From Rhodobium gokarnense (GTDB taxonomy: Bacteria > Pseudomonadota > Alphaproteobacteria > Rhizobiales > Rhodobiaceae): DNA of 64,000 nucleotides. Under the pieces are notes generated by a model that was given only the letters and a program-made list of their open reading frames with translations, was not told the DNA's origin and did not search any database. Where the stretch lies: assembly GCF_025961475.1 (NCBI RefSeq), contig NZ_JAOQNS010000008.1, forward strand, positions 1 to 64,000, in the 5' to 3' direction. The translations under genes and the position numbers were made by a program. Numbering within the stretch: the first letter of the stretch is position 1; each line of letters begins with the position of its first letter. Below are positions 1 through 64,000 of the stretch, in pieces.

Positions 1-187
1 ACCAGGCGATCGGAAACATCCCCCCAAAGGCCTTCGCCGATCAAAAGAAAACCGAAAACCCATCACCGAATTCGTGAACTTGCACAGCAATGACGGCCGT
101 ATGCGTGGCAGGCGCGCGAGACCAGGCGTCTCGTCCGGAAATCCCAAGCCTGGCGCGCTAACAGCGCCGGGCTTCGCAAGCGCGCCG

Positions 188-305
188 GCAAGTCAGGTTT
201 CCTGACTTGCCTCAACAAAGGAAACGACGCGGAAACATCCGCGTCGTGGGCGCCGGCGCCCAGGCATGATCCGAAAAAGTGGGAACCGGTTTTTCGGATC
301 ATGCC
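188..305. repeat. Cluster of four intergenic hairpins
   Basis: The first 351 bases hold no gene that I can support. Four near-contiguous inverted repeats lie here: 188-210 (10-bp arms, 3-nt loop), 224-247 (10-bp arms, 4-nt loop), 248-261 (a 14-nt palindrome) and 263-305 (16-bp arms, 11-nt loop). The last has the GATCCGAAAA...TTTTCGGATC form that I know as a common intergenic element of Rhizobiales genomes. They lie downstream of the minus-strand thpR gene and could end its transcript, although no T-run follows. Confidence 0.7.
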
Positions 306-351
306 CGACCAAGACCAGCCATAAAGCCTTCGTGGCGTTTGAACGAAAGCA

Positions 352-897
352 TCAAGCCGCGAAGCGGTTGAGCTCGTAGGCTTCTTCCACGAGATAGGGA
401 CCGCCGCCCTTCGAGGCCCTGGCGGAAAACAACACGAAGCGGCGGGCGGTGAAGACGGTGGTGTGGAAGACGCCGCGCAGCGACAGCCAGTGGGCGACGT
501 CGGCGGCGGCCGCGCCCTTGCAGCGGGCGATGGTGACGTGCGGCGTGAATTTGCGGCCCTCGGCGACAAGGCCGATGCGCTGCATGATCCGCTCATGCTC
601 GGCCTGCAGTTCCATGATCTCCGGGTCGGGCGCCACCCGCACATAGATCGAATGGGGCTTCTTGGAGCCGAAGGAGCCAAGCGCCTCCAGCGTCACCGGC
701 ATCGGCGGGCGATTGACCCGGTCGAGGGCATTGGCGATCTCGTCGGCCGTGTGCTCGTCTACGTCGCCGATGAAGCGCAGGGTGATGTGGTAGTTTTCCG
801 GGTCGATCCAGCGCGCACCGCGAAGGCCGCCGCGCATGGTCGACAACAGCATGCCGATTTCGGGGGGAACTTCGAGACCGGTGAACAGTCTGGGCAT
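352..897 (-). CDS. thpR: RNA 2',3'-cyclic phosphodiesterase
   Basis: A 181-residue protein of the 2H phosphoesterase superfamily (ThpR/LigT group), cytoplasmic. Family members hydrolyse 2',3'-cyclic phosphate ends of RNA and were first described as 2'-5' RNA ligases. Both signature tetrapeptides are present: HITL at residues 37-40 and HVTI at 120-123, with the histidine and threonine of each H-x-T motif intact. The start at 897 was chosen because a GGGAGG ribosome site lies 5 bases upstream and the family-typical MPRLFTGL begins there; a longer in-frame extension to 966 has no family match. It stands alone, with a hairpin cluster downstream. The in vivo substrate cannot be told from sequence. 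Confidence 0.9.
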   Translation of the reverse strand: MPRLFTGLEVPPEIGMLLSTMRGGLRGARWIDPENYHITLRFIGDVDEHTADEIANALDRVNRPPMPVTLEALGSFGSKKPHSIYVRVAPDPEIMELQAEHERIMQRIGLVAEGRKFTPHVTIARCKGAAAADVAHWLSLRGVFHTTVFTARRFVLFSARASKGGGPYLVEEAYELNRFAA

Positions 898-1073
898 GGC
901 GACCTCCCGGGAATCAGCACCGAATATGGCTGACCCATTGTTGGACTGCGAAAAGCTGCCGCGCAAGTCCCGGAATTCCTGTCCCCGGCAAAGCTCCGAA
1001 AATCCATGATCCGCTCAGGAAAACGGGCCGGCGAACCGGCCCGCTCCCGATCGGATTGCGGCGGCGCCGGGCA

Positions 1074-1433
1074 TCAGCGCCAGATGGTCTTGCAGGTGCG
1101 GCCGACCCGGACCCGGGCGCGCTGCCAGCCATAGCCGCGCACGAAGACGCTCCGCTTGGCATAGACCGGGCTGCAGCTGCGGTGGCGGTGCACCCGCGCC
1201 GGACGGCGATAGCGCGCCGGGACCCGGCGATAGCGCGGCGCCTTGCGGTAGTGGCGGCCTTTATGAACGTGCCGGGCCGGCCGATAGGCCGGAACGGTGG
1301 CGACGACGCCAGGCGTGCCGATGCGCACGACCACGTCGGCCTGCGGACCGGCGGCGGCGGTGCCTGCGGTGGCGCCAAGGCCGACCAGCGACAGGGCAAA
1401 GGCGGCGGCGGCAAGGGTGGTCTTGAAGGTCAT
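1074..1433 (-). CDS. small secreted basic protein, function unknown
   Basis: A 119-residue protein with a clear Sec signal peptide (hydrophobic alanine/leucine core at about residues 4-22, likely cut after an AAA just before Gly-Pro). The mature part is very rich in arginine, histidine and tyrosine and carries two cysteines that may form a disulfide in the periplasm. The start at 1433 has an AAGGAG ribosome site 8 bases upstream, which is better than the extended frame to 1478. I recognise no family; small Arg/Tyr-rich exported proteins of this sort are frequent in Rhizobiales. It lies alone between thpR and the metallopeptidase gene. Confidence 0.75.
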   Translation of the reverse strand: MTFKTTLAAAAFALSLVGLGATAGTAAAGPQADVVVRIGTPGVVATVPAYRPARHVHKGRHYRKAPRYRRVPARYRRPARVHRHRSCSPVYAKRSVFVRGYGWQRARVRVGRTCKTIWR

Positions 1434-1630
1434 GGCGGTCTCTCCTTTTGAACAACGCTTGGAGTGGACGATCAGCACGGAGGCGATGTCCTCCGCGTCG
1501 TCCCCGTTGTCGCAAAGCGCGGCTTAACCGGCCCTGAGAGGCGCATTCATCGGGGGTTCAAGGAGATTGACGGGCCGTTGAGAAGGCTGTCGCGAGGCGC
1601 CCGAACGCCCGGATTTCCAGGCGTTTCCGC

Positions 1631-2062
1631 TCAGTCGGCGCGCGCCTCGATGCGTTCCATGTCGTCGTCGGACAGGCCGAAATGGTGGCCGATCTCGTGG
1701 ATCAGCACATGGGCGATGATCTCGTCGAGGGTGTCTTCGCCGCCGACCCAGTAGTCAAGGATCGGCCGGCGGTAGAGCGAGATGCGGTTTGGCGCCTGGC
1801 CGGTCCAGGTGGCGCCGCCGGTCTGGGCAAGGCCGATGCCTTCAAAGAGGCCGAGGAGGTCGTAGCCGGAGACGAGGTCCATCGTCTCGATGACCTCCTC
1901 TTCGGGAAAATCCTTGACCCGGATCTCCACGCCCTCGCAGAGCCTGCGGAACTCCTCCGGCAGCGCGTCGAACGCCTCGCGCGCCAGGGCCTCGAAGTCG
2001 TCGAGGCCCGGCGCCGGCCACCTGGCCCAGCGATTGACGTGAAACCGGCCGTCACGACCCAT
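1631..2062 (-). CDS. metallopeptidase family protein (zincin-like)
   Basis: A 143-residue protein with an HExxH zinc motif: H122, E123 and H126 within HEIGHHFGL near the C-terminus, followed by an acidic DDDM stretch. This matches the small bacterial predicted zincin family (COG3824/DUF1025). These cytoplasmic proteins have no firmly established substrate. The N-terminal half is acidic and helical. The gene begins 29 bases after the stop of the small membrane protein gene at 2092-2358, so it probably belongs to the same minus-strand transcript as dsbB. Peptidase activity is inferred from the motif only. Confidence 0.88.
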   Translation of the reverse strand: MGRDGRFHVNRWARWPAPGLDDFEALAREAFDALPEEFRRLCEGVEIRVKDFPEEEVIETMDLVSGYDLLGLFEGIGLAQTGGATWTGQAPNRISLYRRPILDYWVGGEDTLDEIIAHVLIHEIGHHFGLSDDDMERIEARAD

Positions 2063-2091
2063 GGGAAGAGGACTCCGTCAGATAAGCGCGT

Positions 2092-2358
2092 TCACCTCGG
2101 CAACACATAGGTCGTTACGAGGTAAAGAACGAGTCCAATGAAGAAAATCAGCCCGGCGATGCGCCCGATGCGCCGGCCCCAGACCTCGATGCGGTCGTCC
2201 GGGTCGGCGTCCTTGCCGGAAAAGTGGTCGCTCGCCTGGCGGGCGACGCGGGTGTAGCTGGACGTGCCGATGGTCTCGGAGTCCCGCTCCACCCGCCTCA
2301 AGGCCTCGTCGGCCTCGCGCTTGCGCGCCTCCTCCGCTTCCCGGCGCTTGTCGGTCAC
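2092..2358 (-). CDS. small C-terminally anchored membrane protein
   Basis: An 88-residue protein with a charged, coiled-coil-like N-terminal half rich in Arg, Glu and Ala, a polar middle, and one transmembrane helix at about residues 66-85. The GTG start at 2358 overlaps the dsbB stop by four bases (GTGA), which suggests translational coupling and fixes the start. I recognise no named family. Its place directly behind dsbB suggests co-expression with periplasmic disulfide-bond formation, but nothing in the protein, which has no cysteines, shows a redox role. Confidence 0.75.
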   Translation of the reverse strand: MTDKRREAEEARKREADEALRRVERDSETIGTSSYTRVARQASDHFSGKDADPDDRIEVWGRRIGRIAGLIFFIGLVLYLVTTYVLPR

Positions 2359-2885
2359 AACGTGCGGCCCCTTCCGGCAGCGCCGAAGAAGGCAAAGGCG
2401 GCCAGGAAGATGGAGGCGAGCACGTTCAGCCCGGCAAAGGAGAGGCCGAAGATGCGGAAATAGGGCTCGTCGCAGCGGATCACCGGCGTCGTGTTCGGCG
2501 CGCTGAGCTTTGCCAGGAGATCGCTCGCCTGGACCGCGGGCCCGTCCACCGGACCGGTGCAGGCATCCGGCCCGGCCCAGAAATGCCATTCGACGCCGGC
2601 GTGGTAGGCGGCAATGACCATGCCGACGAGCATGGCCAGGCCGAAGATCACCAGCAGCCCGCGGCTGATCGGCGCCGGCCCGCGCTTTGCGGCAACGGCA
2701 AGTGCGACAGCGGCGACGGGAATGCCGAGATAGTAGGGGATGCGCTGCAGCAGGCAGAGCTCGCAGGGCAGGTTCCCCGTGAGGATCTGGTAGCCCCAGA
2801 CGAAGGCGATGGAGCCAATGGAAGCGATGAGGGCGCCGGCCGCGACAAGGGTTTGCAGGCCGCCGGTTGGTCGGGTCAGGAACAA
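2355..2885 (-). CDS. dsbB: disulfide bond formation protein B
   Basis: A four-helix inner-membrane oxidase that regenerates DsbA and passes electrons to quinone. About 176 residues. The first periplasmic cysteine pair is C41-E-L-C44; the second pair lies in the long loop (ACTGP and IRCDEP), as in the family. The start is uncertain. The longest frame uses a TTG at 2963, but its first 17 codons lie inside a dispersed repeat (2925-3028). I prefer the TTG at 2885, which has GGGAG 10 bases upstream and leaves a family-like N-terminus just before helix 1. It overlaps the next gene by four bases. Confidence 0.88.
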   Translation of the reverse strand: MFLTRPTGGLQTLVAAGALIASIGSIAFVWGYQILTGNLPCELCLLQRIPYYLGIPVAAVALAVAAKRGPAPISRGLLVIFGLAMLVGMVIAAYHAGVEWHFWAGPDACTGPVDGPAVQASDLLAKLSAPNTTPVIRCDEPYFRIFGLSFAGLNVLASIFLAAFAFFGAAGRGRTL

Positions 2886-2924
2886 GGTCAGGATACTCCC
2901 GCGCGCGAATGTGGAGGGTCTCTT

Positions 2925-3028
2925 GAAGCGCTTCCCCAAAAAGCTGGCAGACTTTCTGGACAAGAAATCGCGCTAAAACAACGGACTAAAGCATGTCATA
3001 TGCTTCAGCTACAACGCGCCATGCCTTA
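2925..3028 (+). repeat. dispersed intergenic repeat, copy A
   Basis: This stretch aligns without large gaps to 4825-4929, sharing blocks such as CCCAAAAAG, a CTTGGAC-like segment, AAAAC and GCATG...TTCAG. The terminal hairpin seen in copy B is degenerate here. It fills the gap between the YqaA gene and dsbB and provides a TTG that could be mistaken for the dsbB start. Similar elements are common between genes in Rhizobiales. Confidence 0.7.
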
Positions 3029-3060
3029 GCAGCCGCCAGAGGTCTTGGCGTTAAGAAACC

Positions 3061-3642
3061 TCAAACGGCATATTTGGCAAGCACGAAGCCGCCGACCAGC
3101 AAGACGACGAAAACGGTGAAAACAAGGCCGAGGCGGCGCTCGATGAAGGCGCGGATCGGCGGGCCGAGCCAGTAGAGGAGCCCGGCGACGATGAAGAACC
3201 GAAGCCCGCGGGCCACCACGCTGGCAAGGACGAAGACGGCGAGATTGAGCCCCGTGGCGCCCGAGGCGATGGTGATCACCTTGAACGGAAAGGGCGTTAC
3301 CCCGGCGATGAAGACGATCCAGGGGCCCCAGGAATTGTAGCGGGCGCTGAAGGCGTCGAACTTGTCGGCATAGCCGTAAAGGTCGAGGATCGGCCGCGCC
3401 ACCTCTTCGAACAGCACGGCGCCGATGAGATAGCCGAGGAGACCGCCGAGCACCGAGGCGATGGTGCAGATCGTCGCGAACCACCAGGCCTTCCTGCGCT
3501 CGGCCAGCACCATCGGGATGAGGAGCACGTCCGGCGGGATCGGAAAGACGGAACTCTCCACGAAGGAGACGACGGCAAGCCCGCGCGGCGCCTGCGGGCC
3601 GGCGGCAAGGGAAAGCGTCCAGTCGTAGAGGCGTCGAAGCAT
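3061..3642 (-). CDS. YqaA-type (DedA/SNARE-associated domain) membrane protein
   Basis: A 193-residue integral inner-membrane protein with about four or five hydrophobic helices. It carries the family segment FVESSVFPIPPDVLLIP near the N-terminus and FIAGVTPFPFKVITIASG in the middle, typical of the YqaA branch (COG1238) of the VTT/DedA superfamily. Relatives are thought to act in membrane lipid scrambling or transport, but this branch has no firm assignment. The start at 3642 has GGGAG 5 bases upstream; an ATG at 3654 has none. It is separated from dsbB downstream by a repeat element, so the two may be transcribed apart. Confidence 0.85.
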   Translation of the reverse strand: MLRRLYDWTLSLAAGPQAPRGLAVVSFVESSVFPIPPDVLLIPMVLAERRKAWWFATICTIASVLGGLLGYLIGAVLFEEVARPILDLYGYADKFDAFSARYNSWGPWIVFIAGVTPFPFKVITIASGATGLNLAVFVLASVVARGLRFFIVAGLLYWLGPPIRAFIERRLGLVFTVFVVLLVGGFVLAKYAV

Positions 3643-3857
3643 GCGCGCTCCCATATAGACCGGGGAACCGGTTGTCGAGGCGGAAAGATCGGGATCGGGT
3701 TTTCAGCGATGCCACACGCAGAAACAAGACCCGGACGCCACGCCGCCCGTGCCGGATCGCCCGCACCATGCATCGGAACGATCCGCCCGACGGCTGTTAT
3801 TGACCGGCGGCCCATTGTGGCTATGATCCGCGCGCACTCGGCCTCAATTCGGCCCTG

Positions 3858-3944
3858 GCCCCTGTGGCGGAACCGGTAGACGCGGCAGACTCAAAATCTG
3901 TTTCCAGAAATGGAGTGGGAGTTCGAGTCTCCCCGGGGGCACCA
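3858..3944 (+). tRNA. tRNA-Leu (anticodon CAA)
   Basis: An 87-nt cloverleaf with a 7-bp acceptor stem (3858-3864 with 3934-3940), discriminator A and an encoded CCA end at 3942-3944. The anticodon loop CTCAAAA gives anticodon CAA, which reads UUG. A long variable arm, as expected for tRNA-Leu, precedes the T-arm GGGAG-TTCGAGT-CTCCC. A tandem repeat starts about 70 bases downstream. Confidence 0.97.
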
Positions 3945-4012
3945 TTTGATTTTATCTCACGGCTGAGCGCTCGCTGTCGCTCGCTAGCCTGCGATGGCGC
4001 GGCGCATAAGCG

Positions 4013-4343
4013 CCGGCGGCCGTTCGGCCTTGCGAAGCCGTTGGCTTCGGTTTTTCGCTCACGCCAGCTCGCTTCGCTCGCGACTCCGCGGGGGGCGGCC
4101 TGACCGGCCGGCGGCCGTTCGGCCTTGCGAGCCCGTTGGGCTCGATTTTTCGCTCACGCCAACTCGCTTCGCTCGCGGCTCCGCGGGGCGGCCTGACCCG
4201 CCGGCGGCCGTTCGGCCTTGCGAACCCGTTGGGCTCGATTTTTCGCTCACGCCAGCTCGCTTCGCTCGCGGCTCCGCGGGGGCGGCCTGACCGGCCGGCG
4301 GCCGTTCGGCCTTGCGAAGCCGTTGGCTTCGATTGCCGGTTTC
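4013..4343. repeat. tandem repeat of about 94 bp (three full units plus a partial fourth)
   Basis: Units begin with CCGGCGGCCGTTCGGCC at 4013, 4108, 4201 and 4295, giving periods of 95, 93 and 94 bases. Each holds the small inverted repeat GAAGCCGTTGGCTTC (or GAGCCCGTTGGGCTC) and a block rich in CGCTTCGCTCGCG. The fourth unit breaks off after about 48 bases. Open frames run through it in several frames but their translations are repetitive and not credible as proteins. A diverged inverted relative lies at 52174-52290. The stretch from the tRNA end to 4460 has no other feature. Confidence 0.85.
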
Positions 4344-4460
4344 ACGCGAGCGCCGGGTCGGCTTTGCAGAATCCCGGCAGTTGCGATGGAAAACTTAGAG
4401 GAACGTGATTGCTCGATCGGGCCAGGAATGCCGGATGCGGCGGGCAAGCGCCCGACCGGC

Positions 4461-4637
4461 CTACGCCCGTTGGCCGGACCGCTGCGCGAGCGCGGCCGCT
4501 TCTTCGCGAAGGCGACGCGACTTGAGACAGAGCTCGAACGCCCTGGCGGTCTGGGCTGCGGCCTGCGTTCTCACCATTTCGACGGTATCGAGAGCGTCGA
4601 AAAACTGATGGGCTTCCTGGATCGTCATGCCGCGCAC
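4461..4637 (-). CDS. possible small protein (58 aa), function unknown
   Basis: A short helical, alanine-rich frame that would encode 58 residues from a GTG at 4637. AGGAG lies 7 bases upstream of that GTG, which is the main support; an ATG at 4628 lacks this spacing. An AT-rich stretch (about 4680-4740) upstream could hold its promoter. I recognise no family. It sits between a tandem repeat and a dispersed repeat downstream of phnF, on the same strand. It could equally be non-coding. Confidence 0.42.
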   Translation of the reverse strand: MRGMTIQEAHQFFDALDTVEMVRTQAAAQTARAFELCLKSRRLREEAAALAQRSGQRA

Positions 4638-4824
4638 CGGACCACTCCTGTCCTTTTCCCTTTGCGTCAAAAATACCCAAGCCCTTGATTACAGACAAAT
4701 AAAGCGCTGTTAAATGGTGTTTCATATTATGTGTATCCAAACAACGGGGCGCTTTGCCGCAAGCGTTGGGGCACGCCTGGAAAGACTCGCGGGCCACGCG
4801 CTGCGCCCGCAAGGTCGCGGCCTC

Positions 4825-4929
4825 AACGCGCTTTCCCAAAAAGTTGATAGATTTCTTGGACGAGAACCCGCGTGAAAACGACGAATTAAGGCATGTTGCG
4901 TGTTTCAGGAAAAACGCAACATGCTTTAG
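4825..4929 (+). repeat. dispersed intergenic repeat, copy B, with terminal hairpin
   Basis: This is the second copy of the element at 2925-3028, in the same orientation. Its right end forms a hairpin with 11-bp arms (4891-4901 with 4914-4924, 12-nt loop). The element reaches into the end of phnF: the phnF TAA stop (4926-4928) lies within the conserved terminal CTTTAG of the repeat. Read on the minus strand, the hairpin follows the stop immediately and could serve as the phnF terminator. Confidence 0.72.
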
Positions 4930-5663
4930 CTCTCGACCACGATCTGCACCCGGTCGCCGGCAAACCGCGAGCGGGCGAACTGGATGGGGGTCCCCTCCGC
5001 ATCGACGTTGACGGCTTCCGACACCACAACCACCGCGCCCGGCGGCAGGGACAGGTGCTCCGCGTCGTCCGCACCGGCGATGCGCGCCGAAATGCGCGTC
5101 TCCAGGCGCGTGTAGTCGGCAACGCCGTGCCGGGCCAGCGCCTTGGTGATCGAGCCGGTCTCGGCATAGGCGGCAACAAGGCCGGCAAACCGCTCGGCCG
5201 GAAACCAGCTCGTTGCCCGCGTCAGCGGCACGCCGTCGACGGCGCTCAGCGTCTCCAGCCGGATGACCCGCGATCCCGGCGCTATCCCGAGCTTTTCGGC
5301 AACGAGGATGTCCGCGCCTTCCTCGCTTGAGGTGACGAGCCGGCCGCCCGGCTGGCGATTCTGGCGCGAGACGATCTCGGAAAACCGCGTCCGCCGGCCG
5401 ATCGGATAGTCGATGGGACGCGCGGCAACGAAGGTGCCGCGACCGCGGTCGGCCCTGAGGATATTTTCCTCCGACAATGCCCCGATCGCCCGGCGCACCG
5501 TGTGCCGGTTGACCCGGAAACGGGCGGCAAGCTCGGCCTCGCTCGGCAGGCGCGCATTGTGCGGATAGACGCCGGCCGCAATGTCGGCGCGCAGGCGCTC
5601 CGCGATCTGTCGCCACAGCGCCACCCCGGCGCCGCGGTCCATCCGGCCAAGCGTCTCGCTCAC
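4926..5663 (-). CDS. phnF: phosphonate metabolism transcriptional regulator PhnF (GntR/HutC family)
   Basis: A 245-residue repressor-type regulator. The N-terminal winged helix-turn-helix (about residues 12-75, with the typical LPSEAELAARF and VNRHTVRRA segments) is followed by a UTRA ligand-binding domain of the HutC subfamily. The GTG start at 5663 has GGGAG 6 bases upstream and gives the usual PhnF length; a longer frame to 5738 exists but is less likely. It is divergent from phnG, and an 18-bp operator-like palindrome (5818-5835) lies between them. It probably represses the phn genes until a phosphonate-derived or phosphate-related ligand appears. Its stop codon is contributed by a dispersed repeat. 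Confidence 0.93.
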   Translation of the reverse strand: MSETLGRMDRGAGVALWRQIAERLRADIAAGVYPHNARLPSEAELAARFRVNRHTVRRAIGALSEENILRADRGRGTFVAARPIDYPIGRRTRFSEIVSRQNRQPGGRLVTSSEEGADILVAEKLGIAPGSRVIRLETLSAVDGVPLTRATSWFPAERFAGLVAAYAETGSITKALARHGVADYTRLETRISARIAGADDAEHLSLPPGAVVVVSEAVNVDAEGTPIQFARSRFAGDRVQIVVES

Positions 5664-5767
5664 AGTCTTCTCCCGTTCTGCCGCCGTCGGCGGCGGCCCG
5701 TTGCAGCGGCGCGAAACGACCGCAATGGACGGCCCCATGACCCCGATCCCCCGCCATCGTCAACCAC

Positions 5768-5800
5768 ATGTCACGCCTGTGTCACGCTTGTCGCGTTATA
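5768..5800 (+). promoter_or_regulatory. putative PhoB-dependent promoter of phnG operon (Pho box and -10)
   Basis: Two heptamers, ATGTCAC (5768-5774) and GTGTCAC (5779-5785), are separated by four bases, the 11-bp register of a Pho box (consensus CTGTCAT-N4-CTGTCAT). Ten bases further on lies GTTATA (5795-5800), placed where a -10 element would stand if the Pho box replaced the -35. The predicted start point is near 5810, just ahead of the PhnF-type operator. This is inferred from pattern and position only. Confidence 0.6.
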
Positions 5801-5816
5801 AGGAACCGTAGAATAT

Positions 5817-5836
5817 TTGTCTATACAACTAGACAA
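5817..5836 (+). promoter_or_regulatory. PhnF-type operator palindrome
   Basis: TGTCTATACAACTAGACA (5818-5835) is a perfect inverted repeat, extended one more pair to 7-bp arms over 5817-5836, with a 6-bp spacer. GntR/HutC-family regulators bind palindromes of this size, and TGTCTA/TAGACA resembles the half-sites I know for that family. It lies in the phnF-phnG intergenic region at the expected transcription start, where bound PhnF would block transcription. Confidence 0.65.
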
Positions 5837-6147
5837 CAGGTGGCCGACCGAGTTAGGGATGAGCTGAGAAGATCGGAAGGACGTTGCGGCGAAGACGGAC
5901 GGCAAAGGCGCCGATGGTTCGAGCGGGCGCAACGGGGCCAGCGTTTGATCGGAGCCCGCGGCTGTTTGCCGGGACGACTGCCGGCGAAGGTATAGCGCCG
6001 GCCCTGCGGTCGAGCGCGGCGCTGTTGTCGGCCGGCGGCCCACCAGGTGCCGCGCGGCCGTTTTGAGGACAGCCCCAGTAGCGCCGCCCGTTGGCGGCCG
6101 GTCCCCGGTCACTTGAAAATGCGAACCGACAGGGAGCGGTCGTCAGG
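5837..6147 (+). other. long untranslated leader of the phn operon, no gene seen
   Basis: About 310 bases separate the operator from the phnG start. I see no credible ORF, no known riboswitch and no clear terminator-antiterminator pair. The sequence is G+C-rich with several short inverted repeats. It may be a plain leader, a decayed gene, or the site of a second promoter nearer to phnG. Confidence 0.4.
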
Positions 6148-6615
6148 ATGAGAGAACACCAGACCCTCGATCCGCAAACGGCGGCGCGAAAGCGCGCCAT
6201 GGGCCTCTTTGCCGCCGCGGAGCGCGACGCGCTCGAAGCCGGTCTTGCCGGGGTCGGCGAGTTGCCGGACTGGCAGATCCTGCGCGCACCGGAGATCGGC
6301 CTCGTCATGGTCCGCGGCCGCACCGGCGGCGGCGGCGCGCCATTCAACTTGGGCGAGGTCGCCGTCACCCGCTGCGCCGTGACGCTTCACCCCGATACAG
6401 TCGGCACCGCCTACATCATGGGCCGCGACAAGGAAAAGGCGCGGCTCGCGGCCCTCTGCGACGCCCTCTGGCAGCGCCCGGACCACCGCGAGGCGGTCGA
6501 GACCGCAATCCTTCAGCCCATCGCCGAAGCGCTCGCCGAAACGGATCAAAAAAACACGGCCGAGACCGAAGCGACGCGCGTCGACTTCTTCACGATGGTG
6601 CGGGGAGAGGACTGA
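6148..6615 (+). CDS. phnG: carbon-phosphorus lyase complex subunit PhnG
   Basis: A 155-residue cytoplasmic subunit of the PhnGHIJ core complex, which with PhnI and PhnL attaches phosphonate to ribose from ATP, releasing adenine. The segment GELPDWQILRAPEIGLVMVRGR and the following GGGGAPFNLGEVAVTRCAV are typical of PhnG. The start at 6148 is the first ATG after a purine-rich stretch (GGGAGCGG, CAGG) and matches the family N-terminus; an upstream frame from 6091 is less likely. The stop overlaps the phnH start by one base (TGATG), so the two are translationally coupled. First gene of the plus-strand phn unit. Confidence 0.94.
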   Translation: MREHQTLDPQTAARKRAMGLFAAAERDALEAGLAGVGELPDWQILRAPEIGLVMVRGRTGGGGAPFNLGEVAVTRCAVTLHPDTVGTAYIMGRDKEKARLAALCDALWQRPDHREAVETAILQPIAEALAETDQKNTAETEATRVDFFTMVRGED

Positions 6616-7217
6616 TGGCCGTTGCCGCAATCGCCGCGGGCTTTGCCGATCCCGTCTTCGACGCCCAGAAGGCGTTCCGCACCGTGATGGACGCCATGGC
6701 CCATCCGGGTCGGGTCTATGAGCTTGAAACGGCACTTGCGCCGCCCGCGCCGCTGTCGCCGGTCGCCGCTGCCGTCCTCCTCACCCTTGCCGATTTCGAG
6801 ACGACGCTCTGGCTCGGCGAGACGCTGGCAAAAACCACCGCCGTCGCCGACTGGCTGCGCTTCCATACAGGAACGGTGCTGACGGACGATCCCGGCGAGG
6901 CGACCTTCGCCGCAATCGCCGACCCGATGCGCCTGCCGCCGCTCGGAGCGTTCGCCCAAGGCACCCTCGACTATCCGGACCGCTCCACGACCCTGATCCT
7001 GCAGGTGGAAAGCCTCGACCCAAGCGCCGGCCCAACGCTGTCCGGCCCCGGCATCGACGGCAGCACAAACCTCCTGCCGGCACCGCTGCCCGAGGCCTTC
7101 TGGCTCGAAGCGCGGCGCAACGCCGATCTCTTCCCGCGCGGCATCGATGTCCTGTTCGCAGCGCCCGGAAGGATCGCCGCGCTGCCCCGCTCCACCCGCA
7201 TCGCCGAAGGAGACTGA
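6615..7217 (+). CDS. phnH: carbon-phosphorus lyase complex subunit PhnH
   Basis: A 200-residue subunit of the C-P lyase core complex. The N-terminus has the family signature GFADPVFDAQKAFRTVMDAMAHPGRV, here at residues 9-34, and the C-terminal part carries the FPRGIDVLFA segment. PhnH resembles PLP-dependent transferase folds but lacks the cofactor lysine; in the E. coli complex it binds to the PhnGIJ core. One-base overlap with phnG upstream and four bases to phnI downstream show tight operon organisation. Confidence 0.95.
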   Translation: MAVAAIAAGFADPVFDAQKAFRTVMDAMAHPGRVYELETALAPPAPLSPVAAAVLLTLADFETTLWLGETLAKTTAVADWLRFHTGTVLTDDPGEATFAAIADPMRLPPLGAFAQGTLDYPDRSTTLILQVESLDPSAGPTLSGPGIDGSTNLLPAPLPEAFWLEARRNADLFPRGIDVLFAAPGRIAALPRSTRIAEGD

Positions 7218-7221
7218 GCCC

Positions 7222-8340
7222 ATGTATGTCGCGGTCAAAGGCGGCGAAAAGGCCATCGCCAACGCCCATCGCCTTCTCGCCGACAAGCGGCGCGGGGACC
7301 GGTCGGTGCCGGCGATGACGGTGGAGCAGATCGTCGAGCAGCTTGCGCTCGCCGTCGACCGGGTGATGGCGGAAGGCTCGCTCTACGACAAGGAGCTGGC
7401 GGCGCTCGCCATTAAGCAGGCCAGAGGCGACCTCATCGAGGCGATTTTTCTTGTCCGCGCGTTCAGAACCACCCTGCCTCGCTTCGGCCATTCCGAGCCG
7501 CTCGATACCGGTGCCATGCACATCCGCCGGCGCATTTCGGCGACCTTCAAGGATCTGCCCGGCGGCCAGCTTCTCGGCCCCACCTTCGACTACACCCACC
7601 GCCTGATCGATTTCGCGCTCGCCGCGGAGGGCGAGACGCCCGAACCCGTCAGCGCGGAACCGCGCGGCGATGCCGCCCCGCGCGTCACCGACCTTCTCAA
7701 TGCCGAAGGCCTCCTGGAGGTCGACGAGGACGGCGACGGCGAGGTCGGCGACCTCACCCGCGAGCCCATCGACTTTCCGGCCGGCCGCGACGTCCGCCTG
7801 CAGGCGCTCGCCCGCGGCGACGAGGGGTTTTTGCTGGCGCTCGGCTATTCCACCCAGCGCGGCTATGCCCGCACCCACCCCTTTGCCGGCGAGATCCGCA
7901 TGGGCGAGGTCGAGGTAGAGCTTTACGTGGAAGAACTCGGCTTTGCGGTCACCCTCGGCCGCCTCACCGTCACCGAATGCCAGATGATCACCCAGTTCAC
8001 CGGTTCCGCCAAGGTGCCGCCGCAGTTCTCCCGCGGCTACGGCCTTGCCTTCGGCCATGCGGAGCGGAAGTCGATGGCGATGGCGCTGGTCGACAGAGCG
8101 CTGCGCTTCGAGGAGTTCGGCGAGGAACTGACCGCGCCGGCCCAGGACCAGGAATTCGTCCTCTCCCATTCCGACAACGTCCAGGCGACCGGCTTCACCG
8201 AACACCTGAAGCTGCCCCATTACGTCGACTTCCAGGCCGAACTGGAACTGATCCGCCGCATGCGCCGGGAGATCGCCGAACGGGCGGAAAAGGCGGCCAG
8301 CGTCGCCGACGAGACGCGCACCGAGGAGGCCGCCGAATGA
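7222..8340 (+). CDS. phnI: carbon-phosphorus lyase complex subunit PhnI
   Basis: A 372-residue subunit acting as the nucleosidase of the complex: it removes adenine from ATP and, with PhnG, PhnH and PhnL, installs the phosphonate on ribose C1. The N-terminal MYVAVKGGEKAIANAHRLL is highly characteristic. The ATG at 7222 has an AAGGAG site 8 bases upstream, so the longer frame from 7147 is not used. The protein is full length. It overlaps phnJ by four bases (ATGA). Confidence 0.96.
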   Translation: MYVAVKGGEKAIANAHRLLADKRRGDRSVPAMTVEQIVEQLALAVDRVMAEGSLYDKELAALAIKQARGDLIEAIFLVRAFRTTLPRFGHSEPLDTGAMHIRRRISATFKDLPGGQLLGPTFDYTHRLIDFALAAEGETPEPVSAEPRGDAAPRVTDLLNAEGLLEVDEDGDGEVGDLTREPIDFPAGRDVRLQALARGDEGFLLALGYSTQRGYARTHPFAGEIRMGEVEVELYVEELGFAVTLGRLTVTECQMITQFTGSAKVPPQFSRGYGLAFGHAERKSMAMALVDRALRFEEFGEELTAPAQDQEFVLSHSDNVQATGFTEHLKLPHYVDFQAELELIRRMRREIAERAEKAASVADETRTEEAAE

Positions 8341-9251
8341 CCACGGAGCAGTCCGAGACCTGGTCCTACAACTTCGCCTATCTCGACGAGCAGACCAAGC
8401 GGATGATCCGCCGGGCGATCCTGAAGGCCATTGCCATTCCCGGCTACCAGGTGCCCTTCGCCAGCCGCGAGATGCCGATGCCCTATGGCTGGGGCACCGG
8501 CGGCGTGCAGGTGACCGCCTCGATCCTCGGCCCGGACGACGTCCTGAAAGTCATCGACCAGGGCTCCGACGACACGACCAACGCCGTCGCCATCCGCGGC
8601 TTCTTCGAAAAGACGGCGGGCGTCGCGACGACCACGGCAACGGAGAAAGCGAGCGTCATCCAGACCCGCCACCGCATCCCGGAAACGCCGCTGTCGGAGA
8701 CCCAGGTGCTCGTCTACCAGGTGCCGATCCCCGAACCGATGCGCTACCTGGAGCCGCGCGAGACGGAAACCCGCAAGATGCATGCGCTGGAAGAATACGG
8801 CCTCATGCACGTCAAGCTCTACGAGGACATCGCGCGCCACGGCCACATCGCCACCACCTACGCCTATCCGGTGAAGGTCTCCGGCCGCTACGTCATGGAC
8901 CCCTCGCCGACGCCGAAATTCGACAATCCGAAGATGGACCGTTCGCCGGCCCTGCAGCTCTTCGGCGCCGGCCGCGAAAAGCGCATCTATGCCGTCCCGC
9001 CCTACACTGAGGTGACGAGCCTCGACTTCGAGGACCATCCGTTCGCCGTCCAGACATTCGAGGAGCCCTGCGCGCTCTGCGGCGCCGAGGGCGTCTTCCT
9101 CGACGAGGTCGTGCTCGACGACAAGGGCGGGCGGATGTTCGCCTGCTCCGACACAAACCATTGCGAGGAGCGCCGCGCCGCCGGTCACAGGGGCCGGCTT
9201 GCCGGCGACCCGACCAAGGCGGAAAGCGCGGGCGAAGGAGAGCGGCCATGA
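8337..9251 (+). CDS. phnJ: alpha-D-ribose 1-methylphosphonate 5-phosphate C-P lyase PhnJ
   Basis: A 304-residue radical SAM-type enzyme that breaks the C-P bond of ribose 1-phosphonate 5-phosphate, giving the alkane and ribose 1,2-cyclic phosphate 5-phosphate. The unusual cysteine pattern C-x2-C-x21-C-x5-C is exact here: C245, C248, C270 and C276. It replaces the classical CxxxCxxC motif and binds the 4Fe-4S cluster plus the thiyl-radical cysteine. The start at 8337 lies in an ATGA overlap with phnI, and the stop is in an ATGA overlap with phnK. All key residues are intact, so the pathway should be functional. Confidence 0.97.
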   Translation: MTTEQSETWSYNFAYLDEQTKRMIRRAILKAIAIPGYQVPFASREMPMPYGWGTGGVQVTASILGPDDVLKVIDQGSDDTTNAVAIRGFFEKTAGVATTTATEKASVIQTRHRIPETPLSETQVLVYQVPIPEPMRYLEPRETETRKMHALEEYGLMHVKLYEDIARHGHIATTYAYPVKVSGRYVMDPSPTPKFDNPKMDRSPALQLFGAGREKRIYAVPPYTEVTSLDFEDHPFAVQTFEEPCALCGAEGVFLDEVVLDDKGGRMFACSDTNHCEERRAAGHRGRLAGDPTKAESAGEGERP

Positions 9252-10042
9252 CCCTTCCCGAATTCGACGACGGCGCGCCGCTCCTGCGCGCCTCCGGCGT
9301 CACCCGCTATTACGGGACGCGCATCGGCTGCACGGACGTGTCCTTCGAGCTCTGGCCCGGCGAAGTGCTCGCCGTCGTCGGCGAGTCGGGCTCCGGCAAG
9401 ACGACGCTGCTGAACTGCCTTTCCACCCGGCTGGTGCCGACCTCCGGCGTCGTCGAATACCGCATGCGCGACGGCGCCATGCGCGACCTCTATCAGCTCG
9501 GCGAGGCCGAACGGCGCCTCCTGATGCGCACCGACTGGGGTTTTGTTCACCAGAACCCGGCCGATGGCCTCAGGATGACCGTCTCGGCCGGCGCCAATGT
9601 CGGCGAGCGGCTGATGGCCGTCGGCGCCCGCAACTACGGCGCCATTCGCGGCGAAGCGGAAAGCTGGCTCGACAAGGTGGAGATCGACACCGGCCGCATC
9701 GACGACGACCCGCGCGGCTTTTCCGGCGGCATGCGCCAGCGCCTGCAGATCGCCCGCAACCTCGTCACCAGCCCGCGCCTCGTCTTCATGGACGAGCCGA
9801 CCGGCGGTCTCGACGTCTCGGTCCAGGCCCGTCTCCTCGATCTCCTCCGCCAGCTCGTCGCCGAGTTCGGCCTTGCCGTCGTCGTCGTCACCCACGACCT
9901 CGCCGTCGCCCGGCTGCTCTCCCACCGCATGATCGTCATGCGCGGCGGTAGCGTGATCGAGACCGGCCTCACCGACCAGGTGCTCGACGACCCGCGCGCG
10001 CCCTACACCCAACTCCTCGTCTCCTCGATCCTGCAGGTCTGA
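9248..10042 (+). CDS. phnK: phosphonate C-P lyase system ATPase PhnK
   Basis: A 264-residue ABC-type ATPase associated with the C-P lyase core rather than with transport. Walker A is GESGSGKTT (about residues 46-54), the signature is [14 protein letters not shown] and Walker B is [12 protein letters not shown], followed by the switch histidine in VVVTHDL. In E. coli PhnK binds PhnJ and is needed for turnover. The start at 9248 is fixed by the ATGA overlap with phnJ. Sequence resembles DppD/OppD ATPases, but the context makes PhnK the sound call. Confidence 0.95.
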
Positions 10043-10045
10043 CCC

Positions 10046-10750
10046 ATGCCGACCCGCCTCTGCCTCAACGGCGTTTCCAAGAACTTCGTCATGCACCTCC
10101 AGGGCGGCGCAGTGCTGCCGGTCGTCGCCGAGGTGGAACTGGCGGTTGCCGCCGGCGAATGCGTGGTGCTCGGCGGGCGCTCCGGCATCGGCAAGAGCTC
10201 GGTGCTGAAGATGATCTACGGCAACTACCGCTGCGAGGAGGGCCAGATCCTGATCACCGACGGCGACCGCATCGTCAATGTGGCGACCGCGAGCCCCCGC
10301 GAGATCCTCGCCCTCAGGAAGGAAACCATCGGCTATGTCAGCCAGTTCCTGCGCGCCATCCCACGGGTCTCGGCCCGCGACATCGTCGCCGAGCCGTTGA
10401 TCGAGCGCGGCGTGGACCGCGACGACGCCATCTCCCGGGCCGAAAAAATGCTCGCCCGGCTCAACGTGCCCCAAAAACTCTGGGGCCTACCGCCGGCGAC
10501 CTTTTCCGGCGGCGAGCAGCAGCGGGTGAACATCGCCCGCGGCTTTATCGCCGATTTCCCTATCCTGTTGCTCGACGAGCCGACCGCCTCGCTCGACGCC
10601 GCCAACCGCACGGTCGTCGTCGACCTGGTGAAGGAAAAGAAGGCCTCGGGGGCCGCCCTCCTCGGCATCTTCCACGATGCCGATGTGCGGGAGCGGATCG
10701 CCGACCGGGTGATCGACATGGAAACCTTTGCCGCGGAGAAAGCAGCATGA
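10046..10750 (+). CDS. phnL: phosphonate C-P lyase system ATPase PhnL
   Basis: A 234-residue ABC-type ATPase required with PhnG, PhnH and PhnI for forming ribose 1-phosphonate triphosphate from ATP. Walker A is GRSGIGKSS near residue 44, the signature motif [14 protein letters not shown] and Walker [12 protein letters not shown] follow. There is no transmembrane part and no transport partner. It starts three bases after phnK stops and overlaps the following acyltransferase by four bases (ATGA). Confidence 0.95.
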
Positions 10751-11379
10751 ACGAGCACGTCGCCCCGACCCGCCTGTCCGTCGCCCCGCTGATCGCCCCC
10801 GACGCCGAACTCACCGACGCCACGATCGGCCGCTATACGGAGATCGGCGCGCGCACCAAGATCACCCATTCCAGCTTCGGCGACTACAGCTACATCATGG
10901 CCGACGGCGACGTCCTTTACGCCGATGTCGGCAAGTTCTGCTCCATCGCCTCCTTCGTGCGCCTCAACGCGCCGAACCACCCGACCTGGCGCGCCGCCCA
11001 GCACCACTTCACCTACCGGTCCAACGAATACTGGCCGGACAAGGACGTCGACGCCGAGATCTACGACTGGCGCCGCAGCCGCGCCGTCACCGTCGGCAAC
11101 GACGTGTGGATCGGCCATGGCGCGACGGTGCTCTCAAAGGTGACCATAGGCGACGGCGCGGTGATCGGCTCCGGCGCCGTCGTCACCAGGGACGTTCCGC
11201 CTTACGCCATCGTCGGCGGTGTGCCCGCAAAGCCGATCGGCGAACGGTTTTCCAAGCCGGTCGCCGACCGCCTCATGGCCCTTGCCTGGTGGGACTGGGA
11301 CCACGACCGGCTCGCCGACGCACTGGATGATTTCCGGCATCTTTCCATCGACGCCTTCCTGGAAAAATATGACAGCTAA
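10747..11379 (+). CDS. phosphonate-operon hexapeptide-repeat acyltransferase
   Basis: A 210-residue left-handed beta-helix protein of the transferase hexapeptide family found in phn operons (I associate it with TIGR03308). Isoleucine/valine-led hexapeptides run from about residue 20 to 160 (for instance [38 protein letters not shown]), with an inserted loop and a WWDWDHDRL segment near the C-terminus, as in chloramphenicol/virginiamycin acetyltransferases. It may acetylate aminophosphonates as PhnO does elsewhere, although it is unrelated to the GNAT-type PhnO. Substrate unproven. It ends the first phn block; a 137-base gap with a Pho-box-like site follows. Confidence 0.9.
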
Positions 11380-11429
11380 TTAACCAAAGAACAGTTTGAT
11401 TTAATTTGTAAATTTTTTCCGGTGGCAGC

Positions 11430-11447
11430 CTGTCGCCGAAACGTCAC
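11430..11447 (+). promoter_or_regulatory. possible second Pho box, upstream of phnC
   Basis: CTGTCGC (11430-11436) and ACGTCAC (11441-11447) are separated by four bases, matching Pho box register with a weaker consensus. A GTGTCAT heptamer follows at 11463-11469, in the same 11-bp phase but not adjacent. The gap 11380-11516 is AT-rich compared with its surroundings, as expected for a promoter serving phnCDE. Confidence 0.42.
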
Positions 11448-11516
11448 AAAAACTCAATTGGCGTGTCATCGAGTTTCGCTAGGCAATCCCCGAACAAGAT
11501 TTGTGAGGGGCCCTTC

Positions 11517-12362
11517 GTGACTGCCATTTCGGTCGAAAACCTGTCCAAGACCTTTCGCCGCAAACCGGCCCTCAAGAACGTTTCCCTCGACATCTCCTCC
11601 GGCGAAATGGTGGCGCTGATCGGCGCCTCCGGCTCCGGCAAGTCGACCCTGATCCGCCACATTGCCGGCCTGGAACGCGGCGACGGCGACAGCGGCGCCA
11701 TCACCGTCGGCGAGCACCTGGTGCAGGACAACGGCCGGCTGACCCGCAACGCCAAGGCGATCCGCCGCGAGATCGGCGTCATCTTCCAGCAGTTCAACCT
11801 CGTCAACCGGCTCTCGGTGATGAGCAACGTGCTGGTCGGGCTGCTCGGCAACATGCCGGCCTGGCGCGGCACGCTCGGCCTCTTCACCCGGTCGGAAAAG
11901 CTCACCGCCATGCGTGCCCTCCACCGGGTCGGCATCCCCGAGACCGCCCTGCAACGCGCCTCGACCCTTTCCGGCGGCCAGCAGCAGCGCGCGGCGATTG
12001 CCCGCGGCCTCGTCCAGGGCGCCAGCGTCATGCTCGCCGACGAGCCGATCGCCTCCCTCGATCCGGCCTCGGCCAAGCGCGTCATGGAGACCCTTTCCTC
12101 CATCAACCGGGCCGACGGCATGACCGTCATCGTCTCCCTGCACCAGGTCGAATATGCGCGCCATTTCTGCCAGCGCACGGTGGCCCTCAGGGACGGCGAG
12201 GTCGCCTTCGACGGCGCCTCCACGGCGCTCACAAACGACTTTCTGCGCGAGATCTATGGCGAGGCCAGCGAGGAACTCGTGCTCCCCGACGCTCCGGTTA
12301 CGACCACGGACGATGCCGATGAGGAATCGGTGTCCCTGGTCCCGGCATTTGCCGGTGCGTAA
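11517..12362 (+). CDS. phnC: phosphonate ABC transporter ATP-binding protein PhnC
   Basis: A 281-residue cytoplasmic ATPase of the PhnCDE importer. Walker A is GASGSGKST near residue 38, the Q-loop lies in IFQQFNLV, the signature is [14 protein letters not shown] and Walker B is [13 protein letters not shown]. The GTG at 11517 has AGGGG 7 bases upstream and gives the usual N-terminus ([12 protein letters not shown]); an earlier frame from 11463 is less likely. The C-terminus has an acidic extension of about 20 residues. The phnD start lies 43 bases downstream. Confidence 0.95.
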
Positions 12363-12405
12363 CCGTCACGAAACGACGGACATCAACCCCAACAGGAGGC
12401 TTCTC

Positions 12406-13404
12406 ATGAACGCTGTCGTCAAGGGAATTGCGGCGCTCGCCCTTTCCGCGACCCTCGTCGGCTCGGCCGCCGCCGAGACCAAGGAACTCAACTTCGGCAT
12501 CATCTCCACCGAATCCACCCAGAACCTGAAGTCCACCTGGGTGCCCTTCCTGGAGGCCATGGAAGACGCCGTCGGCATGAAGGTGAATCCGTTCTTCGCC
12601 TCCGACTATGCCGGCGTCATCGAAGGCATGCGCTTCGACAAGGTGGACGTTGCCTGGTTCGGCAACAAGTCGGCCATGGAAGCGGTCGACCGCTCCGGCG
12701 GCGAGGTCTTCGCCCAGACCGTCGACGGCGACGGCAACCCGGGCTACTGGTCGCTGATCCTCGTCAACAAGGATGCCCCGTTCAACAAGCTGGAAGACAT
12801 CCTGAAGTGCGACGGCTCGCTGAACTTCGGCATCGGCGATCCGAACTCCACCTCCGGCTTCCTGGTCCCGACGACCTTCATCTTTGCCAAGAACGGCATC
12901 GATCCGAAGAAGTGCTTCAAGACCGTGCGCAACGCCAACCATGAGACCAACGCTCTCGCCGTTGCCAACAAGCAGGTCGACGCCGCCACCAACAACACCG
13001 AAAACCTGCGTCGCCTGGAGACCACCAATCCGGAAGCCCGCGCCAACATCAAGGTGATCTGGCAGTCGCCGCTGATCCCGTCCGATCCGCTGGTCTGGCG
13101 CAAGGACCTCGACGAGCCGGTCAAGGACAAGGTCTACAAGTTCATCATGAGCTATGGCCGCATCGGCACCCCGGAAGAGGTCGCCAAGGCCCGCAAGGTC
13201 CTCGCCGGCCTGGAATGGGCGCCGTTCAAGCCGTCCTCCGACGCCCAGCTCTACCCGATCCGCGTCCTCGCCGTCTCCAAGGACATGGCCAAAATCGAGA
13301 ACGACGACAAGCTGTCGGCCGATGAGAAGAAGGCCAAGCTCACCGAGCTCGCCGCCGAGAAGAAGAAGTGGGAAGACCTGATGGCCGAAGTGCCGCAGAT
13401 GTAA
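12406..13404 (+). CDS. phnD: phosphonate ABC transporter substrate-binding protein PhnD
   Basis: A 332-residue periplasmic binding protein. The signal peptide occupies about residues 1-23 with cleavage after Ala-Ala-Ala; the mature protein begins Glu-Thr. The segments [23 protein letters not shown] and [10 protein letters not shown] are typical of PhnD. It captures phosphonates (2-aminoethylphosphonate and alkylphosphonates in known cases) and delivers them to PhnE. A strong AGGAGG site precedes the ATG. Specificity cannot be read from the sequence alone. Confidence 0.96.
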
Positions 13405-13513
13405 GGATCTCCCCCAAGGATCCTGCGGCGCCGGGCCCGTCCCGGCGCCGTTCCCGTTTCCGGTCCGCACTCCTCCACCTGCCACGGACGCCCCCTTGCC
13501 GACGGTACTCCCC

Positions 13514-14344
13514 ATGACCGACACGACCATCCGACCGGGCCGACCCGGCGCACCCCTTGAGCCGATCACCGTTCCGAAGGAAGAGCTCTCGCGCCGGCTC
13601 TATCGCTGGGGCATGTGGGCGCTGGTCCTCGGCGCGCTGGCCTGGAGCTTCTATCCCGCCGAGGTCTACCGCGCCGTCAACCTCTACACCGACGCCGCCA
13701 ATATGGGGCAATACGCCAAGGGCTTCCTCAATCCCAACTTCCACGAATGGGAGCTCTATGTCAGCGAGATGATCCTCACCGTCCAGATCGCGGTCTGGGG
13801 CACGGTGCTCGCCGTCATCTTCGGCATTCCCTTCGCCATCCTGTCGTCGAACAACATCGCGCCGGTCTGGATCGTCCAGCCGGTGCGCCGGCTGATGGAC
13901 GCCGCCCGCGCCATCAACGAGCTGGTCTTTGCCGTCCTTTTCGTCGTCGCCGTCGGCCTCGGCCCCTTCGCCGGCGTCATGGCGCTCTTCGTCCACAACA
14001 TGGGCATCATCGCCAAGCTGTTTTCCGAAGCGGTGGAATCGATCGACCCGCGGCCGGTAGAGGGCATCCGCGCCACCGGCGCCACCAAGCTGCAGGAGAT
14101 CGTCTTCGGCGTCGTGCCGCAAGTGCTGCCGCTCTGGATCTCGTTCTCGCTCTATCGCTTCGAGACCAATGTGCGCCAGGCGACCGTGCTGGGCATCGTC
14201 GGCGCCGGCGGCATCGGCCAGGTGCTGTTCGAATCCATCCGCGGCTTCTATTACGCGGAAACGGCGGCCATCATCATCATCGTCATCGTCACCGTCTCGA
14301 TCGTCGATATACTGTCGCAACAATTGCGCAGGCTCGTCATCTGA
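13514..14344 (+). CDS. phnE: phosphonate ABC transporter permease PhnE
   Basis: A 276-residue inner-membrane permease of the MetI/PhnE type with about six hydrophobic helices. The EAA loop that docks to PhnC is clear: [19 protein letters not shown] followed by a glycine-rich turn and a long isoleucine-rich last helix. A single permease gene is present, so the transporter should use a PhnE homodimer. The ATG at 13514 is preferred over a TTG at 13496; neither has a strong ribosome site. The gap to phnD is 109 bases. Confidence 0.94.
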
Positions 14345-14397
14345 GCCCGCTGATTCGCGCCACCGAACGGGATCGGCGCGAGAGAATTGGAGCGGCC

Positions 14398-15105
14398 ATG
14401 CGATACGCGATCTACTACACGCCGGACCGGGACGACCTGCTGGCCGGCCTCGGCGCGCGCTGGCTCGGCCGCGACCTCTTCACCGGCCACACAATGCAGC
14501 AGGCGCTTGCCGGCGACATCGACCCGGAGCGGCTGGAAGTCGTCACCCGTGACCCGCGCCGCTACGGCTTCCACGCCACCCTGAAACCGCCCTTCCGCCT
14601 GAAGGCCGGCGTCGCGCCGGCCGAACTTGCCGCCCGCTTCGAGGCCTTTGCGAAAACCCACGCGCCGGTGCCGCTCACCGGCCTCGTCGTCGCCCGCATC
14701 GGCGGCTTTCTGGCGCTGGTCCCGGCAACGCCGTCAAAGGAGCTGGAGCGCCTCGCGGCCGCGGCCGTGGAGGCCTTCGACGATTTGCGCGCCCCGCCGA
14801 GCGAGGAAGAAATCGCAAAGCGCCGGCCGGAATCCCTGACGGAACGCCAGCGCGACTTGCTTCAGCGCTGGGGATACCCTTACGTTTTCGAGGAATTCCG
14901 ATTCCACATGACCCTCACCGGCAAGCTCGACGACGCCGTCGAGGCGGAAACCCTCGCCGCCGCGGCGCGAAACTTTTTCGCCCCGGTCATCGAGAAGCCC
15001 ATTTCGCTTTCTACGGTCGCGCTCTGCGTTGAGAGTGCGCCCGCAACACCCTTCCTGGCGGAGCGCCTCAGCCCCCTTCAGGCCGCGACCGACGTCGACG
15101 CCTGA
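14398..15105 (+). CDS. DUF1045 phosphonate-operon protein, 2H phosphoesterase-like
   Basis: A 235-residue cytoplasmic protein of the family named putative phosphonate metabolism protein (TIGR03223, DUF1045). It carries two H-x-T motifs, HATL at residues 59-62 and HMTL at 170-173, the catalytic pair of 2H phosphoesterases, as in ThpR and LigT. The C-P lyase product is a five-membered cyclic ribose phosphate that E. coli opens with PhnP. No phnP is present in this locus, so this protein is a natural candidate for that step; that role is my inference. It lies between phnE and phnM, 53 bases after phnE. Confidence 0.9.
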   Translation: MRYAIYYTPDRDDLLAGLGARWLGRDLFTGHTMQQALAGDIDPERLEVVTRDPRRYGFHATLKPPFRLKAGVAPAELAARFEAFAKTHAPVPLTGLVVARIGGFLALVPATPSKELERLAAAAVEAFDDLRAPPSEEEIAKRRPESLTERQRDLLQRWGYPYVFEEFRFHMTLTGKLDDAVEAETLAAAARNFFAPVIEKPISLSTVALCVESAPATPFLAERLSPLQAATDVDA

Positions 15106-15147
15106 TCGCCCTACGGCGGTTCCGCCACCTGATCCGGAATTTAAGAA

Positions 15148-16293
15148 ATGACCGACACCGACCTCGTTCTGAAGAACGCCCGCATCGTTTTGCCCGACGC
15201 CGTCGTCGAAGGCGCCGTCGTCGTCCAGGGCGGCGAGATCGCGGCGGTCGAGACGACCACCAATGCCGCCGGCGAGGATTTTGGCGGGGACTATCTGATC
15301 CCGGGCCTCGTCGAACTGCACACCGACCATCTGGAAGGCCACTACGCGCCGCGCCCCGGCGTGCGCTGGGACCCGGTCGCCGCCGTCCAGGCCCACGACG
15401 CCCAGATCGCCGGCTGCGGCATCACCACCGTCTTCGATGCGGTACGCGCCGGCGCCGATGCGGACTCAAAGGACCTCGGCCACGAGACCCGTACGCTGAC
15501 CGATGCGATTGCCAGCGCCAGCCGCGAGGACCGGCTCCGGGCCGACCACTTCATCCACCTGCGCTGCGAAATTTCCGCCGTCGACGTCGTCGATGCGGCA
15601 AGGCCGTTCATCACCGAGGGCGTCGCCAGCCTCGTCTCGATCATGGACCACACGCCCGGCCAGCGGCAGTTCGTCCACCTCGACAAGTTCCGGGAATACT
15701 ATCTCGGAAAGTCCGGCATGACCGAGGCGGAGCTGGAAGAGTTCATCGCCGAGCGGCGGCGCCAGCACGCCCAGTGCGCCGCGCCCAACCGGGCCGAAAT
15801 CGTCCGCCTCTGCCACGAATCCAACATCGTCATCGCCTCCCACGACGACGCAACGCCCGCCCATGTCGACGAGGCGATCGCCGACGACGTGGCGATCGCC
15901 GAATTCCCCACCACCGTGGAAGCGGCCAAGGCCTCCCACGGCGCCGGCCTCAGGGTGCTGATGGGCGCGCCGAACCTCGTTCGCGGCGGCTCCCATTCCG
16001 GCAACGTCTCGGCGGCCGAGCTTGCCGGCCTCGGCGTCCTCGACATCATGTCGTCCGACTACGTGCCGTTCAGCCTGCTGTTCGCCGCCTTCATGCTGCC
16101 CGAGCGTGTCGAGGCCATCGACCTGCCGACGGCGATCCGCACCGTGACGGAGACCCCGGCCGCGGCCGCGGGGCTGACCGACCGCGGCGCCATCCGCCCC
16201 GGCCTTCGCGCCGACCTCGTCCGGGTCCGCGCCACGCCCGGCGCTGTGCCGGTGGTCAAGGGCGTCTGGCTGAAGGGACAGCGCGTGGCATGA
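15148..16293 (+). CDS. phnM: alpha-D-ribose 1-methylphosphonate 5-triphosphate diphosphatase PhnM
   Basis: A 381-residue amidohydrolase-superfamily enzyme that removes pyrophosphate from ribose 1-phosphonate 5-triphosphate, giving the PhnJ substrate. The metal-binding strand HTDHLEGH lies near residue 57, further histidines are in the ASHDDATPAH segment, and the late aspartate region is MSSDYVP. The C-terminal composite beta domain is complete. The stop overlaps the next gene by four bases (ATGA). Confidence 0.95.
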   Translation: MTDTDLVLKNARIVLPDAVVEGAVVVQGGEIAAVETTTNAAGEDFGGDYLIPGLVELHTDHLEGHYAPRPGVRWDPVAAVQAHDAQIAGCGITTVFDAVRAGADADSKDLGHETRTLTDAIASASREDRLRADHFIHLRCEISAVDVVDAARPFITEGVASLVSIMDHTPGQRQFVHLDKFREYYLGKSGMTEAELEEFIAERRRQHAQCAAPNRAEIVRLCHESNIVIASHDDATPAHVDEAIADDVAIAEFPTTVEAAKASHGAGLRVLMGAPNLVRGGSHSGNVSAAELAGLGVLDIMSSDYVPFSLLFAAFMLPERVEAIDLPTAIRTVTETPAAAAGLTDRGAIRPGLRADLVRVRATPGAVPVVKGVWLKGQRVA

Positions 16294-16853
16294 GCATCGT
16301 GGAGGAGATCTTCGCCAATCTGGAAGCCCGCGCCAGCAACAGCTATGGCGGCGAGGCGGTGACCCAGCTCCAGCACGCCCTGCAATGCGCCGTGCTGGCG
16401 CATAGCGCCGGCGCGCCGGCAACGCTCGTCACCGCGGCCCTCCTCCACGACTACGGCCACATCCTCACCGACGACGAGGACGCGGCGGAGCGCGGCACGG
16501 ATCTGCAGCACGAAGAGATTGCCGCGCGACACCTTGCGGACTGGTTTCCCGAAGATGTGACTGAACCCATACGTTTACATGTTACCGCCAAGCGCTATCT
16601 TTGCTCGGTGGACCCAGCCTACTTTGATTCGCTATCACCGGCATCGGTCACATCATTGAGTGTCCAGGGAGGTCCGCTCGGCACGGAGGAAATTTCTGAT
16701 TTCCGCCGCAACCCGCATTGGCAGGCTGCGGTGAAACTGCGCCACTGGGACGACACCGGCAAAGATCCGAAGATGACGACGCCGGCGCTGGCCGCATTTC
16801 GCGGCATGGTCTCCTCGGCGCTACGGGAAGAGCATGAAGATGCGCACGGATGA
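16290..16853 (+). CDS. phosphonate-operon HD-domain protein, PhnZ-like
   Basis: A 187-residue HD-domain protein of the phosphonate-operon HDIG family (TIGR03276 type). Likely metal ligands are H29, H53, D54, H74 and H97, with a late aspartate near residue 151-153. From memory this matches the ligand order of PhnZ, the diiron oxygenase that splits 2-amino-1-hydroxyethylphosphonate. The tyrosine and glutamate that PhnZ uses at the substrate (three apart, near its residue 24-27) also have counterparts here: Y19 and E22. So an oxygenase role is more likely than a phosphohydrolase. No PhnY hydroxylase gene is in the window. Start fixed by the ATGA overlap with phnM; its end overlaps phnN by 20 bases. 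Confidence 0.88.
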   Translation: MSIVEEIFANLEARASNSYGGEAVTQLQHALQCAVLAHSAGAPATLVTAALLHDYGHILTDDEDAAERGTDLQHEEIAARHLADWFPEDVTEPIRLHVTAKRYLCSVDPAYFDSLSPASVTSLSVQGGPLGTEEISDFRRNPHWQAAVKLRHWDDTGKDPKMTTPALAAFRGMVSSALREEHEDAHG

Positions 16854-17496
16854 AGAAGACTTTGGCACCGCCGGCGCGACGCCGGCCCACTTCGGTGCCC
16901 TCAAGCACTACGACCCGCCGCTCGGCCCCGGCGCCTTCGTGGCGGTCGTCGGCCCGTCCGGCTCGGGCAAGGACACCCTGATCTACCGCGCCCGCGACTG
17001 GTTTTCCGGCCGCGACGGGATCGTGTTCCCGCGCCGCATGGTGACGAGGCCGCCGGAGGACGTGAACGAAGACCACATCTCCATCACCGAGGCCGACTAC
17101 GGCCGGATCGTTGAGGAAAAGGACGCCGCGCTGACCTGGCGCGCCCACGGGCTCGGCTACATCGTGCCGAGCGACGTCGATGCGGCGATCAAGAGCGGCG
17201 CCATCGTCGTCGCCAATATCTCGCGCATGGCCGTCGCCGACGTCATCCGCAACTATTCGCGCGCCGTGGTCGTCCTGGTGACGGCGCCGCGCGAGGTGCT
17301 GGCGGAGCGGCTGAAGGCCCGCGGCCGCGAGACCCCGGAAGAGATCGCCAGCCGCCTCGACCGCGCCGACTACACCCTGCCGCCGGCGCCGCGCATGCTG
17401 ATGATCGACAATGTCGCAAGCCCAGCCAAGAGTTCCGCCAAGCTGATCAACCTGATCGAGCGGCTCCACCTCGAAGTCGAAACGATGCCGCTCTGA
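16834..17496 (+). CDS. phnN: ribose 1,5-bisphosphate phosphokinase PhnN
   Basis: A 220-residue P-loop kinase of the guanylate-kinase fold that makes PRPP from ribose 1,5-bisphosphate, the last step of the C-P lyase route. Walker A is GPSGSGKDT near residue 39, and the VTRPPEDVNEDH and LTWRAHGLGY segments are typical of PhnN. The N-terminus is about 25 residues longer than in many homologues. The ATG at 16834 lies inside the end of the HD gene; an alternative ATG at 16840 cannot be excluded. It is the last gene of the phn run. Confidence 0.93.
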   Translation: MKMRTDEEDFGTAGATPAHFGALKHYDPPLGPGAFVAVVGPSGSGKDTLIYRARDWFSGRDGIVFPRRMVTRPPEDVNEDHISITEADYGRIVEEKDAALTWRAHGLGYIVPSDVDAAIKSGAIVVANISRMAVADVIRNYSRAVVVLVTAPREVLAERLKARGRETPEEIASRLDRADYTLPPAPRMLMIDNVASPAKSSAKLINLIERLHLEVETMPL

Positions 17497-17551
17497 CTGC
17501 CGGCGCGGCATCGTCCCTCCCGATAAGCCTTTCCCGGAAGAACGTCCTCGA

Positions 17552-17571
17552 CCGGCCGCCCGCGCGGCCGG
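17552..17571 (+). terminator. stem-loop after phnN
   Basis: CCGGCCGC and GCGGCCGG (8-bp perfect arms) enclose a 4-nt CCGC loop, 55 bases after the phnN stop. There is no T-run, so intrinsic termination is uncertain, but it stands at the end of the operon. Confidence 0.4.
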
Positions 17572-17698
17572 ACGACGACGTTCGGCCTGCTTTCGTTGTG
17601 CCGCAAAAGGACGCTATGGCCCTGACAGGGACCGGCGAGGATTCCCCGCGCCGGCGAACCCGCTAAACTCGGGGCTGATTCGAAAAGGGGAGGGCGTC

Positions 17699-20600
17699 GT
17701 GCGCAAGTGGCTGATCGGTCTGGGGGTGGTGATCGCCGTCCTCGTCGTCATTGCCGTTGCGGTGCCGATGGCGGTGCCGAAGGCGACGGTGAAGGACCAG
17801 ATCATCGGCCAGATCGAATCCGCGACCGGCTGGCGGCTCAGGATCGACGGCGATATCTCGGTCTCGGCGCTGCCCTTCCTGAAGCTGGAGGCGACCGATG
17901 TCGGCCTCTCCGGCGCCGCCGGTGCCGACGGCATTGAATTCCTGACCGTGCGCGAGATCCGCTTCGGCCTGTCGCTGGTCTCGCTCATTGGCGGCGTCGT
18001 CGACGTCACCGGCATCACCCTCGTCCAGCCGAACGTCTTTCTGGAGGTCGACCCCTCCGGCCGCCAGAGCTGGGCGCCGCGCCGGGCGCTCGAGGAGATC
18101 GCCGGCGATGCCCCGGCGGAAACCGCGCCGGCGGACAACGGCGAAGCGGGCGGCGGCGAAGCGGGCGGCGGCGGCTTTTCCCTCGACCGCCTGCGCTTTG
18201 GCGCCATCGAGATCCGCGACGGCCTTGCCGTCTGGCACGACCGCCGCACCGGCGTGAAGCAGACGCTCGCCGAACTCAACGTCACCGCCAGCATGCCCTC
18301 CGTCAACGATGCGGCGACCCTTGAGGGCTCGCTCACCTGGAACGGCATTCCGGTGGAACTCGACCTGTCCGCCGGCAACCCCAAGGCGCTCGCCGAAGGC
18401 GGCGAGAGCGGCGTCACCGGCACCCTCGCCGCGGCCGATGCCAATCTGACAATCGACGGCAGCCTGGCGCTGGAACCGGCCCCGACCTTCAGGGGCCGCG
18501 TCGAGGCGGAGGCGGATGACCTTTCCGAGACCCTTGCAGCCTTCAAGGTCCCCGCCCCCGACATGCCGGCGCTCGGCGAATTCTCGCTCGCAACGGGCGT
18601 CGCCTACGGACCCGATGCGGCAAGCCTTTCCGATCTCACCGCCACGCTCGACGAGACGACGCTGACCGGATCGCTCGAAGCTGCGCTCGGCGGGCCACGC
18701 CCAACAATCTCCGGCGCCCTTGCCCTCGACCGCATCGACCTCGACCGCTTCAAGGCAAGCGGCGGCGGAAACGATACGAAAGGCGCGGGAGGAGGAGGCG
18801 ACACCGGCGCGATCGACCTGGCACCGCTCAATCAGGCCGATGCGGACCTCACCCTCAGGATCGGCTCGCTCACCGGCGGCGACGTCACGGTCGCCGACAT
18901 CGCCGGCAGCGTGAAGCTGGCAAATGGCAAGCTCGACCTCGACATCGCCCAGACCCGCCTCCTCGGCGGCACCGCGGCCCTCACCCTTGCCGCCGACGGC
19001 AGCGGCAAGGCGCCGGCCTTTGCCGGCACGCTCAAATCAGCCGGCCTTTCGGTGCCCGATCTGCTGCAGCTTGCCGGCCGCAACGACCCCGTCGACGGCA
19101 CGCTTGAGACCGACCTCGCCTTTGCCGCCAGGGGCAACACGGTGCCCGCGCTCACCGCCGGCCTTCAGCTTTCCGGCACCGCAGCGCTCCGCAGCGGCGC
19201 GGTCCGCGGCCTTGGCCTCGCCTCCGCCTTCGGCGGCGACAAGAGCGCCAACCGGATCGAGAACGCCGACATCGACGTCGCCATCGCCGGCCTCGGAAAA
19301 CCCGTCACCGCCACCGGCGCCCTTTCCTGGCGCGGCGACCGGTTCCGGCTCGATGCCACCGCCGACCCCGCAGCGCTCGCCTCCGGCGCGCCCAGTTCCG
19401 TGCGCTTCAATATCACCTCCAACCGCCTCGCGGTCGGCTTCAACGGCAAGGCGTCGACCTCCGGCAAGGCCGACGGCACGGTCACCATCGAGACCCAAAA
19501 CCTGCGCGATCTCGCCGGTTGGCTCGGCAATCCGCTGCCGCCGGGCAAGGGCCTGAAGACGTTCAGCTTCTCCGGCCGGCTCGGCTATGGCGGCGACACT
19601 GTCAGCTTCGACAAGGCAAAGATCGCGCTCGACGGCACCACCGGCAACGGCTCCGGAAAGCTCACCCTCGGCGGCGCGCGGCCGAAACTGACGGCAAAGC
19701 TGGCGCTCGCCACCCTGAAGCTCGACCCCTATCTCGCCGGCGACGGCAAGGGCGGCGGCGGGGGCGGCGGCGGGGGCGGCAACCGCGGCGGCGGCTGGAG
19801 CGACGAGCCCATCGACCTTTCCGGCCTCCAGGCGGCCGATGCCGACCTCGACCTCAGCGCCAAGGCGATCGAGTGGGACAAGCTCCGCATCAACGGCACC
19901 AAGATCGACGTCGTGCTTGATGCCGGCCGTCTCGAGGCCAAGCTGACCCGCATGCGGCTCTACCGCGGCACCGGCGAGGGGCGCCTCCTCCTCGACGGCT
20001 CCGGCAGCACCGCCGGCGTCGAAGCCTCCTTCAAGCTGAAGGACATGGCCGCCCGCCCGTTCCTCAACGATGCCGCCGATTTCGACCGCATCGAGGGCAC
20101 CGCCCATCTCGCCCTCGACCTGAAGACCAGCGGCCGCAGCCAGCGCGATTTCGTCAAAGCGCTCGCCGGCAAGGCCGATTTCGACTTCCGCGACGGTGCG
20201 ATCCGGGGCTTCGACGTCGCCAAGACGGTGAAGGCCCTCTCCGTCGACACCCTGCTCGGCTGGAAGGGCGGCGGCGGCGACAAGACCGCCTTCAGCGTGC
20301 TGAGGGCCGACTTTGACATCAAGAACGGCATCGCCAAGAGCACCGGCTTCCGGCTTGCCGGCCCGCTGGTCCGCGCCGGCGGCGGCGGCACCGTCGACAT
20401 GCCGAAGAAAACCCTCGACTGGAAAGTCGATGCCAAGGTCGTCGCCAGCCTCGAAGGCCAGAAGGCCCGGCAGCAGGGCAAGAAGGGAAAGAACGCCAAG
20501 GCCGACGGCGACAAGGAGCGCCTTGCCGGCCTCGGCGTGCCGATCATCATCAAGGGCCCGTGGGACAATCCGCGCATCTATCCGGACATCTCCGGCATCC

Positions 20601-20965
20601 TGAACGACCCCAAGGGCGCCTACGAGAAGCTGAAGGGCCTCGGCGGCGGGCTTTTCGAGGACGGTGGTGCGGCGGGTGCCGTCGATGCGCTGATCGGCGG
20701 CAAGGGCGGCGGCGAGGCCATCTCCGACCTCGTCGGCGGCGGCGAGAAGGGCAAGGCCGTCAACAAGGCGCTCGACGCCCTCGGTCTCGGCGGCGGCTCG
20801 AAAAACGCCAATAACGGCAAGGCCAAGAACCGTAAGGCAAACAACCGCAAGGCCCGGGGGCAAAAGAAAAACGCCGGCAACAAGGCCAAGAACAACAAGG
20901 CCAAGCGCAAGCGCGACGACGACCGCCCGCGAACCATCGAGGACGTCTTCGACCGGTTCAACTGA
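17699..20965 (+). CDS. AsmA family protein
   Basis: A large envelope protein of 1088 residues. An N-terminal transmembrane anchor (about residues 4-26) is followed by the AsmA N-terminal domain, long beta-strand repeats rich in Asp, Gly and Ala, and an AsmA C-terminal domain (about residues 790-950, with the LKTSGRSQRDFVKALAG region). The last 75 residues are a Lys/Asn/Arg-rich basic tail, likely disordered. AsmA-like proteins are thought to form periplasmic bridges moving phospholipids to the outer membrane. The GTG start at 17699 has a GGGGAGGG site 6 bases upstream. Glycine-rich linkers interrupt the protein near residues 140-160 and 680-700. It stands as a single-gene unit. Confidence 0.9.
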   Translation: MRKWLIGLGVVIAVLVVIAVAVPMAVPKATVKDQIIGQIESATGWRLRIDGDISVSALPFLKLEATDVGLSGAAGADGIEFLTVREIRFGLSLVSLIGGVVDVTGITLVQPNVFLEVDPSGRQSWAPRRALEEIAGDAPAETAPADNGEAGGGEAGGGGFSLDRLRFGAIEIRDGLAVWHDRRTGVKQTLAELNVTASMPSVNDAATLEGSLTWNGIPVELDLSAGNPKALAEGGESGVTGTLAAADANLTIDGSLALEPAPTFRGRVEAEADDLSETLAAFKVPAPDMPALGEFSLATGVAYGPDAASLSDLTATLDETTLTGSLEAALGGPRPTISGALALDRIDLDRFKASGGGNDTKGAGGGGDTGAIDLAPLNQADADLTLRIGSLTGGDVTVADIAGSVKLANGKLDLDIAQTRLLGGTAALTLAADGSGKAPAFAGTLKSAGLSVPDLLQLAGRNDPVDGTLETDLAFAARGNTVPALTAGLQLSGTAALRSGAVRGLGLASAFGGDKSANRIENADIDVAIAGLGKPVTATGALSWRGDRFRLDATADPAALASGAPSSVRFNITSNRLAVGFNGKASTSGKADGTVTIETQNLRDLAGWLGNPLPPGKGLKTFSFSGRLGYGGDTVSFDKAKIALDGTTGNGSGKLTLGGARPKLTAKLALATLKLDPYLAGDGKGGGGGGGGGGNRGGGWSDEPIDLSGLQAADADLDLSAKAIEWDKLRINGTKIDVVLDAGRLEAKLTRMRLYRGTGEGRLLLDGSGSTAGVEASFKLKDMAARPFLNDAADFDRIEGTAHLALDLKTSGRSQRDFVKALAGKADFDFRDGAIRGFDVAKTVKALSVDTLLGWKGGGGDKTAFSVLRADFDIKNGIAKSTGFRLAGPLVRAGGGGTVDMPKKTLDWKVDAKVVASLEGQKARQQGKKGKNAKADGDKERLAGLGVPIIIKGPWDNPRIYPDISGILNDPKGAYEKLKGLGGGLFEDGGAAGAVDALIGGKGGGEAISDLVGGGEKGKAVNKALDALGLGGGSKNANNGKAKNRKANNRKARGQKKNAGNKAKNNKAKRKRDDDRPRTIEDVFDRFN

Positions 20966-21146
20966 GATCGGCCGAAGGCCTCGCTCTCCGCCGCGCGATC
21001 CGGCGGCGCGCGTCTCCTCGCCGGCCGGCTTGCGGCCCCGCTCGACTTCTATCTTTCCAAGAAGTGGAACATTCACGAAAAATAAAGAGCCGCCGCATAA
21101 CTTATATCCGATCGTGTAATGCATTGCGGATGATGAGCGCTTGGCA

Positions 21147-23177
21147 ATGGCCTTCAAAGCCGTTTTCAGCAGGGCGAAAGAAGTCTTTAACCATTACTTC
21201 TGCGTCCCCCGGAACAATCCTGACCTGACCCTTGCACAGCATCGGTCGCTGTCGCGGCATATTCCGCTGTTCTACATCGTCCTTGTCGCCAACACGGCCG
21301 TGGTCGCGGTTACCCATCTCAACATCGCCCCGCCATTTCTGACGATCGTCGTTCCGGTCCTCCTCAGCGGTGTCGTGTTGACCAGGGTCTTTGCCTGGCT
21401 GTCGATGCGAAAGGCGGAGGTGACGGCCGACCAGGCGCTGCAGGCATTGCGGCGGACCAACCTGCTGACGATCCCGCTCGCCGGCTTCTTCACGGCCTGG
21501 GCACTGGTGCTGCACGGCTATGGCGATGCCTATCACCAGGGCCAGGTGACCTTCTTCGTGGCGATCACGGTCATCGCCTGTATCTTCTCGCTGATGCATC
21601 TGAGGTCGGCCGCGCTGTCCGTCGCCCTCGTCGTCAACGTGCCGCTTCTCGTCTTCATGGTGCTGACCGGCGAGCCGACCTTCATCGCCACGGCGATCAA
21701 CATCGCCATCGTCTCCGTCGCCATGCTGTCGGTGCTGCAGAGCAACTACAACGACTTCGCCCAGCTCACCGTGTCCCGCCAGGCGCTGCTGCTGCAGCAG
21801 CGCGAGCTGGAAAAGCGGACCGCCGCGGTGCAGCGGCTCTCAAATCGCAATCTCAGCCTTGCCCGGCTCGACAGCCTCACCGACCTCGGCAACCGGCGCA
21901 GCTTCTTTGAGCGCTTCGACCAGATCGTGGAGACCTGCGGCGGCGAGCGCTTCGCCATCGGCATCCTCGACCTCGACAGCTTCAAGCCGATCAACGACCT
22001 GCACGGCCATGCCGTCGGCGACCACGTGCTGGTCGAGGTCGGCACGCGGCTCCGGGAGTTCAGCCGCGACGGCGTCGAGATCTTCCGCCTCGGCGGCGAC
22101 GAATTCGGCTTCATCATGCGCAACACGCGCAAGGTCGACGCCATCGTCGCGTTCGGCGACCGCATCTGCGGGGCCGTCGCCAGGCCGATCGCCCTTCCGA
22201 CCGGCTATACCAGCATCTCCGCCTCGGTCGGCTGCGCCATCTACCCGCTGGCCGCCACCGACCCGCAACTGCTCTACGAGCGCGCCGACTACGCCCTTTA
22301 CGAGGCCAAGCGGAACAAGGGCTCGGGCGTCGTCGTCTTTTCCGGCGCCCAGGAACAGGCCCTGACCCGCAAGCACGCCATCGAGCGCGCCCTGGTGTCG
22401 TCCAACCTGGAAGACGAGATGTACACGGTCTTCCAGCCGATCGTGGAACTGCGCGGCCGCCGCATCGTCGGCTTCGAGGCGCTCGGCCGCTGGGCCAATC
22501 CGCAGCTCGGCGAGATCAGCCCGATGAGCTTCATCCCGCTGGCGGAGCGCACCGGCCAGATCAGCGCCATTTCCCGGATCCTGTTGCGCAAATCCCTGAC
22601 CGCCCTGAAGGACTGGCCGGAAGACGTCTATGTCTCGGTCAACCTGTCGGCCCACGACATCGCCAATTCGGAGAGCATCCTGCGCCTTCTCGGCATCATC
22701 AACGAAAGCGGCGCCGACCCGGAACGGATCGATTTCGAGATCACCGAAACGGCGATCGTGCAGGATTTCGAGCAGGCCAAGACCGCCCTCAACATGCTGC
22801 GCAATCTCGGCGCCAACGTCGCGCTGGACGATTTCGGCACCGGCTATTCCAGCCTCAGCTACATCCACCGCCTGCCGTTCAACAAGATCAAGGTCGACCG
22901 CAGCTTCGTCGCCGAGATCGAAAGCTCCGGCAGCAGCTTCAAGATCGTCAAGTCGCTCCTGATGCTGTGCAATGACATGGGCCTGAAGGCCATCGCCGAG
23001 GGCGTGGAGACGGCCGACCAGCTCCGGGTGCTGCGCCAGCTCGGCTGCAACAAGGTCCAGGGCTACTATTTCTCTAGGCCGATGCCGGCCGGCGATGTGC
23101 TGCCGTTCCTCGACAGCTTCGATGCCCATGAGGCGATCGAGGCCGCCAATCCGGAACTCAAGCGGCAGTCGGCCTGA
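21147..23177 (+). CDS. membrane-anchored diguanylate cyclase/phosphodiesterase (GGDEF-EAL)
   Basis: A 676-residue bifunctional c-di-GMP protein. An N-terminal region with five or six hydrophobic helices (about residues 38-200) is followed by a short coiled coil, a GGDEF domain with intact GGDEF at 316-320, and an EAL domain with intact EAL at 444-446 plus the downstream DDFGTGYSS loop and the KVDRSFV and EGVET segments. Both activities could therefore be real. No periplasmic sensor domain is evident, so the membrane part may itself be the sensor. The ATG at 21147 was preferred over a TTG at 21141. It converges on ecm with a gap of only 15 bases. Confidence 0.93.
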   Translation: MAFKAVFSRAKEVFNHYFCVPRNNPDLTLAQHRSLSRHIPLFYIVLVANTAVVAVTHLNIAPPFLTIVVPVLLSGVVLTRVFAWLSMRKAEVTADQALQALRRTNLLTIPLAGFFTAWALVLHGYGDAYHQGQVTFFVAITVIACIFSLMHLRSAALSVALVVNVPLLVFMVLTGEPTFIATAINIAIVSVAMLSVLQSNYNDFAQLTVSRQALLLQQRELEKRTAAVQRLSNRNLSLARLDSLTDLGNRRSFFERFDQIVETCGGERFAIGILDLDSFKPINDLHGHAVGDHVLVEVGTRLREFSRDGVEIFRLGGDEFGFIMRNTRKVDAIVAFGDRICGAVARPIALPTGYTSISASVGCAIYPLAATDPQLLYERADYALYEAKRNKGSGVVVFSGAQEQALTRKHAIERALVSSNLEDEMYTVFQPIVELRGRRIVGFEALGRWANPQLGEISPMSFIPLAERTGQISAISRILLRKSLTALKDWPEDVYVSVNLSAHDIANSESILRLLGIINESGADPERIDFEITETAIVQDFEQAKTALNMLRNLGANVALDDFGTGYSSLSYIHRLPFNKIKVDRSFVAEIESSGSSFKIVKSLLMLCNDMGLKAIAEGVETADQLRVLRQLGCNKVQGYYFSRPMPAGDVLPFLDSFDAHEAIEAANPELKRQSA

Positions 23178-23192
23178 CCACCGCCCGAAACC

Positions 23193-25178
23193 TCACGCCG
23201 CCCGCTCGGTCTCCCCGTCGACGATCCGCACCACGTCGGCCATGATGTCGGTGAGCTGGAAGTCCTTCGGCGTATAGACGTTGGCAACCCCCATCGCCTT
23301 CAGGGACGCGGCGTCCTCTGGCGGAATGATGCCGCCGACCACGACCGGCACGTCGTCGAGGCCGTTCTTGCGCATCCGCTCCATGACGTCGCGCACCAGA
23401 GCGAGATGCGAGCCGGAGAGGATCGACAGACCGACCACGTGGACGCTTTCCTCAAGCGCCGCATTGACGATCTCCGCCGGGGTCAGCCGGATGCCCTCAT
23501 AGACTACTTCCATGCCGCAGTCGCGGGCCCGGACCGCGATCTGTTCGGCACCGTTGGAATGGCCGTCGAGGCCCGGCTTGCCGACCAGGAACTTCAGCCG
23601 CCGGCCGAGCTTGTCGGAAACCGCGTCGACCGCCTTGCGCACATCGGCAAGATTGGCGCCGTCGCTGCGCGCGCCCTGGCCGACGCCGGTCGGCGCCCGG
23701 TATTCGCCGAACACCTCACGCAGGGTTTCGCCCCATTCGCCGGTGGTGACCCCGACCTTGGCGCAGGCGATGGACGCCTCCATGACGTTGCGGCCTTCCC
23801 GCGCCGCCGACGCCAGTTCGGCGAGCGCCTCCACCACCTTGTCGGTGTCGCGCTCCCGGCGCCAGGATTCCAACCGTGCGACCGCGTCGCGCTCGACCGC
23901 CTCGGCGACCGTCAGCACCGAGCCTTCGCCGGTGGTCAGCGGCGAGGGCTCCGTTTCCGTCCACTTGTTGACGCCGACAACGATGGAGTCCCCGGCCTCG
24001 ATGGCCGCGAGCCGCGCGGTGTTCGATTCCACGAGCTGGCGCTTCATGTAGCTGGTCTCGATGGCCGCGACCGCGCCGCCCATCTGGTCGATGCGCTCCA
24101 GCTCGGCCCGCGCCTCCTCCTTCAAGGATTCGACCCGCGCCTCGATCTCCCGGCTGCCGTCGAAGATGTCGGCATATTCCAGAAGGTCGGTCTCATAGGC
24201 CATGATCTGCTGCATCCTCAGCGACCATTGCTGGTCCCAGGGCCGCGGCAGGCCGAGCGCCTCGTTCCAGGCCGGAAGCTGCACGGCGCGCGCCCGCGCC
24301 TTCTTCGACAGCACGACGGCGAGCATTTCCACGAGGATGCGGTAGACGTTGTTTTCCGGCTGCTGCTCGGTAAGGCCGAGCGAGTTGACCTGGACGCCGT
24401 AGCGGAAGCGCCGGTATTTCTCGTCCTCAATGCCGTAGCGCTCGCGGCAGATCTCGTCCCACAGATCGACGAACGCCCGCATCTTGCACATCTCGGTGAT
24501 GAACCGCATGCCGGCATTGACGAAGAACGAGATACGCCCGACGGCCTTGGGGAAATCCTCTTCCGGAATGGCGCCCGTCGCCTTCACCGTGTCCAGCACC
24601 GCGATCGCGGTCGACAGCGCAAAGGCGAGCTCCTGCACCGGCGTCGCCCCGGCCTCCTGCAGGTGGTAGGAGCAGACGTTCATCGGGTTCCATTTCGGCA
24701 TTTCCCGATAGGTCCAGGCGATCACGTCCGTCGTCACCCGCATGGAGGGTTGCGGCGGGAACACGTAGGTGCCGCGGGAGAGATACTCCTTGACGATGTC
24801 GTTCTGGGTGGTGCCGGCAAGAAGGCTGCGGTCGGCGCCCTGCTCGTCGGCGACCGCCGCATAGAGCGCCAGCAGCCACGGCGCCGTCGCATTGATCGTC
24901 ATGGAGGTGTTCATGCGCTCCAGCGGAATATCCTGGAACAGGGTCCGCATGTCGCCGAGATGGGCGACCGGCACGCCGACCTTGCCGACCTCGCCCCTGG
25001 CCAGCGCATGGTCCGGGTCGTAGCCGGTCTGCGTCGGCAGGTCGAAGGCGATGGACAGGCCCGTCTGACCCTTCGCCAGGTTGCTCCGGTAGAGCCTGTT
25101 GGAATCCTCGGCCGTGGAATGGCCTGCATAGGTCCTAAAAATCCAGGGCCGGTCACGTTCGCCGGTTGCCTCACTCAT
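23193..25178 (-). CDS. ecm: ethylmalonyl-CoA mutase (methylmalonyl-CoA mutase family, MeaA-like)
   Basis: A 661-residue adenosylcobalamin-dependent mutase that converts ethylmalonyl-CoA to methylsuccinyl-CoA in the ethylmalonyl-CoA pathway. The N-terminal substrate barrel (residues 1 to about 500, with the GLSIAFDLPTQTGYDPDH segment) is followed by the B12-binding domain with the DxHxxG motif at D538, H540 and G543. The call as ethylmalonyl- rather than methylmalonyl-CoA mutase rests on single-chain length, MeaA-like sequence and the crotonyl-CoA carboxylase/reductase gene nearby. The ATG at 25178 is preferred over a GTG at 25187. I see no cobalamin riboswitch upstream. Confidence 0.92.
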   Translation of the reverse strand: MSEATGERDRPWIFRTYAGHSTAEDSNRLYRSNLAKGQTGLSIAFDLPTQTGYDPDHALARGEVGKVGVPVAHLGDMRTLFQDIPLERMNTSMTINATAPWLLALYAAVADEQGADRSLLAGTTQNDIVKEYLSRGTYVFPPQPSMRVTTDVIAWTYREMPKWNPMNVCSYHLQEAGATPVQELAFALSTAIAVLDTVKATGAIPEEDFPKAVGRISFFVNAGMRFITEMCKMRAFVDLWDEICRERYGIEDEKYRRFRYGVQVNSLGLTEQQPENNVYRILVEMLAVVLSKKARARAVQLPAWNEALGLPRPWDQQWSLRMQQIMAYETDLLEYADIFDGSREIEARVESLKEEARAELERIDQMGGAVAAIETSYMKRQLVESNTARLAAIEAGDSIVVGVNKWTETEPSPLTTGEGSVLTVAEAVERDAVARLESWRRERDTDKVVEALAELASAAREGRNVMEASIACAKVGVTTGEWGETLREVFGEYRAPTGVGQGARSDGANLADVRKAVDAVSDKLGRRLKFLVGKPGLDGHSNGAEQIAVRARDCGMEVVYEGIRLTPAEIVNAALEESVHVVGLSILSGSHLALVRDVMERMRKNGLDDVPVVVGGIIPPEDAASLKAMGVANVYTPKDFQLTDIMADVVRIVDGETERAA

Positions 25179-25331
25179 CGCGTCCACCCGTCTTGGTCTT
25201 TGGTGCTTGTTCTTTGGTGTTTTTCGGTCAAAGGCCCGTCAAACACGGATCATAGAGGGATAGAGCGTGCAGTGCAGCACGTCATTTGACAATTTGTCGG
25301 AGAACAGCGAAGGCCGGATCGGGCGCGGCAG

Positions 25332-25640
25332 TCAGGACCGGATGACGCGGCGCAGGACCAGCGGCAGGAGGATCATCGCCAGCGCGCCGGCGCTCGCCGT
25401 ACCGATCCACAGCGGGATGGACTCCGCGTTGATCCGGATCGGCAGCCAGTGCCGGACGATCGCCTTGTCGAGCAGGAAGATCGCCGCCGACGCCCCGGCA
25501 AACGCCAGCACCGCATTGCCGATCATGCCGAAGCCGAGGCCGCCCAGAATGCTGTCGGTAATCCAGCCGATCGCCACGGATGCGACGAACAACAGGATGA
25601 CGAGGGTGATGTAGTCGCCGGACGAAAAGCTGTCGAGCAC
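25332..25640 (-). CDS. small integral membrane protein
   Basis: A 102-residue protein with three hydrophobic helices (about residues 9-25, 33-58 and 76-95). The ITDSILGGLGFGMIGNAVLAFAGA stretch, here at residues 26-49, recalls the glycine-rich second helix of GlsB/YeaQ/YmgE (transglycosylase-associated) proteins, but the match is loose. The start is a GTG at 25640 without a strong ribosome site. It lies between ecm and ccr, on the ecm strand, 153 bases upstream of ecm. A role in the ethylmalonyl-CoA pathway is not implied by the sequence. Confidence 0.68.
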   Translation of the reverse strand: MLDSFSSGDYITLVILLFVASVAIGWITDSILGGLGFGMIGNAVLAFAGASAAIFLLDKAIVRHWLPIRINAESIPLWIGTASAGALAMILLPLVLRRVIRS

Positions 25641-25939
25641 GGGGGCGCTGCGCCTTCAACGCGGGGTTCGGACACCCGCAGATGCTGACAGCAAGACTTT
25701 AAGAAAGTGCCAAAACGGACAGCCGGCGGCAAAGCCGCCCATTGGAGAATAGTCAAATTGAAAAGCCGGAACGCCGCGGGAATGATGGCCGCAACCGGCC
25801 GCGCCGCCGGCACTCCGGAAGGCTTTCCGGCGGCTGCGACGCGCGGTTGCAAAGAAGAGCGCTTGAAACGCGCCGGCCACGCGATATGCTGCGTTGCACA
25901 ACCCGGGCCGGCAACAAGAACAACCAGGGGAGACGACCC

Positions 25940-27235
25940 ATGCCCTCCATTGCGGAGACCAATATTCCCGAGGCGGCGACCAGGCGAGAAAAGAAAGACC
26001 TCTACGAACTGGGCGAGATTCCGCCGCTCGGACATGTGCCGAAGAACATGTATGGCTGGGTGATCCGGCGCGAGCGCCACGGCCCGCCCGAAGAGGCCAT
26101 GCAGCTCGAGGTCGTGCCGACCTGGGAGATCGACAGCCACGACGTGCTGGTCCTGGTGATGGCCGCCGGCGTCAACTACAACGGCATCTGGGCCGGGCTC
26201 GGCGTGCCGGTATCGCCCTTCGACGGCCACAAGGCGCCGTACCACATTGCCGGCTCCGATGCCTCCGGCATCGTCTGGGCCGTCGGCGACAAGGTCACGC
26301 GCTGGAAGGTCGGCGACGAGGTCGTCATCCACTGCAACCAGGACAATGGCGACGACGAGGAATGCAATGGCGGCGACCCGATGTTCTCGCCGAGCCAGCG
26401 CATCTGGGGCTACGAGACGCCCGACGGATCCTTCTCCCAGTTCACCCGCGTCCAGGCCCAGCAGCTCATGCCGCGCCCGCAGCACCTGACCTGGGAGGAA
26501 TCGGCCTGCTACACGCTGACGCTGGCGACCGCCTACCGGATGCTGTTCGGCCACCATCCGCACGAACTGAAGCCCGGCCAGAACGTCCTCGTCTGGGGCG
26601 CCTCGGGCGGCCTCGGCTCCTACGCCATCCAGCTCATCAACACCGCCGGCGGCAACGCCATCGGCGTCATTTCCGACGAGGACAAGCGTGACTTCGTCAT
26701 GCAGCTCGGCGCCAAGGGCGTGATCAACCGCAAGGACTTCTCCTGCTGGGGCCAGTTGCCGACGGTCAACTCGCCCGAATACGCCGAATGGTTCAAGGAA
26801 GTGCGCAAGTTCGGCAAGGCGATCTGGGACATCACCGGCAAGGGCAACAACGTCGATATCGTCTTCGAGCACCCCGGCGAGGCGACCTTCCCGGTCTCCA
26901 CCTTCGTCTGCAAGAAGGGCGGCATGGTGGTGATCTGCGCCGGCACCTCCGGCTTCAACTGCACCTTCGACGTGCGCTACATGTGGATGCACCAGAAGCG
27001 CCTGCAGGGCTCCCACTTCGCCCACCTGAAACAGGCCGCCGCGGCCAACAAGCTGATGATCGAGCGCCGGCTCGATCCCTACATGTCCGAGGTCTTCCCC
27101 TGGGAGCAGATCCCCAAGGCCCACACCAAGATGTGGAAGAACCAGCACGCCCCCGGCAACATGGCGGTGCTGGTCAACGCGCCGAAGACGGGCCTGCGCA
27201 CCTACGAGGACGTGCTGGAAGCCTGCGAGTCGTAA
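25940..27235 (+). CDS. ccr: crotonyl-CoA carboxylase/reductase
   Basis: A 431-residue zinc-free medium-chain dehydrogenase/reductase that reductively carboxylates crotonyl-CoA to ethylmalonyl-CoA with NADPH and CO2, the key reaction of the ethylmalonyl-CoA pathway for acetyl-CoA assimilation. The N-terminal KDLYELGEIPPLGHVPKNMY, residues 17-36, is characteristic, and the Rossmann motif lies in LVWGASGGLGSYAIQL. An AGGGGAG site precedes the ATG at 25940. Ecm is encoded nearby on the other strand, which supports the assignment. The hairpin at 27251-27279 probably ends its transcript. Confidence 0.96.
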   Translation: MPSIAETNIPEAATRREKKDLYELGEIPPLGHVPKNMYGWVIRRERHGPPEEAMQLEVVPTWEIDSHDVLVLVMAAGVNYNGIWAGLGVPVSPFDGHKAPYHIAGSDASGIVWAVGDKVTRWKVGDEVVIHCNQDNGDDEECNGGDPMFSPSQRIWGYETPDGSFSQFTRVQAQQLMPRPQHLTWEESACYTLTLATAYRMLFGHHPHELKPGQNVLVWGASGGLGSYAIQLINTAGGNAIGVISDEDKRDFVMQLGAKGVINRKDFSCWGQLPTVNSPEYAEWFKEVRKFGKAIWDITGKGNNVDIVFEHPGEATFPVSTFVCKKGGMVVICAGTSGFNCTFDVRYMWMHQKRLQGSHFAHLKQAAAANKLMIERRLDPYMSEVFPWEQIPKAHTKMWKNQHAPGNMAVLVNAPKTGLRTYEDVLEACES

Positions 27236-27250
27236 GGCGGCAAGATAGTA

Positions 27251-27279
27251 CCGGGCGTTGCGGTCGACGCGACGCCCGG
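27251..27279 (+). terminator. stem-loop after ccr
   Basis: CCGGGCGTTGCG pairs with CGCGACGCCCGG (12 bp with one G-T pair) around a 5-nt loop, 15 bases after the ccr stop. No T-run follows, so it may act with Rho or simply protect the 3' end. Confidence 0.5.
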
Positions 27280-27441
27280 CGCCATTCCCGCCGGCAGCGG
27301 GCGGGCCCCGCCCGCACGATCCGGCGTGTATCAGCGCGCCGGTTTCCCTTCCCTCTTTCCCCGAACGCCGATAGAAGATGGGCTCGCCGTCCCGCCGTTG
27401 CGGGGCGGTGCCTTTCGCCATGACGACCCGCGGGAGAACGC

Positions 27442-30360
27442 GTGACACATCCGGGGACCGACGCCACCGACACCGCACCGCCGACCGGCCGCGGCCGTGC
27501 CGCCAGGGCGATCGCGCTGGCCGCCGCCCTTGCCGCAGGCCTTGTCCTGGCGGCAGCTCCCGTCCATGCGCAGCAATCCGGCGATGCCGCGACGGTTCCG
27601 GTAGAAAGCAAGGCCGCCCCCGCCGCGTCGCAGACGCCGGATCAATCGGCGCCGGACAAGGCAACACGCGACACGCCGCCTCCGGCCGACGCCGTGGTGC
27701 AGCCGAGGGCGCGCCCCCTCGACATGCCGATCGACCACCGCGAAGACCGGAACGGCGGCAACGGGGACAGCGCGAAGAGTGGCCCGGCCGATGCCGGCCC
27801 GGCATCACAAGGCACGCCGCCCCCCTCCGGCAACAGCCGGGGTGCCGACGCGCCCGACGCTGAGAACGCCCCGGAAAACGCATCGGCGAACCCGCCCGAG
27901 GCCGCGCCGGCCGACGCCGCCGAAGGCGAGGCCGAGGCCGAGCTGCGCACCACCACGCCCCTCGCCATTCCGATGGCCGAGGTCCGCAAGAAGCTGGAAG
28001 CCTGGGAACGCAACCTCAACCAGATGACGGCCGCGCTGCAGCGCGAGGGCCTGACCAACCGGGACCTCAACGAGTTGCAGGGCAATCTGGAGGTGCTCCG
28101 GCTCGACACCCTGCAGACCCAGAAGTCGATCAGCCCGGCGGTCGATGCCCTCAATGCCCGCATCCAGCAGCTTGCCCCGGCCGAGGACGAAACGGTCGAG
28201 TCCAAGGAGGTCAAGGACACCCGGACCGAGCTGGAGAAGGAACGCGCCCAGCTCGAAGGCCTCGTCAAGCAGATCGGCGTCGCGACACTGCGCGCCGAGG
28301 AACTGGTCGCCGCCGTCAACGACCGCAAGCGGACCCTCTTTGCCCGCCGCCTGTTCGAGCGCGAGCGCAGCATTGCCGACCCGACGCTCTGGCTCAACGC
28401 CTTCAACGACCTGCCGGCGGCGCTCGGCAGCCTCGCGCTCCTGGCGGTCGACTGGTGGGGGCTCCTGAAGGCGCAGATCGGCGAGATCGCCGGTATCGTG
28501 CTGATCGCCATGGGCGGCCTTATCCTGGCGCTGGTCGCCTTCTTCCACCGCCTGCTGCTGCGCAAGTCGAAACGCATGGCGCTGACCGAGGAGCCGCCGC
28601 TCCTGAAAAAGGTGTGGGCGGCGCTGGTCGTCATGCTGGTCAACATGATGCTGCCGCTGCTCGGCGTCGGCGTCTTTTTCGGCATCATCGAGGTGATCGG
28701 CGCCTCGCCGGACCGGATCGACAACTTCTCGTGGACGATCATCTTCACCGTCCTGACCCTGTCCGCCACCCACGGCCTGACCCGCGCCATCCTGGCGCCC
28801 GGCCGACCGAACTGGCGCATGGTGCCGCTGACCGACGGCGCCGTCGACCGGCTGATCATCCTGATCTTTTCCATCGCCCTGATGCTGGCGGCCAACGTGC
28901 TGCTCGACGGCATCGCCCGCAATCTCTTTGCACCGATCTCGCTGACGCTGCTCGTCCATGGCAGCTTCGCCGTCGTCTACCACCTGCTGATCCTGTCCAG
29001 CGTCAGGATCGTCGCCCGCGGGCGCATTGCCTCCGGCGCCGACGAGCAGGCGAGCCCGGGGCGGTTCTGGTCCTGGTTCATCCCGCTGGTCACGCTCGCC
29101 TCGATCGCCGGCCTCGTCGGCACCGTGCTCGGCTTCATCGCCTTCGGCTGGTTCGTCGCCATCCAGATCATCTGGACGGTCACCGTGCTGTCGCTCCTGC
29201 ACCTGCTCCTGATCTTCGTCGACGAGACCCTGACGACGGGACTGAGGAACGCGGCGGCGGCCCGCATCGAAGCCGGCGACAGTCTCGTCTCCCAGGCCCG
29301 CAGCGAACAGGTCGGCGTCATCCTGTCCGGCCTCTTCCGGATCATCCTGATGGGCCTTGCCGCGGTCCTGATCCTGACGCCCTGGGGCGTCCAGTCGACC
29401 AAGCTGCTCGGCTCCCTGGAGGCGTTGTTCTTCGGCATCAAGGTCGGCGACGTCACGTTCTCGCTGTCCGCCGTCCTGATCGCGCTCGGCATCTTCCTTG
29501 TCGGCTACGCCTTCACCCGCTCGATCCAGAGCTGGATGGAGAACCGCCTGCTGCCGAGCACCAGCCTCGACATCGGCCTGAAGACCTCGATCAAGACCGC
29601 GGTCGGCTATGTCGGCGTCATCATCGCCGGCATGATCGCCTTTTCCTATATCGGCCTCGATTTACAGAACATCGCCATCGTCGCCGGCGCGCTCTCCGTC
29701 GGCATCGGCTTCGGCCTGCAGTCGATCGTCAACAACTTCGTCTCCGGCCTGATCCTTCTGGCCGAACGGCCGATCAAGGTCGGCGACTGGATCGTCGTCG
29801 GCTCCGAACAGGGCTTCGTCAAGCGCATCAACGTGCGCGCCACGGAGATCGAGACCTTCGACCGCGCCGCCGTCATCGTGCCGAACTCCGATCTCATCTC
29901 CGGTGTCGTCAAGAACTGGATGCACAACGACGTCACCGGCCGCATCATCGTGCCCGTCGGCGTCGCCTATGGCAGCGATCCCGACGAGGTGCGCGAGATC
30001 CTGATGGAATGCGCCCGCGACGAGAAGATGATCCTCGCCTATCCGGCGCCGAGCGTGTTCTTCATGGATTTCGGCGACAGCTCGCTGAATTTCGAGCTGC
30101 GCTGCTACGTCTCCGACGTCGGCTACCTGCTCGGCACCGCCAGCGACCTGCGCTTCAAGATCTACCGACGCTTCGCCGAAGCCGGCGTCGAGATTCCGTT
30201 CCCGCAGCGCGACATCAACCTGCGCGATATGGACCGGCTGGAAAAACTGATGGACAAGCGCAAGGCCGGACGCGCCAGGCCGAAGACGGCGGAGCCCCCG
30301 CGCGACGACCGGCCGAGCTATGCCGACATCGATCCGAACGATGCGGATGGAGATGATTAA
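27442..30360 (+). CDS. DUF3772/MscS-type mechanosensitive channel protein
   Basis: A 972-residue inner-membrane protein. A signal peptide (about residues 20-44) precedes a disordered Pro/Ala/Asp-rich segment and a periplasmic coiled-coil region (about 175-290) matching DUF3772. Roughly ten transmembrane helices follow, ending with the MscS pore helix near residues 735-775 (IAIVAGALSVGIGFGLQ), the beta domain (ERPIKVGDWIVV) and the C-terminal alpha/beta domain. The architecture is that of the large MscK/DUF3772 channels, which release solutes on hypo-osmotic shock. The GTG start at 27442 has CGGGAG 6 bases upstream. The tail is Arg/Lys/Asp-rich. Confidence 0.92.
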   Translation: MTHPGTDATDTAPPTGRGRAARAIALAAALAAGLVLAAAPVHAQQSGDAATVPVESKAAPAASQTPDQSAPDKATRDTPPPADAVVQPRARPLDMPIDHREDRNGGNGDSAKSGPADAGPASQGTPPPSGNSRGADAPDAENAPENASANPPEAAPADAAEGEAEAELRTTTPLAIPMAEVRKKLEAWERNLNQMTAALQREGLTNRDLNELQGNLEVLRLDTLQTQKSISPAVDALNARIQQLAPAEDETVESKEVKDTRTELEKERAQLEGLVKQIGVATLRAEELVAAVNDRKRTLFARRLFERERSIADPTLWLNAFNDLPAALGSLALLAVDWWGLLKAQIGEIAGIVLIAMGGLILALVAFFHRLLLRKSKRMALTEEPPLLKKVWAALVVMLVNMMLPLLGVGVFFGIIEVIGASPDRIDNFSWTIIFTVLTLSATHGLTRAILAPGRPNWRMVPLTDGAVDRLIILIFSIALMLAANVLLDGIARNLFAPISLTLLVHGSFAVVYHLLILSSVRIVARGRIASGADEQASPGRFWSWFIPLVTLASIAGLVGTVLGFIAFGWFVAIQIIWTVTVLSLLHLLLIFVDETLTTGLRNAAAARIEAGDSLVSQARSEQVGVILSGLFRIILMGLAAVLILTPWGVQSTKLLGSLEALFFGIKVGDVTFSLSAVLIALGIFLVGYAFTRSIQSWMENRLLPSTSLDIGLKTSIKTAVGYVGVIIAGMIAFSYIGLDLQNIAIVAGALSVGIGFGLQSIVNNFVSGLILLAERPIKVGDWIVVGSEQGFVKRINVRATEIETFDRAAVIVPNSDLISGVVKNWMHNDVTGRIIVPVGVAYGSDPDEVREILMECARDEKMILAYPAPSVFFMDFGDSSLNFELRCYVSDVGYLLGTASDLRFKIYRRFAEAGVEIPFPQRDINLRDMDRLEKLMDKRKAGRARPKTAEPPRDDRPSYADIDPNDADGDD

Positions 30361-30412
30361 CCATGGCCGTGGTAGGACCGTCGGCGGGGCAAAAGGAACA
30401 GGGACACGATTT

Positions 30413-30949
30413 ATGCCTGAACGGCTTTTTCCGGCGCTGACGCGGCGCCGCCTTGCGGCAGCCTTCATCGCCGCCGCGCTCGGCCTTGGCGCCTGCACGG
30501 GGCCGGAGACGGTCTCGCCAATGTACCGCGAGCTCGACCGGCCCGGCGTCGACCTCGGCAACGACGTCGTCATCTACGAGGTCGTCAACTCCTACCGCGC
30601 CCGCAACGGCCTGAGGCCGCTCACCGCCGATCCCGTGCTGAACCGGCTGGCGAAAGAGCAGGCCGAGGCGATGGCCGAAAAGGCCGACGTCCGCATCGCC
30701 CTGACGGCGGACCGCAAGATCGACAAGCGCCTCGACGACGCCGGCTACGCCCACAAGGCCGCGGCGGAGAACGTCTCCGCCGGCTACCGCACGATCGCCG
30801 AGGCGTTTTCCGGCTGGCGCTCGTCGAAACAGCACGACGCGGTGCTGCGCCATCCGACCGCAACCAGAATGGGTGTTGCAACCGCCTACGTGCCGGGCAA
30901 CAAATACCGGGTGTTCTGGAGCCTCATCGTCGCCGAGCCCGCGGATTGA
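30413..30949 (+). CDS. CAP-domain (SCP/PR-1-like) lipoprotein
   Basis: A 178-residue exported protein. The signal peptide ends in a lipobox, LGAC with the cysteine near residue 27, so it is probably lipid-anchored. The CAP domain covers about residues 50-175, with VVNSYRARNGLRPLTADPVLNRLA at its start (residues 55-78) and the AENVSAG segment later. Bacterial CAP proteins have no single known function; some bind lipids or act at the envelope. It follows the channel gene by 52 bases and may be cotranscribed. The ATG at 30413 was chosen because it starts a clean lipoprotein signal. Confidence 0.88.
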   Translation: MPERLFPALTRRRLAAAFIAAALGLGACTGPETVSPMYRELDRPGVDLGNDVVIYEVVNSYRARNGLRPLTADPVLNRLAKEQAEAMAEKADVRIALTADRKIDKRLDDAGYAHKAAAENVSAGYRTIAEAFSGWRSSKQHDAVLRHPTATRMGVATAYVPGNKYRVFWSLIVAEPAD

Positions 30950-30985
30950 TGCCTCGTAGGAAGATCTCGATCTGTCAGACTTGAT

Positions 30986-31645
30986 CTAACATTCCTTTGG
31001 CGGTTCAATTTGTTTGATCTCGTCGGGCGAAGTCAGTTGTTTTTGCTCTTCTTTTTTGGCATTTCCGATTAGGCGCGCTATCGAGTCGACCCATTTCCTA
31101 AGCGGTTCGAGCTTTTCACCGATTTCACCTCCCAGTGATGCGGTCGCTAGCATGAAATCAGCGACGACCTCATATCGAGTTCGTACTCTTTCAATCTCAA
31201 TCTCAAGGTTATGTATTTTCTTAAAAATCGCATCTTTCTTGTTTTCTTCAATTTTTGAATCACGAATTAACGTCTTAATTTTCGATACATAATTTATGAT
31301 TTCAGATCTTGTTTCGATATCAATTTGTACAGAATATTTTTTATTTCCTCGCCTCTTAATTTTCAGATGAAGCAATAATGCACCTACAGATGATAGAAAA
31401 TCGTCGAAATTTTGTATGTGGTATTCAATATTGGAATCGGGATTAATATAGCGCAAAGACCCTTTAAGCTCTAGGGTATTCAAAGATGTCATAATAGAAG
31501 TTATATAATAGTTTTTAAGCCTTCTATCAACAAGGTTCACACTTCTATTTTGTAAAATTAACTCATTACGAAACTCTTTTTCCAATAAAATGAATGCTTG
31601 AGCTGGATCATCCGGCAATTCAGCAAGAAATTCATCGGACAACAT
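30986..31645 (-). CDS. AT-rich orphan protein, function unknown
   Basis: A 219-residue, mostly helical, charged protein with no signal peptide and no transmembrane segment. It is rich in Ile, Lys, Asn and Glu, quite unlike its neighbours, and its DNA is strikingly AT-rich (about one third G+C by eye), which points to recent transfer. The C-terminal third (about residues 135-200) looks like a coiled coil, and the tail is Pro/Glu/Lys-rich. The start at 31645 has GGAGAGG 7 bases upstream; the frame continues to 31777 without support. It stands alone between a CAP lipoprotein gene and an acyl-CoA synthetase gene. I do not recognise the family and assign no function. Confidence 0.72.
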   Translation of the reverse strand: MLSDEFLAELPDDPAQAFILLEKEFRNELILQNRSVNLVDRRLKNYYITSIMTSLNTLELKGSLRYINPDSNIEYHIQNFDDFLSSVGALLLHLKIKRRGNKKYSVQIDIETRSEIINYVSKIKTLIRDSKIEENKKDAIFKKIHNLEIEIERVRTRYEVVADFMLATASLGGEIGEKLEPLRKWVDSIARLIGNAKKEEQKQLTSPDEIKQIEPPKEC

Positions 31646-31789
31646 GGAATCTGCCTCTCCAATGGGATCTCGACATGACCCGAAACCCACTTTGATTCTA
31701 TATGGGCTCAATCGTTTAGAATGACCAACGTGGCTACTCCAATAAGATGGTAAGCCGCAGAATACCATTTCAAACACTAGGTAAAACCC

Positions 31790-33451
31790 ATGCTGCCGCA
31801 GGCAACCGACTATGACGCCTTAAGGGCCGCGTTCCGCTGGCAGGTGCCGGAGCGCTACAACATCGCCCTTGACGCCTGCGACCGCTGGGCCGTGCGCGAT
31901 CCGGACCGCACGGCGATCATCCACGTCGCCCACGACGACAGCGTCACCGACGTCTCGTTCCGGTATCTGGCGGAAAGCTCCAACAGGCTCGCCAACGCGC
32001 TCGCCGCCCACGGCATCGGCCGCGGCGACCGGGTCGGCATCCTGTTGCCGCAGATGCCGGAGACGGCGATCGCCCATTTCGCCATCTACAAGCGCGCGGC
32101 CGTCGCCGTGCCGCTCGCCGCCCTATTCGGCGTCGACGCGCTGCGCTACCGGCTCGGCGATTCCGGCGCCAAGGCGCTGGTGACCGATGCTTCGGGCGTC
32201 GAAAAGATCGCCGCGCTCGCCGACGAGTTGGAAAACCTCACCCTTGTCATCTCCGTAGACGGACCGGCAAGCGCCGGGCGCATCCCCGTCGTCGGCCTTG
32301 CCGACCTCCTGGAAAAGGCAAACGACATCGCCGACGTCGCCGACACCGGCCCCGACGATCCGGCGATGATGATCTACACCTCCGGCACCACGGGGCCGCC
32401 GAAGGGCGCGCTGCACGGCCACCGCGTCCTCCTCGGCCATCTGCCGGGCGTGGAGATGCCGCACGAGTTTCTGCCCCGGGCCGGCGACCGGCTCTGGACG
32501 CCGGCCGACTGGGCCTGGGCCGGCGGGCTCCTCAACGTCCTGTTGCCGGCGTTGCATTTCGGCGTCCCGGTGCTGTGCCACGCCTTTGAGGGTTTCGACC
32601 CGGAACGGGCATTCCGGCTGATGGCCGAGCACCGGGTCAAGAACGCCTTCATCCCGCCGACGGCCCTGAAGCTGCTGCGCGCCGTCGACGATCCCAACGC
32701 CCGCCACGACCTTGACCTCAGGACCATCGGCTCCGGCGGCGAATCCCTCGGCCGCGAGGTCTATGAGTGGGGCCGGGAGGTCCTCGGCCTGACCATCAAC
32801 GAGTTCTACGGCCAGACCGAGTGCAACCTTGTGCTTTCCTCCTGCGCCGCCATCGGCGTAACCAGGATCGGCGCCATCGGCAAGCCGGTGCCGGGCCACG
32901 ACGTCGCCGTCATCAACGCCACCGGCGAGGCGGCGCCCCGCGGCACCCTCGGCCAGATAGCCGTCGCCCGACCCGACCCGGTAATGTTCCTCACCTACTG
33001 GAACAATCCGCAAGCGACGGAGGAGAAATTCGTCGGCGACTGGATGCTGACCGGCGACCAGGGGATCATGGACGAGGACGGCTACGTCCATTTCGTCGGC
33101 CGCGACGACGACGTCATCACCTCGTCCGGCTACCGCATCGGCCCTGGCGAGATCGAGGACTGCCTGATCAGCCACCCGGCCGTCAAACTCGCTGCCGCCG
33201 TCGGCAAGCCCGATCCGGTGCGCACGGAAATCGTCAAGGCCTACGTGGTGCTGGCGCCGGGCGAGACACCGAGCGAGGAACTCGCCGACGCCATCCGCGA
33301 CCACGTCCGCACCCGGCTCTCCGCCCACGAATATCCCCGCGAGGTCGCCTTCGTGACCGAAATGCCGCTCACCACCACCGGCAAGGTCATCCGCCGGACG
33401 TTTCGCGAAGAGGCACGGAAGGAAGCGGCGGCGAATGAGGGCAGCCGATAA
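31790..33451 (+). CDS. acyl-CoA synthetase (AMP-forming)
   Basis: A 553-residue adenylate-forming enzyme that activates a carboxylic acid to its CoA thioester via an acyl-AMP. The P-loop TSGTTGPPKG lies near residue 198, the YGQTE motif near 341, the hinge segment GDWMLTGDQG near 420 and the C-terminal lysine in TTTGKVIRR near 530. The sequence resembles medium-chain/acetoacetate-type AMP ligases of Rhizobiales. The chain length cannot be set from sequence. A weak AGG site precedes the ATG at 31790. It borders the AT-rich orphan, transcribed divergently. Confidence 0.9.
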   Translation: MLPQATDYDALRAAFRWQVPERYNIALDACDRWAVRDPDRTAIIHVAHDDSVTDVSFRYLAESSNRLANALAAHGIGRGDRVGILLPQMPETAIAHFAIYKRAAVAVPLAALFGVDALRYRLGDSGAKALVTDASGVEKIAALADELENLTLVISVDGPASAGRIPVVGLADLLEKANDIADVADTGPDDPAMMIYTSGTTGPPKGALHGHRVLLGHLPGVEMPHEFLPRAGDRLWTPADWAWAGGLLNVLLPALHFGVPVLCHAFEGFDPERAFRLMAEHRVKNAFIPPTALKLLRAVDDPNARHDLDLRTIGSGGESLGREVYEWGREVLGLTINEFYGQTECNLVLSSCAAIGVTRIGAIGKPVPGHDVAVINATGEAAPRGTLGQIAVARPDPVMFLTYWNNPQATEEKFVGDWMLTGDQGIMDEDGYVHFVGRDDDVITSSGYRIGPGEIEDCLISHPAVKLAAAVGKPDPVRTEIVKAYVVLAPGETPSEELADAIRDHVRTRLSAHEYPREVAFVTEMPLTTTGKVIRRTFREEARKEAAANEGSR

Positions 33452-33457
33452 GCCGCG

Positions 33458-33579
33458 CTGGATTGCCGCGTCGGCCTTCCCAGGCTCGCGTCACGCGCCG
33501 CTCCCCGTCCTTTGGACCCTCGCAATGACGTTGGGATTATTACGAAAATCGTCATTGCGAGCGGAGCGGAGCAATCCAG
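33458..33579. repeat. inverted pair of CGTCATTGCGAG...GCAATCCAG elements
   Basis: The left copy begins CTGGATTGC (33458) and ends CTCGCAATGACG (33519-33530); the right copy begins CGTCATTGCGAG (33550-33561) and ends GCAATCCAG at 33579. The two face each other and can form a long hairpin. A related pair lies at 51810-51914. This family is a very common intergenic repeat in alphaproteobacteria. Here it sits between the acyl-CoA synthetase and the convergent FemAB-like gene. Confidence 0.8.
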
Positions 33580-33621
33580 AAGCCACTGCGGTTCGGCGAA
33601 CTCAAACGCCTGTCCGAAACC

Positions 33622-34800
33622 CTACCCCCGCTTCAACCGGTCCCGCACCGTCCCCGCCAGCCGCTTGGCGAGCGTCCGTGAGCGCTGGTAGGCGTCCGCT
33701 TCAGCCGCCGCCAGCCGGAACCGCGTGCGCGAGGCTCCCGCCGGGACCAGCAGCGTACCGATGGTGCGCCGCTCGTGCCAGATGTGGTCGACAATGGGAT
33801 GGCCGGCATCGGCGAGGGAATCGATGCGGTTGACGTAAACGTCATCAAGGACTGCCTCGGTCAGGCCGAGGAGCGCCAGGAAGCCGGGCGATTGAGCCGC
33901 GAACGCCATGTCGTGCGCCATCTTCCAGGTGAAGACGTCGCCGCCGTCGACCAGCGAGACGACGATGCCGACGGGCCGACCGTCGATCCGGTAGGCGTCG
34001 ATCCTGACGCCGCCGATTTCGGCAAGTCCCGCGATCGCCTCCTGCGCGAACGTCGTGATCCTGGCATCGCAGGCGAGTGCCGTGCCCCTGTCCCCCTTCC
34101 AGCCGGCCGCTTCGAGCCGAAGGAAGTCCGCAAAGGCAGAGGCGACGGCACCGGGCTCCGTGGCCGTCGTGAAGGTGACGACGCCATGGCGGGCGAGCCG
34201 GCGCAGGAACCGCCGCTCGTTGCGCCGCCGGCAGGGCGACAGCACCGTCTGGCGGTAGGCCTCGGCGGACAGCGGGCTTTCCAGAAGCGCGCGCCGGTGG
34301 ACATTGAGGGAAACGGGCACCGCCCCCAGCACCGGCGCATGGCGCCGCAGCGCCGTGCCGACGGGCCCGTCGAGGCTGAGCTCCGGAAAGGCAAGGGCGC
34401 CGCCGGAGCCGGGCGCGAGCAGGGCCGCAACGGCGGCATCCACCGCGTCCCGGTCGATGAGCGGCGTGCCGAGCGGCGCGTAGGGATGCGTCCAGACGGA
34501 CGAGGACGCACCGAAAACGCCGAAGCCGAGCGAGCCGCGAACGACCGGGGCGAGCCCGAGCAGCCGTCCGGTGCGATCCCACACCCGGCGCACGGCGATC
34601 CCCTTCGGCTGAAGCGCCGCAATCGCCGGCAGCAGGAACTCCGGCCGGAAGAACGGATTAGGCTCCGCCGCCCGGTCGGCAAGCTCGTGCCAAGCGGCGC
34701 GGTCCGCGGCGGCGGCCGCGACCGGCACCGTCTCGCAGGCAAAAGGCTGTGGACCGGGTGCGGAGTCGCCAAGGATCGGCCTGTCAGGAATGCAATCCAT
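33622..34800 (-). CDS. FemAB/GNAT-like acyltransferase (BioF2-like domain)
   Basis: A 392-residue cytoplasmic protein with the double-GNAT fold of the FemAB/CelD family (PF13480 type). The core around residues 195-335 includes CRRRNERRFLRRLARHG, the FLRLEAAGWKGDRG segment and VDGGDVFTWKMAHD. Relatives are often encoded in polysaccharide or lipid biosynthesis loci. The ATG at 34800 has GGAG 9 bases upstream, and the gene starts 4 bases after the flippase gene stops, so the two form an operon. It may therefore modify an exported polysaccharide precursor; that is inference. Confidence 0.82.
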   Translation of the reverse strand: MDCIPDRPILGDSAPGPQPFACETVPVAAAAADRAAWHELADRAAEPNPFFRPEFLLPAIAALQPKGIAVRRVWDRTGRLLGLAPVVRGSLGFGVFGASSSVWTHPYAPLGTPLIDRDAVDAAVAALLAPGSGGALAFPELSLDGPVGTALRRHAPVLGAVPVSLNVHRRALLESPLSAEAYRQTVLSPCRRRNERRFLRRLARHGVVTFTTATEPGAVASAFADFLRLEAAGWKGDRGTALACDARITTFAQEAIAGLAEIGGVRIDAYRIDGRPVGIVVSLVDGGDVFTWKMAHDMAFAAQSPGFLALLGLTEAVLDDVYVNRIDSLADAGHPIVDHIWHERRTIGTLLVPAGASRTRFRLAAAEADAYQRSRTLAKRLAGTVRDRLKRG

Positions 34801-34804
34801 TGGC

Positions 34805-36217
34805 CTACTCCGCAGCCGGAGCCGGCTTCGGCCGGGCAAAGACAAAAACGTTGAGGCCGAGCTTGCGCCTGGTGACGGAATAGAGCGCCAGCGACTCGCC
34901 GATGAGCGCCAGGCTCATGGCCGCCGCCGCGCCTTGCGCGCCGAAGGGCGGGATGAGGATCAGGCAGAGCATCAGATTGGCGGCGAAGGTGCCGGCATAG
35001 ATGACGGCCGCGGCGTTCTGGTGGCCGGCCATAGTGAGAAGCGATTCCACCGGCCCAAGGGCGGCGCGGGCGACCACCCCGGCGGTGAGGATGACGAGAG
35101 CGGGATAGCCCGCGGCAAAACCGGCGCCGAACAGCGACAGCACGAACTCGCCGAAGGCGACCAGCAGGAGCGCGAAGGCGAGCGACGGCCAGAACGTCCA
35201 CTTGACCGAATCGGCGACGAAGCTCGCAAGGCCGTCATGGTCGCCGGAATGGAAGAATTTCGAATAGCGGTGGGCCGCGCCGGCGCGGACCGCGTAATAG
35301 ACGAAATGGACGAGGGCGAGGGTCTTGGTGGCCGCGAAATAGACGGCAACCTCCTCGGGCGAGCGGAACTGGCCAAGGATGACGATGTCGGTGCCGGTCA
35401 GGAGCACGAAGAAGCCGTCGACGAGGAGGATCGGCAGGGAGATCCTGAGCCAGTCGCCGAGCGCAAAGCGCCGCGCGCCGGCGGCAACCACGCCCGCAAG
35501 CCGCCGATCGAGCCGCAGCCACTGGATGACAGCCGTGACGTAGGTGGCGCCGATGGCGGCAAGGCACACATTGGCGGCATCGAGGGGGATGCCGGCGCCA
35601 TCCATGGCCAGCACGACGGCAAGGATCAAGAGCGGGCGCCAGATATAGATCGGCGAAAGGGCCAGGTCGGTCCAGGAATAGGCCCGGCAGATGCCCTCCT
35701 GCACCTCCGTCAGAGTGAAGAGCGGCAGGCAGACGAGGGCAAGGTAGATCGGCAGCACATAGTGGCTGGCAACGAGGTCGCCGAGGAGAAAGACGCCGAG
35801 GGCGCCGAAGCCGGCAATGGCCGTTGCCGCGACGAGACCGACGAGGCGGCTGCCGAGGATGATCCCGCGCAGGTCGTCGAGCCGGCCCGTTTCCTGGTAC
35901 TCCGGGATCAGCCGGATGACCGAGGTGGCAAAGCCGAGATGGACCATGGAGCCGAGGATCGTCACCCAGGTCCAGACGACGACGAAGATGCCGTATTCGA
36001 AGCCGCCAAGAAACCGGGCGAGCACGATCTGCGAGCCATAGGCGATGACGGCGCCGACGATGCGGATGGCAAAGGCAAAGGCCGCCATGCGCTGGGCGCC
36101 GGCGTGCTCGTCGGTGCCGGTGAGGATGTCCTCAAGGCGGGCAAGGAGGGGCTCTGCCCGGCGCGACAGGCGCGGCGGCAAAAGGCTGAGGCCGGTCTTG
36201 ATCCGCAGTGCCCGCAA
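34805..36217 (-). CDS. polysaccharide biosynthesis protein / lipid-linked oligosaccharide flippase (MOP superfamily)
   Basis: A protein of about 470 residues with 12-14 hydrophobic helices, of the Wzx/MurJ-like MOP superfamily, expected to flip lipid-linked sugars across the inner membrane. The first helix pair contains AYGSQIVLARFLGGFEYG. The start is uncertain: I chose a TTG at 36217 because GGGGAG lies 6 bases upstream and the protein then begins shortly before helix 1. A GTG at 36241 and an ATG at 36367 are in frame, but they add an N-terminus unlike the family. It heads an operon with the FemAB-like gene. Confidence 0.82.
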   Translation of the reverse strand: MRALRIKTGLSLLPPRLSRRAEPLLARLEDILTGTDEHAGAQRMAAFAFAIRIVGAVIAYGSQIVLARFLGGFEYGIFVVVWTWVTILGSMVHLGFATSVIRLIPEYQETGRLDDLRGIILGSRLVGLVAATAIAGFGALGVFLLGDLVASHYVLPIYLALVCLPLFTLTEVQEGICRAYSWTDLALSPIYIWRPLLILAVVLAMDGAGIPLDAANVCLAAIGATYVTAVIQWLRLDRRLAGVVAAGARRFALGDWLRISLPILLVDGFFVLLTGTDIVILGQFRSPEEVAVYFAATKTLALVHFVYYAVRAGAAHRYSKFFHSGDHDGLASFVADSVKWTFWPSLAFALLLVAFGEFVLSLFGAGFAAGYPALVILTAGVVARAALGPVESLLTMAGHQNAAAVIYAGTFAANLMLCLILIPPFGAQGAAAAMSLALIGESLALYSVTRRKLGLNVFVFARPKPAPAAE

Positions 36218-36488
36218 GGAGCGCTCCCCATCGTCAGGCACGGCGCCGAGGCGGCAATCCGGCCAGATGCGAAAGTGTCGCAGGCAAGGCTTAAGATTCC
36301 GTGCGCCGATGCTCCGAATCGCCGAGGATGGGGCCAGCGGTTGGATTTCGCCGGCAATTGCATGCATTTAATAATTTGCATGCAGTGTATTCACTCGGTT
36401 TTAAGACGATTTATTTCAATACGTTAGGATTGTCGGTCTTGAAGGAGACGGTGACCTGCCGACGGAACGGCCCCACGCCACCGCCTTT

Positions 36489-36974
36489 TCAGGACCCGCA
36501 TGTATCCAATTTATACTTGTGAAACCGGGCATCCCCATAGGCCGTTTCGCCGACCCGCCAGGCGCCGAGACGGCGAAGGCCCGCGAGGTTTTTCCGCGAC
36601 GGCGACAGCAGGAAGGTGACGAACGGAATGCGCGGGTCCGACCGGGCAAAGGCGAGGGCGAGGCGGGTGATCCGCATGCCGAGACCGAAATGCTCCGGCC
36701 TCAGGACGAGCCCGAAATCCCACTCCGCGCCTTCCTTCTGGAAGCCGCCCCAGCCGGCGTAGCGCTCGCCGGCAAAGATCGCCCAATGGCCGAGGCCGTC
36801 GCGGCGCCAGGCGGCCTCCTTCATGGCAACGAAGGCTTCTGCGGCAGCCCGGTCCCAGCGGCCCGGATCGAGGGGCATATGTGCGGTGACGCGGGGATCG
36901 GACATATGCGCCGCGATCTCCTCGGGCGCCACTTCGCTGAGGCGTCCGAAGCGGATGTCGGGATCGTTGGTCAT
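36489..36974 (-). CDS. GNAT family N-acetyltransferase
   Basis: A 161-residue single-domain acetyltransferase. The central strand HWAIFAGERYAGWGGFQKEG and the following FGLVLRPEHFGLGMRITRLAL form the acetyl-CoA-binding core of a RimJ/RimL-like GNAT, although the usual RxxGxG/A loop is relaxed here. Substrate unknown. The ATG at 36974 is preferred over a TTG at 36980. It follows tlpA on the same strand with a 28-base gap and could share its transcript. The 271 bases downstream of it contain an AT-rich stretch (36365-36430) that may hold the flippase promoter. Confidence 0.85.
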   Translation of the reverse strand: MTNDPDIRFGRLSEVAPEEIAAHMSDPRVTAHMPLDPGRWDRAAAEAFVAMKEAAWRRDGLGHWAIFAGERYAGWGGFQKEGAEWDFGLVLRPEHFGLGMRITRLALAFARSDPRIPFVTFLLSPSRKNLAGLRRLGAWRVGETAYGDARFHKYKLDTCGS

Positions 36975-37002
36975 CGGCAAAGCCGCAGCGCGGCCGTAGC
37001 GC

Positions 37003-37662
37003 CTACTTCGTTTCGTCCATCGCCGCGGTGATCAGCGCCTTGGCGTCGGGCGAATCCCATTCGGCGATGCCGTGGAGGACGCCGATCTCGCAGCCCTTCT
37101 TGTCGACCAGCAGCGTCGTCGGCATGCCGATGGCCCGGCCGCGCTTCTTCAGCTCCTCGAAGATCTGGGATGACGGGTCAGCGTAGAAGGCGAGGTTTTC
37201 GACCCCGATCTGCTCGTAGAACTGCCGCGCCCGCTCCGGGTTGCGCCGGTCGATATTGACCGCGACCACGTCGAAATCGCCGCCGCCCATCGCCTCTTGC
37301 AGGGCATCGAGCGTCGGCATCTCCTTGCGGCAGGGCGCACACCAGGTCGCCCAGAGATTGAGCAGCACCGTCTTGCCGGCAAAATCGGCGACGGTCATCG
37401 CCTTGCCGTCGGCGTCGGTAAAGGCGAGGTCGGCAAGGAAGCGGGACTGAGACGTCGGGATGAAACCGGCGACGTCGCCCGTGCGGTAAGGGGTTATCCG
37501 CCCGGCGATGGCCTCGGCCGCCTGGCACTGCGGATTGGCGTTGCCATTGCCAGACATGCCCCCGATCCCGTATACCGCCGCCAGCCCCGCGACGATGCCG
37601 ACCATACCGGCCGCTAGCGCCACCTTCACAAGGCGTGAAACTCCTGCTTTATGGGTCGTCAT
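37003..37662 (-). CDS. tlpA: thiol:disulfide interchange protein TlpA
   Basis: A 219-residue periplasmic thioredoxin-fold protein anchored by an N-terminal transmembrane helix (about residues 10-33). The active site is WATWCAPC with C108 and C111, and the cis-proline loop is in [11 protein letters not shown]. TlpA reduces copper chaperones and cytochrome oxidase subunits during cytochrome aa3 assembly in Rhizobiales. It is divergent from argH with 29 bases between start codons, an arrangement I know from this order, so the two promoters must overlap the opposite genes. Confidence 0.92.
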
Positions 37663-37691
37663 CTCGCAAAAGATCTCCGGAAAGGATCGAT

Positions 37692-39113
37692 ATGAGCAAT
37701 CGCATGTGGGGAGGCCGGTTTTCCGAGGGCCCCGACGAGATCATGGAAGAGATCAACGCCTCCATCGATTTTGACAAGAAGCTCTACATGCAGGATATCG
37801 CCGGCTCCATGGCCCATATCCTGATGCTCGAGGCCAAGGAAATCGTCGGGTCGGAAGATGCGCAGAAGATCCTTCACGGTCTAGACACGATCCTGCGAGA
37901 AATCGAGGACGGGAAGTTCCAGTTCTCCCGGGGCCTCGAAGACATCCACATGAACATCGAGGCGCGGCTCGCCGAGCTGATCGGCCCGGCCGCTGGCAGA
38001 CTGCATACGGCACGCTCCCGCAACGATCAAGTCGCCACCGACTTCCGGCTCTGGGTGCGCGACACCATCGACGTCATCGACGGCCAGATCGCCGAGCTGA
38101 TGCTGGCGCTGACGGAGAAGGCCCAGGAGCATGCCAACCAGGTAATGCCCGGCTACACCCACCTGCAGACGGCCCAGCCGATCACCCTCGGCCACCATCT
38201 GCTCGCCTATGTGGAGATGCTGGCGCGCGACCGCGGCCGCTTCGCCGACGCGCGCAAGCGGCTCAACCAGTGCCCGCTCGGCGCCGCGGCGCTGGCCGGC
38301 ACCTCGTTTCCCATCGACCGCTACATGACCGCCAAGGCGCTCGGCTTCGACAAGCCCATGTCGAACTCACTGGATGCCGTCTCGGACCGCGATTTCGCGC
38401 TGGAATCGCTCGCCGCCGCCGCCGTTGCGGCGACCCACCTGTCGCGGCTGGCCGAGGAGATCGTCATCTGGTGCTCCTCGGAGTTCAACTTCATCAAGCT
38501 CTCCGACAAGTTCACCACCGGCTCGTCGATCATGCCGCAGAAGCGCAATCCGGATGCCGCGGAGCTGGTGCGCGCCAAGACCGGCCGGATCAACGGCGCC
38601 CTGGTCTCGCTGCTGACGGTGATGAAGGGCCTGCCGCTCGCCTATTCCAAGGACATGCAGGAGGACAAGGAGCAGGTCTTCGACGCCATGGAGACGCTGT
38701 CCCTCAGCCTTGCCGCCATGGCCGGCATGATCCGCGATCTCGAGCCGGAAAACCGGTTCATGCGCCGCTCGGCCAATGCCGGCTATTCGACCGCGACCGA
38801 CCTTGCCGACTGGCTGGTCCGCGAGGCCGGCATGCCGTTCCGCGAGGCGCACCACATCACCGGCCGCGTCGTCGCCGCGGCGGCGGAAAAGAAGGTGTCG
38901 CTCGACAAGATGACGCTGGAGGACCTGCAGGCCATCGACGCCCGCTTCACCGACGACATCTTCAACGTCCTGTCGGCGGCGAACTCGGTCAAGAGCAAGA
39001 CCAGCTACGGCGGCACGTCGCCGCAGAACGTGCGTGTGGCCGCCAAGGAGTGGCTCGCCCTCCTCAACAGGAAGGCCATGAAATTCTCCCAGGAAGACCT
39101 GGAAGACGATTGA
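37692..39113 (+). CDS. argH: argininosuccinate lyase
   Basis: A 473-residue tetrameric enzyme of the fumarase/aspartase superfamily that splits argininosuccinate to arginine and fumarate, the last step of arginine synthesis. The signature [18 protein letters not shown], residues 279-296, holds the catalytic serine loop, and the [10 protein letters not shown] region holds the catalytic histidine. The ATG at 37692 matches the conserved [10 protein letters not shown] start; the frame extends upstream to 37635 into tlpA. A small lipoprotein gene and lysA follow on the same strand. Confidence 0.97.
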
Positions 39114-39166
39114 GCCGCCGGGCCGATCCGCTAAGATCGGCCGCGACAGAACCGGAGCTCCACCCC

Positions 39167-39397
39167 GTGACCCGCTCGCGCCATGACCGCAACGTGAACC
39201 GACATCGCCGCCGCGCCGCCGTGACCGCCGTCATTGCCCTGGCGGCCGCCCTGTCGCTTGCCGGCTGCGGGCGCCGCGGCTCGCTGGAGCCGCCGGCCGA
39301 CGCCGCCTCGCGCCGCGATCCCGCCGTGCCCATGGTCAAGAACGAAAAGGGCCGCGAAGTCCCGGACCGGCCCTTCTTCCTCGACCCCCTTCTCTAG
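39167..39397 (+). CDS. lptM: small lipoprotein, LPS translocon maturation chaperone LptM-like
   Basis: A 76-residue lipoprotein. The signal peptide ends in the lipobox LAGC, immediately followed by GRRGSLEPP, the CGxxGxLxxP pattern of the LptM/YifL family. LptM helps oxidative maturation of the LptD-LptE outer-membrane translocon in E. coli. The chosen GTG at 39167 has GGAG 9 bases upstream; a GTG at 39193 is an alternative. The position between argH and lysA is conserved in many proteobacteria, which supports the call. Confidence 0.85.
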   Translation: MTRSRHDRNVNRHRRRAAVTAVIALAAALSLAGCGRRGSLEPPADAASRRDPAVPMVKNEKGREVPDRPFFLDPLL

Positions 39398-39445
39398 GGC
39401 CGGGTCTCCAAGAACCTCCGGAGAGCCCGCCAGAAAGCCGCCGCC

Positions 39446-40717
39446 GTGCACCATTTCGCCTATAAGAACGGCACCTTGCATGCCGAGGACGTCGCCATCG
39501 GCACCATCGCCGAGGCGATCGGCACGCCGTTCTACTGCTATTCCTCGGCAACGCTGGAACACCACTACGACGTCTTCATGAATGCCTTTGCCGGCATGTC
39601 GTGCCTTCTGTGCTACGCCATGAAGGCCAATTCCAACCAGGCCGTGCTGGCAACGCTTGCCGCCAAGGGCGCCGGCGCCGACGTCGTCTCCGAGGGCGAA
39701 TTGCGCCGCGCGCTCGCCGCCGGCATTCCGGCCGAGAAGATCATGTTCTCCGGCGTCGGCAAGACCGCGGGCGAACTCGCCTTTGCCCTCGATGCCGGCA
39801 TCCACTGCTTCAACGTGGAATCGGAGCCGGAGCTAGAGCTCCTGTCTGAGATTGCCTCCAGCCGCGGCGTCGAGGCGCCGGTCTCCTTCCGCATCAACCC
39901 GGATGTGGACGCCCGCACCCACGCCAAGATCGCCACCGGCAAGGCCGAGACCAAGTTCGGCATTCCCTGGACCCACGCCCGCGAGATCTATGCCCGCGCG
40001 GCAACCCTTCCCGGCATCCGCGCCATCGGCATCGACATGCATATCGGCTCCCAGATCACCGAGCTGGAGCCGTTCGCGGCCGCCTTTTCGCGGCTCGGCG
40101 ACCTCATCGAGACGCTGCGCGCCGACGGCCACACCATTGAACACATCGACCTCGGCGGCGGCCTCGGCATTCCCTATCACGACGGCATGGAGCCGCCGCC
40201 CCATCCGGAGCGCTACGCCGAGGTGGTGCGCGCCCATGTCGAGCGGCTCGCCTGCAAGATCGTCTTCGAGCCGGGACGGCTGATCGCCGGCAATGCCGGC
40301 ATCCTCGTCTCCCGCATCGTCTATGTGAAGCCCGGCGACACAAAGGCCTTCTACATCGTCGATGCGGCCATGAACGACCTCGTCCGGCCGACGCTCTACG
40401 AGGCCTATCACAGCATCCGCCCGGTCGATGAGGCCAGCGCCGGCGGCCCGAAGCGGACCGTCGACGTCGTCGGCCCGGTCTGCGAGACCGGCGACTTCCT
40501 CGCCAGAGACCGCGAGATGCCGGAGCTTGCCGCCGGCGATCTCGTCGCGATCATGTCGGCCGGCGCCTATGGCGCGGTCCAGGCGACGACCTACAATTCG
40601 CGCCTGCTGGTGCCGGAAGTGCTGGTCAGGGGCGGCCGGTTCCATGTCGTGCGCCCGCGCCAGACCTATGAGGAGCTGATCGGGCTCGACAGCGTGCCGG
40701 ACTGGCTCGCCGAATAG
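39446..40717 (+). CDS. lysA: diaminopimelate decarboxylase
   Basis: A 423-residue PLP-dependent enzyme that makes L-lysine from meso-diaminopimelate. The PLP lysine is K60 in LLCYAMKANSN, the glycine-rich phosphate loop is IDLGGGLGIPY, and the cysteine of the GPVCETGD motif comes from the partner subunit's active site. The GTG start at 39446 gives the family N-terminus MHHFAYKNG. It follows lptM by 48 bases, in a lysine/arginine biosynthesis unit. Confidence 0.96.
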   Translation: MHHFAYKNGTLHAEDVAIGTIAEAIGTPFYCYSSATLEHHYDVFMNAFAGMSCLLCYAMKANSNQAVLATLAAKGAGADVVSEGELRRALAAGIPAEKIMFSGVGKTAGELAFALDAGIHCFNVESEPELELLSEIASSRGVEAPVSFRINPDVDARTHAKIATGKAETKFGIPWTHAREIYARAATLPGIRAIGIDMHIGSQITELEPFAAAFSRLGDLIETLRADGHTIEHIDLGGGLGIPYHDGMEPPPHPERYAEVVRAHVERLACKIVFEPGRLIAGNAGILVSRIVYVKPGDTKAFYIVDAAMNDLVRPTLYEAYHSIRPVDEASAGGPKRTVDVVGPVCETGDFLARDREMPELAAGDLVAIMSAGAYGAVQATTYNSRLLVPEVLVRGGRFHVVRPRQTYEELIGLDSVPDWLAE

Positions 40718-40860
40718 ACAACCGCCGCTGGCGCCCGGGGCGGATCACGTCTGTTTGATCGGGGTCTTTCCGAAAATCCCGCCACAAAAGGGACAGATCG
40801 ATCATCTGTGCTAGATTCTCCTGGGATCGGCTGACCGGCCGCAACGGAGGATCTCGACAG

Positions 40861-43458
40861 GTGCGAAACGACCGGCAGGACCGCGGGGACGCAGCGGACC
40901 GCAACGCCAAGGGCTCCTCCAAAGGCTTCTGGCGGACGGTCCTCGGCACCGGCCTTGAGGACCGCATCGCCGGCGCCGTCTGGCGCGCCCGGGCGGCGCT
41001 GTTCTGGGAAGAGGCCTGGCCGCGCCTTGCCCATCTCCTTGCCGTCGTTGCCCTCTTCCTCTCCCTTTCCTGGCTCGGGCTCTGGCTGGTCGTGCCCGAC
41101 TGGCTGCGCTTTGCCCTTCTCGGCGTCTTTGCCGGCGCCGCCGTCTTCACGCTCTGGCGCCTTGCGCAATTGCGTTGGCCGGACCGGGCCGCCGGCCTGT
41201 CCCGCGTCGAACGCCATTCCGGCCTCCTCCACCGCCCGGTCACGGCCGTCACCGACGACCTCGCTTCCGGCAAGCGCGACGCGGCGAGCCGCGCGCTCTG
41301 GGAGCTGCACCAGAAGCGCGCCGCAGAGCGCCTGAAGAAGATCGCCGCCGGCCTGCCCGCGCCGAAGCTCTACCGCACCGACCCCTATGCACTCCGGGTC
41401 CTCGTCGCCGCCCTCTTCGTCATCGGCTTCAGCGTTGCCGGAACCGACCGCACGGCCCGGCTTTCCGGCGCCTTCACCCCGCCTGCCGAAGAGCCCGGCG
41501 CGGGCTACCGGCTCGACGCCTGGATCGATCCGCCGACCTACACCTCCCGGGTGCCGATTTTTCTCACCCGCGAGGAGACGCCGGCCCGCGACCCCGACAA
41601 GCCCATCGCCGTGCCGGCCACCAGCCGCTTCGTCGCCCGCATCCAGGGCGAGGGCGACTTCGCCGTCTCCTTCACCGCCGACGGCGAGACCACCGACCTT
41701 GCGCCTGCCGGCGACGAGGCCGCACCGTCAGCGTCCGATGCCCCGGCAAGGCCGGCCGAATTCCAGTTCGAACTGACCAGAAACGGCACCATCACCGTGC
41801 GCGACGGCGAGACCGAGCGCGCCGCATGGACCTTCGCCGTCGAACCCGACGCCAGGCCCGAGATCAAGCTCACCAAGGACATGGAAACGACCGTCTCGCG
41901 GGCGATGAAGCTGACCTACGAGGCCACCGACGACTATGGCGTGGTCGGCGCCGAGGCGACCTTCGCGCCCGCCCCTGACGTCGATGCAAAGGGCGCACAG
42001 GCGGTGGGCGACAAGGCCGAGGATACTGCCGCCCGCGAGCCGCTGATTCCGGCGCCGAAATTCCCGCTCGTCCTCTCCCAGCGCGGCGGCCGCAAGGTCG
42101 GCGGCGAGACCATCCGCGACCTCACCGCCCATCCCTGGGCCGGCAGCGAAGTCCTGATGACGCTGACCGCCCGCGACGTCGCCGGCCAGACAGGCACCAG
42201 CGAACCGGTCCGTATCACCCTGCCTGAGCGTCCCTTCGGCAAGCCGCTCGCCCGCGCCATCGTCGAGCAGCGCCGCATCCTGGCGCTCGACCGCGACAGG
42301 CAGGACGAGGTGGTCGACGCCCTCGACGCGCTGATGATCGCCCCGGAGCGCTTCATCGACAGCGCCTCGGTGTTCCTCGGCATGCGCCTCGCCTACCGCC
42401 GGCTGGTGTCGGCAAAGACCGACGACGCGTTGCGCGACGTCGTCGACCTGATGTGGACGCTGGCGCTCTCCATCGAGGACGGCGAGGTCTCGCTCGCCAT
42501 GCGCAAGCTGCGCGAGGCCAAGGAGCGGCTGGAGCAGGCGCTGGAGAACGGCGCCTCGGACGAGGAGATCGCCAAGCTCACCGAAGAGCTGCGCCAGGCC
42601 ATGAACGAGTTCTTCCAGGCGCTCGCCGAACAGGCAAGGCGCAACCCCCAGGCCATGGCGCCGATGGACCCGAACGCGCGCACCCTCAGCCAGGAAGACA
42701 TGCAGCGCATGCTCGACCGCATCGAGGAACTGGCGAAGTCCGGCTCAAGGGACAGCGCCCGGCAACTGCTGTCCCAGATGCAGCAGATGATGGAAAACCT
42801 GCAGACCGGCCGGATGCAGTCGCCGCAGACCGAGGCCGGCCGCGAAATGGCCGAGATGCTGGAACAGCTCGGCGAGATGATCCGCCGCCAGCGCGAGCTG
42901 ATGGAACAGACCCACCGCTTCAACCAGGAGCAGCAGGGTGAGGGCGAGCAGCAGGACGGCCAGCAGGGCCAGAACGGCGAGCGCCAGCAGCAGCAGGGAC
43001 AATTGCAGCAGGGCCAGGGCGACCTGCAGCGCCAGCTTCAGGAAATGATGAAGCGGCTGCAGGAACTCGGCATGCAGCCTGGCCAGCAGCTCGGCGAGGC
43101 GGAAGGCTTCATGGGCGATGCCGGGCGCCAGCTCGGCGAAGGCCAGTCCGGCGATGCCGTCGGCAGCCAGGGCAATGCGCTGAACGCGCTGCGCGAAGGC
43201 GCCGACCAGATGATCGAGCAGATGATGTCCCAGGGCCGCGGCCAGGGGCCGCGCATGGGCCGCAATCCCAACAACGATCCGCTCGGCCGGCCGCGCCAGA
43301 CCGATGGTCCGAGCTTCGACGACCGCACCAAGATCCCCGGCGAGATCGACGTCCAGGAGGCGCGCAGGATTCTCGAAGAGCTGCGCCGGCGCCTGTCGGA
43401 CCCGAACCGGCCGCGCCTGGAGCTCGACTATCTGGAGCGGTTAATTCCCGGCAACTGA
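40861..43458 (+). CDS. TIGR02302/DUF4175 family membrane protein
   Basis: An 865-residue protein restricted to alphaproteobacteria in my knowledge, function unknown. Two hydrophobic helices near residues 58-105 and one near 175-200 anchor it. A large beta-rich region (about 215-440) follows, then a helical region (about 450-690), and a long Gln/Gly/Met-rich low-complexity stretch (about 690-760). The GTG at 40861 has GGAGG 10 bases upstream. It follows lysA by 143 bases. Its 3' end overlaps that of the convergent response-regulator gene by 18 bases. Confidence 0.9.
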   Translation: MRNDRQDRGDAADRNAKGSSKGFWRTVLGTGLEDRIAGAVWRARAALFWEEAWPRLAHLLAVVALFLSLSWLGLWLVVPDWLRFALLGVFAGAAVFTLWRLAQLRWPDRAAGLSRVERHSGLLHRPVTAVTDDLASGKRDAASRALWELHQKRAAERLKKIAAGLPAPKLYRTDPYALRVLVAALFVIGFSVAGTDRTARLSGAFTPPAEEPGAGYRLDAWIDPPTYTSRVPIFLTREETPARDPDKPIAVPATSRFVARIQGEGDFAVSFTADGETTDLAPAGDEAAPSASDAPARPAEFQFELTRNGTITVRDGETERAAWTFAVEPDARPEIKLTKDMETTVSRAMKLTYEATDDYGVVGAEATFAPAPDVDAKGAQAVGDKAEDTAAREPLIPAPKFPLVLSQRGGRKVGGETIRDLTAHPWAGSEVLMTLTARDVAGQTGTSEPVRITLPERPFGKPLARAIVEQRRILALDRDRQDEVVDALDALMIAPERFIDSASVFLGMRLAYRRLVSAKTDDALRDVVDLMWTLALSIEDGEVSLAMRKLREAKERLEQALENGASDEEIAKLTEELRQAMNEFFQALAEQARRNPQAMAPMDPNARTLSQEDMQRMLDRIEELAKSGSRDSARQLLSQMQQMMENLQTGRMQSPQTEAGREMAEMLEQLGEMIRRQRELMEQTHRFNQEQQGEGEQQDGQQGQNGERQQQQGQLQQGQGDLQRQLQEMMKRLQELGMQPGQQLGEAEGFMGDAGRQLGEGQSGDAVGSQGNALNALREGADQMIEQMMSQGRGQGPRMGRNPNNDPLGRPRQTDGPSFDDRTKIPGEIDVQEARRILEELRRRLSDPNRPRLELDYLERLIPGN

Positions 43459-43839
43459 GGCCATCTGCGGCGCCGACCCGGCCAGCACCCGGCCGACGGC
43501 GGCGCGGATCTCGGCCAGCGAGAACGGCTTGGAGATGACGTCCTCGACCAGTTGGTCGAGCCCGTGCGCCCGCTCGCGCTGGTCGGCAAAGCCGGTCATC
43601 AGGAGGATCGGCATCTTCGGCCAGTCCCGCGCCACGTTGAGCGCCAGCGCGATGCCGTCCATCACCGGCATCTTGATGTCGGAGAGGAGGAGGTCGAAGC
43701 GGCCGTCCTCGGCCAGGAGCACCTCGCTCGCCTCGCCACCGTCGGAGGTCACGGTCACCGTATGTCCGTCCATCTCAAGGGCACGCGCCACGAAGGCGCG
43801 TACCGCATCGTCGTCTTCCGTCAACAGAATACGCGCCAT
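43441..43839 (-). CDS. single-domain response regulator, CpdR-like
   Basis: A 132-residue protein that is one receiver domain with no output domain. The acidic pocket is E8/D9/D10, the phosphoacceptor D54 lies in LLLSDIKMPVMDG, the switch threonine is T82 and the conserved lysine K104 is in SKPF. The N-terminus MARILLTEDDDAVRAF is close to CpdR, the receiver that directs CtrA to ClpXP in alphaproteobacteria. Whether this is CpdR itself or a paralogue cannot be settled here. AAGGAG lies 7 bases before the ATG, which overlaps the hpt stop by one base, so it is cotranscribed with hpt. Confidence 0.88.
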   Translation of the reverse strand: MARILLTEDDDAVRAFVARALEMDGHTVTVTSDGGEASEVLLAEDGRFDLLLSDIKMPVMDGIALALNVARDWPKMPILLMTGFADQRERAHGLDQLVEDVISKPFSLAEIRAAVGRVLAGSAPQMASVAGN

Positions 43840-44420
43840 CACCGTTCTCCTTCTCCGGCCTTTCCGGGAGCGGCCGTCTCTGCATTAGGCGGCTCCCGAA
43901 GCGCCCCGATATAGGGCAGTTGCCGATAGGCATGACCCATGTCGATGCCGAATCCGAAAATGAACCGGTCCGGGCAGTCGAAGCCGACGAAGTCGGCGGC
44001 GATGTCGACCGCCCGCTTGCCGGGCTTGTCCAGAAGGGCAACGACCGCCACCCGCCGCGCCCCGCGCTCCTTGAGCCGGTCGCGGGCGAAGGCAAGGGTG
44101 CGCCCCGATTCCAGGATATCGTCGACGATCAGGATGTCCCGGCCGGCAACGTCCGTGTCGATGTCGCGAAGCACCTCGATGCGGCCGCTCGACGTCGTCC
44201 CGGCGCCGTAGCTCCTGAGCTGCATGAACTCGATCTCGGGTGCCATGCCCATGCGGTGCATGGCCCGCAACAGATCGGCCGCGAACATGAACGAGCCCTT
44301 CAGCACCGCCACGACGAGGAGGTTCTCAAACCCCGTACCGGCGATCTCGCGGGCGAGATCGTCGATCCGCGCCGCGAGCTGCTCTTCGCTGTAGAGGACG
44401 TCGATCTGCGGCTCCGTCAT
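43839..44420 (-). CDS. hpt: hypoxanthine phosphoribosyltransferase
   Basis: A 193-residue purine-salvage enzyme that makes IMP (and probably GMP) from the base and PRPP. The PRPP-binding motif ILIVDDILESGRTL lies at residues 96-109, the flexible loop SYGAGTTSSG at 70-79 and the base-specificity segment VGFDCPDRFIFGFGID further on. It is full length with a short Pro/Glu-rich C-terminal tail. Its start overlaps the zinc-ribbon gene by four bases (ATGA) and its stop overlaps the receiver gene by one. Confidence 0.95.
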   Translation of the reverse strand: MTEPQIDVLYSEEQLAARIDDLAREIAGTGFENLLVVAVLKGSFMFAADLLRAMHRMGMAPEIEFMQLRSYGAGTTSSGRIEVLRDIDTDVAGRDILIVDDILESGRTLAFARDRLKERGARRVAVVALLDKPGKRAVDIAADFVGFDCPDRFIFGFGIDMGHAYRQLPYIGALREPPNAETAAPGKAGEGER

Positions 44421-45673
44421 CTCTGCGCGGTCCTTCCGATCTGCACGTCGGTGAACCGGACCTGCATGCTCTGTGTCTGCAATGGCGGCTCCGTAAGCCG
44501 GCTGGTGAAGGGGATCGTCTCGCCGGCCTGGATGACCGTCTTGTCCGGATCGATGGCCCAGGCGTAGATTTCCTCGCCGCGCTGACCGCGCAGGCCGAAG
44601 CGAATCTTCGGCACCGTGCGCTCGCCATAGGAGACGTTTTCGATCGCGCCCTCGACGATGAGGATCGTGGTGCCCTTGTCGAACTCGCGCGAGACGCGGA
44701 TGTCGCGGAATTCCAGGCCGCGCAGGTTCACCTCGAACCCGATCGCGGCATAGAGCCCGCCGAGATCCGGCACCTTGCGCACGATGTCCTCGCGCTTGAC
44801 GATGAGGGCGACGATGACCGAGACGACGATGACGAAGGAAATGATGCCGCCGAACTTGCCGAATGTGAGCGCCTTGGCAGCCATCGCCGCGCTCGCCCGG
44901 CGCCCCATCTCCCGGCTCCGCTTCAGCCGCGGCCGGCGCCGCGGCTTGGCGAGCGATTCGATGTCGTGCGGCGGCTCTTCCCCGGCGCCCTTTGCCTCGG
45001 CCGGCACCGAGACGCCGGCAAACGGCGCACCGTCCGCCCCGTCCGCCGCATCCTCGCCGGCACCCGGATCGTCGTCGGAGGCCTTGGACGCCTCGTCGAT
45101 GGTCGCCATCAGGGCGGCCATGTCGAGTTCGCCGTCCTCCTCGTCCTCGCCTGCTGCGTCGTCGGCCCCGCCCGGCCCGTCGAACAAGGCGTCGAGACCC
45201 GCCTGGTCCATCTCCGCCGAACCGTCCGCCTGCGCCGGTGCGTCGAACAGCGCATCGAGGTCGTCCTGGTTCATCTCCGCCGAATCATCGCCCGCTGCGT
45301 CGGGCGCCACGGGTTCGTCGAACAGCGCGTCCAGCGCCGCCTGGTCCATCGGCTCGGAGTCAGCGTCATCTCCCGGCCCGTCGAACAGGGCGTCCAGATC
45401 CGCCTGGTTCATCGGTTCTTCCGCGTCCCCTGCCGGAACGTCGTCTTGGGTGGGGGCGGGAACCGGCGGCGCTGTGCGGGCGGCCGGAATCGCGCGGCCT
45501 CCGGCCGCAGCGACCTTGGCCTCCGGCACGGCCACCTCGATGGCCTCCGCCTCTTCCCGGTCGACGCGCCAGATCATGCCGCAGCGATTGCAGCGCACGT
45601 CGCGTCCGTCCGGGCCGACGGCCTCGTCGGGCAGCGAATATGACGTCGCACAGGTCGGACAGGAAATTTTCAT
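44417..45673 (-). CDS. MJ0042-type zinc-ribbon membrane protein with four FliM-like motifs
   Basis: A 418-residue protein. The N-terminal zinc ribbon uses C5/C8 and C28/C31. A long acidic disordered region follows, with four copies of M-[ND]-Q-x-x-L-D-A-L-F-D-x-P at residues 88-100, 109-121, 134-146 and 155-167. A basic patch (243-259) precedes one transmembrane helix (about 275-292), and the C-terminal 120 residues form a beta-rich DUF3426-like domain. The repeats resemble the N-terminal CheY-binding peptide of FliM (LSQAEIDALL). Function is unknown. It is first in an operon with hpt and the CpdR-like receiver and is divergent from ftsEX. Confidence 0.87.
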   Translation of the reverse strand: MKISCPTCATSYSLPDEAVGPDGRDVRCNRCGMIWRVDREEAEAIEVAVPEAKVAAAGGRAIPAARTAPPVPAPTQDDVPAGDAEEPMNQADLDALFDGPGDDADSEPMDQAALDALFDEPVAPDAAGDDSAEMNQDDLDALFDAPAQADGSAEMDQAGLDALFDGPGGADDAAGEDEEDGELDMAALMATIDEASKASDDDPGAGEDAADGADGAPFAGVSVPAEAKGAGEEPPHDIESLAKPRRRPRLKRSREMGRRASAAMAAKALTFGKFGGIISFVIVVSVIVALIVKREDIVRKVPDLGGLYAAIGFEVNLRGLEFRDIRVSREFDKGTTILIVEGAIENVSYGERTVPKIRFGLRGQRGEEIYAWAIDPDKTVIQAGETIPFTSRLTEPPLQTQSMQVRFTDVQIGRTAQR

Positions 45674-45825
45674 ATGCGGACCACCTTGCCGTCGCCGGCC
45701 TGAAACCGCAGCCTATCAGACGAATCTTAACATGCCTCACGGCACCCGGTGTCGGCGCAGGACACCGCGCCCGGAAATCGCGGGCGCGTTCCGGCTCCTC
45801 AAGTAAACAAAGGAAAACGTTAACG

Positions 45826-45841
45826 TTAATGAAGCGTTAAC
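45826..45841 (+). promoter_or_regulatory. CtrA-type binding site upstream of ftsE
   Basis: TTAATGAAGCGTTAAC fits the full CtrA consensus TTAA-N7-TTAAC exactly, and a further TTAA half-site stands at 45820. It lies 78 bases before the ftsE start in the 245-bp region between the divergent ftsEX and zinc-ribbon/hpt/receiver units, so it could control either. CtrA is the master cell-cycle regulator of alphaproteobacteria. Confidence 0.6.
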
Positions 45842-45918
45842 ATGGCTCGACCAAGTTGGGCCAAATCGCTGAAAAACGACGGGGACGGACGGGGACAGGG
45901 CGTTGAGGAGCAATTTGC

Positions 45919-46578
45919 GTGATCCGGTTTGAAAATGTCGGCCTCAGATACGGGATGGGCGCGGAGGTGCTGCGCGACGTCACCTTCCATATCGCGCCGA
46001 AATCCCTGCAGTTCCTGACCGGGCCGTCGGGCGCCGGCAAGACCAGCCTGATCCGGCTGATGTTCCTGGCGCTGCGCCCGACCCGCGGCCTGATCACCAT
46101 GTTCGGCCGCGACACCGCGCGCATCCCCAAGAGCGACCTGCCGGCGCTGCGCCGCCGCATCGGCGTCGTCTTCCAGGACTTCCGGCTCCTGGAGCACCTG
46201 ACCACCTACGAGAACGTCGCCCTGCCGCTCCGGGTCACCGGCGTCGACGAGGCGAAATACCGCTCCGACGTGGTCGAACTCTTGAAATGGGTCGGGCTCG
46301 GCGACCGCATGCACGTGCTGCCGCCGGTGCTCTCGGGCGGCGAGAAGCAGCGCGCGGCGATTGCCCGCGCCCTCATCGCCCAGCCGGAGATCCTGCTTGC
46401 CGACGAGCCGACCGGCAATGTCGACCCGCCGCTCGCCCGCCGGCTGCTGCGCCTTTTCACCGAGCTCAACAAGCTCGGCACGTCGGTGGTCATCGCCACC
46501 CACGACATCAACCTGATGAACCAGGTCGATGCCCGCCGCATCGTCCTCCATGACGGACGGCTGGATATCTATGACTGA
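45919..46578 (+). CDS. ftsE: cell division ATP-binding protein FtsE
   Basis: A 219-residue ABC ATPase that with FtsX forms a divisome complex activating peptidoglycan hydrolases. Walker A is GPSGAGKTS at residues 35-43, the signature LSGGEKQRAAIARAL and Walker B ILLADEPTGNVDP follow, with the switch histidine in IATHDI. The GTG start at 45919 has GAGGAG 9 bases upstream. Its end overlaps ftsX by eight bases. Confidence 0.95.
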   Translation: MIRFENVGLRYGMGAEVLRDVTFHIAPKSLQFLTGPSGAGKTSLIRLMFLALRPTRGLITMFGRDTARIPKSDLPALRRRIGVVFQDFRLLEHLTTYENVALPLRVTGVDEAKYRSDVVELLKWVGLGDRMHVLPPVLSGGEKQRAAIARALIAQPEILLADEPTGNVDPPLARRLLRLFTELNKLGTSVVIATHDINLMNQVDARRIVLHDGRLDIYD

Positions 46579-47599
46579 CGCCGAGGACAGCGCCCGCGAA
46601 GAGGCGGCCACGCCAGAGCCGGAGAAAAAGAGCACCGGCCCCGCGCCCAGGCGGCGCGGCATGCGCGAGCGCGTGAAGAAAAAGAAGCGGGCGCCGGAAT
46701 TCCGCGATGCGGCCCCGATCGTGCCGCCGGCGACCGTTGCCGGCAACGCGCTCGCCATCGTCATCGCCATCATGAGCTTCCTGGCCTGCCTCACCATCGG
46801 CGCCGTGACCGTCGTGCACGACGCCTCACGCGACTGGCAGGGCGATATCGCCCGCGAGGTCACGGTCCAGATCCGCCCGGTCGACGGCGTCGACATGACC
46901 TCGCAGATCGAAAAGGCGATCGCGATCGCGGAAGGCACCCCCGGCATCGCCACGGCCCACGCGCTCTCCGACAAGGAGACCAAGGCGCTCCTGGAGCCCT
47001 GGCTCGGCGCCGGGCTCGACCTCGACGCCCTGCCGGTGCCGCGCCTCGTGCGCGTCGAACTCGGCGATCCCGTCGGCGCCGACATCCCCGGCCTCAAGAA
47101 GGCAATCGCCGACAGCGTCCCCGGCGGCAGCCTCGACGACCATTCCGCCTGGACGCGGCAACTGACGGCAATGGCCCAGACCATGGTCATCGGCGGCTTC
47201 GTCATTCTCGGCCTCGTGCTGACGGCGATGGTCCTCAGCGTCGTCTTCGCCACCCGCGCCGCCATGGCCGGCAACCGCGACGTCATCGAGGTGCTCCACC
47301 TCGTCGGCGCCGAGGACGGCTTCATCGCCGGCGAGTTCCAGCGCCATTTCCTCCTCCTCGGCCTGAAGGGCGGGGCGGCCGGCGGCGCCGCGGCCATCGT
47401 CACCTTCGCCGCCGTGACCCTCGCCCGCCGCCAGGCACCCGGCACGGCCGCCTTCGACCAGCTCGAGGCGCTGCTCGGCCAGACCGGCATCGGCGCCCTC
47501 GGCTATGTCGCAGCGCTCGGCGTCGTCTTCGTCGTCGCCATCCTCACAGCGCTCACCTCGCGGCTGGCGGTGCGGCGCACGCTTGGCGCCATGGAGTGA
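46571..47599 (+). CDS. ftsX: cell division protein FtsX
   Basis: A 342-residue inner-membrane protein, the partner of FtsE. A long basic cytoplasmic N-terminus (about 55 residues, many Lys/Arg) precedes the first helix, followed by a periplasmic domain (about 85-200) that in relatives binds hydrolase activators, and three more helices towards the C-terminus. The ATG at 46571 lies within the last codons of ftsE, which implies translational coupling. Confidence 0.93.
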   Translation: MTDAEDSAREEAATPEPEKKSTGPAPRRRGMRERVKKKKRAPEFRDAAPIVPPATVAGNALAIVIAIMSFLACLTIGAVTVVHDASRDWQGDIAREVTVQIRPVDGVDMTSQIEKAIAIAEGTPGIATAHALSDKETKALLEPWLGAGLDLDALPVPRLVRVELGDPVGADIPGLKKAIADSVPGGSLDDHSAWTRQLTAMAQTMVIGGFVILGLVLTAMVLSVVFATRAAMAGNRDVIEVLHLVGAEDGFIAGEFQRHFLLLGLKGGAAGGAAAIVTFAAVTLARRQAPGTAAFDQLEALLGQTGIGALGYVAALGVVFVVAILTALTSRLAVRRTLGAME

Positions 47600-47708
47600 T
47601 CGAAAAGCCGCAAGAATGCAGGGGCCTCGCCGATGTCGCAGTGGAGAAACCCCGAATTGGTCTTGTGGACGCCGTTCGATCGCCGCAATTTAAGGCAATG
47701 CTGAACAC

Positions 47709-48464
47709 ATGGACGTTGACGTTATGAGCGCGACGCCCGACCGCCGGACAAACTCCTTCGACGACGCCGGCGGCGCGGCTGCGGCGGACCGGCGCGACCC
47801 CTCCCGACGGTCGCTCACGACACTGGCGATTCGCCTGTCGCTGGTCGTTGCCGTCTTCTGCGCGGTTTTCTTCGTCGGCGGCTTCCTGCATTTCGCCACC
47901 TCCGTCTCCCGCACCGCCCCCGTCGTCGTCGGCAAGGCCGATGCCATCGTGGTGCTCACCGGCGGCGCCCACCGCATCGACGGCGCCCTTGCCCTCTTGG
48001 AAGACGGACGCGCGCAGCGCCTCCTCATCTCCGGCGTCCACCCGAACAACACCCATGCCAGCCTCGCCCGCCAGTCAAAGCGCCGGGCCGCCCTCTTTGC
48101 CTGCTGCGTCGACCTCGACAAGAAGGCGGAGAACACCATCGGCAACGCCGAACAGACCGGCCGCTGGGTGCGCCAGTACGGCTTCCATTCGCTGATCGTC
48201 GTCACCAGCGCCTACCACATGCCGCGCTCCATGGCCGAGCTGCGCAACGCGCTGCCGGCCGATGTGGAGCTGAAGCCCTATCCGGTGGTGCACGAGAACC
48301 TGCCGCTGGAGCAGTGGTATGCCCGCTGGGGCACCGCCAAGCTGCTGCTCAACGAATACGTCAAGTACGTGGCCGCACGGCTGCGCCTCAGCATGGACCT
48401 CGACGAGGTCGTCCCGGCCCGCATCGCCGGCTGCAACACCTGCGCCGACCGGCGCGACATCTGA
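47709..48464 (+). CDS. YdcF family (DUF218) membrane protein
   Basis: A 251-residue protein with one N-terminal transmembrane helix (about residues 40-62) and a periplasmic DUF218/YdcF domain. The typical IVVLTGGAHRIDGAL, the GVHPNNTH segment, the EAENTIGNA-like loop (here KAENTIGNA) and VVTSAYHMPRSMAEL are all present. Related SanA and YdcF proteins act in envelope integrity; the reaction is unknown. The ATG at 47709 was taken; an in-frame ATG at 47724 is possible. It lies 109 bases after ftsX on the same strand. Confidence 0.88.
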   Translation: MDVDVMSATPDRRTNSFDDAGGAAAADRRDPSRRSLTTLAIRLSLVVAVFCAVFFVGGFLHFATSVSRTAPVVVGKADAIVVLTGGAHRIDGALALLEDGRAQRLLISGVHPNNTHASLARQSKRRAALFACCVDLDKKAENTIGNAEQTGRWVRQYGFHSLIVVTSAYHMPRSMAELRNALPADVELKPYPVVHENLPLEQWYARWGTAKLLLNEYVKYVAARLRLSMDLDEVVPARIAGCNTCADRRDI

Positions 48465-48610
48465 TCCTGACGCACGGACACAACTGCGGTGCCGCGAAGG
48501 TTCCCCGCGGCGCGCAGATGCGCTAGAGCATCGGACCGAAACCGGGGCGGCGTCAGCGACCAGCGGGTCTTGCCGCCGATCCCCTTGCTGCCGGCCGGCC
48601 GGAAGTCGCC

Positions 48611-49375
48611 ATGCTCGTTCTCAGGTCCCTGCTCTTCAACATCGCGTTCTACGCCTTCGTTTCCGTGGCGCTGGTCCTGATCCTGCCGGTGTTCGTGCTG
48701 CCGCGGCGCTGGGGCTGGAACGCGGTCCGGTTCTGGGGCATCGCCAATCTCTGGATGCTTCGCCACATCGCCGGCGTGACCGTCGAAATCCGCGGCCGCG
48801 AGCACATCAAGACGGGCGGTTATCTCGTCGCTTCGAAGCACCAGTCGGCCTGGGAGACCTTCGCGCTCGTCCCGCTGTTCGACGACCCGACCTTCATCCT
48901 GAAGCGCGAGCTCATGCACATCCCGTTCTTCGGCTGGTACGCGGCCCGCTTCCGGATGCTGCCGATCGACCGCGGCCGCGGCTCGGCCGTCCTGCCGGCG
49001 CTGACGGAGCGCACGAAGAAGGCCGTCGACGAAGGCCGGCAGGTCATCATCTTTCCCGAAGGCACCCGCCGGCCGGCCGGCGCCGCGCCCGCCTACAAGT
49101 TCGGCGTCGCCCATCTCTACGCAAATGTCGGCTGCGAATGCCTGCCGATCGCCCTGAATTCCGGCCTTTACTGGCCGCGGCGCACGTTCCTGCGCTATCC
49201 GGGGACGATCATCGTGGAGATCCTGCCGCCGATCCCGCCCGGCCTGTCGGCATCGCAGTTTCACAGGACGCTGAAGGCCGGGATCGAGGCGGCGAGCACG
49301 CGACTGATCGAGGAAGCCGCCGCGAGCGAAACGCCGCCGCCGCTGGCGCAAATCGCCGAAAATTCCAAGAAATGA
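48611..49375 (+). CDS. plsC: 1-acyl-sn-glycerol-3-phosphate acyltransferase
   Basis: A 254-residue membrane-bound acyltransferase making phosphatidic acid from lysophosphatidic acid. One or two N-terminal hydrophobic helices are followed by the catalytic motif as H77-x4-E82 (SKHQSAWET), where the textbook form has Asp, and by FPEGTRR, the glycerol-phosphate-binding motif. Glutamate at this place is, to my knowledge, usual in alphaproteobacterial PlsC. It is near ftsEX and the YdcF-like gene on the same strand. Confidence 0.92.
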   Translation: MLVLRSLLFNIAFYAFVSVALVLILPVFVLPRRWGWNAVRFWGIANLWMLRHIAGVTVEIRGREHIKTGGYLVASKHQSAWETFALVPLFDDPTFILKRELMHIPFFGWYAARFRMLPIDRGRGSAVLPALTERTKKAVDEGRQVIIFPEGTRRPAGAAPAYKFGVAHLYANVGCECLPIALNSGLYWPRRTFLRYPGTIIVEILPPIPPGLSASQFHRTLKAGIEAASTRLIEEAAASETPPPLAQIAENSKK

Positions 49376-49669
49376 CCGGTGCGCCCACCGACGATTGAGG
49401 GAATGGCGGCCCGTCTTTACGAGACCGAAGAGTATCGTTTTCTCCAAAAAGGTTAGGCGAGCGAAAATTCAGGTCTTCTCAAGGCTCGCCGGATACAGTC
49501 TTTCTAAAGACGCGAAAATAAACATAGGAGTAATAGATCCAATTCCGACTCTATCCGACAGATAAATAAAATACTTGCAGTAAGAAAGTAATTCAGTTAT
49601 CCAATAGAGATTCTTCGTGACAATGAGTGCAAGTTTCCCGTCCGGCATGCAGCCAACGGAGATGATGCC

Positions 49670-50014
49670 ATGGAGACCGAAGCACCTGTCAAATGCCTGC
49701 GTTCAGAGGCGTCGCACATCGCAGACGTTCTCGGCCACAGCGACCGCTATCAGTACTGGGTCGGCGCGTCCGGAAAACGCTATCTGTTCACCACCATGCC
49801 GGTCGCGATCATAAGCGATTTTCAAACGGCCGTCGTGCTGACGACCCATCCGGACGACAGCCGCGAGACGAGCTGGATCGGCACGGCCGCCGAATTCCTC
49901 GCCGAGTCGGCAAGCCTCGGCCAGCCGAAGCGCGCCTATGTCCATCTTCTGTCGCCGACGCGGGCCGCACGCCAGGCCGTCATCGACGACCTGCACGCCG
50001 CGCTGCCGAATTGA
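49670..50014 (+). CDS. hypothetical protein (114 aa)
   Basis: A small soluble protein with no signal peptide or membrane helix. GGAG lies 8 bases upstream of the ATG at 49670, and its codon use matches neighbouring genes. Visible blocks are GHSDRYQYWVGASGKRYLFTTMP and WIGTAAEFLAESASLG; these suggest a small alpha/beta fold. I recognise no family. The roughly 290 bases upstream (49376-49669) are AT-rich and contain no gene; TTGCAG and TTATCC spaced 16 apart near 49574-49601 could be its promoter. Confidence 0.72.
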   Translation: METEAPVKCLRSEASHIADVLGHSDRYQYWVGASGKRYLFTTMPVAIISDFQTAVVLTTHPDDSRETSWIGTAAEFLAESASLGQPKRAYVHLLSPTRAARQAVIDDLHAALPN

Positions 50015-50041
50015 AGGATACGCTCTGCACCCCTCCGGCGC

Positions 50042-50566
50042 TCAGCCGGCGAGCGCATCGGCGATCGCCGTCAGGCGGTGATCGCGGATGGACAGCTCCT
50101 CCAGGTGCCGTGCCGTGTTGACCACATATTCCACGTTCGGCCCCGACTGGCCCTTGCCGTGGCGGACGATCTCGATGACCTCGTCCTCCGGCAGGACGCC
50201 GGCATATTGCTCGTGGTCGCGGTCGACCACATAGGCGATCGCCCGGGTCGCGCGGCCGCTGCCGTCTTCCAGCACCACACGCCGGATGCTTTCCTTGTAG
50301 ACCATGGTGACCTGTTCGCGGGCGCGCAGATAGGCGAGGGTCTCGTCGCGCTTGCCCGCCGCAACGCGGAACGCCATGCCGATGCACGAGCCCCCGCGGT
50401 CGAGGCCGAGCACGAGGCCGGGGCGTTCCGGCGTGCCGCGGTGGACGTGGGAATAGACGCAGAGCGCGCGATGCACGCCGGCGATCCGCGCCGGCGCCGC
50501 CTCGACATGGTCGAACCCCGGCCGCCACATCAGCGATCCATAGCCGAAAACCCAGAAATCCTGCAT
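50042..50566 (-). CDS. gamma-glutamylcyclotransferase (ChaC-like)
   Basis: A 174-residue cytoplasmic enzyme of the ChaC branch, which degrades glutathione to 5-oxoproline and Cys-Gly. The substrate-binding loop is VFGYGSLMWRPGF (residues 6-18) and the catalytic glutamate is probably E84 in YLRAREQ. A TPERPGLVLGLD segment and the C-terminal GKGQSGPNVEYVVNT are family-typical. It converges on the hypothetical gene upstream with a 27-base gap and diverges from the DUF2125 gene. Confidence 0.92.
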   Translation of the reverse strand: MQDFWVFGYGSLMWRPGFDHVEAAPARIAGVHRALCVYSHVHRGTPERPGLVLGLDRGGSCIGMAFRVAAGKRDETLAYLRAREQVTMVYKESIRRVVLEDGSGRATRAIAYVVDRDHEQYAGVLPEDEVIEIVRHGKGQSGPNVEYVVNTARHLEELSIRDHRLTAIADALAG

Positions 50567-50691
50567 GCATCCGTCCCGATTCTGTTCGCCCGCTTGCGCC
50601 GCGCCGCAGACGGCAAGACATAGAGGCGGGTGCGGCCGAAGGAAAGGGCGGGCGGGACAGGCGTGCCGCGATATGCCAAAAAAGGGCCGGC

Positions 50692-51786
50692 ATGGCGGTT
50701 TACCGATCCGAATCGCCGAACCGACCCGGCGTCGCCCCCCGGCGCCCTTTCCCGGAGCAGTCCTTGACCGAAGCGCCCCGCCGCAGCCGTTCCACCAGGA
50801 TCTTCGTCCTTGCCGTTGCCGGCGTGATCGCCGTCATCGCCGCCTGGAGCGCGGCGTGGTGGTACATCGCCGATACCGCGGAAACCGTCATCGACCGGAC
50901 GCTCGCCGATCTGCGGCGCGGCGGCACGGTCGTTGCCTGCGGCGGGCGCGAGATCGGCGGCTGGCCGTTCCGCCTCGAGGTGCGCTGCGCGCCGCTGCGG
51001 CTGAAGACGCCGGACGGGTTCGCTCTCAAGGTCGCCGCCGCCCGTGCCGTCGCCCTTGTCTACAATCCCCGCCACATCATCGTGGAGACCGACGCGCCGG
51101 CCGAGATCGATGCGGGCGGGCGGGCGCCGGGCGCGATCGCCTGGAGCCTCGGCCATGCCAGCGTGGTCATCGGCGACAACGGCCCGCGGGAATTGTCCGT
51201 CGCGCTGGAGGACCCGCGGGTCAGCGGCTTCGGTCCGCTCGGCCTGAAAGACGTCGCCGCGACAAACGCCCAGTTCCATATGCGCGAGGCGCCGGACCGG
51301 CCAGGCACCCTCGACGTCGCGCTCTCGGTCTCCGACCTCGTGGAATCCCCTGTGCCGCTCGGCGCGCCCATCGGCGCCGGCCTTGAGGCGCGCCTGCCGG
51401 CAAACGTCATGGCAAATGCCTCCCGGCCCGTCACCCTTGCCGCGCCCTCGCCGGACGGCCCGGCCCTCGACATCACCCGCGCCCATCTTGAGGCGGAGAC
51501 CGCCCGGCTGGCGCTCGACGGGCATCTCACCCTGAACGCCGCCGGCGCGCCGGAGGGCACGCTCGATCTGGAAGTGACCGACGCCAGCCGCGTGACCGCG
51601 ATCCTCCGGCGCCTCGTTCCCGCCGACCCGGCAAAGCTGGAAAGCATCGAGGGCGCCATCACCGGCTTCGGCCGCAAGACCGAGGTGGACGGAAAGACCG
51701 TCCACGTGCTGCCGATCCGGATCCGCAACGGCCAGGCATCGCTGGGCCTCATCCCGCTCTTCCGCCTGCCGTCGATTGGGGGTTGA
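50692..51786 (+). CDS. DUF2125 domain-containing protein
   Basis: A 364-residue protein with one N-terminal transmembrane helix (about residues 37-58) and a large periplasmic beta-rich domain. The RRGGTVVACGGREIGGWPFRLEVRC region, residues 75-99, with its cysteine pair, is typical of DUF2125 proteins of alphaproteobacteria. Function unknown. A repeat cluster follows its stop directly. The ATG at 50692 has no strong ribosome site; later in-frame starts near residue 24 are possible. Confidence 0.86.
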   Translation: MAVYRSESPNRPGVAPRRPFPEQSLTEAPRRSRSTRIFVLAVAGVIAVIAAWSAAWWYIADTAETVIDRTLADLRRGGTVVACGGREIGGWPFRLEVRCAPLRLKTPDGFALKVAAARAVALVYNPRHIIVETDAPAEIDAGGRAPGAIAWSLGHASVVIGDNGPRELSVALEDPRVSGFGPLGLKDVAATNAQFHMREAPDRPGTLDVALSVSDLVESPVPLGAPIGAGLEARLPANVMANASRPVTLAAPSPDGPALDITRAHLEAETARLALDGHLTLNAAGAPEGTLDLEVTDASRVTAILRRLVPADPAKLESIEGAITGFGRKTEVDGKTVHVLPIRIRNGQASLGLIPLFRLPSIGG

Positions 51787-51809
51787 TCGCCGTTCAAATC
51801 AGCCAAGAT

Positions 51810-51914
51810 CGTCATTGCGAGCGAGCGAAGCGAGCGCGGCAATCCAGGGCCGTACGCTCCGAGCAGGCTGCCCTGAATCGCCGCGTCGGCCTGCCGGCCT
51901 CCTCGCGACGACGC
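51810..51914. repeat. CGTCATTGCGAG...GCAATCCAG element with an opposing degenerate half
   Basis: CGTCATTGCGAG (51810-51821) to GCAATCCAG (51839-51847) is followed by an opposing degenerate copy starting CTGAATCGCCGCGTCGG (about 51873-51914). The latter shares GCCGCGTCGGCCT with the left half of the repeat at 33458-33579. The region 51787-52318 contains no gene. Confidence 0.75.
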
Positions 51915-51984
51915 CTGCGGGTTTGGTTTCGACGCCCCGACCGACCAAGCGGCTCTATCCGCTTCGCCAATGCAACTCTCTCCC

Positions 51985-52153
51985 GTCACCCGGGCGTGAC
52001 CCGGGGCCTATTGCCCCCGTCAACACGGTATGCCGATTGCCGAGGAGATCGGGCATGAACGCGCATCGATGCCGGGAAAGGACCCGTCACGGGCTACGGC
52101 GTTGAGAGGGGCAATGGGTCCCGGGTCTGCGCTTCGCTTCGCCCGGGATGACG
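51985..52153. repeat. imperfect inverted repeat with CCCGGG-rich arms
   Basis: The left arm (51985-52017, GTCACCCGGGCGTGACCCGG onward to TTGCCCC) is complementary to the right arm (52108-52153, GGGGCAATGGGTCCCGGGTC onward to CCCGGGATGAC), which carries an extra GCTTCGCTTCG insert. About 90 bases lie between the arms. This resembles another common intergenic family of alphaproteobacteria built on GTCATCCCGGG. Confidence 0.72.
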
Positions 52154-52173
52154 ACTGAGGGTGACGCGAAGGC

Positions 52174-52290
52174 AATCGAAGCCGTCAGGCTTCGCAAGGC
52201 CGAACGGCCGCCGGTGCCCATGCGCCGCCCCCGCGGAGGCCAGTGAGCGAATGCGAACGCGCGGCCGTGAGCGAAAAGAAATCCCTCGTG
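52174..52290. repeat. diverged inverted copy of the 94-bp repeat of 4013-4343
   Basis: The sequence from AATCGAAGCCGTCAGGCTTC through CAAGGCCGAACGGCCGCCGG to GTGAGCGAAAAG is the reverse complement of the repeat unit at 4013-4343 with several changes and a small insertion. It ends about 30 bases before the metF-like stop codon. It shows that the 94-bp unit belongs to a dispersed family rather than being a local tandem array only. Confidence 0.68.
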
Positions 52291-52318
52291 AGCGAAGTGG
52301 GTCTGCCGTGAGACAAAA

Positions 52319-53293
52319 CTAACTATCTACCGAGAAGCCCGTCAGTTTCGCGTTCGGCGTGAAGCGGTCGTCGGCGACGGCGGTGATCCAGCGGGCCGCC
52401 TTGGCGAAGCCGCCGAAGGTGAAGAGGTGGATGCCGGCAATGCGGCTGTCGGCGTCGCTGAGCATCGCCGCAACGAGGCCGGAGATGACGTCGTCCGGGG
52501 CCCGCTCGCCGGCGAGCTTGGTCAGCTTCAGGCCGGCCTTGGCGGCGAACCCGGCAGACGCCTTGACGCCGCAAAGGGCGGCAAACTTCAGGAGGGTTGC
52601 GGGCTTCGTCGGCCCGGCAAGGCCGACCCGGATCGGCAGTTCGTTGCCGGCCGCGCGCATCTCGCGCTCCCAGGCAACGATCGCCTTGGCCGAGAAGGAA
52701 AACTGCGTGACGACCTCGACCACGGTGCCGGTCTCGCGCGCCCAGACGTTCTTTTCCAGAAGGAAGTCGCGGGCGGTCGCGACCGGAATGTCCGGGTTCG
52801 GCTCCGGATGGCCGGCAACGAAGACGCGGGAGATGTCGTGGCGCTCCAGAAGGCCGCTCTCAAGCACGTCGAGACTGGAGCGGAACGGCCCGGAGGCCTT
52901 GGCCGGATCGCCGGCGATCACCAGCACGTCCTCAACGCCCGCGGTCTCGCGGAAGCGGGAGAGCGCATCGTCGAGCTCGCCATAGCTGGAGAGCCGCCGC
53001 GCCGCGATATGCGGCACCGGCCGCATGCCGTCCTGGGCGAGCCGGGCGACGAGGGCGACATTGTCGGCAAGCGCGGTGCCCGGCAGCACCGGCACGAAGA
53101 CCGGGCTCTTTTCCGGCAGCACCTCGTTGAAGAAGGCGATCTTGGCGGCGGCGACCGGCGCGATTTCCAGCGAGAAATTCTCAGCCAGGCGGCGGATGAC
53201 GTCGCGGGAGGTCTCGGTGGCCGGCCGAACGGCGGGGGCGGCAGCAACCGTCTCGTCGACGACGGTTCCGGTGGGCGTGAAATGCGCGTTCAT
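52319..53293 (-). CDS. methylenetetrahydrofolate reductase-like protein (MetF family)
   Basis: A 324-residue protein with the MetF TIM-barrel fold. FSLEIAPVAAAK replaces the usual FEFFPP start, so it is a divergent member; the VLVIAGDPAKA, TQFSFSAKAIVAWEREM and GLAGPTKPATLLKFA segments match FAD- and folate-binding regions. It may link folate one-carbon units from betaine or sarcosine breakdown to 5-methyl-THF. The ATG at 53293 has GGGGAG 7 bases upstream. It lies behind the betaine-homocysteine methyltransferase gene on the same strand, but with a 254-base gap in which I see no riboswitch, so it may have its own promoter. Confidence 0.82.
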   Translation of the reverse strand: MNAHFTPTGTVVDETVAAAPAVRPATETSRDVIRRLAENFSLEIAPVAAAKIAFFNEVLPEKSPVFVPVLPGTALADNVALVARLAQDGMRPVPHIAARRLSSYGELDDALSRFRETAGVEDVLVIAGDPAKASGPFRSSLDVLESGLLERHDISRVFVAGHPEPNPDIPVATARDFLLEKNVWARETGTVVEVVTQFSFSAKAIVAWEREMRAAGNELPIRVGLAGPTKPATLLKFAALCGVKASAGFAAKAGLKLTKLAGERAPDDVISGLVAAMLSDADSRIAGIHLFTFGGFAKAARWITAVADDRFTPNAKLTGFSVDS

Positions 53294-53547
53294 GGCCGGT
53301 CTCCCCTTAAGGGTTGGCGTTTGCCCGTCACCGCGACAAGGTGCGCGATCCCCGAACGGTACGGGCATTTTCCGGCCCGACATATTCTCGTTGCGACGCT
53401 TTTGCGACATTGTGAGGCATTGCCTTCTCCGCGGGCAAAAATTTTTGCGCCGTGCCGTCGCGGCAGCGCCGGGTATTCACGTTTGAGCAACTTAAATGAA
53501 CGACCGCACGCCCGCGGCGGCCCCAAAAACTGTTCCCAGTGACGCCC

Positions 53548-54588
53548 TCAGCGGCGACGCCGACGGCCCCGCTCGCGCTCCGCGCCGGGCTCAGTCGGCG
53601 GCGCCACCAGCGGCCCGATGCGGGCGACGATGTCGTCCTGGCTCGGGCGTCTGTCGCGCACATGGTCGTCGATTGCCGAGCGCATTGCCGCCAGGTGCTC
53701 CGGCGAGGTGCCGCAGCAGCCGCCGATGATCCGCGCGCCGGAGTCGATCGCGAGCCGCGCATAGTCGGCCATCAGGTCCGGCGTGCCGGTATAGACGACG
53801 GCATCACCCTGGATCTTCGGGATGCCGCAATTGGCCTTGGCGATGACCACCGGGACGGCGTTGTCCACAGCCCCCTCCGGCGTCATGCCGAGGACGGCGA
53901 CGAGGAGGTCCGAGGCGCCGACGCCGCAATTGGCGCCGAAGCCGGCCGGCGCCTTCGGCAGGTGGGCGGCGAGATCGGCAAGGCCGGAAGGCGACAGGCC
54001 CATCATGGTCTTGCCGGCGGTATCGAAGCTCGCCGTGACCGTGAAGGGCAGATCGCTGCGGCTCGCGGCCTCGGCAGCCGCCTTCATTTCCTCCGGCGCC
54101 GACATGGTCTCGATCCACAGGATATCCACACCGCCGTCCACAAGTCCGGCGATCTGTTCGGAAAACGCCTCGACCGCGCCCTCATAGGTGAGCGCACCGA
54201 GCGGGACCAGCAGTTCGCCCGTCGGGCCGATCGAGCCGCCGACGAGCACGGCACGCCCAGCAGCGTCCGCCTCGGCCCGGGCGAGCTGTGCCGCGACCCG
54301 GTTCAGCTCCACGACCCGGCCTTCCAGCCCGTGCAGCTTCAGCCGGTGCCGGTTGGCCCCAAACGTGTTGGTGAGGATGATGTCGGCGCCGGCCTCGACA
54401 AAGGCCCTGTGCAGCGCGCGGACCTTGTCCGGCTGCTCCAGGTTCCAGACCTCCGGCGCTTCGCCGGATGCGAGCCCCATGTCGAAGAAGTTCGTGCCCG
54501 TCGCCCCGTCGGCAAGGAGCACGCCTTTGTCGGCGAGAAGGTCCTGAAGCGTCATCTTGTCTTCGCCCGCAGCCGCTTCCGTCGTCAC
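53548..54588 (-). CDS. bmt: betaine-homocysteine S-methyltransferase
   Basis: A 346-residue zinc-dependent methyltransferase that moves a methyl group from glycine betaine to homocysteine, giving methionine and dimethylglycine. Zinc ligands are C221 (FGANCGVG) and C291/C292 (GGCCGT). The substrate loop LADGATGTNFFDMG is typical of this group. The C-terminus is a run of Arg residues. The GTG start at 54588 overlaps the stop of the dehydrogenase gene by four bases (GTGA), tying the two steps of betaine demethylation together. Confidence 0.93.
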   Translation of the reverse strand: MTTEAAAGEDKMTLQDLLADKGVLLADGATGTNFFDMGLASGEAPEVWNLEQPDKVRALHRAFVEAGADIILTNTFGANRHRLKLHGLEGRVVELNRVAAQLARAEADAAGRAVLVGGSIGPTGELLVPLGALTYEGAVEAFSEQIAGLVDGGVDILWIETMSAPEEMKAAAEAASRSDLPFTVTASFDTAGKTMMGLSPSGLADLAAHLPKAPAGFGANCGVGASDLLVAVLGMTPEGAVDNAVPVVIAKANCGIPKIQGDAVVYTGTPDLMADYARLAIDSGARIIGGCCGTSPEHLAAMRSAIDDHVRDRRPSQDDIVARIGPLVAPPTEPGAERERGRRRRR

Positions 54589-57098
54589 GCCCTCAGCCTC
54601 TCATTGTCGGGATCGAACGGGCTTTCCGGGATCACCGTCGCCTTGTGCATCTCGCCGAGGATCTTGATCTCAAGCTCCGTGCCGACGTCCGACAGCGCCG
54701 GCGGCACCATGGCGAGCGCCAGGCTCTTGCCGACCCGCCAGCCGTAGCCGCCGGAGGTCGCCCGACCGACGAGTTCGCCGTTCTGATAAATCGGCTCGGA
54801 GCCGCGCGCGTCCGCGTCCGTGATGCCGTCGACCTCCATCGTCACGAACTGCCACTTGAAGCCCTTCTCCTTCCAGGCGGCGAGCGCGTCGCGGCCGATG
54901 AAGTCGACGTTCTTGTCGAGCCGCACGAACCGGTCGAGGCCCGATTCCAGCGCCGCATATTCGATGGAGAGCTCCCGCGGGATGAGGCGGTAGGATTTCT
55001 CCAGCCGCATGGAATCCATCGCCCTTATGCCGAACGGCTTGATGCCGAATTCCGCGCCGGCCTCCATCAGGAGGTCGAAGATGGTGGTCTGCATCTCGAT
55101 CGGATGGTGCAGCTCCCAACCGAGCTCGCCGACGAAGTTGACCCGGAGCGCATGGGCCTGGGCAGGACCCACATTGATGAAGCGGCCGGACAGCCAGGGG
55201 AAGGCCGCGTTGGAAAGGTCCTGATCGGTGAGTTTTTGCAGCACGTCGCGCGACTTCGGCCCGGCAAGCACGAGAACGCCATACTGCGTCGTCACCTTCT
55301 GCAGCCTGACGCTTCCGTCAGATGGAAGGGCTTTTTCCAGATAGTCGTAGTCGTGGCGCTCGAAGGCGCCGGCCGAGACCAGATAGAAGTCCCGCGGGCT
55401 CCGGCGGTAGATGGTGAACTCGGACCGCACGCCACCGTTCTTCGTCAGCATGTGGCAGAGATTGACCCGGCCGACCTTTTTCGGCACCCGGTTGGCGACG
55501 AGCCCTTCCAGCCAGTCTTCCGCGCCCGGGCCGGAGACCTCGAACTTGGCGAAGGCCGACATGTCGAGGAGGCCGACCTTTGTCGAAACGTGCCGGCACT
55601 CGTTGCCCACATGCTCGAAATAATTGGAGCGCCGGAAAGACCACTTCTCCCGGACCTTGCCGGTCTCGTCGGCCGGCGCGTGGTTGTGGTTGGTGAGGAC
55701 GTCGTCGACCTCCAGCTCGCCCGCCGGCACTTCGAGATCGGCAGGCGCGAACCAGTTCGGCCGCTCCCAGCCATAGACGGAGCCGAAGACGGCGCCGAGC
55801 GCCTTCATCCGGTCATAGCAGGGCGCCCGCTTCAGGGGCCGCGCCGCCTGGCGCTCCTCGTCCGGATAGTGGACGGTGAAGACGTTGGCGTAGGCCTCCT
55901 CGTTCTTGGCCCGGAGGTAGCCGCGCGAGGCATAGGGCCCGAAGCGGCGCGGGTCGACGCCCATCATGTCGATGGAGGGCTCGCCCTCGGCGATCCACTC
56001 GGCAAGCTGCCAGCCGGCGCCGCCGGCCGCCGTGATGCCGAAGGAATGGCCCTCGTTGATCCAGAAATTCTTCAAATCCCAGGCCGGCCCGACCATCGGC
56101 GAGCCGTCCGGCGTATAGCAGATGGCGCCGTTATAGACCTCCTTGACGCCGACCTCGCCGAAGGCCGGCACCCGCTCCATCGCCGTCTCGATATGCGGGG
56201 CGAGGCGGTCGAGGTCTTCCTGGAAGAGCTCGTATTCGCAGTCCTTGGCCGGACCGTCCACATAGCAGCAGGGCGCGCCGACCTCGTAGGGACCGAGCAG
56301 CAGGCCGCCATTCTCCTCGCGCATGTACCAGGAGGAGTCCGACTCGCGCAGGACGCCCATTTCCGGCAGCCCGGCCTTCTGGCGCGCGACGATCTCCGGA
56401 TGCGGCTCCGTAACGATGAACTGGTGTTCCACCGGAATGACGGGAATGTCGAGACCGACCATCTCGCCGGTCTTGCGGGCGAAGTTGCCGGTCGCCGAGA
56501 CGACGTGTTCGCAGGTGATGTCGCCCTTGTCGGTGGAGACCACCCATTCCCCGTTCGCCTTCTGGGCGATGCCGGTGACGGTGGTAAAGCGGTTGATCTC
56601 GCCGCCGCCGGCCCGCGCCCCGCGGGCGAGCGCCTGGGTCAGGTCCGCCGGCTGGATATAGCCGTCATCCGGATGCTGGATCGCGCCGAGGAGCCCGTCG
56701 ATCTCGCAGAGCGGCCAGATTTCCTTGACCTCTTGCGGCGTCAGGAACTTCACGTCGATGCCGATGGTCTCGGCGACGCCGGCATAGAGGTTGTACTCGT
56801 CCATACGATCCTTGGTACGGGCGAGCCGGATGTTGGAGACCTTCTTGAAGCCGACATTGAGGCCGGTCTCTTCCTCAAGCTGGTCGTAGAGCTTGACGGA
56901 GTATTTGTGGATCTGGCCGACCGCGTAGCTCATGTTGAACAGCGGCAACAGGCCGGCGGCGTGCCAGGTCGAGCCGGAGGTCAGCTCCCGCCGCTCGATC
57001 AGGACGGCATCGGTGATGCCTTTCTTGACCAGATGATAGAGCGTTGCGACGCCGACGACGCCGCCACCGATCACAACCACCCGCGCATGCGTCTTCAT
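54585..57098 (-). CDS. dimethylglycine/sarcosine dehydrogenase-like FAD oxidoreductase with GcvT domain
   Basis: An 837-residue flavoprotein that demethylates dimethylglycine and/or sarcosine, passing formaldehyde units to THF. The Rossmann GxGxxG is G11-G13-G16; H46 in GSTWHAAG matches the histidine that binds FAD covalently in dimethylglycine dehydrogenase. The oxidoreductase part runs to about 430 and the folate-binding GcvT domains fill the rest. Adjacent bmt makes dimethylglycine, so dimethylglycine is the likelier substrate; sarcosine remains possible. The ATG at 57098 has GGGGAG 8 bases upstream. Confidence 0.92.
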   Translation of the reverse strand: MKTHARVVVIGGGVVGVATLYHLVKKGITDAVLIERRELTSGSTWHAAGLLPLFNMSYAVGQIHKYSVKLYDQLEEETGLNVGFKKVSNIRLARTKDRMDEYNLYAGVAETIGIDVKFLTPQEVKEIWPLCEIDGLLGAIQHPDDGYIQPADLTQALARGARAGGGEINRFTTVTGIAQKANGEWVVSTDKGDITCEHVVSATGNFARKTGEMVGLDIPVIPVEHQFIVTEPHPEIVARQKAGLPEMGVLRESDSSWYMREENGGLLLGPYEVGAPCCYVDGPAKDCEYELFQEDLDRLAPHIETAMERVPAFGEVGVKEVYNGAICYTPDGSPMVGPAWDLKNFWINEGHSFGITAAGGAGWQLAEWIAEGEPSIDMMGVDPRRFGPYASRGYLRAKNEEAYANVFTVHYPDEERQAARPLKRAPCYDRMKALGAVFGSVYGWERPNWFAPADLEVPAGELEVDDVLTNHNHAPADETGKVREKWSFRRSNYFEHVGNECRHVSTKVGLLDMSAFAKFEVSGPGAEDWLEGLVANRVPKKVGRVNLCHMLTKNGGVRSEFTIYRRSPRDFYLVSAGAFERHDYDYLEKALPSDGSVRLQKVTTQYGVLVLAGPKSRDVLQKLTDQDLSNAAFPWLSGRFINVGPAQAHALRVNFVGELGWELHHPIEMQTTIFDLLMEAGAEFGIKPFGIRAMDSMRLEKSYRLIPRELSIEYAALESGLDRFVRLDKNVDFIGRDALAAWKEKGFKWQFVTMEVDGITDADARGSEPIYQNGELVGRATSGGYGWRVGKSLALAMVPPALSDVGTELEIKILGEMHKATVIPESPFDPDNERLRA

Positions 57099-57336
57099 GC
57101 CGACCGCTCCCCTGTTTTCTGGCGCCCCGCGCCGAGCCACGGGACGCTGCGGCGGCCGCTATCTGCGCCCGCCGCCCACTGTCCGAAAGGTGCCCTAGCA
57201 TTGCAATCGAGCGGCTTTCGAAGGTGGCTTGAATGCGACCTTGGACCCGTCTCAGGCGACATGGGCAAGCCGGTATCGACAGGGAGCGCCAACGCCCGTC
57301 TTTCCATGGCCGGCGAACTGATCTACATCGGCAGCC

Positions 57337-59178
57337 ATGGCGCCACCCCTTCTGACCCTGCAGGACATCCACCTGACCTTCGGCGGCACGCCGCTGTTCG
57401 AAGGCGCGGAGCTTTCCGTCTTCGAGCGCGACCGGCTGTGCCTCGTCGGCCGCAACGGCTCGGGCAAGTCGACGCTGTTGAAGATCGCCGCCGGCATCGT
57501 GGAAGCCGATTCCGGCGAGCGCTTCGTCAAGCCCGGCGTGACCGTGCGCTACCTGGAACAGGAGCCGGACCTCTCCGCCTATGCAACGGTTGCCGACTAC
57601 GCCGGCTCCGGGCTCGACGCCGGCTCCGACCCGCACCGGGTGACCTATCTGCTGGAGCACCTGGGCCTCGACGGCGCGGGCGACCCGAAGACCCTCTCCG
57701 GCGGCGAGATGCGCCGCGCCGCGCTGGTCCGTGCGCTGGCGCCGGAGCCGGATATCCTCCTTCTCGACGAGCCCACCAACCACCTCGACCTGCCGGCCAT
57801 CGAATGGCTGGAGGACGAGCTGAAGCGCGAGCGCTCCGCCGTCGTGCTCATCAGCCACGACCGGCGGTTCCTGGAAAACCTTTCCCGGCGCACCTGCTGG
57901 ATCGACCGCGGCACGGCCCGCACCCTGGAGCGCGGCTTTGCCGAGTTCGAGCCCTGGCGCGACGAGATGCTGGAGGAGGAGGAGCGCGACCGCCACAAGC
58001 TGGAGCGCAAGATCCACCGCGAGAACCAGTGGGTGATCCACGGCGTCTCCGGCCGGCGCAAGCGCAACCAGAAGCGCCTCGCTGACCTCCACGAGCTGCG
58101 CGAGGAAAAGCGCCGGCTGACCGCCCGCGGCCGCGACGCCCGCGACACCGTGGAGATGACGGCCGCCGAGGCGAAAAGCTCCGGCAAGCAGGTGGTCGAA
58201 GCCAAGAACATCTCAAAGAGCTGGGACGGCACCCCGGCAATCAGCGATTTTTCCATCAAGATCGACCGCGGCGACCGCATCGGCATCATCGGCCCGAACG
58301 GCGCCGGCAAGACGACGCTTCTCAGGCTCCTCACCGGCGATCTGGAGCCGGACGAGGGCACCATCCGCTTCGGCACACGGCTTGAGGTCGTCACCCTCGA
58401 CCAGAAGCGCGAGAGCCTTCCGCCGACCACCTCCCTGCGCGATGCGCTGACCGACGGCGGCGGCGACATGGTGATGGTCGGCGACACCCAGCGCCACGTC
58501 GTCAGCTACATGAAGGATTTTCTGTTCCGCCCGGAACAGATCGGCACGCCCATCGAGGCGCTGTCCGGCGGCGAGCGCGGCCGGCTGATGCTCGCCCGCG
58601 CCTTTGCCCGGCCGTCGAACCTCCTGGTCCTCGACGAGCCGACCAACGACCTCGACCTTGAAACCCTCGACCTGTTGCAGGAGCTGCTCGCCGACTATTC
58701 CGGCACGGTCTTCCTGGTCAGCCACGACCGCGACTTCCTCGACCGCATCGTCACCTCCGTCGTCGCCGTGGAAGGCGGCGGCGCCTCGACGCTCTATCCC
58801 GGCGGCTACGGCTATGTGGAGCGCACGATCAGGGAGCGCGAGGCGGAAGCGGCGAAGGCGGCGTCCGCAAGCGCCAAGGGGCCGGAAAAGGACAAGCCCG
58901 GCGAGGCCGCGAAGGCCCAGTCAAAGTCCGCAGAAAAACGTCGGCTCTCCTTCAAGGAGCAATACGCCCTCGACACCCTGCCCGGTGAGATCGCAGCGCT
59001 GGAGAAAAAGATCGCGGCCGAGCAGAAGCGCCTGGAAGACCCCGGCCTCTACGACCGCGACCCGGAAGGCTTCGCCAGGACCGCCGACGCCCTTGCCAAG
59101 CTGCAGGGAGAACTCGCCGAAAAGGAAGAAGCCTGGCTGGAACTGGAAGTGCTGCGCGAGGAAATAGAAGGAGCGTAA
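57337..59178 (+). CDS. ABC-F family ATP-binding protein (Uup-like)
   Basis: A 613-residue cytoplasmic protein with two ABC domains and no membrane part. Walker A motifs lie at about residues 38-46 (GRNGSGKST) and 319-327 (GPNGAGKTT), with signatures LSGGEMRRAALVRAL and LSGGERGRLMLARAF and Walker B LLLDEPTNHLD and LVLDEPTNDLD. The C-terminal 90 residues form a charged coiled coil as in Uup. ABC-F proteins act on ribosomes or nucleic acid. It is divergent from the betaine genes across a 238-base gap. Confidence 0.93.
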   Translation: MAPPLLTLQDIHLTFGGTPLFEGAELSVFERDRLCLVGRNGSGKSTLLKIAAGIVEADSGERFVKPGVTVRYLEQEPDLSAYATVADYAGSGLDAGSDPHRVTYLLEHLGLDGAGDPKTLSGGEMRRAALVRALAPEPDILLLDEPTNHLDLPAIEWLEDELKRERSAVVLISHDRRFLENLSRRTCWIDRGTARTLERGFAEFEPWRDEMLEEEERDRHKLERKIHRENQWVIHGVSGRRKRNQKRLADLHELREEKRRLTARGRDARDTVEMTAAEAKSSGKQVVEAKNISKSWDGTPAISDFSIKIDRGDRIGIIGPNGAGKTTLLRLLTGDLEPDEGTIRFGTRLEVVTLDQKRESLPPTTSLRDALTDGGGDMVMVGDTQRHVVSYMKDFLFRPEQIGTPIEALSGGERGRLMLARAFARPSNLLVLDEPTNDLDLETLDLLQELLADYSGTVFLVSHDRDFLDRIVTSVVAVEGGGASTLYPGGYGYVERTIREREAEAAKAASASAKGPEKDKPGEAAKAQSKSAEKRRLSFKEQYALDTLPGEIAALEKKIAAEQKRLEDPGLYDRDPEGFARTADALAKLQGELAEKEEAWLELEVLREEIEGA

Positions 59179-59198
59179 GCCGGCCTCGTGCGCACCCG

Positions 59199-61475
59199 TC
59201 AGGACGCGACGGCCTCCTGGCGCAGCGGCATCCGCCGCGCCCGCTCCACGTCCTCCGGCGGCACGGGGCGCGAGAACAGATAGCCCTGCGCCTCGTCGCA
59301 GCCGGCCGAGCGCAGCATGTCGAGCTGGCCCCGTGTCTCCACGCCTTCGGCGACGATCTCGCGCCCGAGATTGTGGCCCATGGCGATGATCGCCGAGACG
59401 ATCGCCTGGCTGTCCCGGTCGGTGAGGATGTCGCGCACGAAGGACCGGTCGACCTTGATGACGTCGACGGGGAAATGCTTCAGGTAGTTCATCGACGAAT
59501 AGGCGATGCCGAAATCGTCGATCGACAGCTTGAAGCCCATGCCGCGCAGCGCCCGCAGGATCTCCGTGGAGCGCTCCGGGTCGACCATCAGCCAGCTTTC
59601 GGTGATCTCCAGCTCAAGGTCGGACGGATCGACCCCGGTCTTGCCGATGATCTCGGCCACCGTGGTGACGAACTCCGGATCGGTGAGCTGGCGCCCGGAA
59701 ATGTTGACCGAGACCCGGCCGAAGGAATAGCCGAGGCGGCGCCATTCGGTGATCTGCCGGCACACTTCGGCGAGCATCCAGCGGCCGATCTCCACGATCA
59801 GGCCGGTTTCCTCCGCCACCGGGATGAACTGGGCCGGACTGACCAGCACGCCGTCGTCGAGCTGCCAGCGGATCAGCGCCTCGTAGCCGGTGAGGCGGCC
59901 GTCCTCCACCGCGTGCTTGCTCTGGTAGTGGGCGCGGAACTGGTGTTTCGACACGGCCTTGCGCAACAGCTTGGTGAGCGCCACCTGCCGCTCGGCCTGC
60001 TCGCAGAGTTCGGTGCGGTAGAACTCCGTGCGCCGGTGCGGGTTCGCCTTGGCCGCGGCGAGGGCGAAATCGGCGCTGCGGATGATCGCCTGGGAATCGG
60101 TGCCATCGCGCGGATAGATGGCGATGCCCATGCTGGCGGAAATCGTCGTCTGCTCGCCGTCGAGCATGAACGGCGTGCCGATCAGGTCGAGGAGCGCCCG
60201 GGCGCGGATGGCGAGCGGCTGCTCGGCGCAGTTGGGGTCCTGCGGCACCCGGCAGATGATGGCGAACTCGTCGCCGCTGAGCCGGGCCGCGAAATAGTGG
60301 TCGGAGGGCAGCGTCTGCAGCCGGTCGGCGACGGCCTTCAGCAGCCGGTCGCCGGTCATGTGGCCGTAGCTTTCGTTGATCGCCTTGAACTTGTCGAGGT
60401 TGAGCATCATCAGCGCGAAACAGGTCTCGGCGTTGCGCGCGCCGGCGATCGTCTGGCTGAGCTTTTCGCTGAAGAACAGGCGGTTCGGCAGCTCCGTCGT
60501 CTGGTCGTAATGGGCGAGGCGGTTGATCCGCTGCTCGGCGAACTTCTCCTCGGAGATGTCGGTGAAGATGCTGACGAAGTGCAGGATGCGCCCGCTCGCC
60601 GGGTCGCGCACCGCGGTGATCGTACGCCGTTCGCCGAACAGGCCGCCGGCCTTGTTCAGGCTCCACAGGTCGCCCTCCCACCGGCCTTCCTCCTCGGCAA
60701 CCCGCATCAGCTCCAGATAGAAGGCCTCGTCGTGCCGATCGCAGGCGAGGATCCGCGCGTGCTTGCCGATCACTTCCTCCGCCTCGTAGCCGGTGATCTT
60801 GGTGAAGGCGCGGTTGACCTTGCGGATCTCCCAGTCGGCGCTGAAGATCATGATGCCTTCATGGCTGTTCTCAAAGACGCTGGCCGAGAGCTCGATTTCC
60901 TGCTCGATGCGCTGGCGCTCCAGTTCCAGCGCAATCCGGTTGGCGAACAGCCCGAGCACGGAATCGGTCCAAGGATGCCGCACCATGGGCTTGCGGCCGA
61001 GCACCGCCACCAGCCCCATCACCTCGCCGTCGGCGGTGACCAGCGGCGCGCCGAAATAGCTTTCGACGCCCATTTCCGCCAACAGGTGGTCGGCCGGATA
61101 GAGCCCCTGCACGCTGCGCTCGATGAACACATTGTCGGAGTTGAGAACGTCCTCGCAGGGCGTTCCGGCAAGTTCATAGGTGACGTTCCTGCTGCCGCGG
61201 CCGCCGGTAACTACCGCCACGGTCTTGATGGCGGTCTCCGTCGCGTCGGTGAAGACCCCGCAAAAAGCGAACTCGGCCGAGTAGGCGGCGGCGAGGTTGC
61301 GCAGGCATTCCTCGAAGAAGTGCTTGGGGCGGGTGACCGGCGAGCAGGCGGCGGCAAGCGCGGCGAGCGCCGTCTGCATACAGCCGTCGGCAGCCTCCCT
61401 GCGGCCGGCGCCCGCAATGACCGCAAACCGATGGACGGGTGTCTTTTGTCGGGGGACGCGCACGGAACGCTTCAT
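59199..61475 (-). CDS. GAF-PAS-GGDEF-EAL c-di-GMP signalling protein
   Basis: A 758-residue soluble sensor. A GAF domain (about residues 40-190) and a PAS domain with C-terminal extension (about 200-315) are followed by a GGDEF domain whose active-site motif is SGDEF (400-404) and an EAL domain with intact EAL at 532-534, IDDFGIAYSS, KVDRSFV and EGVETRGQ. Phosphodiesterase activity is likely; the Ser-for-Gly change leaves cyclase activity doubtful but not excluded. The ATG at 61475 has GGAG 6 bases upstream. It converges on the ABC-F gene with a 20-base gap. Confidence 0.93.
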   Translation of the reverse strand: MKRSVRVPRQKTPVHRFAVIAGAGRREAADGCMQTALAALAAACSPVTRPKHFFEECLRNLAAAYSAEFAFCGVFTDATETAIKTVAVVTGGRGSRNVTYELAGTPCEDVLNSDNVFIERSVQGLYPADHLLAEMGVESYFGAPLVTADGEVMGLVAVLGRKPMVRHPWTDSVLGLFANRIALELERQRIEQEIELSASVFENSHEGIMIFSADWEIRKVNRAFTKITGYEAEEVIGKHARILACDRHDEAFYLELMRVAEEEGRWEGDLWSLNKAGGLFGERRTITAVRDPASGRILHFVSIFTDISEEKFAEQRINRLAHYDQTTELPNRLFFSEKLSQTIAGARNAETCFALMMLNLDKFKAINESYGHMTGDRLLKAVADRLQTLPSDHYFAARLSGDEFAIICRVPQDPNCAEQPLAIRARALLDLIGTPFMLDGEQTTISASMGIAIYPRDGTDSQAIIRSADFALAAAKANPHRRTEFYRTELCEQAERQVALTKLLRKAVSKHQFRAHYQSKHAVEDGRLTGYEALIRWQLDDGVLVSPAQFIPVAEETGLIVEIGRWMLAEVCRQITEWRRLGYSFGRVSVNISGRQLTDPEFVTTVAEIIGKTGVDPSDLELEITESWLMVDPERSTEILRALRGMGFKLSIDDFGIAYSSMNYLKHFPVDVIKVDRSFVRDILTDRDSQAIVSAIIAMGHNLGREIVAEGVETRGQLDMLRSAGCDEAQGYLFSRPVPPEDVERARRMPLRQEAVAS

Positions 61476-62108
61476 GACCTACTCCGCCGTACCGACATCG
61501 CTTGAGGCGACGACAACACTCCAACTCCCCAATCCCGGCACTGGTCCGGAGTTGCCGAAAGATGGAAAACCTATCCGTTGAATATTAACAATTGGCTGAA
61601 AAATATCGATAAACGTCGGTTGGCTTGGTTTATTGATGGTATACAGCGGCCCCTCGATAATTAAAATCCAAACGAATTTGTTGAGTATTCGAAAGCACGC
61701 GAAGTCCTGACTCAGCTTCGAGCTAAAACTGGAATCAATTTGCGAGAATTATTTATCCTGCATGAAATTATTCTATCTTCTCCAAGGACAATTTAGCTCT
61801 TTTTGAAAAGAGCTCGGAGACATCGAAAAGAAGAAACCGGGAAGATATTCATAAAAAAAGAGCGGCAATGCGGTTCCGATCGAACGCATTCCGCTCCGAA
61901 AAACGCGGCGTCTGCTGCCGTAAGGCGATCGACCCCGCCCGATGGCGAGACCGGATGTCTAAAGATGCCGGATGCCGCGATTGCGCGGTCTTTCAGTGGC
62001 CGTTCCCGGCTACGATCCGGCGCCTTCGATCGTCAACGATCCTGAAACATGCCCGCGTTCGATCCACGCACCATGCTTCGGTTGTCTGCTCTTGCGCGTC
62101 TCCCTGTC
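61476..62108. other. AT-rich gene-free region with a 20-bp palindrome
   Basis: No credible ORF lies here. The part 61570-61870 is clearly AT-rich against the surroundings. A perfect palindrome, AGCTCTTTTTGAAAAGAGCT, occupies 61795-61814. The region 61870-62108 returns to high G+C. It contains the upstream region of the GGDEF-EAL gene and could hide a small RNA, but no feature proves one. Confidence 0.4.
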
Positions 62109-62131
62109 CCGAAACCGGTGCCCGGTTTCGG
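62109..62131 (-). terminator. stem-loop downstream of the cold-shock gene
   Basis: CCGAAACCGG and CCGGTTTCGG (10-bp perfect arms) enclose a 3-nt loop, 10 bases beyond the stop of the minus-strand cold-shock gene. There is no T-run; the sequence also resembles a common Rhizobiales intergenic hairpin (GTCCCGAAACCGG type). Confidence 0.55.
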
Positions 62132-62141
62132 CAGGCACGCC

Positions 62142-62348
62142 CTAGAGAAGCTGCAGGTTGTCGGCGGATTTCTTGCCGTTGCGGCCCTGGACCAGCTCGT
62201 AGGAAATCTTCTGGTTTTCGTCGAGGCCGGGAAGTCCGGCGCGCTCCACGGCAGTGATGTGCACAAAGGCGTCCGGGCCACCCTCGTCCGGCTTGATGAA
62301 GCCGTAGCCCTTGTCGCGATTAAACCACTTTACCGTTCCGGTCGGCAT
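62142..62348 (-). CDS. cold-shock protein (CspA family)
   Basis: A 68-residue single-stranded nucleic-acid-binding beta-barrel. RNP1 (KGYGFI) and RNP2 (DAFVHI) are intact, and the N-terminus MPTGTVKWFN is family-typical. It acts as an RNA chaperone. Whether it is cold-induced cannot be told; the roughly 370 bases upstream contain no gene and leave room for a long leader. A stem-loop follows the stop. Confidence 0.96.
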   Translation of the reverse strand: MPTGTVKWFNRDKGYGFIKPDEGGPDAFVHITAVERAGLPGLDENQKISYELVQGRNGKKSADNLQLL

Positions 62349-62720
62349 GTTCGTTCGTCCTTGAAGTCAGTTGATGGATGGATCGCTGGCCGGAACTATC
62401 GAGCGGGCGACACGCGTCGCCTGGAGTCGGGCGCAGATAAGTCGTCAGGGATCCGGGAAGAGCACAGCGCGTCGATTAATCCTCAGCAAGATCGCGCAAA
62501 TGCGCCGTGGTGCTGGCCGGAACCGACACCGCCAACCCGTGCATATCAATTATTTTTTCGTTTGAGTTCAATGCAGTAGTAGAGCGTTTCAGTATTTTCA
62601 CCAGCGTATCCAATATAGCGGCTTGGCGAGATTATGTCTACTGGCCAATTGCCGGCGCCCCGTCGCTACACCTGCCCCGGACAGTAACGCGGCCGCACGC
62701 GCGCACCTCTTGCCGGGACC
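62349..62720. other. gene-free region between the cold-shock and Anbu genes
   Basis: No ORF I can support. It holds the promoter and probable 5' leader of the minus-strand cold-shock gene and follows the end of the Anbu gene. An AT-rich patch at about 62540-62640 is the likeliest promoter site. I see no named regulatory motif. Confidence 0.4.
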
Positions 62721-63467
62721 TCAGCTCCATTCCGGCGGCGGCAGCACGTGATAGGCGTCGCGCAAGGCCTCGGACCATTGCCGCGAGATCTTCTGGAAAT
62801 AGGCGTTGTCGTCCTCGATCCGCACCTGGCGGAAGATCTTCAGGCCGTCCTTGCGGTAAAGTACCAGGTCGAGCGGAAAGCCGACGGAAAGGTTCGAGCG
62901 CACCGTGGAATCCATCGACAGCAGCGCCAGCTTGACGCCGTCCTCCAGGGTCGTCTCACCATAGTCGAGGGCCCGGTCGAGGATCGGCTTGCCGTATTTG
63001 TGCTCGCCGATCTGCAGGAAGGGGGTATCCGGCGCGGCGTTGATGAAGTTTCCGGCGGCATAGATCTGGAACAGCCGCATGGTCCGGCCCTTGAGCTGGC
63101 CGCCGAGCAGGAACGAGGCGGCAAAGGGCGTGTCCTGGGCGCGCATCGCCTCGGCATCGTAGTCGTGCACCTGGCGGATCGCGCGGCCGACCAGCCGTGC
63201 CGCCTCGAACAGGCTCGGCACGTTGGAGAGCGTTGCCCGCGGCCCGTGCGGGTCCTCCGGGTCGGGAATGCCTTCGGAGACCAGATTGACCACCGACTGG
63301 GTGATGGCGAGGTTGCCGGCGGTCATCAGGACGATGGTCCGCTCGCCCGGCTCCTCCCAGACGAAGGTCTTGGAATAGGTGGAAACGTTGTCGACGCCCG
63401 CATTGGTGCGGGTGTCCGCCAGCATCACCAGGCCGTCCTTCAGCAACAGCCCGACGCAATAGGTCAT
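62721..63467 (-). CDS. proteasome-type protease, Anbu family
   Basis: A 248-residue Ntn-hydrolase of the Anbu group (COG3484). The protein begins Met-Thr-Tyr with no propeptide, so removal of the Met would expose the Thr nucleophile. LADTRTNAGVDN and the MTAGNLAITQSV segment are characteristic. Anbu forms ring or helical assemblies; its substrate is unknown. The gene follows a transglutaminase-like gene on the same strand by 79 bases, the known Anbu neighbourhood (with ATP-grasp and alpha-E genes expected beyond the window). A GAGGG site stands before the ATG at 63467. Confidence 0.93.
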   Translation of the reverse strand: MTYCVGLLLKDGLVMLADTRTNAGVDNVSTYSKTFVWEEPGERTIVLMTAGNLAITQSVVNLVSEGIPDPEDPHGPRATLSNVPSLFEAARLVGRAIRQVHDYDAEAMRAQDTPFAASFLLGGQLKGRTMRLFQIYAAGNFINAAPDTPFLQIGEHKYGKPILDRALDYGETTLEDGVKLALLSMDSTVRSNLSVGFPLDLVLYRKDGLKIFRQVRIEDDNAYFQKISRQWSEALRDAYHVLPPPEWS

Positions 63468-63526
63468 TGCCCGAAGCCCTCTCTCACCTGCCGGGCCTCA
63501 AGGGCCGCGGCATGCTAGTGTGCAGC

Positions 63527-63558
63527 TATCCTATTGTGCACTTATCCTATTGTGCACT
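63527..63558. repeat. 16-bp direct tandem duplication
   Basis: TATCCTATTGTGCACT occurs twice in exact tandem (63527-63542 and 63543-63558). The stop codon of the transglutaminase gene (63547-63549) lies in the second copy, and the first copy lies beyond the stop, so the duplication leaves the protein intact. Confidence 0.85.
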
Positions 63559-64000
63559 GGCCCCGGTCTGGGCGACGCGCACCACCACCGACATGGTTTC
63601 CTCGCCGCCGCCGCGCCGGACGCCCCGCACGGGCGCTGCCTCGCGGTAGTCGAGGCCGACCCCGAGCCGGACATAGTATTCGGTCGGGCAGACCCGGTTG
63701 GCGACGTCGAAGCCGACCCAGCCGAGATCCGGCACCAGGGCCTCGGCCCAGGCATGCGCCGCATCGCCGTCATCGCCCGTATCGTTGCTCAGCAGATAGC
63801 CGGAAACGTAGCGGGCGGGAATACCGAGCGTGCGCGCTGCGGCGATAAAGACATGGGCGTGGTCCTGGCAGACGCCGGCGCCGTTGGCGAGCGCCTCGAT
63901 CGCGGTCGTCGTGGCGCTGGTCTCGCCGTTCTTGTATTCGATCGCCTCGTGGATGCCGCCCATCAGCCGGTGCAGGCAGTCGAGCACGTTTTCCGAGCCC
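63547..64000 (-). CDS. transglutaminase-like protease family protein (partial, N-terminus beyond the window)
   Basis: The C-terminal 150 residues of a transglutaminase-like cysteine-protease-fold protein, cut by the window edge. The catalytic triad is visible: Cys in NGAGVCQDHAHVF, His in AAHAWAEALV and Asp in WVGFDVANR. Proteins of this family are regularly encoded next to Anbu proteases, together with an alpha-E protein and an ATP-grasp enzyme, in a set suspected of peptide synthesis or modification. The stop codon lies within a 16-bp tandem duplication. Confidence 0.9.
   Translation of the reverse strand, partial: GSENVLDCLHRLMGGIHEAIEYKNGETSATTTAIEALANGAGVCQDHAHVFIAAARTLGIPARYVSGYLLSNDTGDDGDAAHAWAEALVPDLGWVGFDVANRVCPTEYYVRLGVGLDYREAAPVRGVRRGGGEETMSVVVRVAQTGASAQ

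Follow-up and report, generated by a model that had tools for sequence, protein, structure and literature searches.

The 64,000-nucleotide stretch of DNA analysed here (the window, from the genome numbered G000) encodes a 418-residue membrane protein with a short motif repeated four times in its linker. An earlier note on this DNA had likened the motif to the FliM peptide that binds CheY and had proposed that a stand-alone receiver from the same transcript docks on it. The locus raises the question of what kind of protein carries the motifs, and which receiver, if any, they would bind.

Gene Organisation and Domain Layout

The gene (44417..45673, minus strand; 418 aa), here called ZitP-type, encodes a zinc ribbon, an acidic linker with the four motifs, one transmembrane (TM) segment, and a DUF3426-like C-terminus. 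The zinc ribbon occupies residues 1–36 (45566..45673, minus strand) and matched Zn_ribbon_4 with an E value of 1.7e-12. The hydrophobic TM segment covers residues 275–293 (44795..44851, minus strand). The basic stretch KPRRRPRLKRSR (residues 243–254) precedes it, so by the positive-inside rule the four-motif linker is probably on the cytoplasmic side, and the earlier picture of a multivalent membrane protein holds in this form. The C-terminal DUF3426-like or FxLYD-like region (44420..44794, minus strand) gave matches below the cut-off: a weak one to DUF3426 (E 0.091, 13.3 bits, cut-off 27.7) and one to the FxLYD model NF038353 (E 0.047, 13.6 bits, cut-off 23). DUF3426 reached E ≤ 0.01 in 23 of 40 aligned orthologues. 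A single-sequence AlphaFold model of the protein had a mean pLDDT of 48.8 and a pTM of 0.22, and its only reliable part was the zinc ribbon (pLDDT about 90). With low confidence, the model placed a short helix at each of the four motifs and a helix at residues 263–297 that spans the TM segment.

Next to this gene lies hpt, encoding hypoxanthine phosphoribosyltransferase (43839..44420, minus strand; TIGR01203, 172.6 bits, cut-off 150), and then the gene for the stand-alone receiver (43441..43839, minus strand; Response_reg, D54 present). The CpdR equivalog model NF046022 gave the receiver 99.6 bits against a cut-off of 180, and we call it CpdR-like only. There is a 4-bp overlap between the ZitP-type gene and hpt, and hpt in turn runs into the beginning of the receiver gene, so co-transcription of the three genes is likely. 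The shared transcript that the earlier note had described is supported to this extent, with hpt, which it did not mention, lying between the two genes. As also described there, ftsE and ftsX (45919..47599, plus strand) diverge from the ZitP-type gene and face it; their synteny is conserved, and FtsX scored 23.1 bits against a Pfam cut-off of 25.5.

The order ftsX-ftsE, zitP-like, hpt, cpdR-like recurred in the fetched neighbourhoods, with some members missing. A genome-contig search returned one relative, from Rhodobium orientis, and none was found among viral contigs. The order under study is probably that of R. orientis, the Hyphomicrobiales (formerly Rhizobiales).

The Zinc Ribbon and ZitP-Type Identity

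The solved structure closest to the zinc ribbon was 2nb9 (E 3.8e-9), deposited as an uncharacterized protein. PMC5182065 names nine residues of Caulobacter ZitP (C5, C8, C28, C31, K18, R24, R27, R34, and W35), and from their match we infer that 2nb9 is Caulobacter ZitP. The comparison with ZitP covered this 49-residue chain. C5, C8, C28, C31, R24, R27, and W35 of the window protein align with it, and K18 and R34, which belong to the basic patch of Caulobacter ZitP, are replaced by A and I. The same source reports that the basic patch surrounds W35 and that the polar ZitP-PopZ complex is lost on each of three changes: W35I, R24A together with R27A, and mutation of all four cysteines.

Among 78 orthologues with a recognisable ribbon, 40 were aligned, and the four cysteines and W35 were invariant in all 40. 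R or K at 24, R or K at 27, and W35 occurred together in 67 of the 78 ribbon-bearing orthologues of the order; among the other 11, L104 was missed through a numbering artefact, its true ribbon beginning 27 residues later. The whole protein had a match in 189 of the 249 genomes of the order, often through the C-terminal part only. By similarity of type, as distinct from orthology to Caulobacter zitP, the 418-residue protein is assigned to the ZitP-type polarity proteins. According to PMC5182065, ZitP orthologues are absent from Rhizobiales. ZitP-type ribbons that keep the PopZ-binding residues are common in the order studied, probably the Hyphomicrobiales, from which ZitP had been reported missing.

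The Four-Motif Array and Its Constraint

The motifs are MNQADLDALFD (residues 88–98; 45380..45412), MDQAALDALFD (109–119; 45317..45349), MNQDDLDALFD (134–144; 45242..45274), and MDQAGLDALFD (155–165; 45179..45211), all on the minus strand. The four M[ND]QxxLDALFD copies of the earlier note are confirmed in the 418-residue frame. Shuffling never gave more than one: among 200,000 linker shuffles, 24 contained one copy of Q..[LIVM]DAL[FL] and none contained more, against four observed.

Comparison with the close relative G001 gave 1 non-synonymous change in the 44 motif codons and 11 in the 40 codons of the inter-motif spacers (Fisher p 0.0011). Amino-acid changes numbered 0 of 40 in the zinc ribbon and 8 of 158 in the TM segment and C-terminal part, and synonymous changes occurred in motifs, spacers, ribbon, and the TM and C-terminal part. 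The four motifs are therefore under purifying selection, as constrained as the folded parts. The copies differ from one another by 1–4 synonymous codons, so the array is not a fresh duplication.

Relation to CheZ Tails and FliM

A whole-genome DNA pattern for Qxx[ILM]DALF[DE] gave six matches, four in the ZitP-type protein and two in a second protein, PopZ, and the reversed control gave none. The pattern QxD[ILM]Dx[ILM]F (CARNNNGAYMTNGAYNNNMTNTTY) also gave six matches in the window genome and none in the control. By scanning the known loci, which accounted for all six with matching strands, two were placed in the ZitP-type protein (two of its four motifs), two in PopZ, and two in CheZ-like tails. 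The genome encodes three CheZ-like proteins; ASQDDIDALFA and SSQNDIDKLFD stand at the C-terminal end, and HDQDAIDNLFD is internal. Its FliM bears LNQEEIDNLLGF.

One CheZ-like protein of the order aligned through its tail, ASQDDIDAL, to the E. coli CheZ of 1kmi (ASQDQVDDL; E 2e-5). The other motif-bearing loci of the order, among the matches listed, were in many cases CheZ-like C-tails, and others were chance matches in unrelated proteins or frames. Six proteins from motif-bearing loci were compared with Pfam; four matched CheZ, one matched PopZ (DUF2497), and one had no match. All four copies in the window fit the CheY-binding class [SN]-Q-x-x-[ILV]-D-x-[LM]-[LF], the residue before Q being N in two and D in two, compared with S in most CheZ tails read, a difference that counts against the docking reading. 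The C-terminal region of Azorhizobium CheZ is described as CheY-binding in PMC7750401, and the EIDALL peptide of FliM sits in the groove of CheY helices α4 and α5 according to PMC9126983. From its likeness to CheZ tails and FliM, the array motif is a docking peptide of CheZ-tail/FliM type by sequence, which agrees with the first reading of it, and it would on this ground bind CheY.

Distribution of Arrays among Orthologues

Eighty neighbourhoods were chosen by hand, one or a few per family; of the 189 genomes with a match, mostly those with the higher scores were used. At least two motifs were present in ten of these orthologues (L037, L038, L058, L066, L069, L078, L085, L104, L115, and L116), and L077 had a single look-alike, NQDDVEALF. 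Eleven extra loci were picked from families known to have arrays; ten of them carried one and G202 did not. The array families are f1, f44, f33, f51, and f11, with 2–9 copies and with family-specific wording (SQDDIDALF, SQDDIDGLF, DQGAIDDMF, DQSAIDDLF). The earlier note had called for a survey of motif number and receiver linkage: the synteny with cpdR and ftsEX persisted with or without the array, while the arrays were restricted to lineages and varied in number.

A tree of 79 fetched neighbourhoods and the window was built by a quick method from 963 columns with the linker left out. Arrays occupied 11 of its 80 rows and required at least five changes, all forced by starred branches, with gain and loss indistinguishable; the rows of f51 and f33 are of unlike letter make-up, and f51 stands on a long branch. 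Of the two congeners, G001 has arrays, whereas in G002 the motif is missing from the ZitP-type protein and occurs three times in PopZ. Arrays are absent from most of the fetched orthologues, G002 included, and their function is therefore not general.

CheZ and FliM were found in 14 of the 14 array genomes tested, and CheZ also in seven further array genomes. The presence of CheZ in every array genome tested is weak evidence for a link to CheY, because 153 of the 249 genomes of the order have CheZ and there are about five array lineages.

The Motif in PopZ

The second motif-bearing protein of the window genome was assigned to PopZ by a DUF2497 match at its C-terminus (E 5.6e-27) and a PopZ-like N-terminal helix. 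Its disordered middle contains LSQDDLDALFD twice. PopZ was read in 108 genomes of the order, and in 36 of them it has a motif of the same class; the genomes were drawn as samples of 50, 28, and 30 that were chosen, not random (array genomes and a spread, CheZ-negatives, and mixed families). The patterns missed look-alikes in two CheZ-positive genomes, G171 (S-A-D-D variants) and G067 (SEADLDALF), and in the CheZ-negative G098 (STEAIDALF).

The motif was present in 35 of 74 CheZ-positive and 1 of 34 CheZ-negative genomes (Fisher p 1.5e-6), a contrast that lies mostly between families. PopZ frames without the N-terminal helix came from seven CheZ-positive and ten CheZ-negative genomes, and excluding them gave 34 of 67 and 1 of 24. 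A search for FliM in 30 CheZ-negative genomes found it in only 7. Within families, f50 agreed with the association (G087 had motif and CheZ; G051 and G149 had neither), and f40 disagreed (G144 had the PopZ motif without CheZ). Families f28, f42, f20, f17, f31, f45, f13, and f6 were uninformative, as the CheZ-positive members read also lacked the PopZ motif. The association is consistent with a CheY-linked partner. We rejected it as proof of CheY, because the contrast is mostly between families and, of the families with both states, only f50 agrees.

Candidate Receiver and Proposed Role

The CheY encoded beside cheZ in the window genome was identical to E. coli CheY at 66 of 121 positions. It keeps Y106, V108, F111, T115, and K119, and in all only 8 of the 19 docking-face positions of E. 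coli CheY, the contact list of the CheY-FliM structure literature; the low count speaks against the docking reading. The E. coli CheY chains matched include 1f4v, 2fmf, 2fmh, 2fmi, and 2fmk, presumably the complexes of CheY with FliM and CheZ peptides.

We propose that the ZitP-type protein and PopZ may together form a multivalent polar dock for phosphorylated CheY (CheY~P), the CheY being the one encoded beside cheZ; this is the leading reading of the sequences, and we consider its chances evenly balanced. The zinc ribbon would attach the ZitP-type protein to the polar PopZ matrix, for which the determinants are present in the sequence and the binding is assumed from Caulobacter ZitP. The four peptides of the linker and the two of PopZ would offer many low-affinity sites, with CheY~P as their putative ligand. 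Such sites might draw CheY~P away from FliM and CheZ, so that the chemotaxis signal is held, buffered, or localised at the pole. Alternatively, and speculatively, they could bring CheY to polar CheZ.

A wider reading is that the chemotaxis signal is read directly by the polarity matrix. The ZitP-type protein and PopZ would then act as a multivalent sink for CheY~P, or as a relay, gated by phosphorylation, with a peptide copy number tuned by evolution between both; this is possible, with the balance leaning somewhat against it. The copies in the ZitP-type protein and PopZ number four and two in G000, and zero and three in the congener G002. If the reading is true, motor (FliM), phosphatase (CheZ), and pole all read the signal through one kind of peptide.

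According to PMC7750401, Azorhizobium CheZ remains polar in cheA, cheY1, cheY2, fliM, and fliN mutants. The shared peptide bears on the question of how CheZ reaches the poles in Alphaproteobacteria. A docking-type peptide common to CheZ, PopZ, and the ZitP-type protein is a concrete, mutable link between polarity and chemotaxis. A limited literature search found no report linking the PopZ motif or the ZitP-type motif to a receiver. The new content of this work is the ZitP-type identity and the motif common to PopZ and CheZ.

Alternative Explanations

The motif might instead be the ligand of a polar non-receiver, such as the ZitP zinc ribbon in trans or in cis, with networking between ZitP and ZitP or ZitP and PopZ and a convergent likeness to CheZ. 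The motif is acidic and hydrophobic, the ribbon of Caulobacter ZitP is basic around W35 (PMC5182065), and both the ZitP-type protein and PopZ carry the motif. Family f33, however, keeps 4–6 motifs, yet has A or T at the R24 position in the two rows compared (K follows), and its PopZ lacked the motif in six of six genomes read. Caulobacter ZitP is moreover reported to target residues flanking the C-terminal domain of PopZ (PMC5182065), and the same motif is carried by CheZ tails described as CheY-binding. We regard this explanation as unlikely.

Somewhat less likely still is binding to another receiver of the CheY family (a second CheY, or a Cle-like or DivK-like receiver) and not to the CheY beside cheZ. 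The motif class is receiver-binding and the three CheZ-like proteins of the window genome make several CheY-like clients possible, but the analysis, which compared the CheY beside cheZ and the CpdR-like neighbour, brought up no specific candidate.

Docking of the co-operonic CpdR-like receiver, as in the earlier note, we place slightly lower again; the motifs would then hold this receiver, or a protease cargo that it carries, at the membrane or at the pole. The genes overlap tightly, their synteny is conserved, and Caulobacter CpdR is itself a receiver that binds PopZ directly (PMC11519897). The docking face argues against the proposal: the neighbour keeps 3 of the 19 positions, with V, R, and A in place of Y106, I95, and K119, and L at 99. 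Among 65 CpdR-like sequences, V stood at 106 in 58, R at 95 in 62, and A at 119 in 43. The nine CpdR-like proteins from array loci keep 2–5 of the 19 positions and none has K at 119; their residue at 106 is V in seven, I in one, and F, an aromatic residue, in one (L078, f33). Among the hand-chosen neighbourhoods, an array was found in 9 of the 65 with a cpdR-like gene and was missing from the other 56, the outcome that the earlier note had named as refuting its proposal. According to PMC11519897, unphosphorylated Caulobacter CpdR binds the N-terminal domain of PopZ and the phosphorylated form does not, which is the reverse of the FliM and CheZ peptides. Because the face is poorly kept, the arrays are mostly absent, and the phospho-dependence in Caulobacter is reversed, the CpdR-like neighbour is an unlikely ligand, and we rejected it as the leading partner on the first two of these grounds.

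A low-complexity tandem expansion with no specific ligand, suggested by lineage-restricted arrays of varying copy number, is very unlikely, as motif residues are kept while spacers change, the copies in the window differ at synonymous sites, and the motif recurs in five families, in PopZ, and in CheZ-like proteins.

Comparison with Known Systems

The proposed dock of a ZitP-type protein and PopZ for CheY~P combines parts that resemble several known systems. ZitP of Caulobacter (PMC5182065, PMC5182063) shares the N-terminal CxxC-x19-CxxC ribbon with R24, R27, and W35, and probably also the cytoplasmic linker, the single TM segment, and the C-terminal DUF3426-type region, the match to which is weak here. 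Compared with it, the linker of the window protein is longer and has four motifs of the putative CheY-docking type; the gene neighbours of the window protein are ftsEX, hpt, and cpdR-like. GltJ/AgmX of Myxococcus has an N-terminal zinc ribbon of the same type (7zok, E 0.0011; NF033761, 24.8 bits, cut-off 450), but AgmX has Ile in place of W35, according to PMC5182065, whereas the window protein keeps W35.

The polar hub PopZ (DUF2497) has a motif of the array class in its disordered middle and, unlike the ZitP-type protein, belongs to a different family without a zinc ribbon. The C-terminal tail of CheZ (E. coli 1kmi; Azorhizobium, PMC7750401) shares the SQxx[IV]D[AD]L-type peptide, which in the window protein is internal and present four times; unlike CheZ, the window protein is a membrane protein and lacks the phosphatase domain. 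The N-terminal CheY-binding peptide of FliM (EIDALL; PMC9126983) shares a short helix and the [SN]Q..[IL]D.L[LF] pattern; in contrast to it, the motif described here ends in LF, not LL, occurs in several copies, and lies outside the flagellar switch.

Docking-type motifs in CheZ-like and small proteins

A long CheZ-like paralogue, which has a long acidic tail, showed its own array of QGDIDAMF-type motifs at loci L184 and L194 (genomes G084 and G196) and L268 (G218). With the strict pattern, five motifs were counted in G084 and three in G196, and the G218 paralogue showed variant forms of the motif. The docking-type motif was also observed in two small proteins at loci L199 and L221, with the C-terminal ends QADIDALFD and QADIDAMFD. 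The Pfam scan of the L221 small protein gave no match. By sequence, these ends suggest that both small proteins carry further putative docking tails.

ZitP-like protein, its neighbour and PopZ

The DUF4175 protein gene (40861–43458, forward strand; DUF4175 E = 1.3e-278) is convergent to the operon of the ZitP-like, hpt and CpdR-like genes, and many of the fetched neighbourhoods also showed a DUF4175 match.

PopZ of the window's own genome is located at L117:1336-2088 (G000, contig C4). In 36 of the 108 genomes read in the order, the disordered middle of PopZ, downstream of the N-terminal helix, showed a short motif exemplified by S[QE]DDLD[AKR]LF. A second recurrent PopZ motif, of the D[VI]L[ED]L[ST] type, was spotted by eye.

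In the ZitP-like protein, the juxtamembrane sequence DIESLAK (residues 237–243; 44945–44965, reverse strand) was recurrent among the orthologues, where it is followed by a basic run and has the consensus form DIExxA. Beyond the motif array, segment ELDMAALMATIDEA (residues 182–195; 45089–45130, reverse strand) was similar to EMDMAAAMAA / ELDMAAAMAA of the family f44 PopZ.
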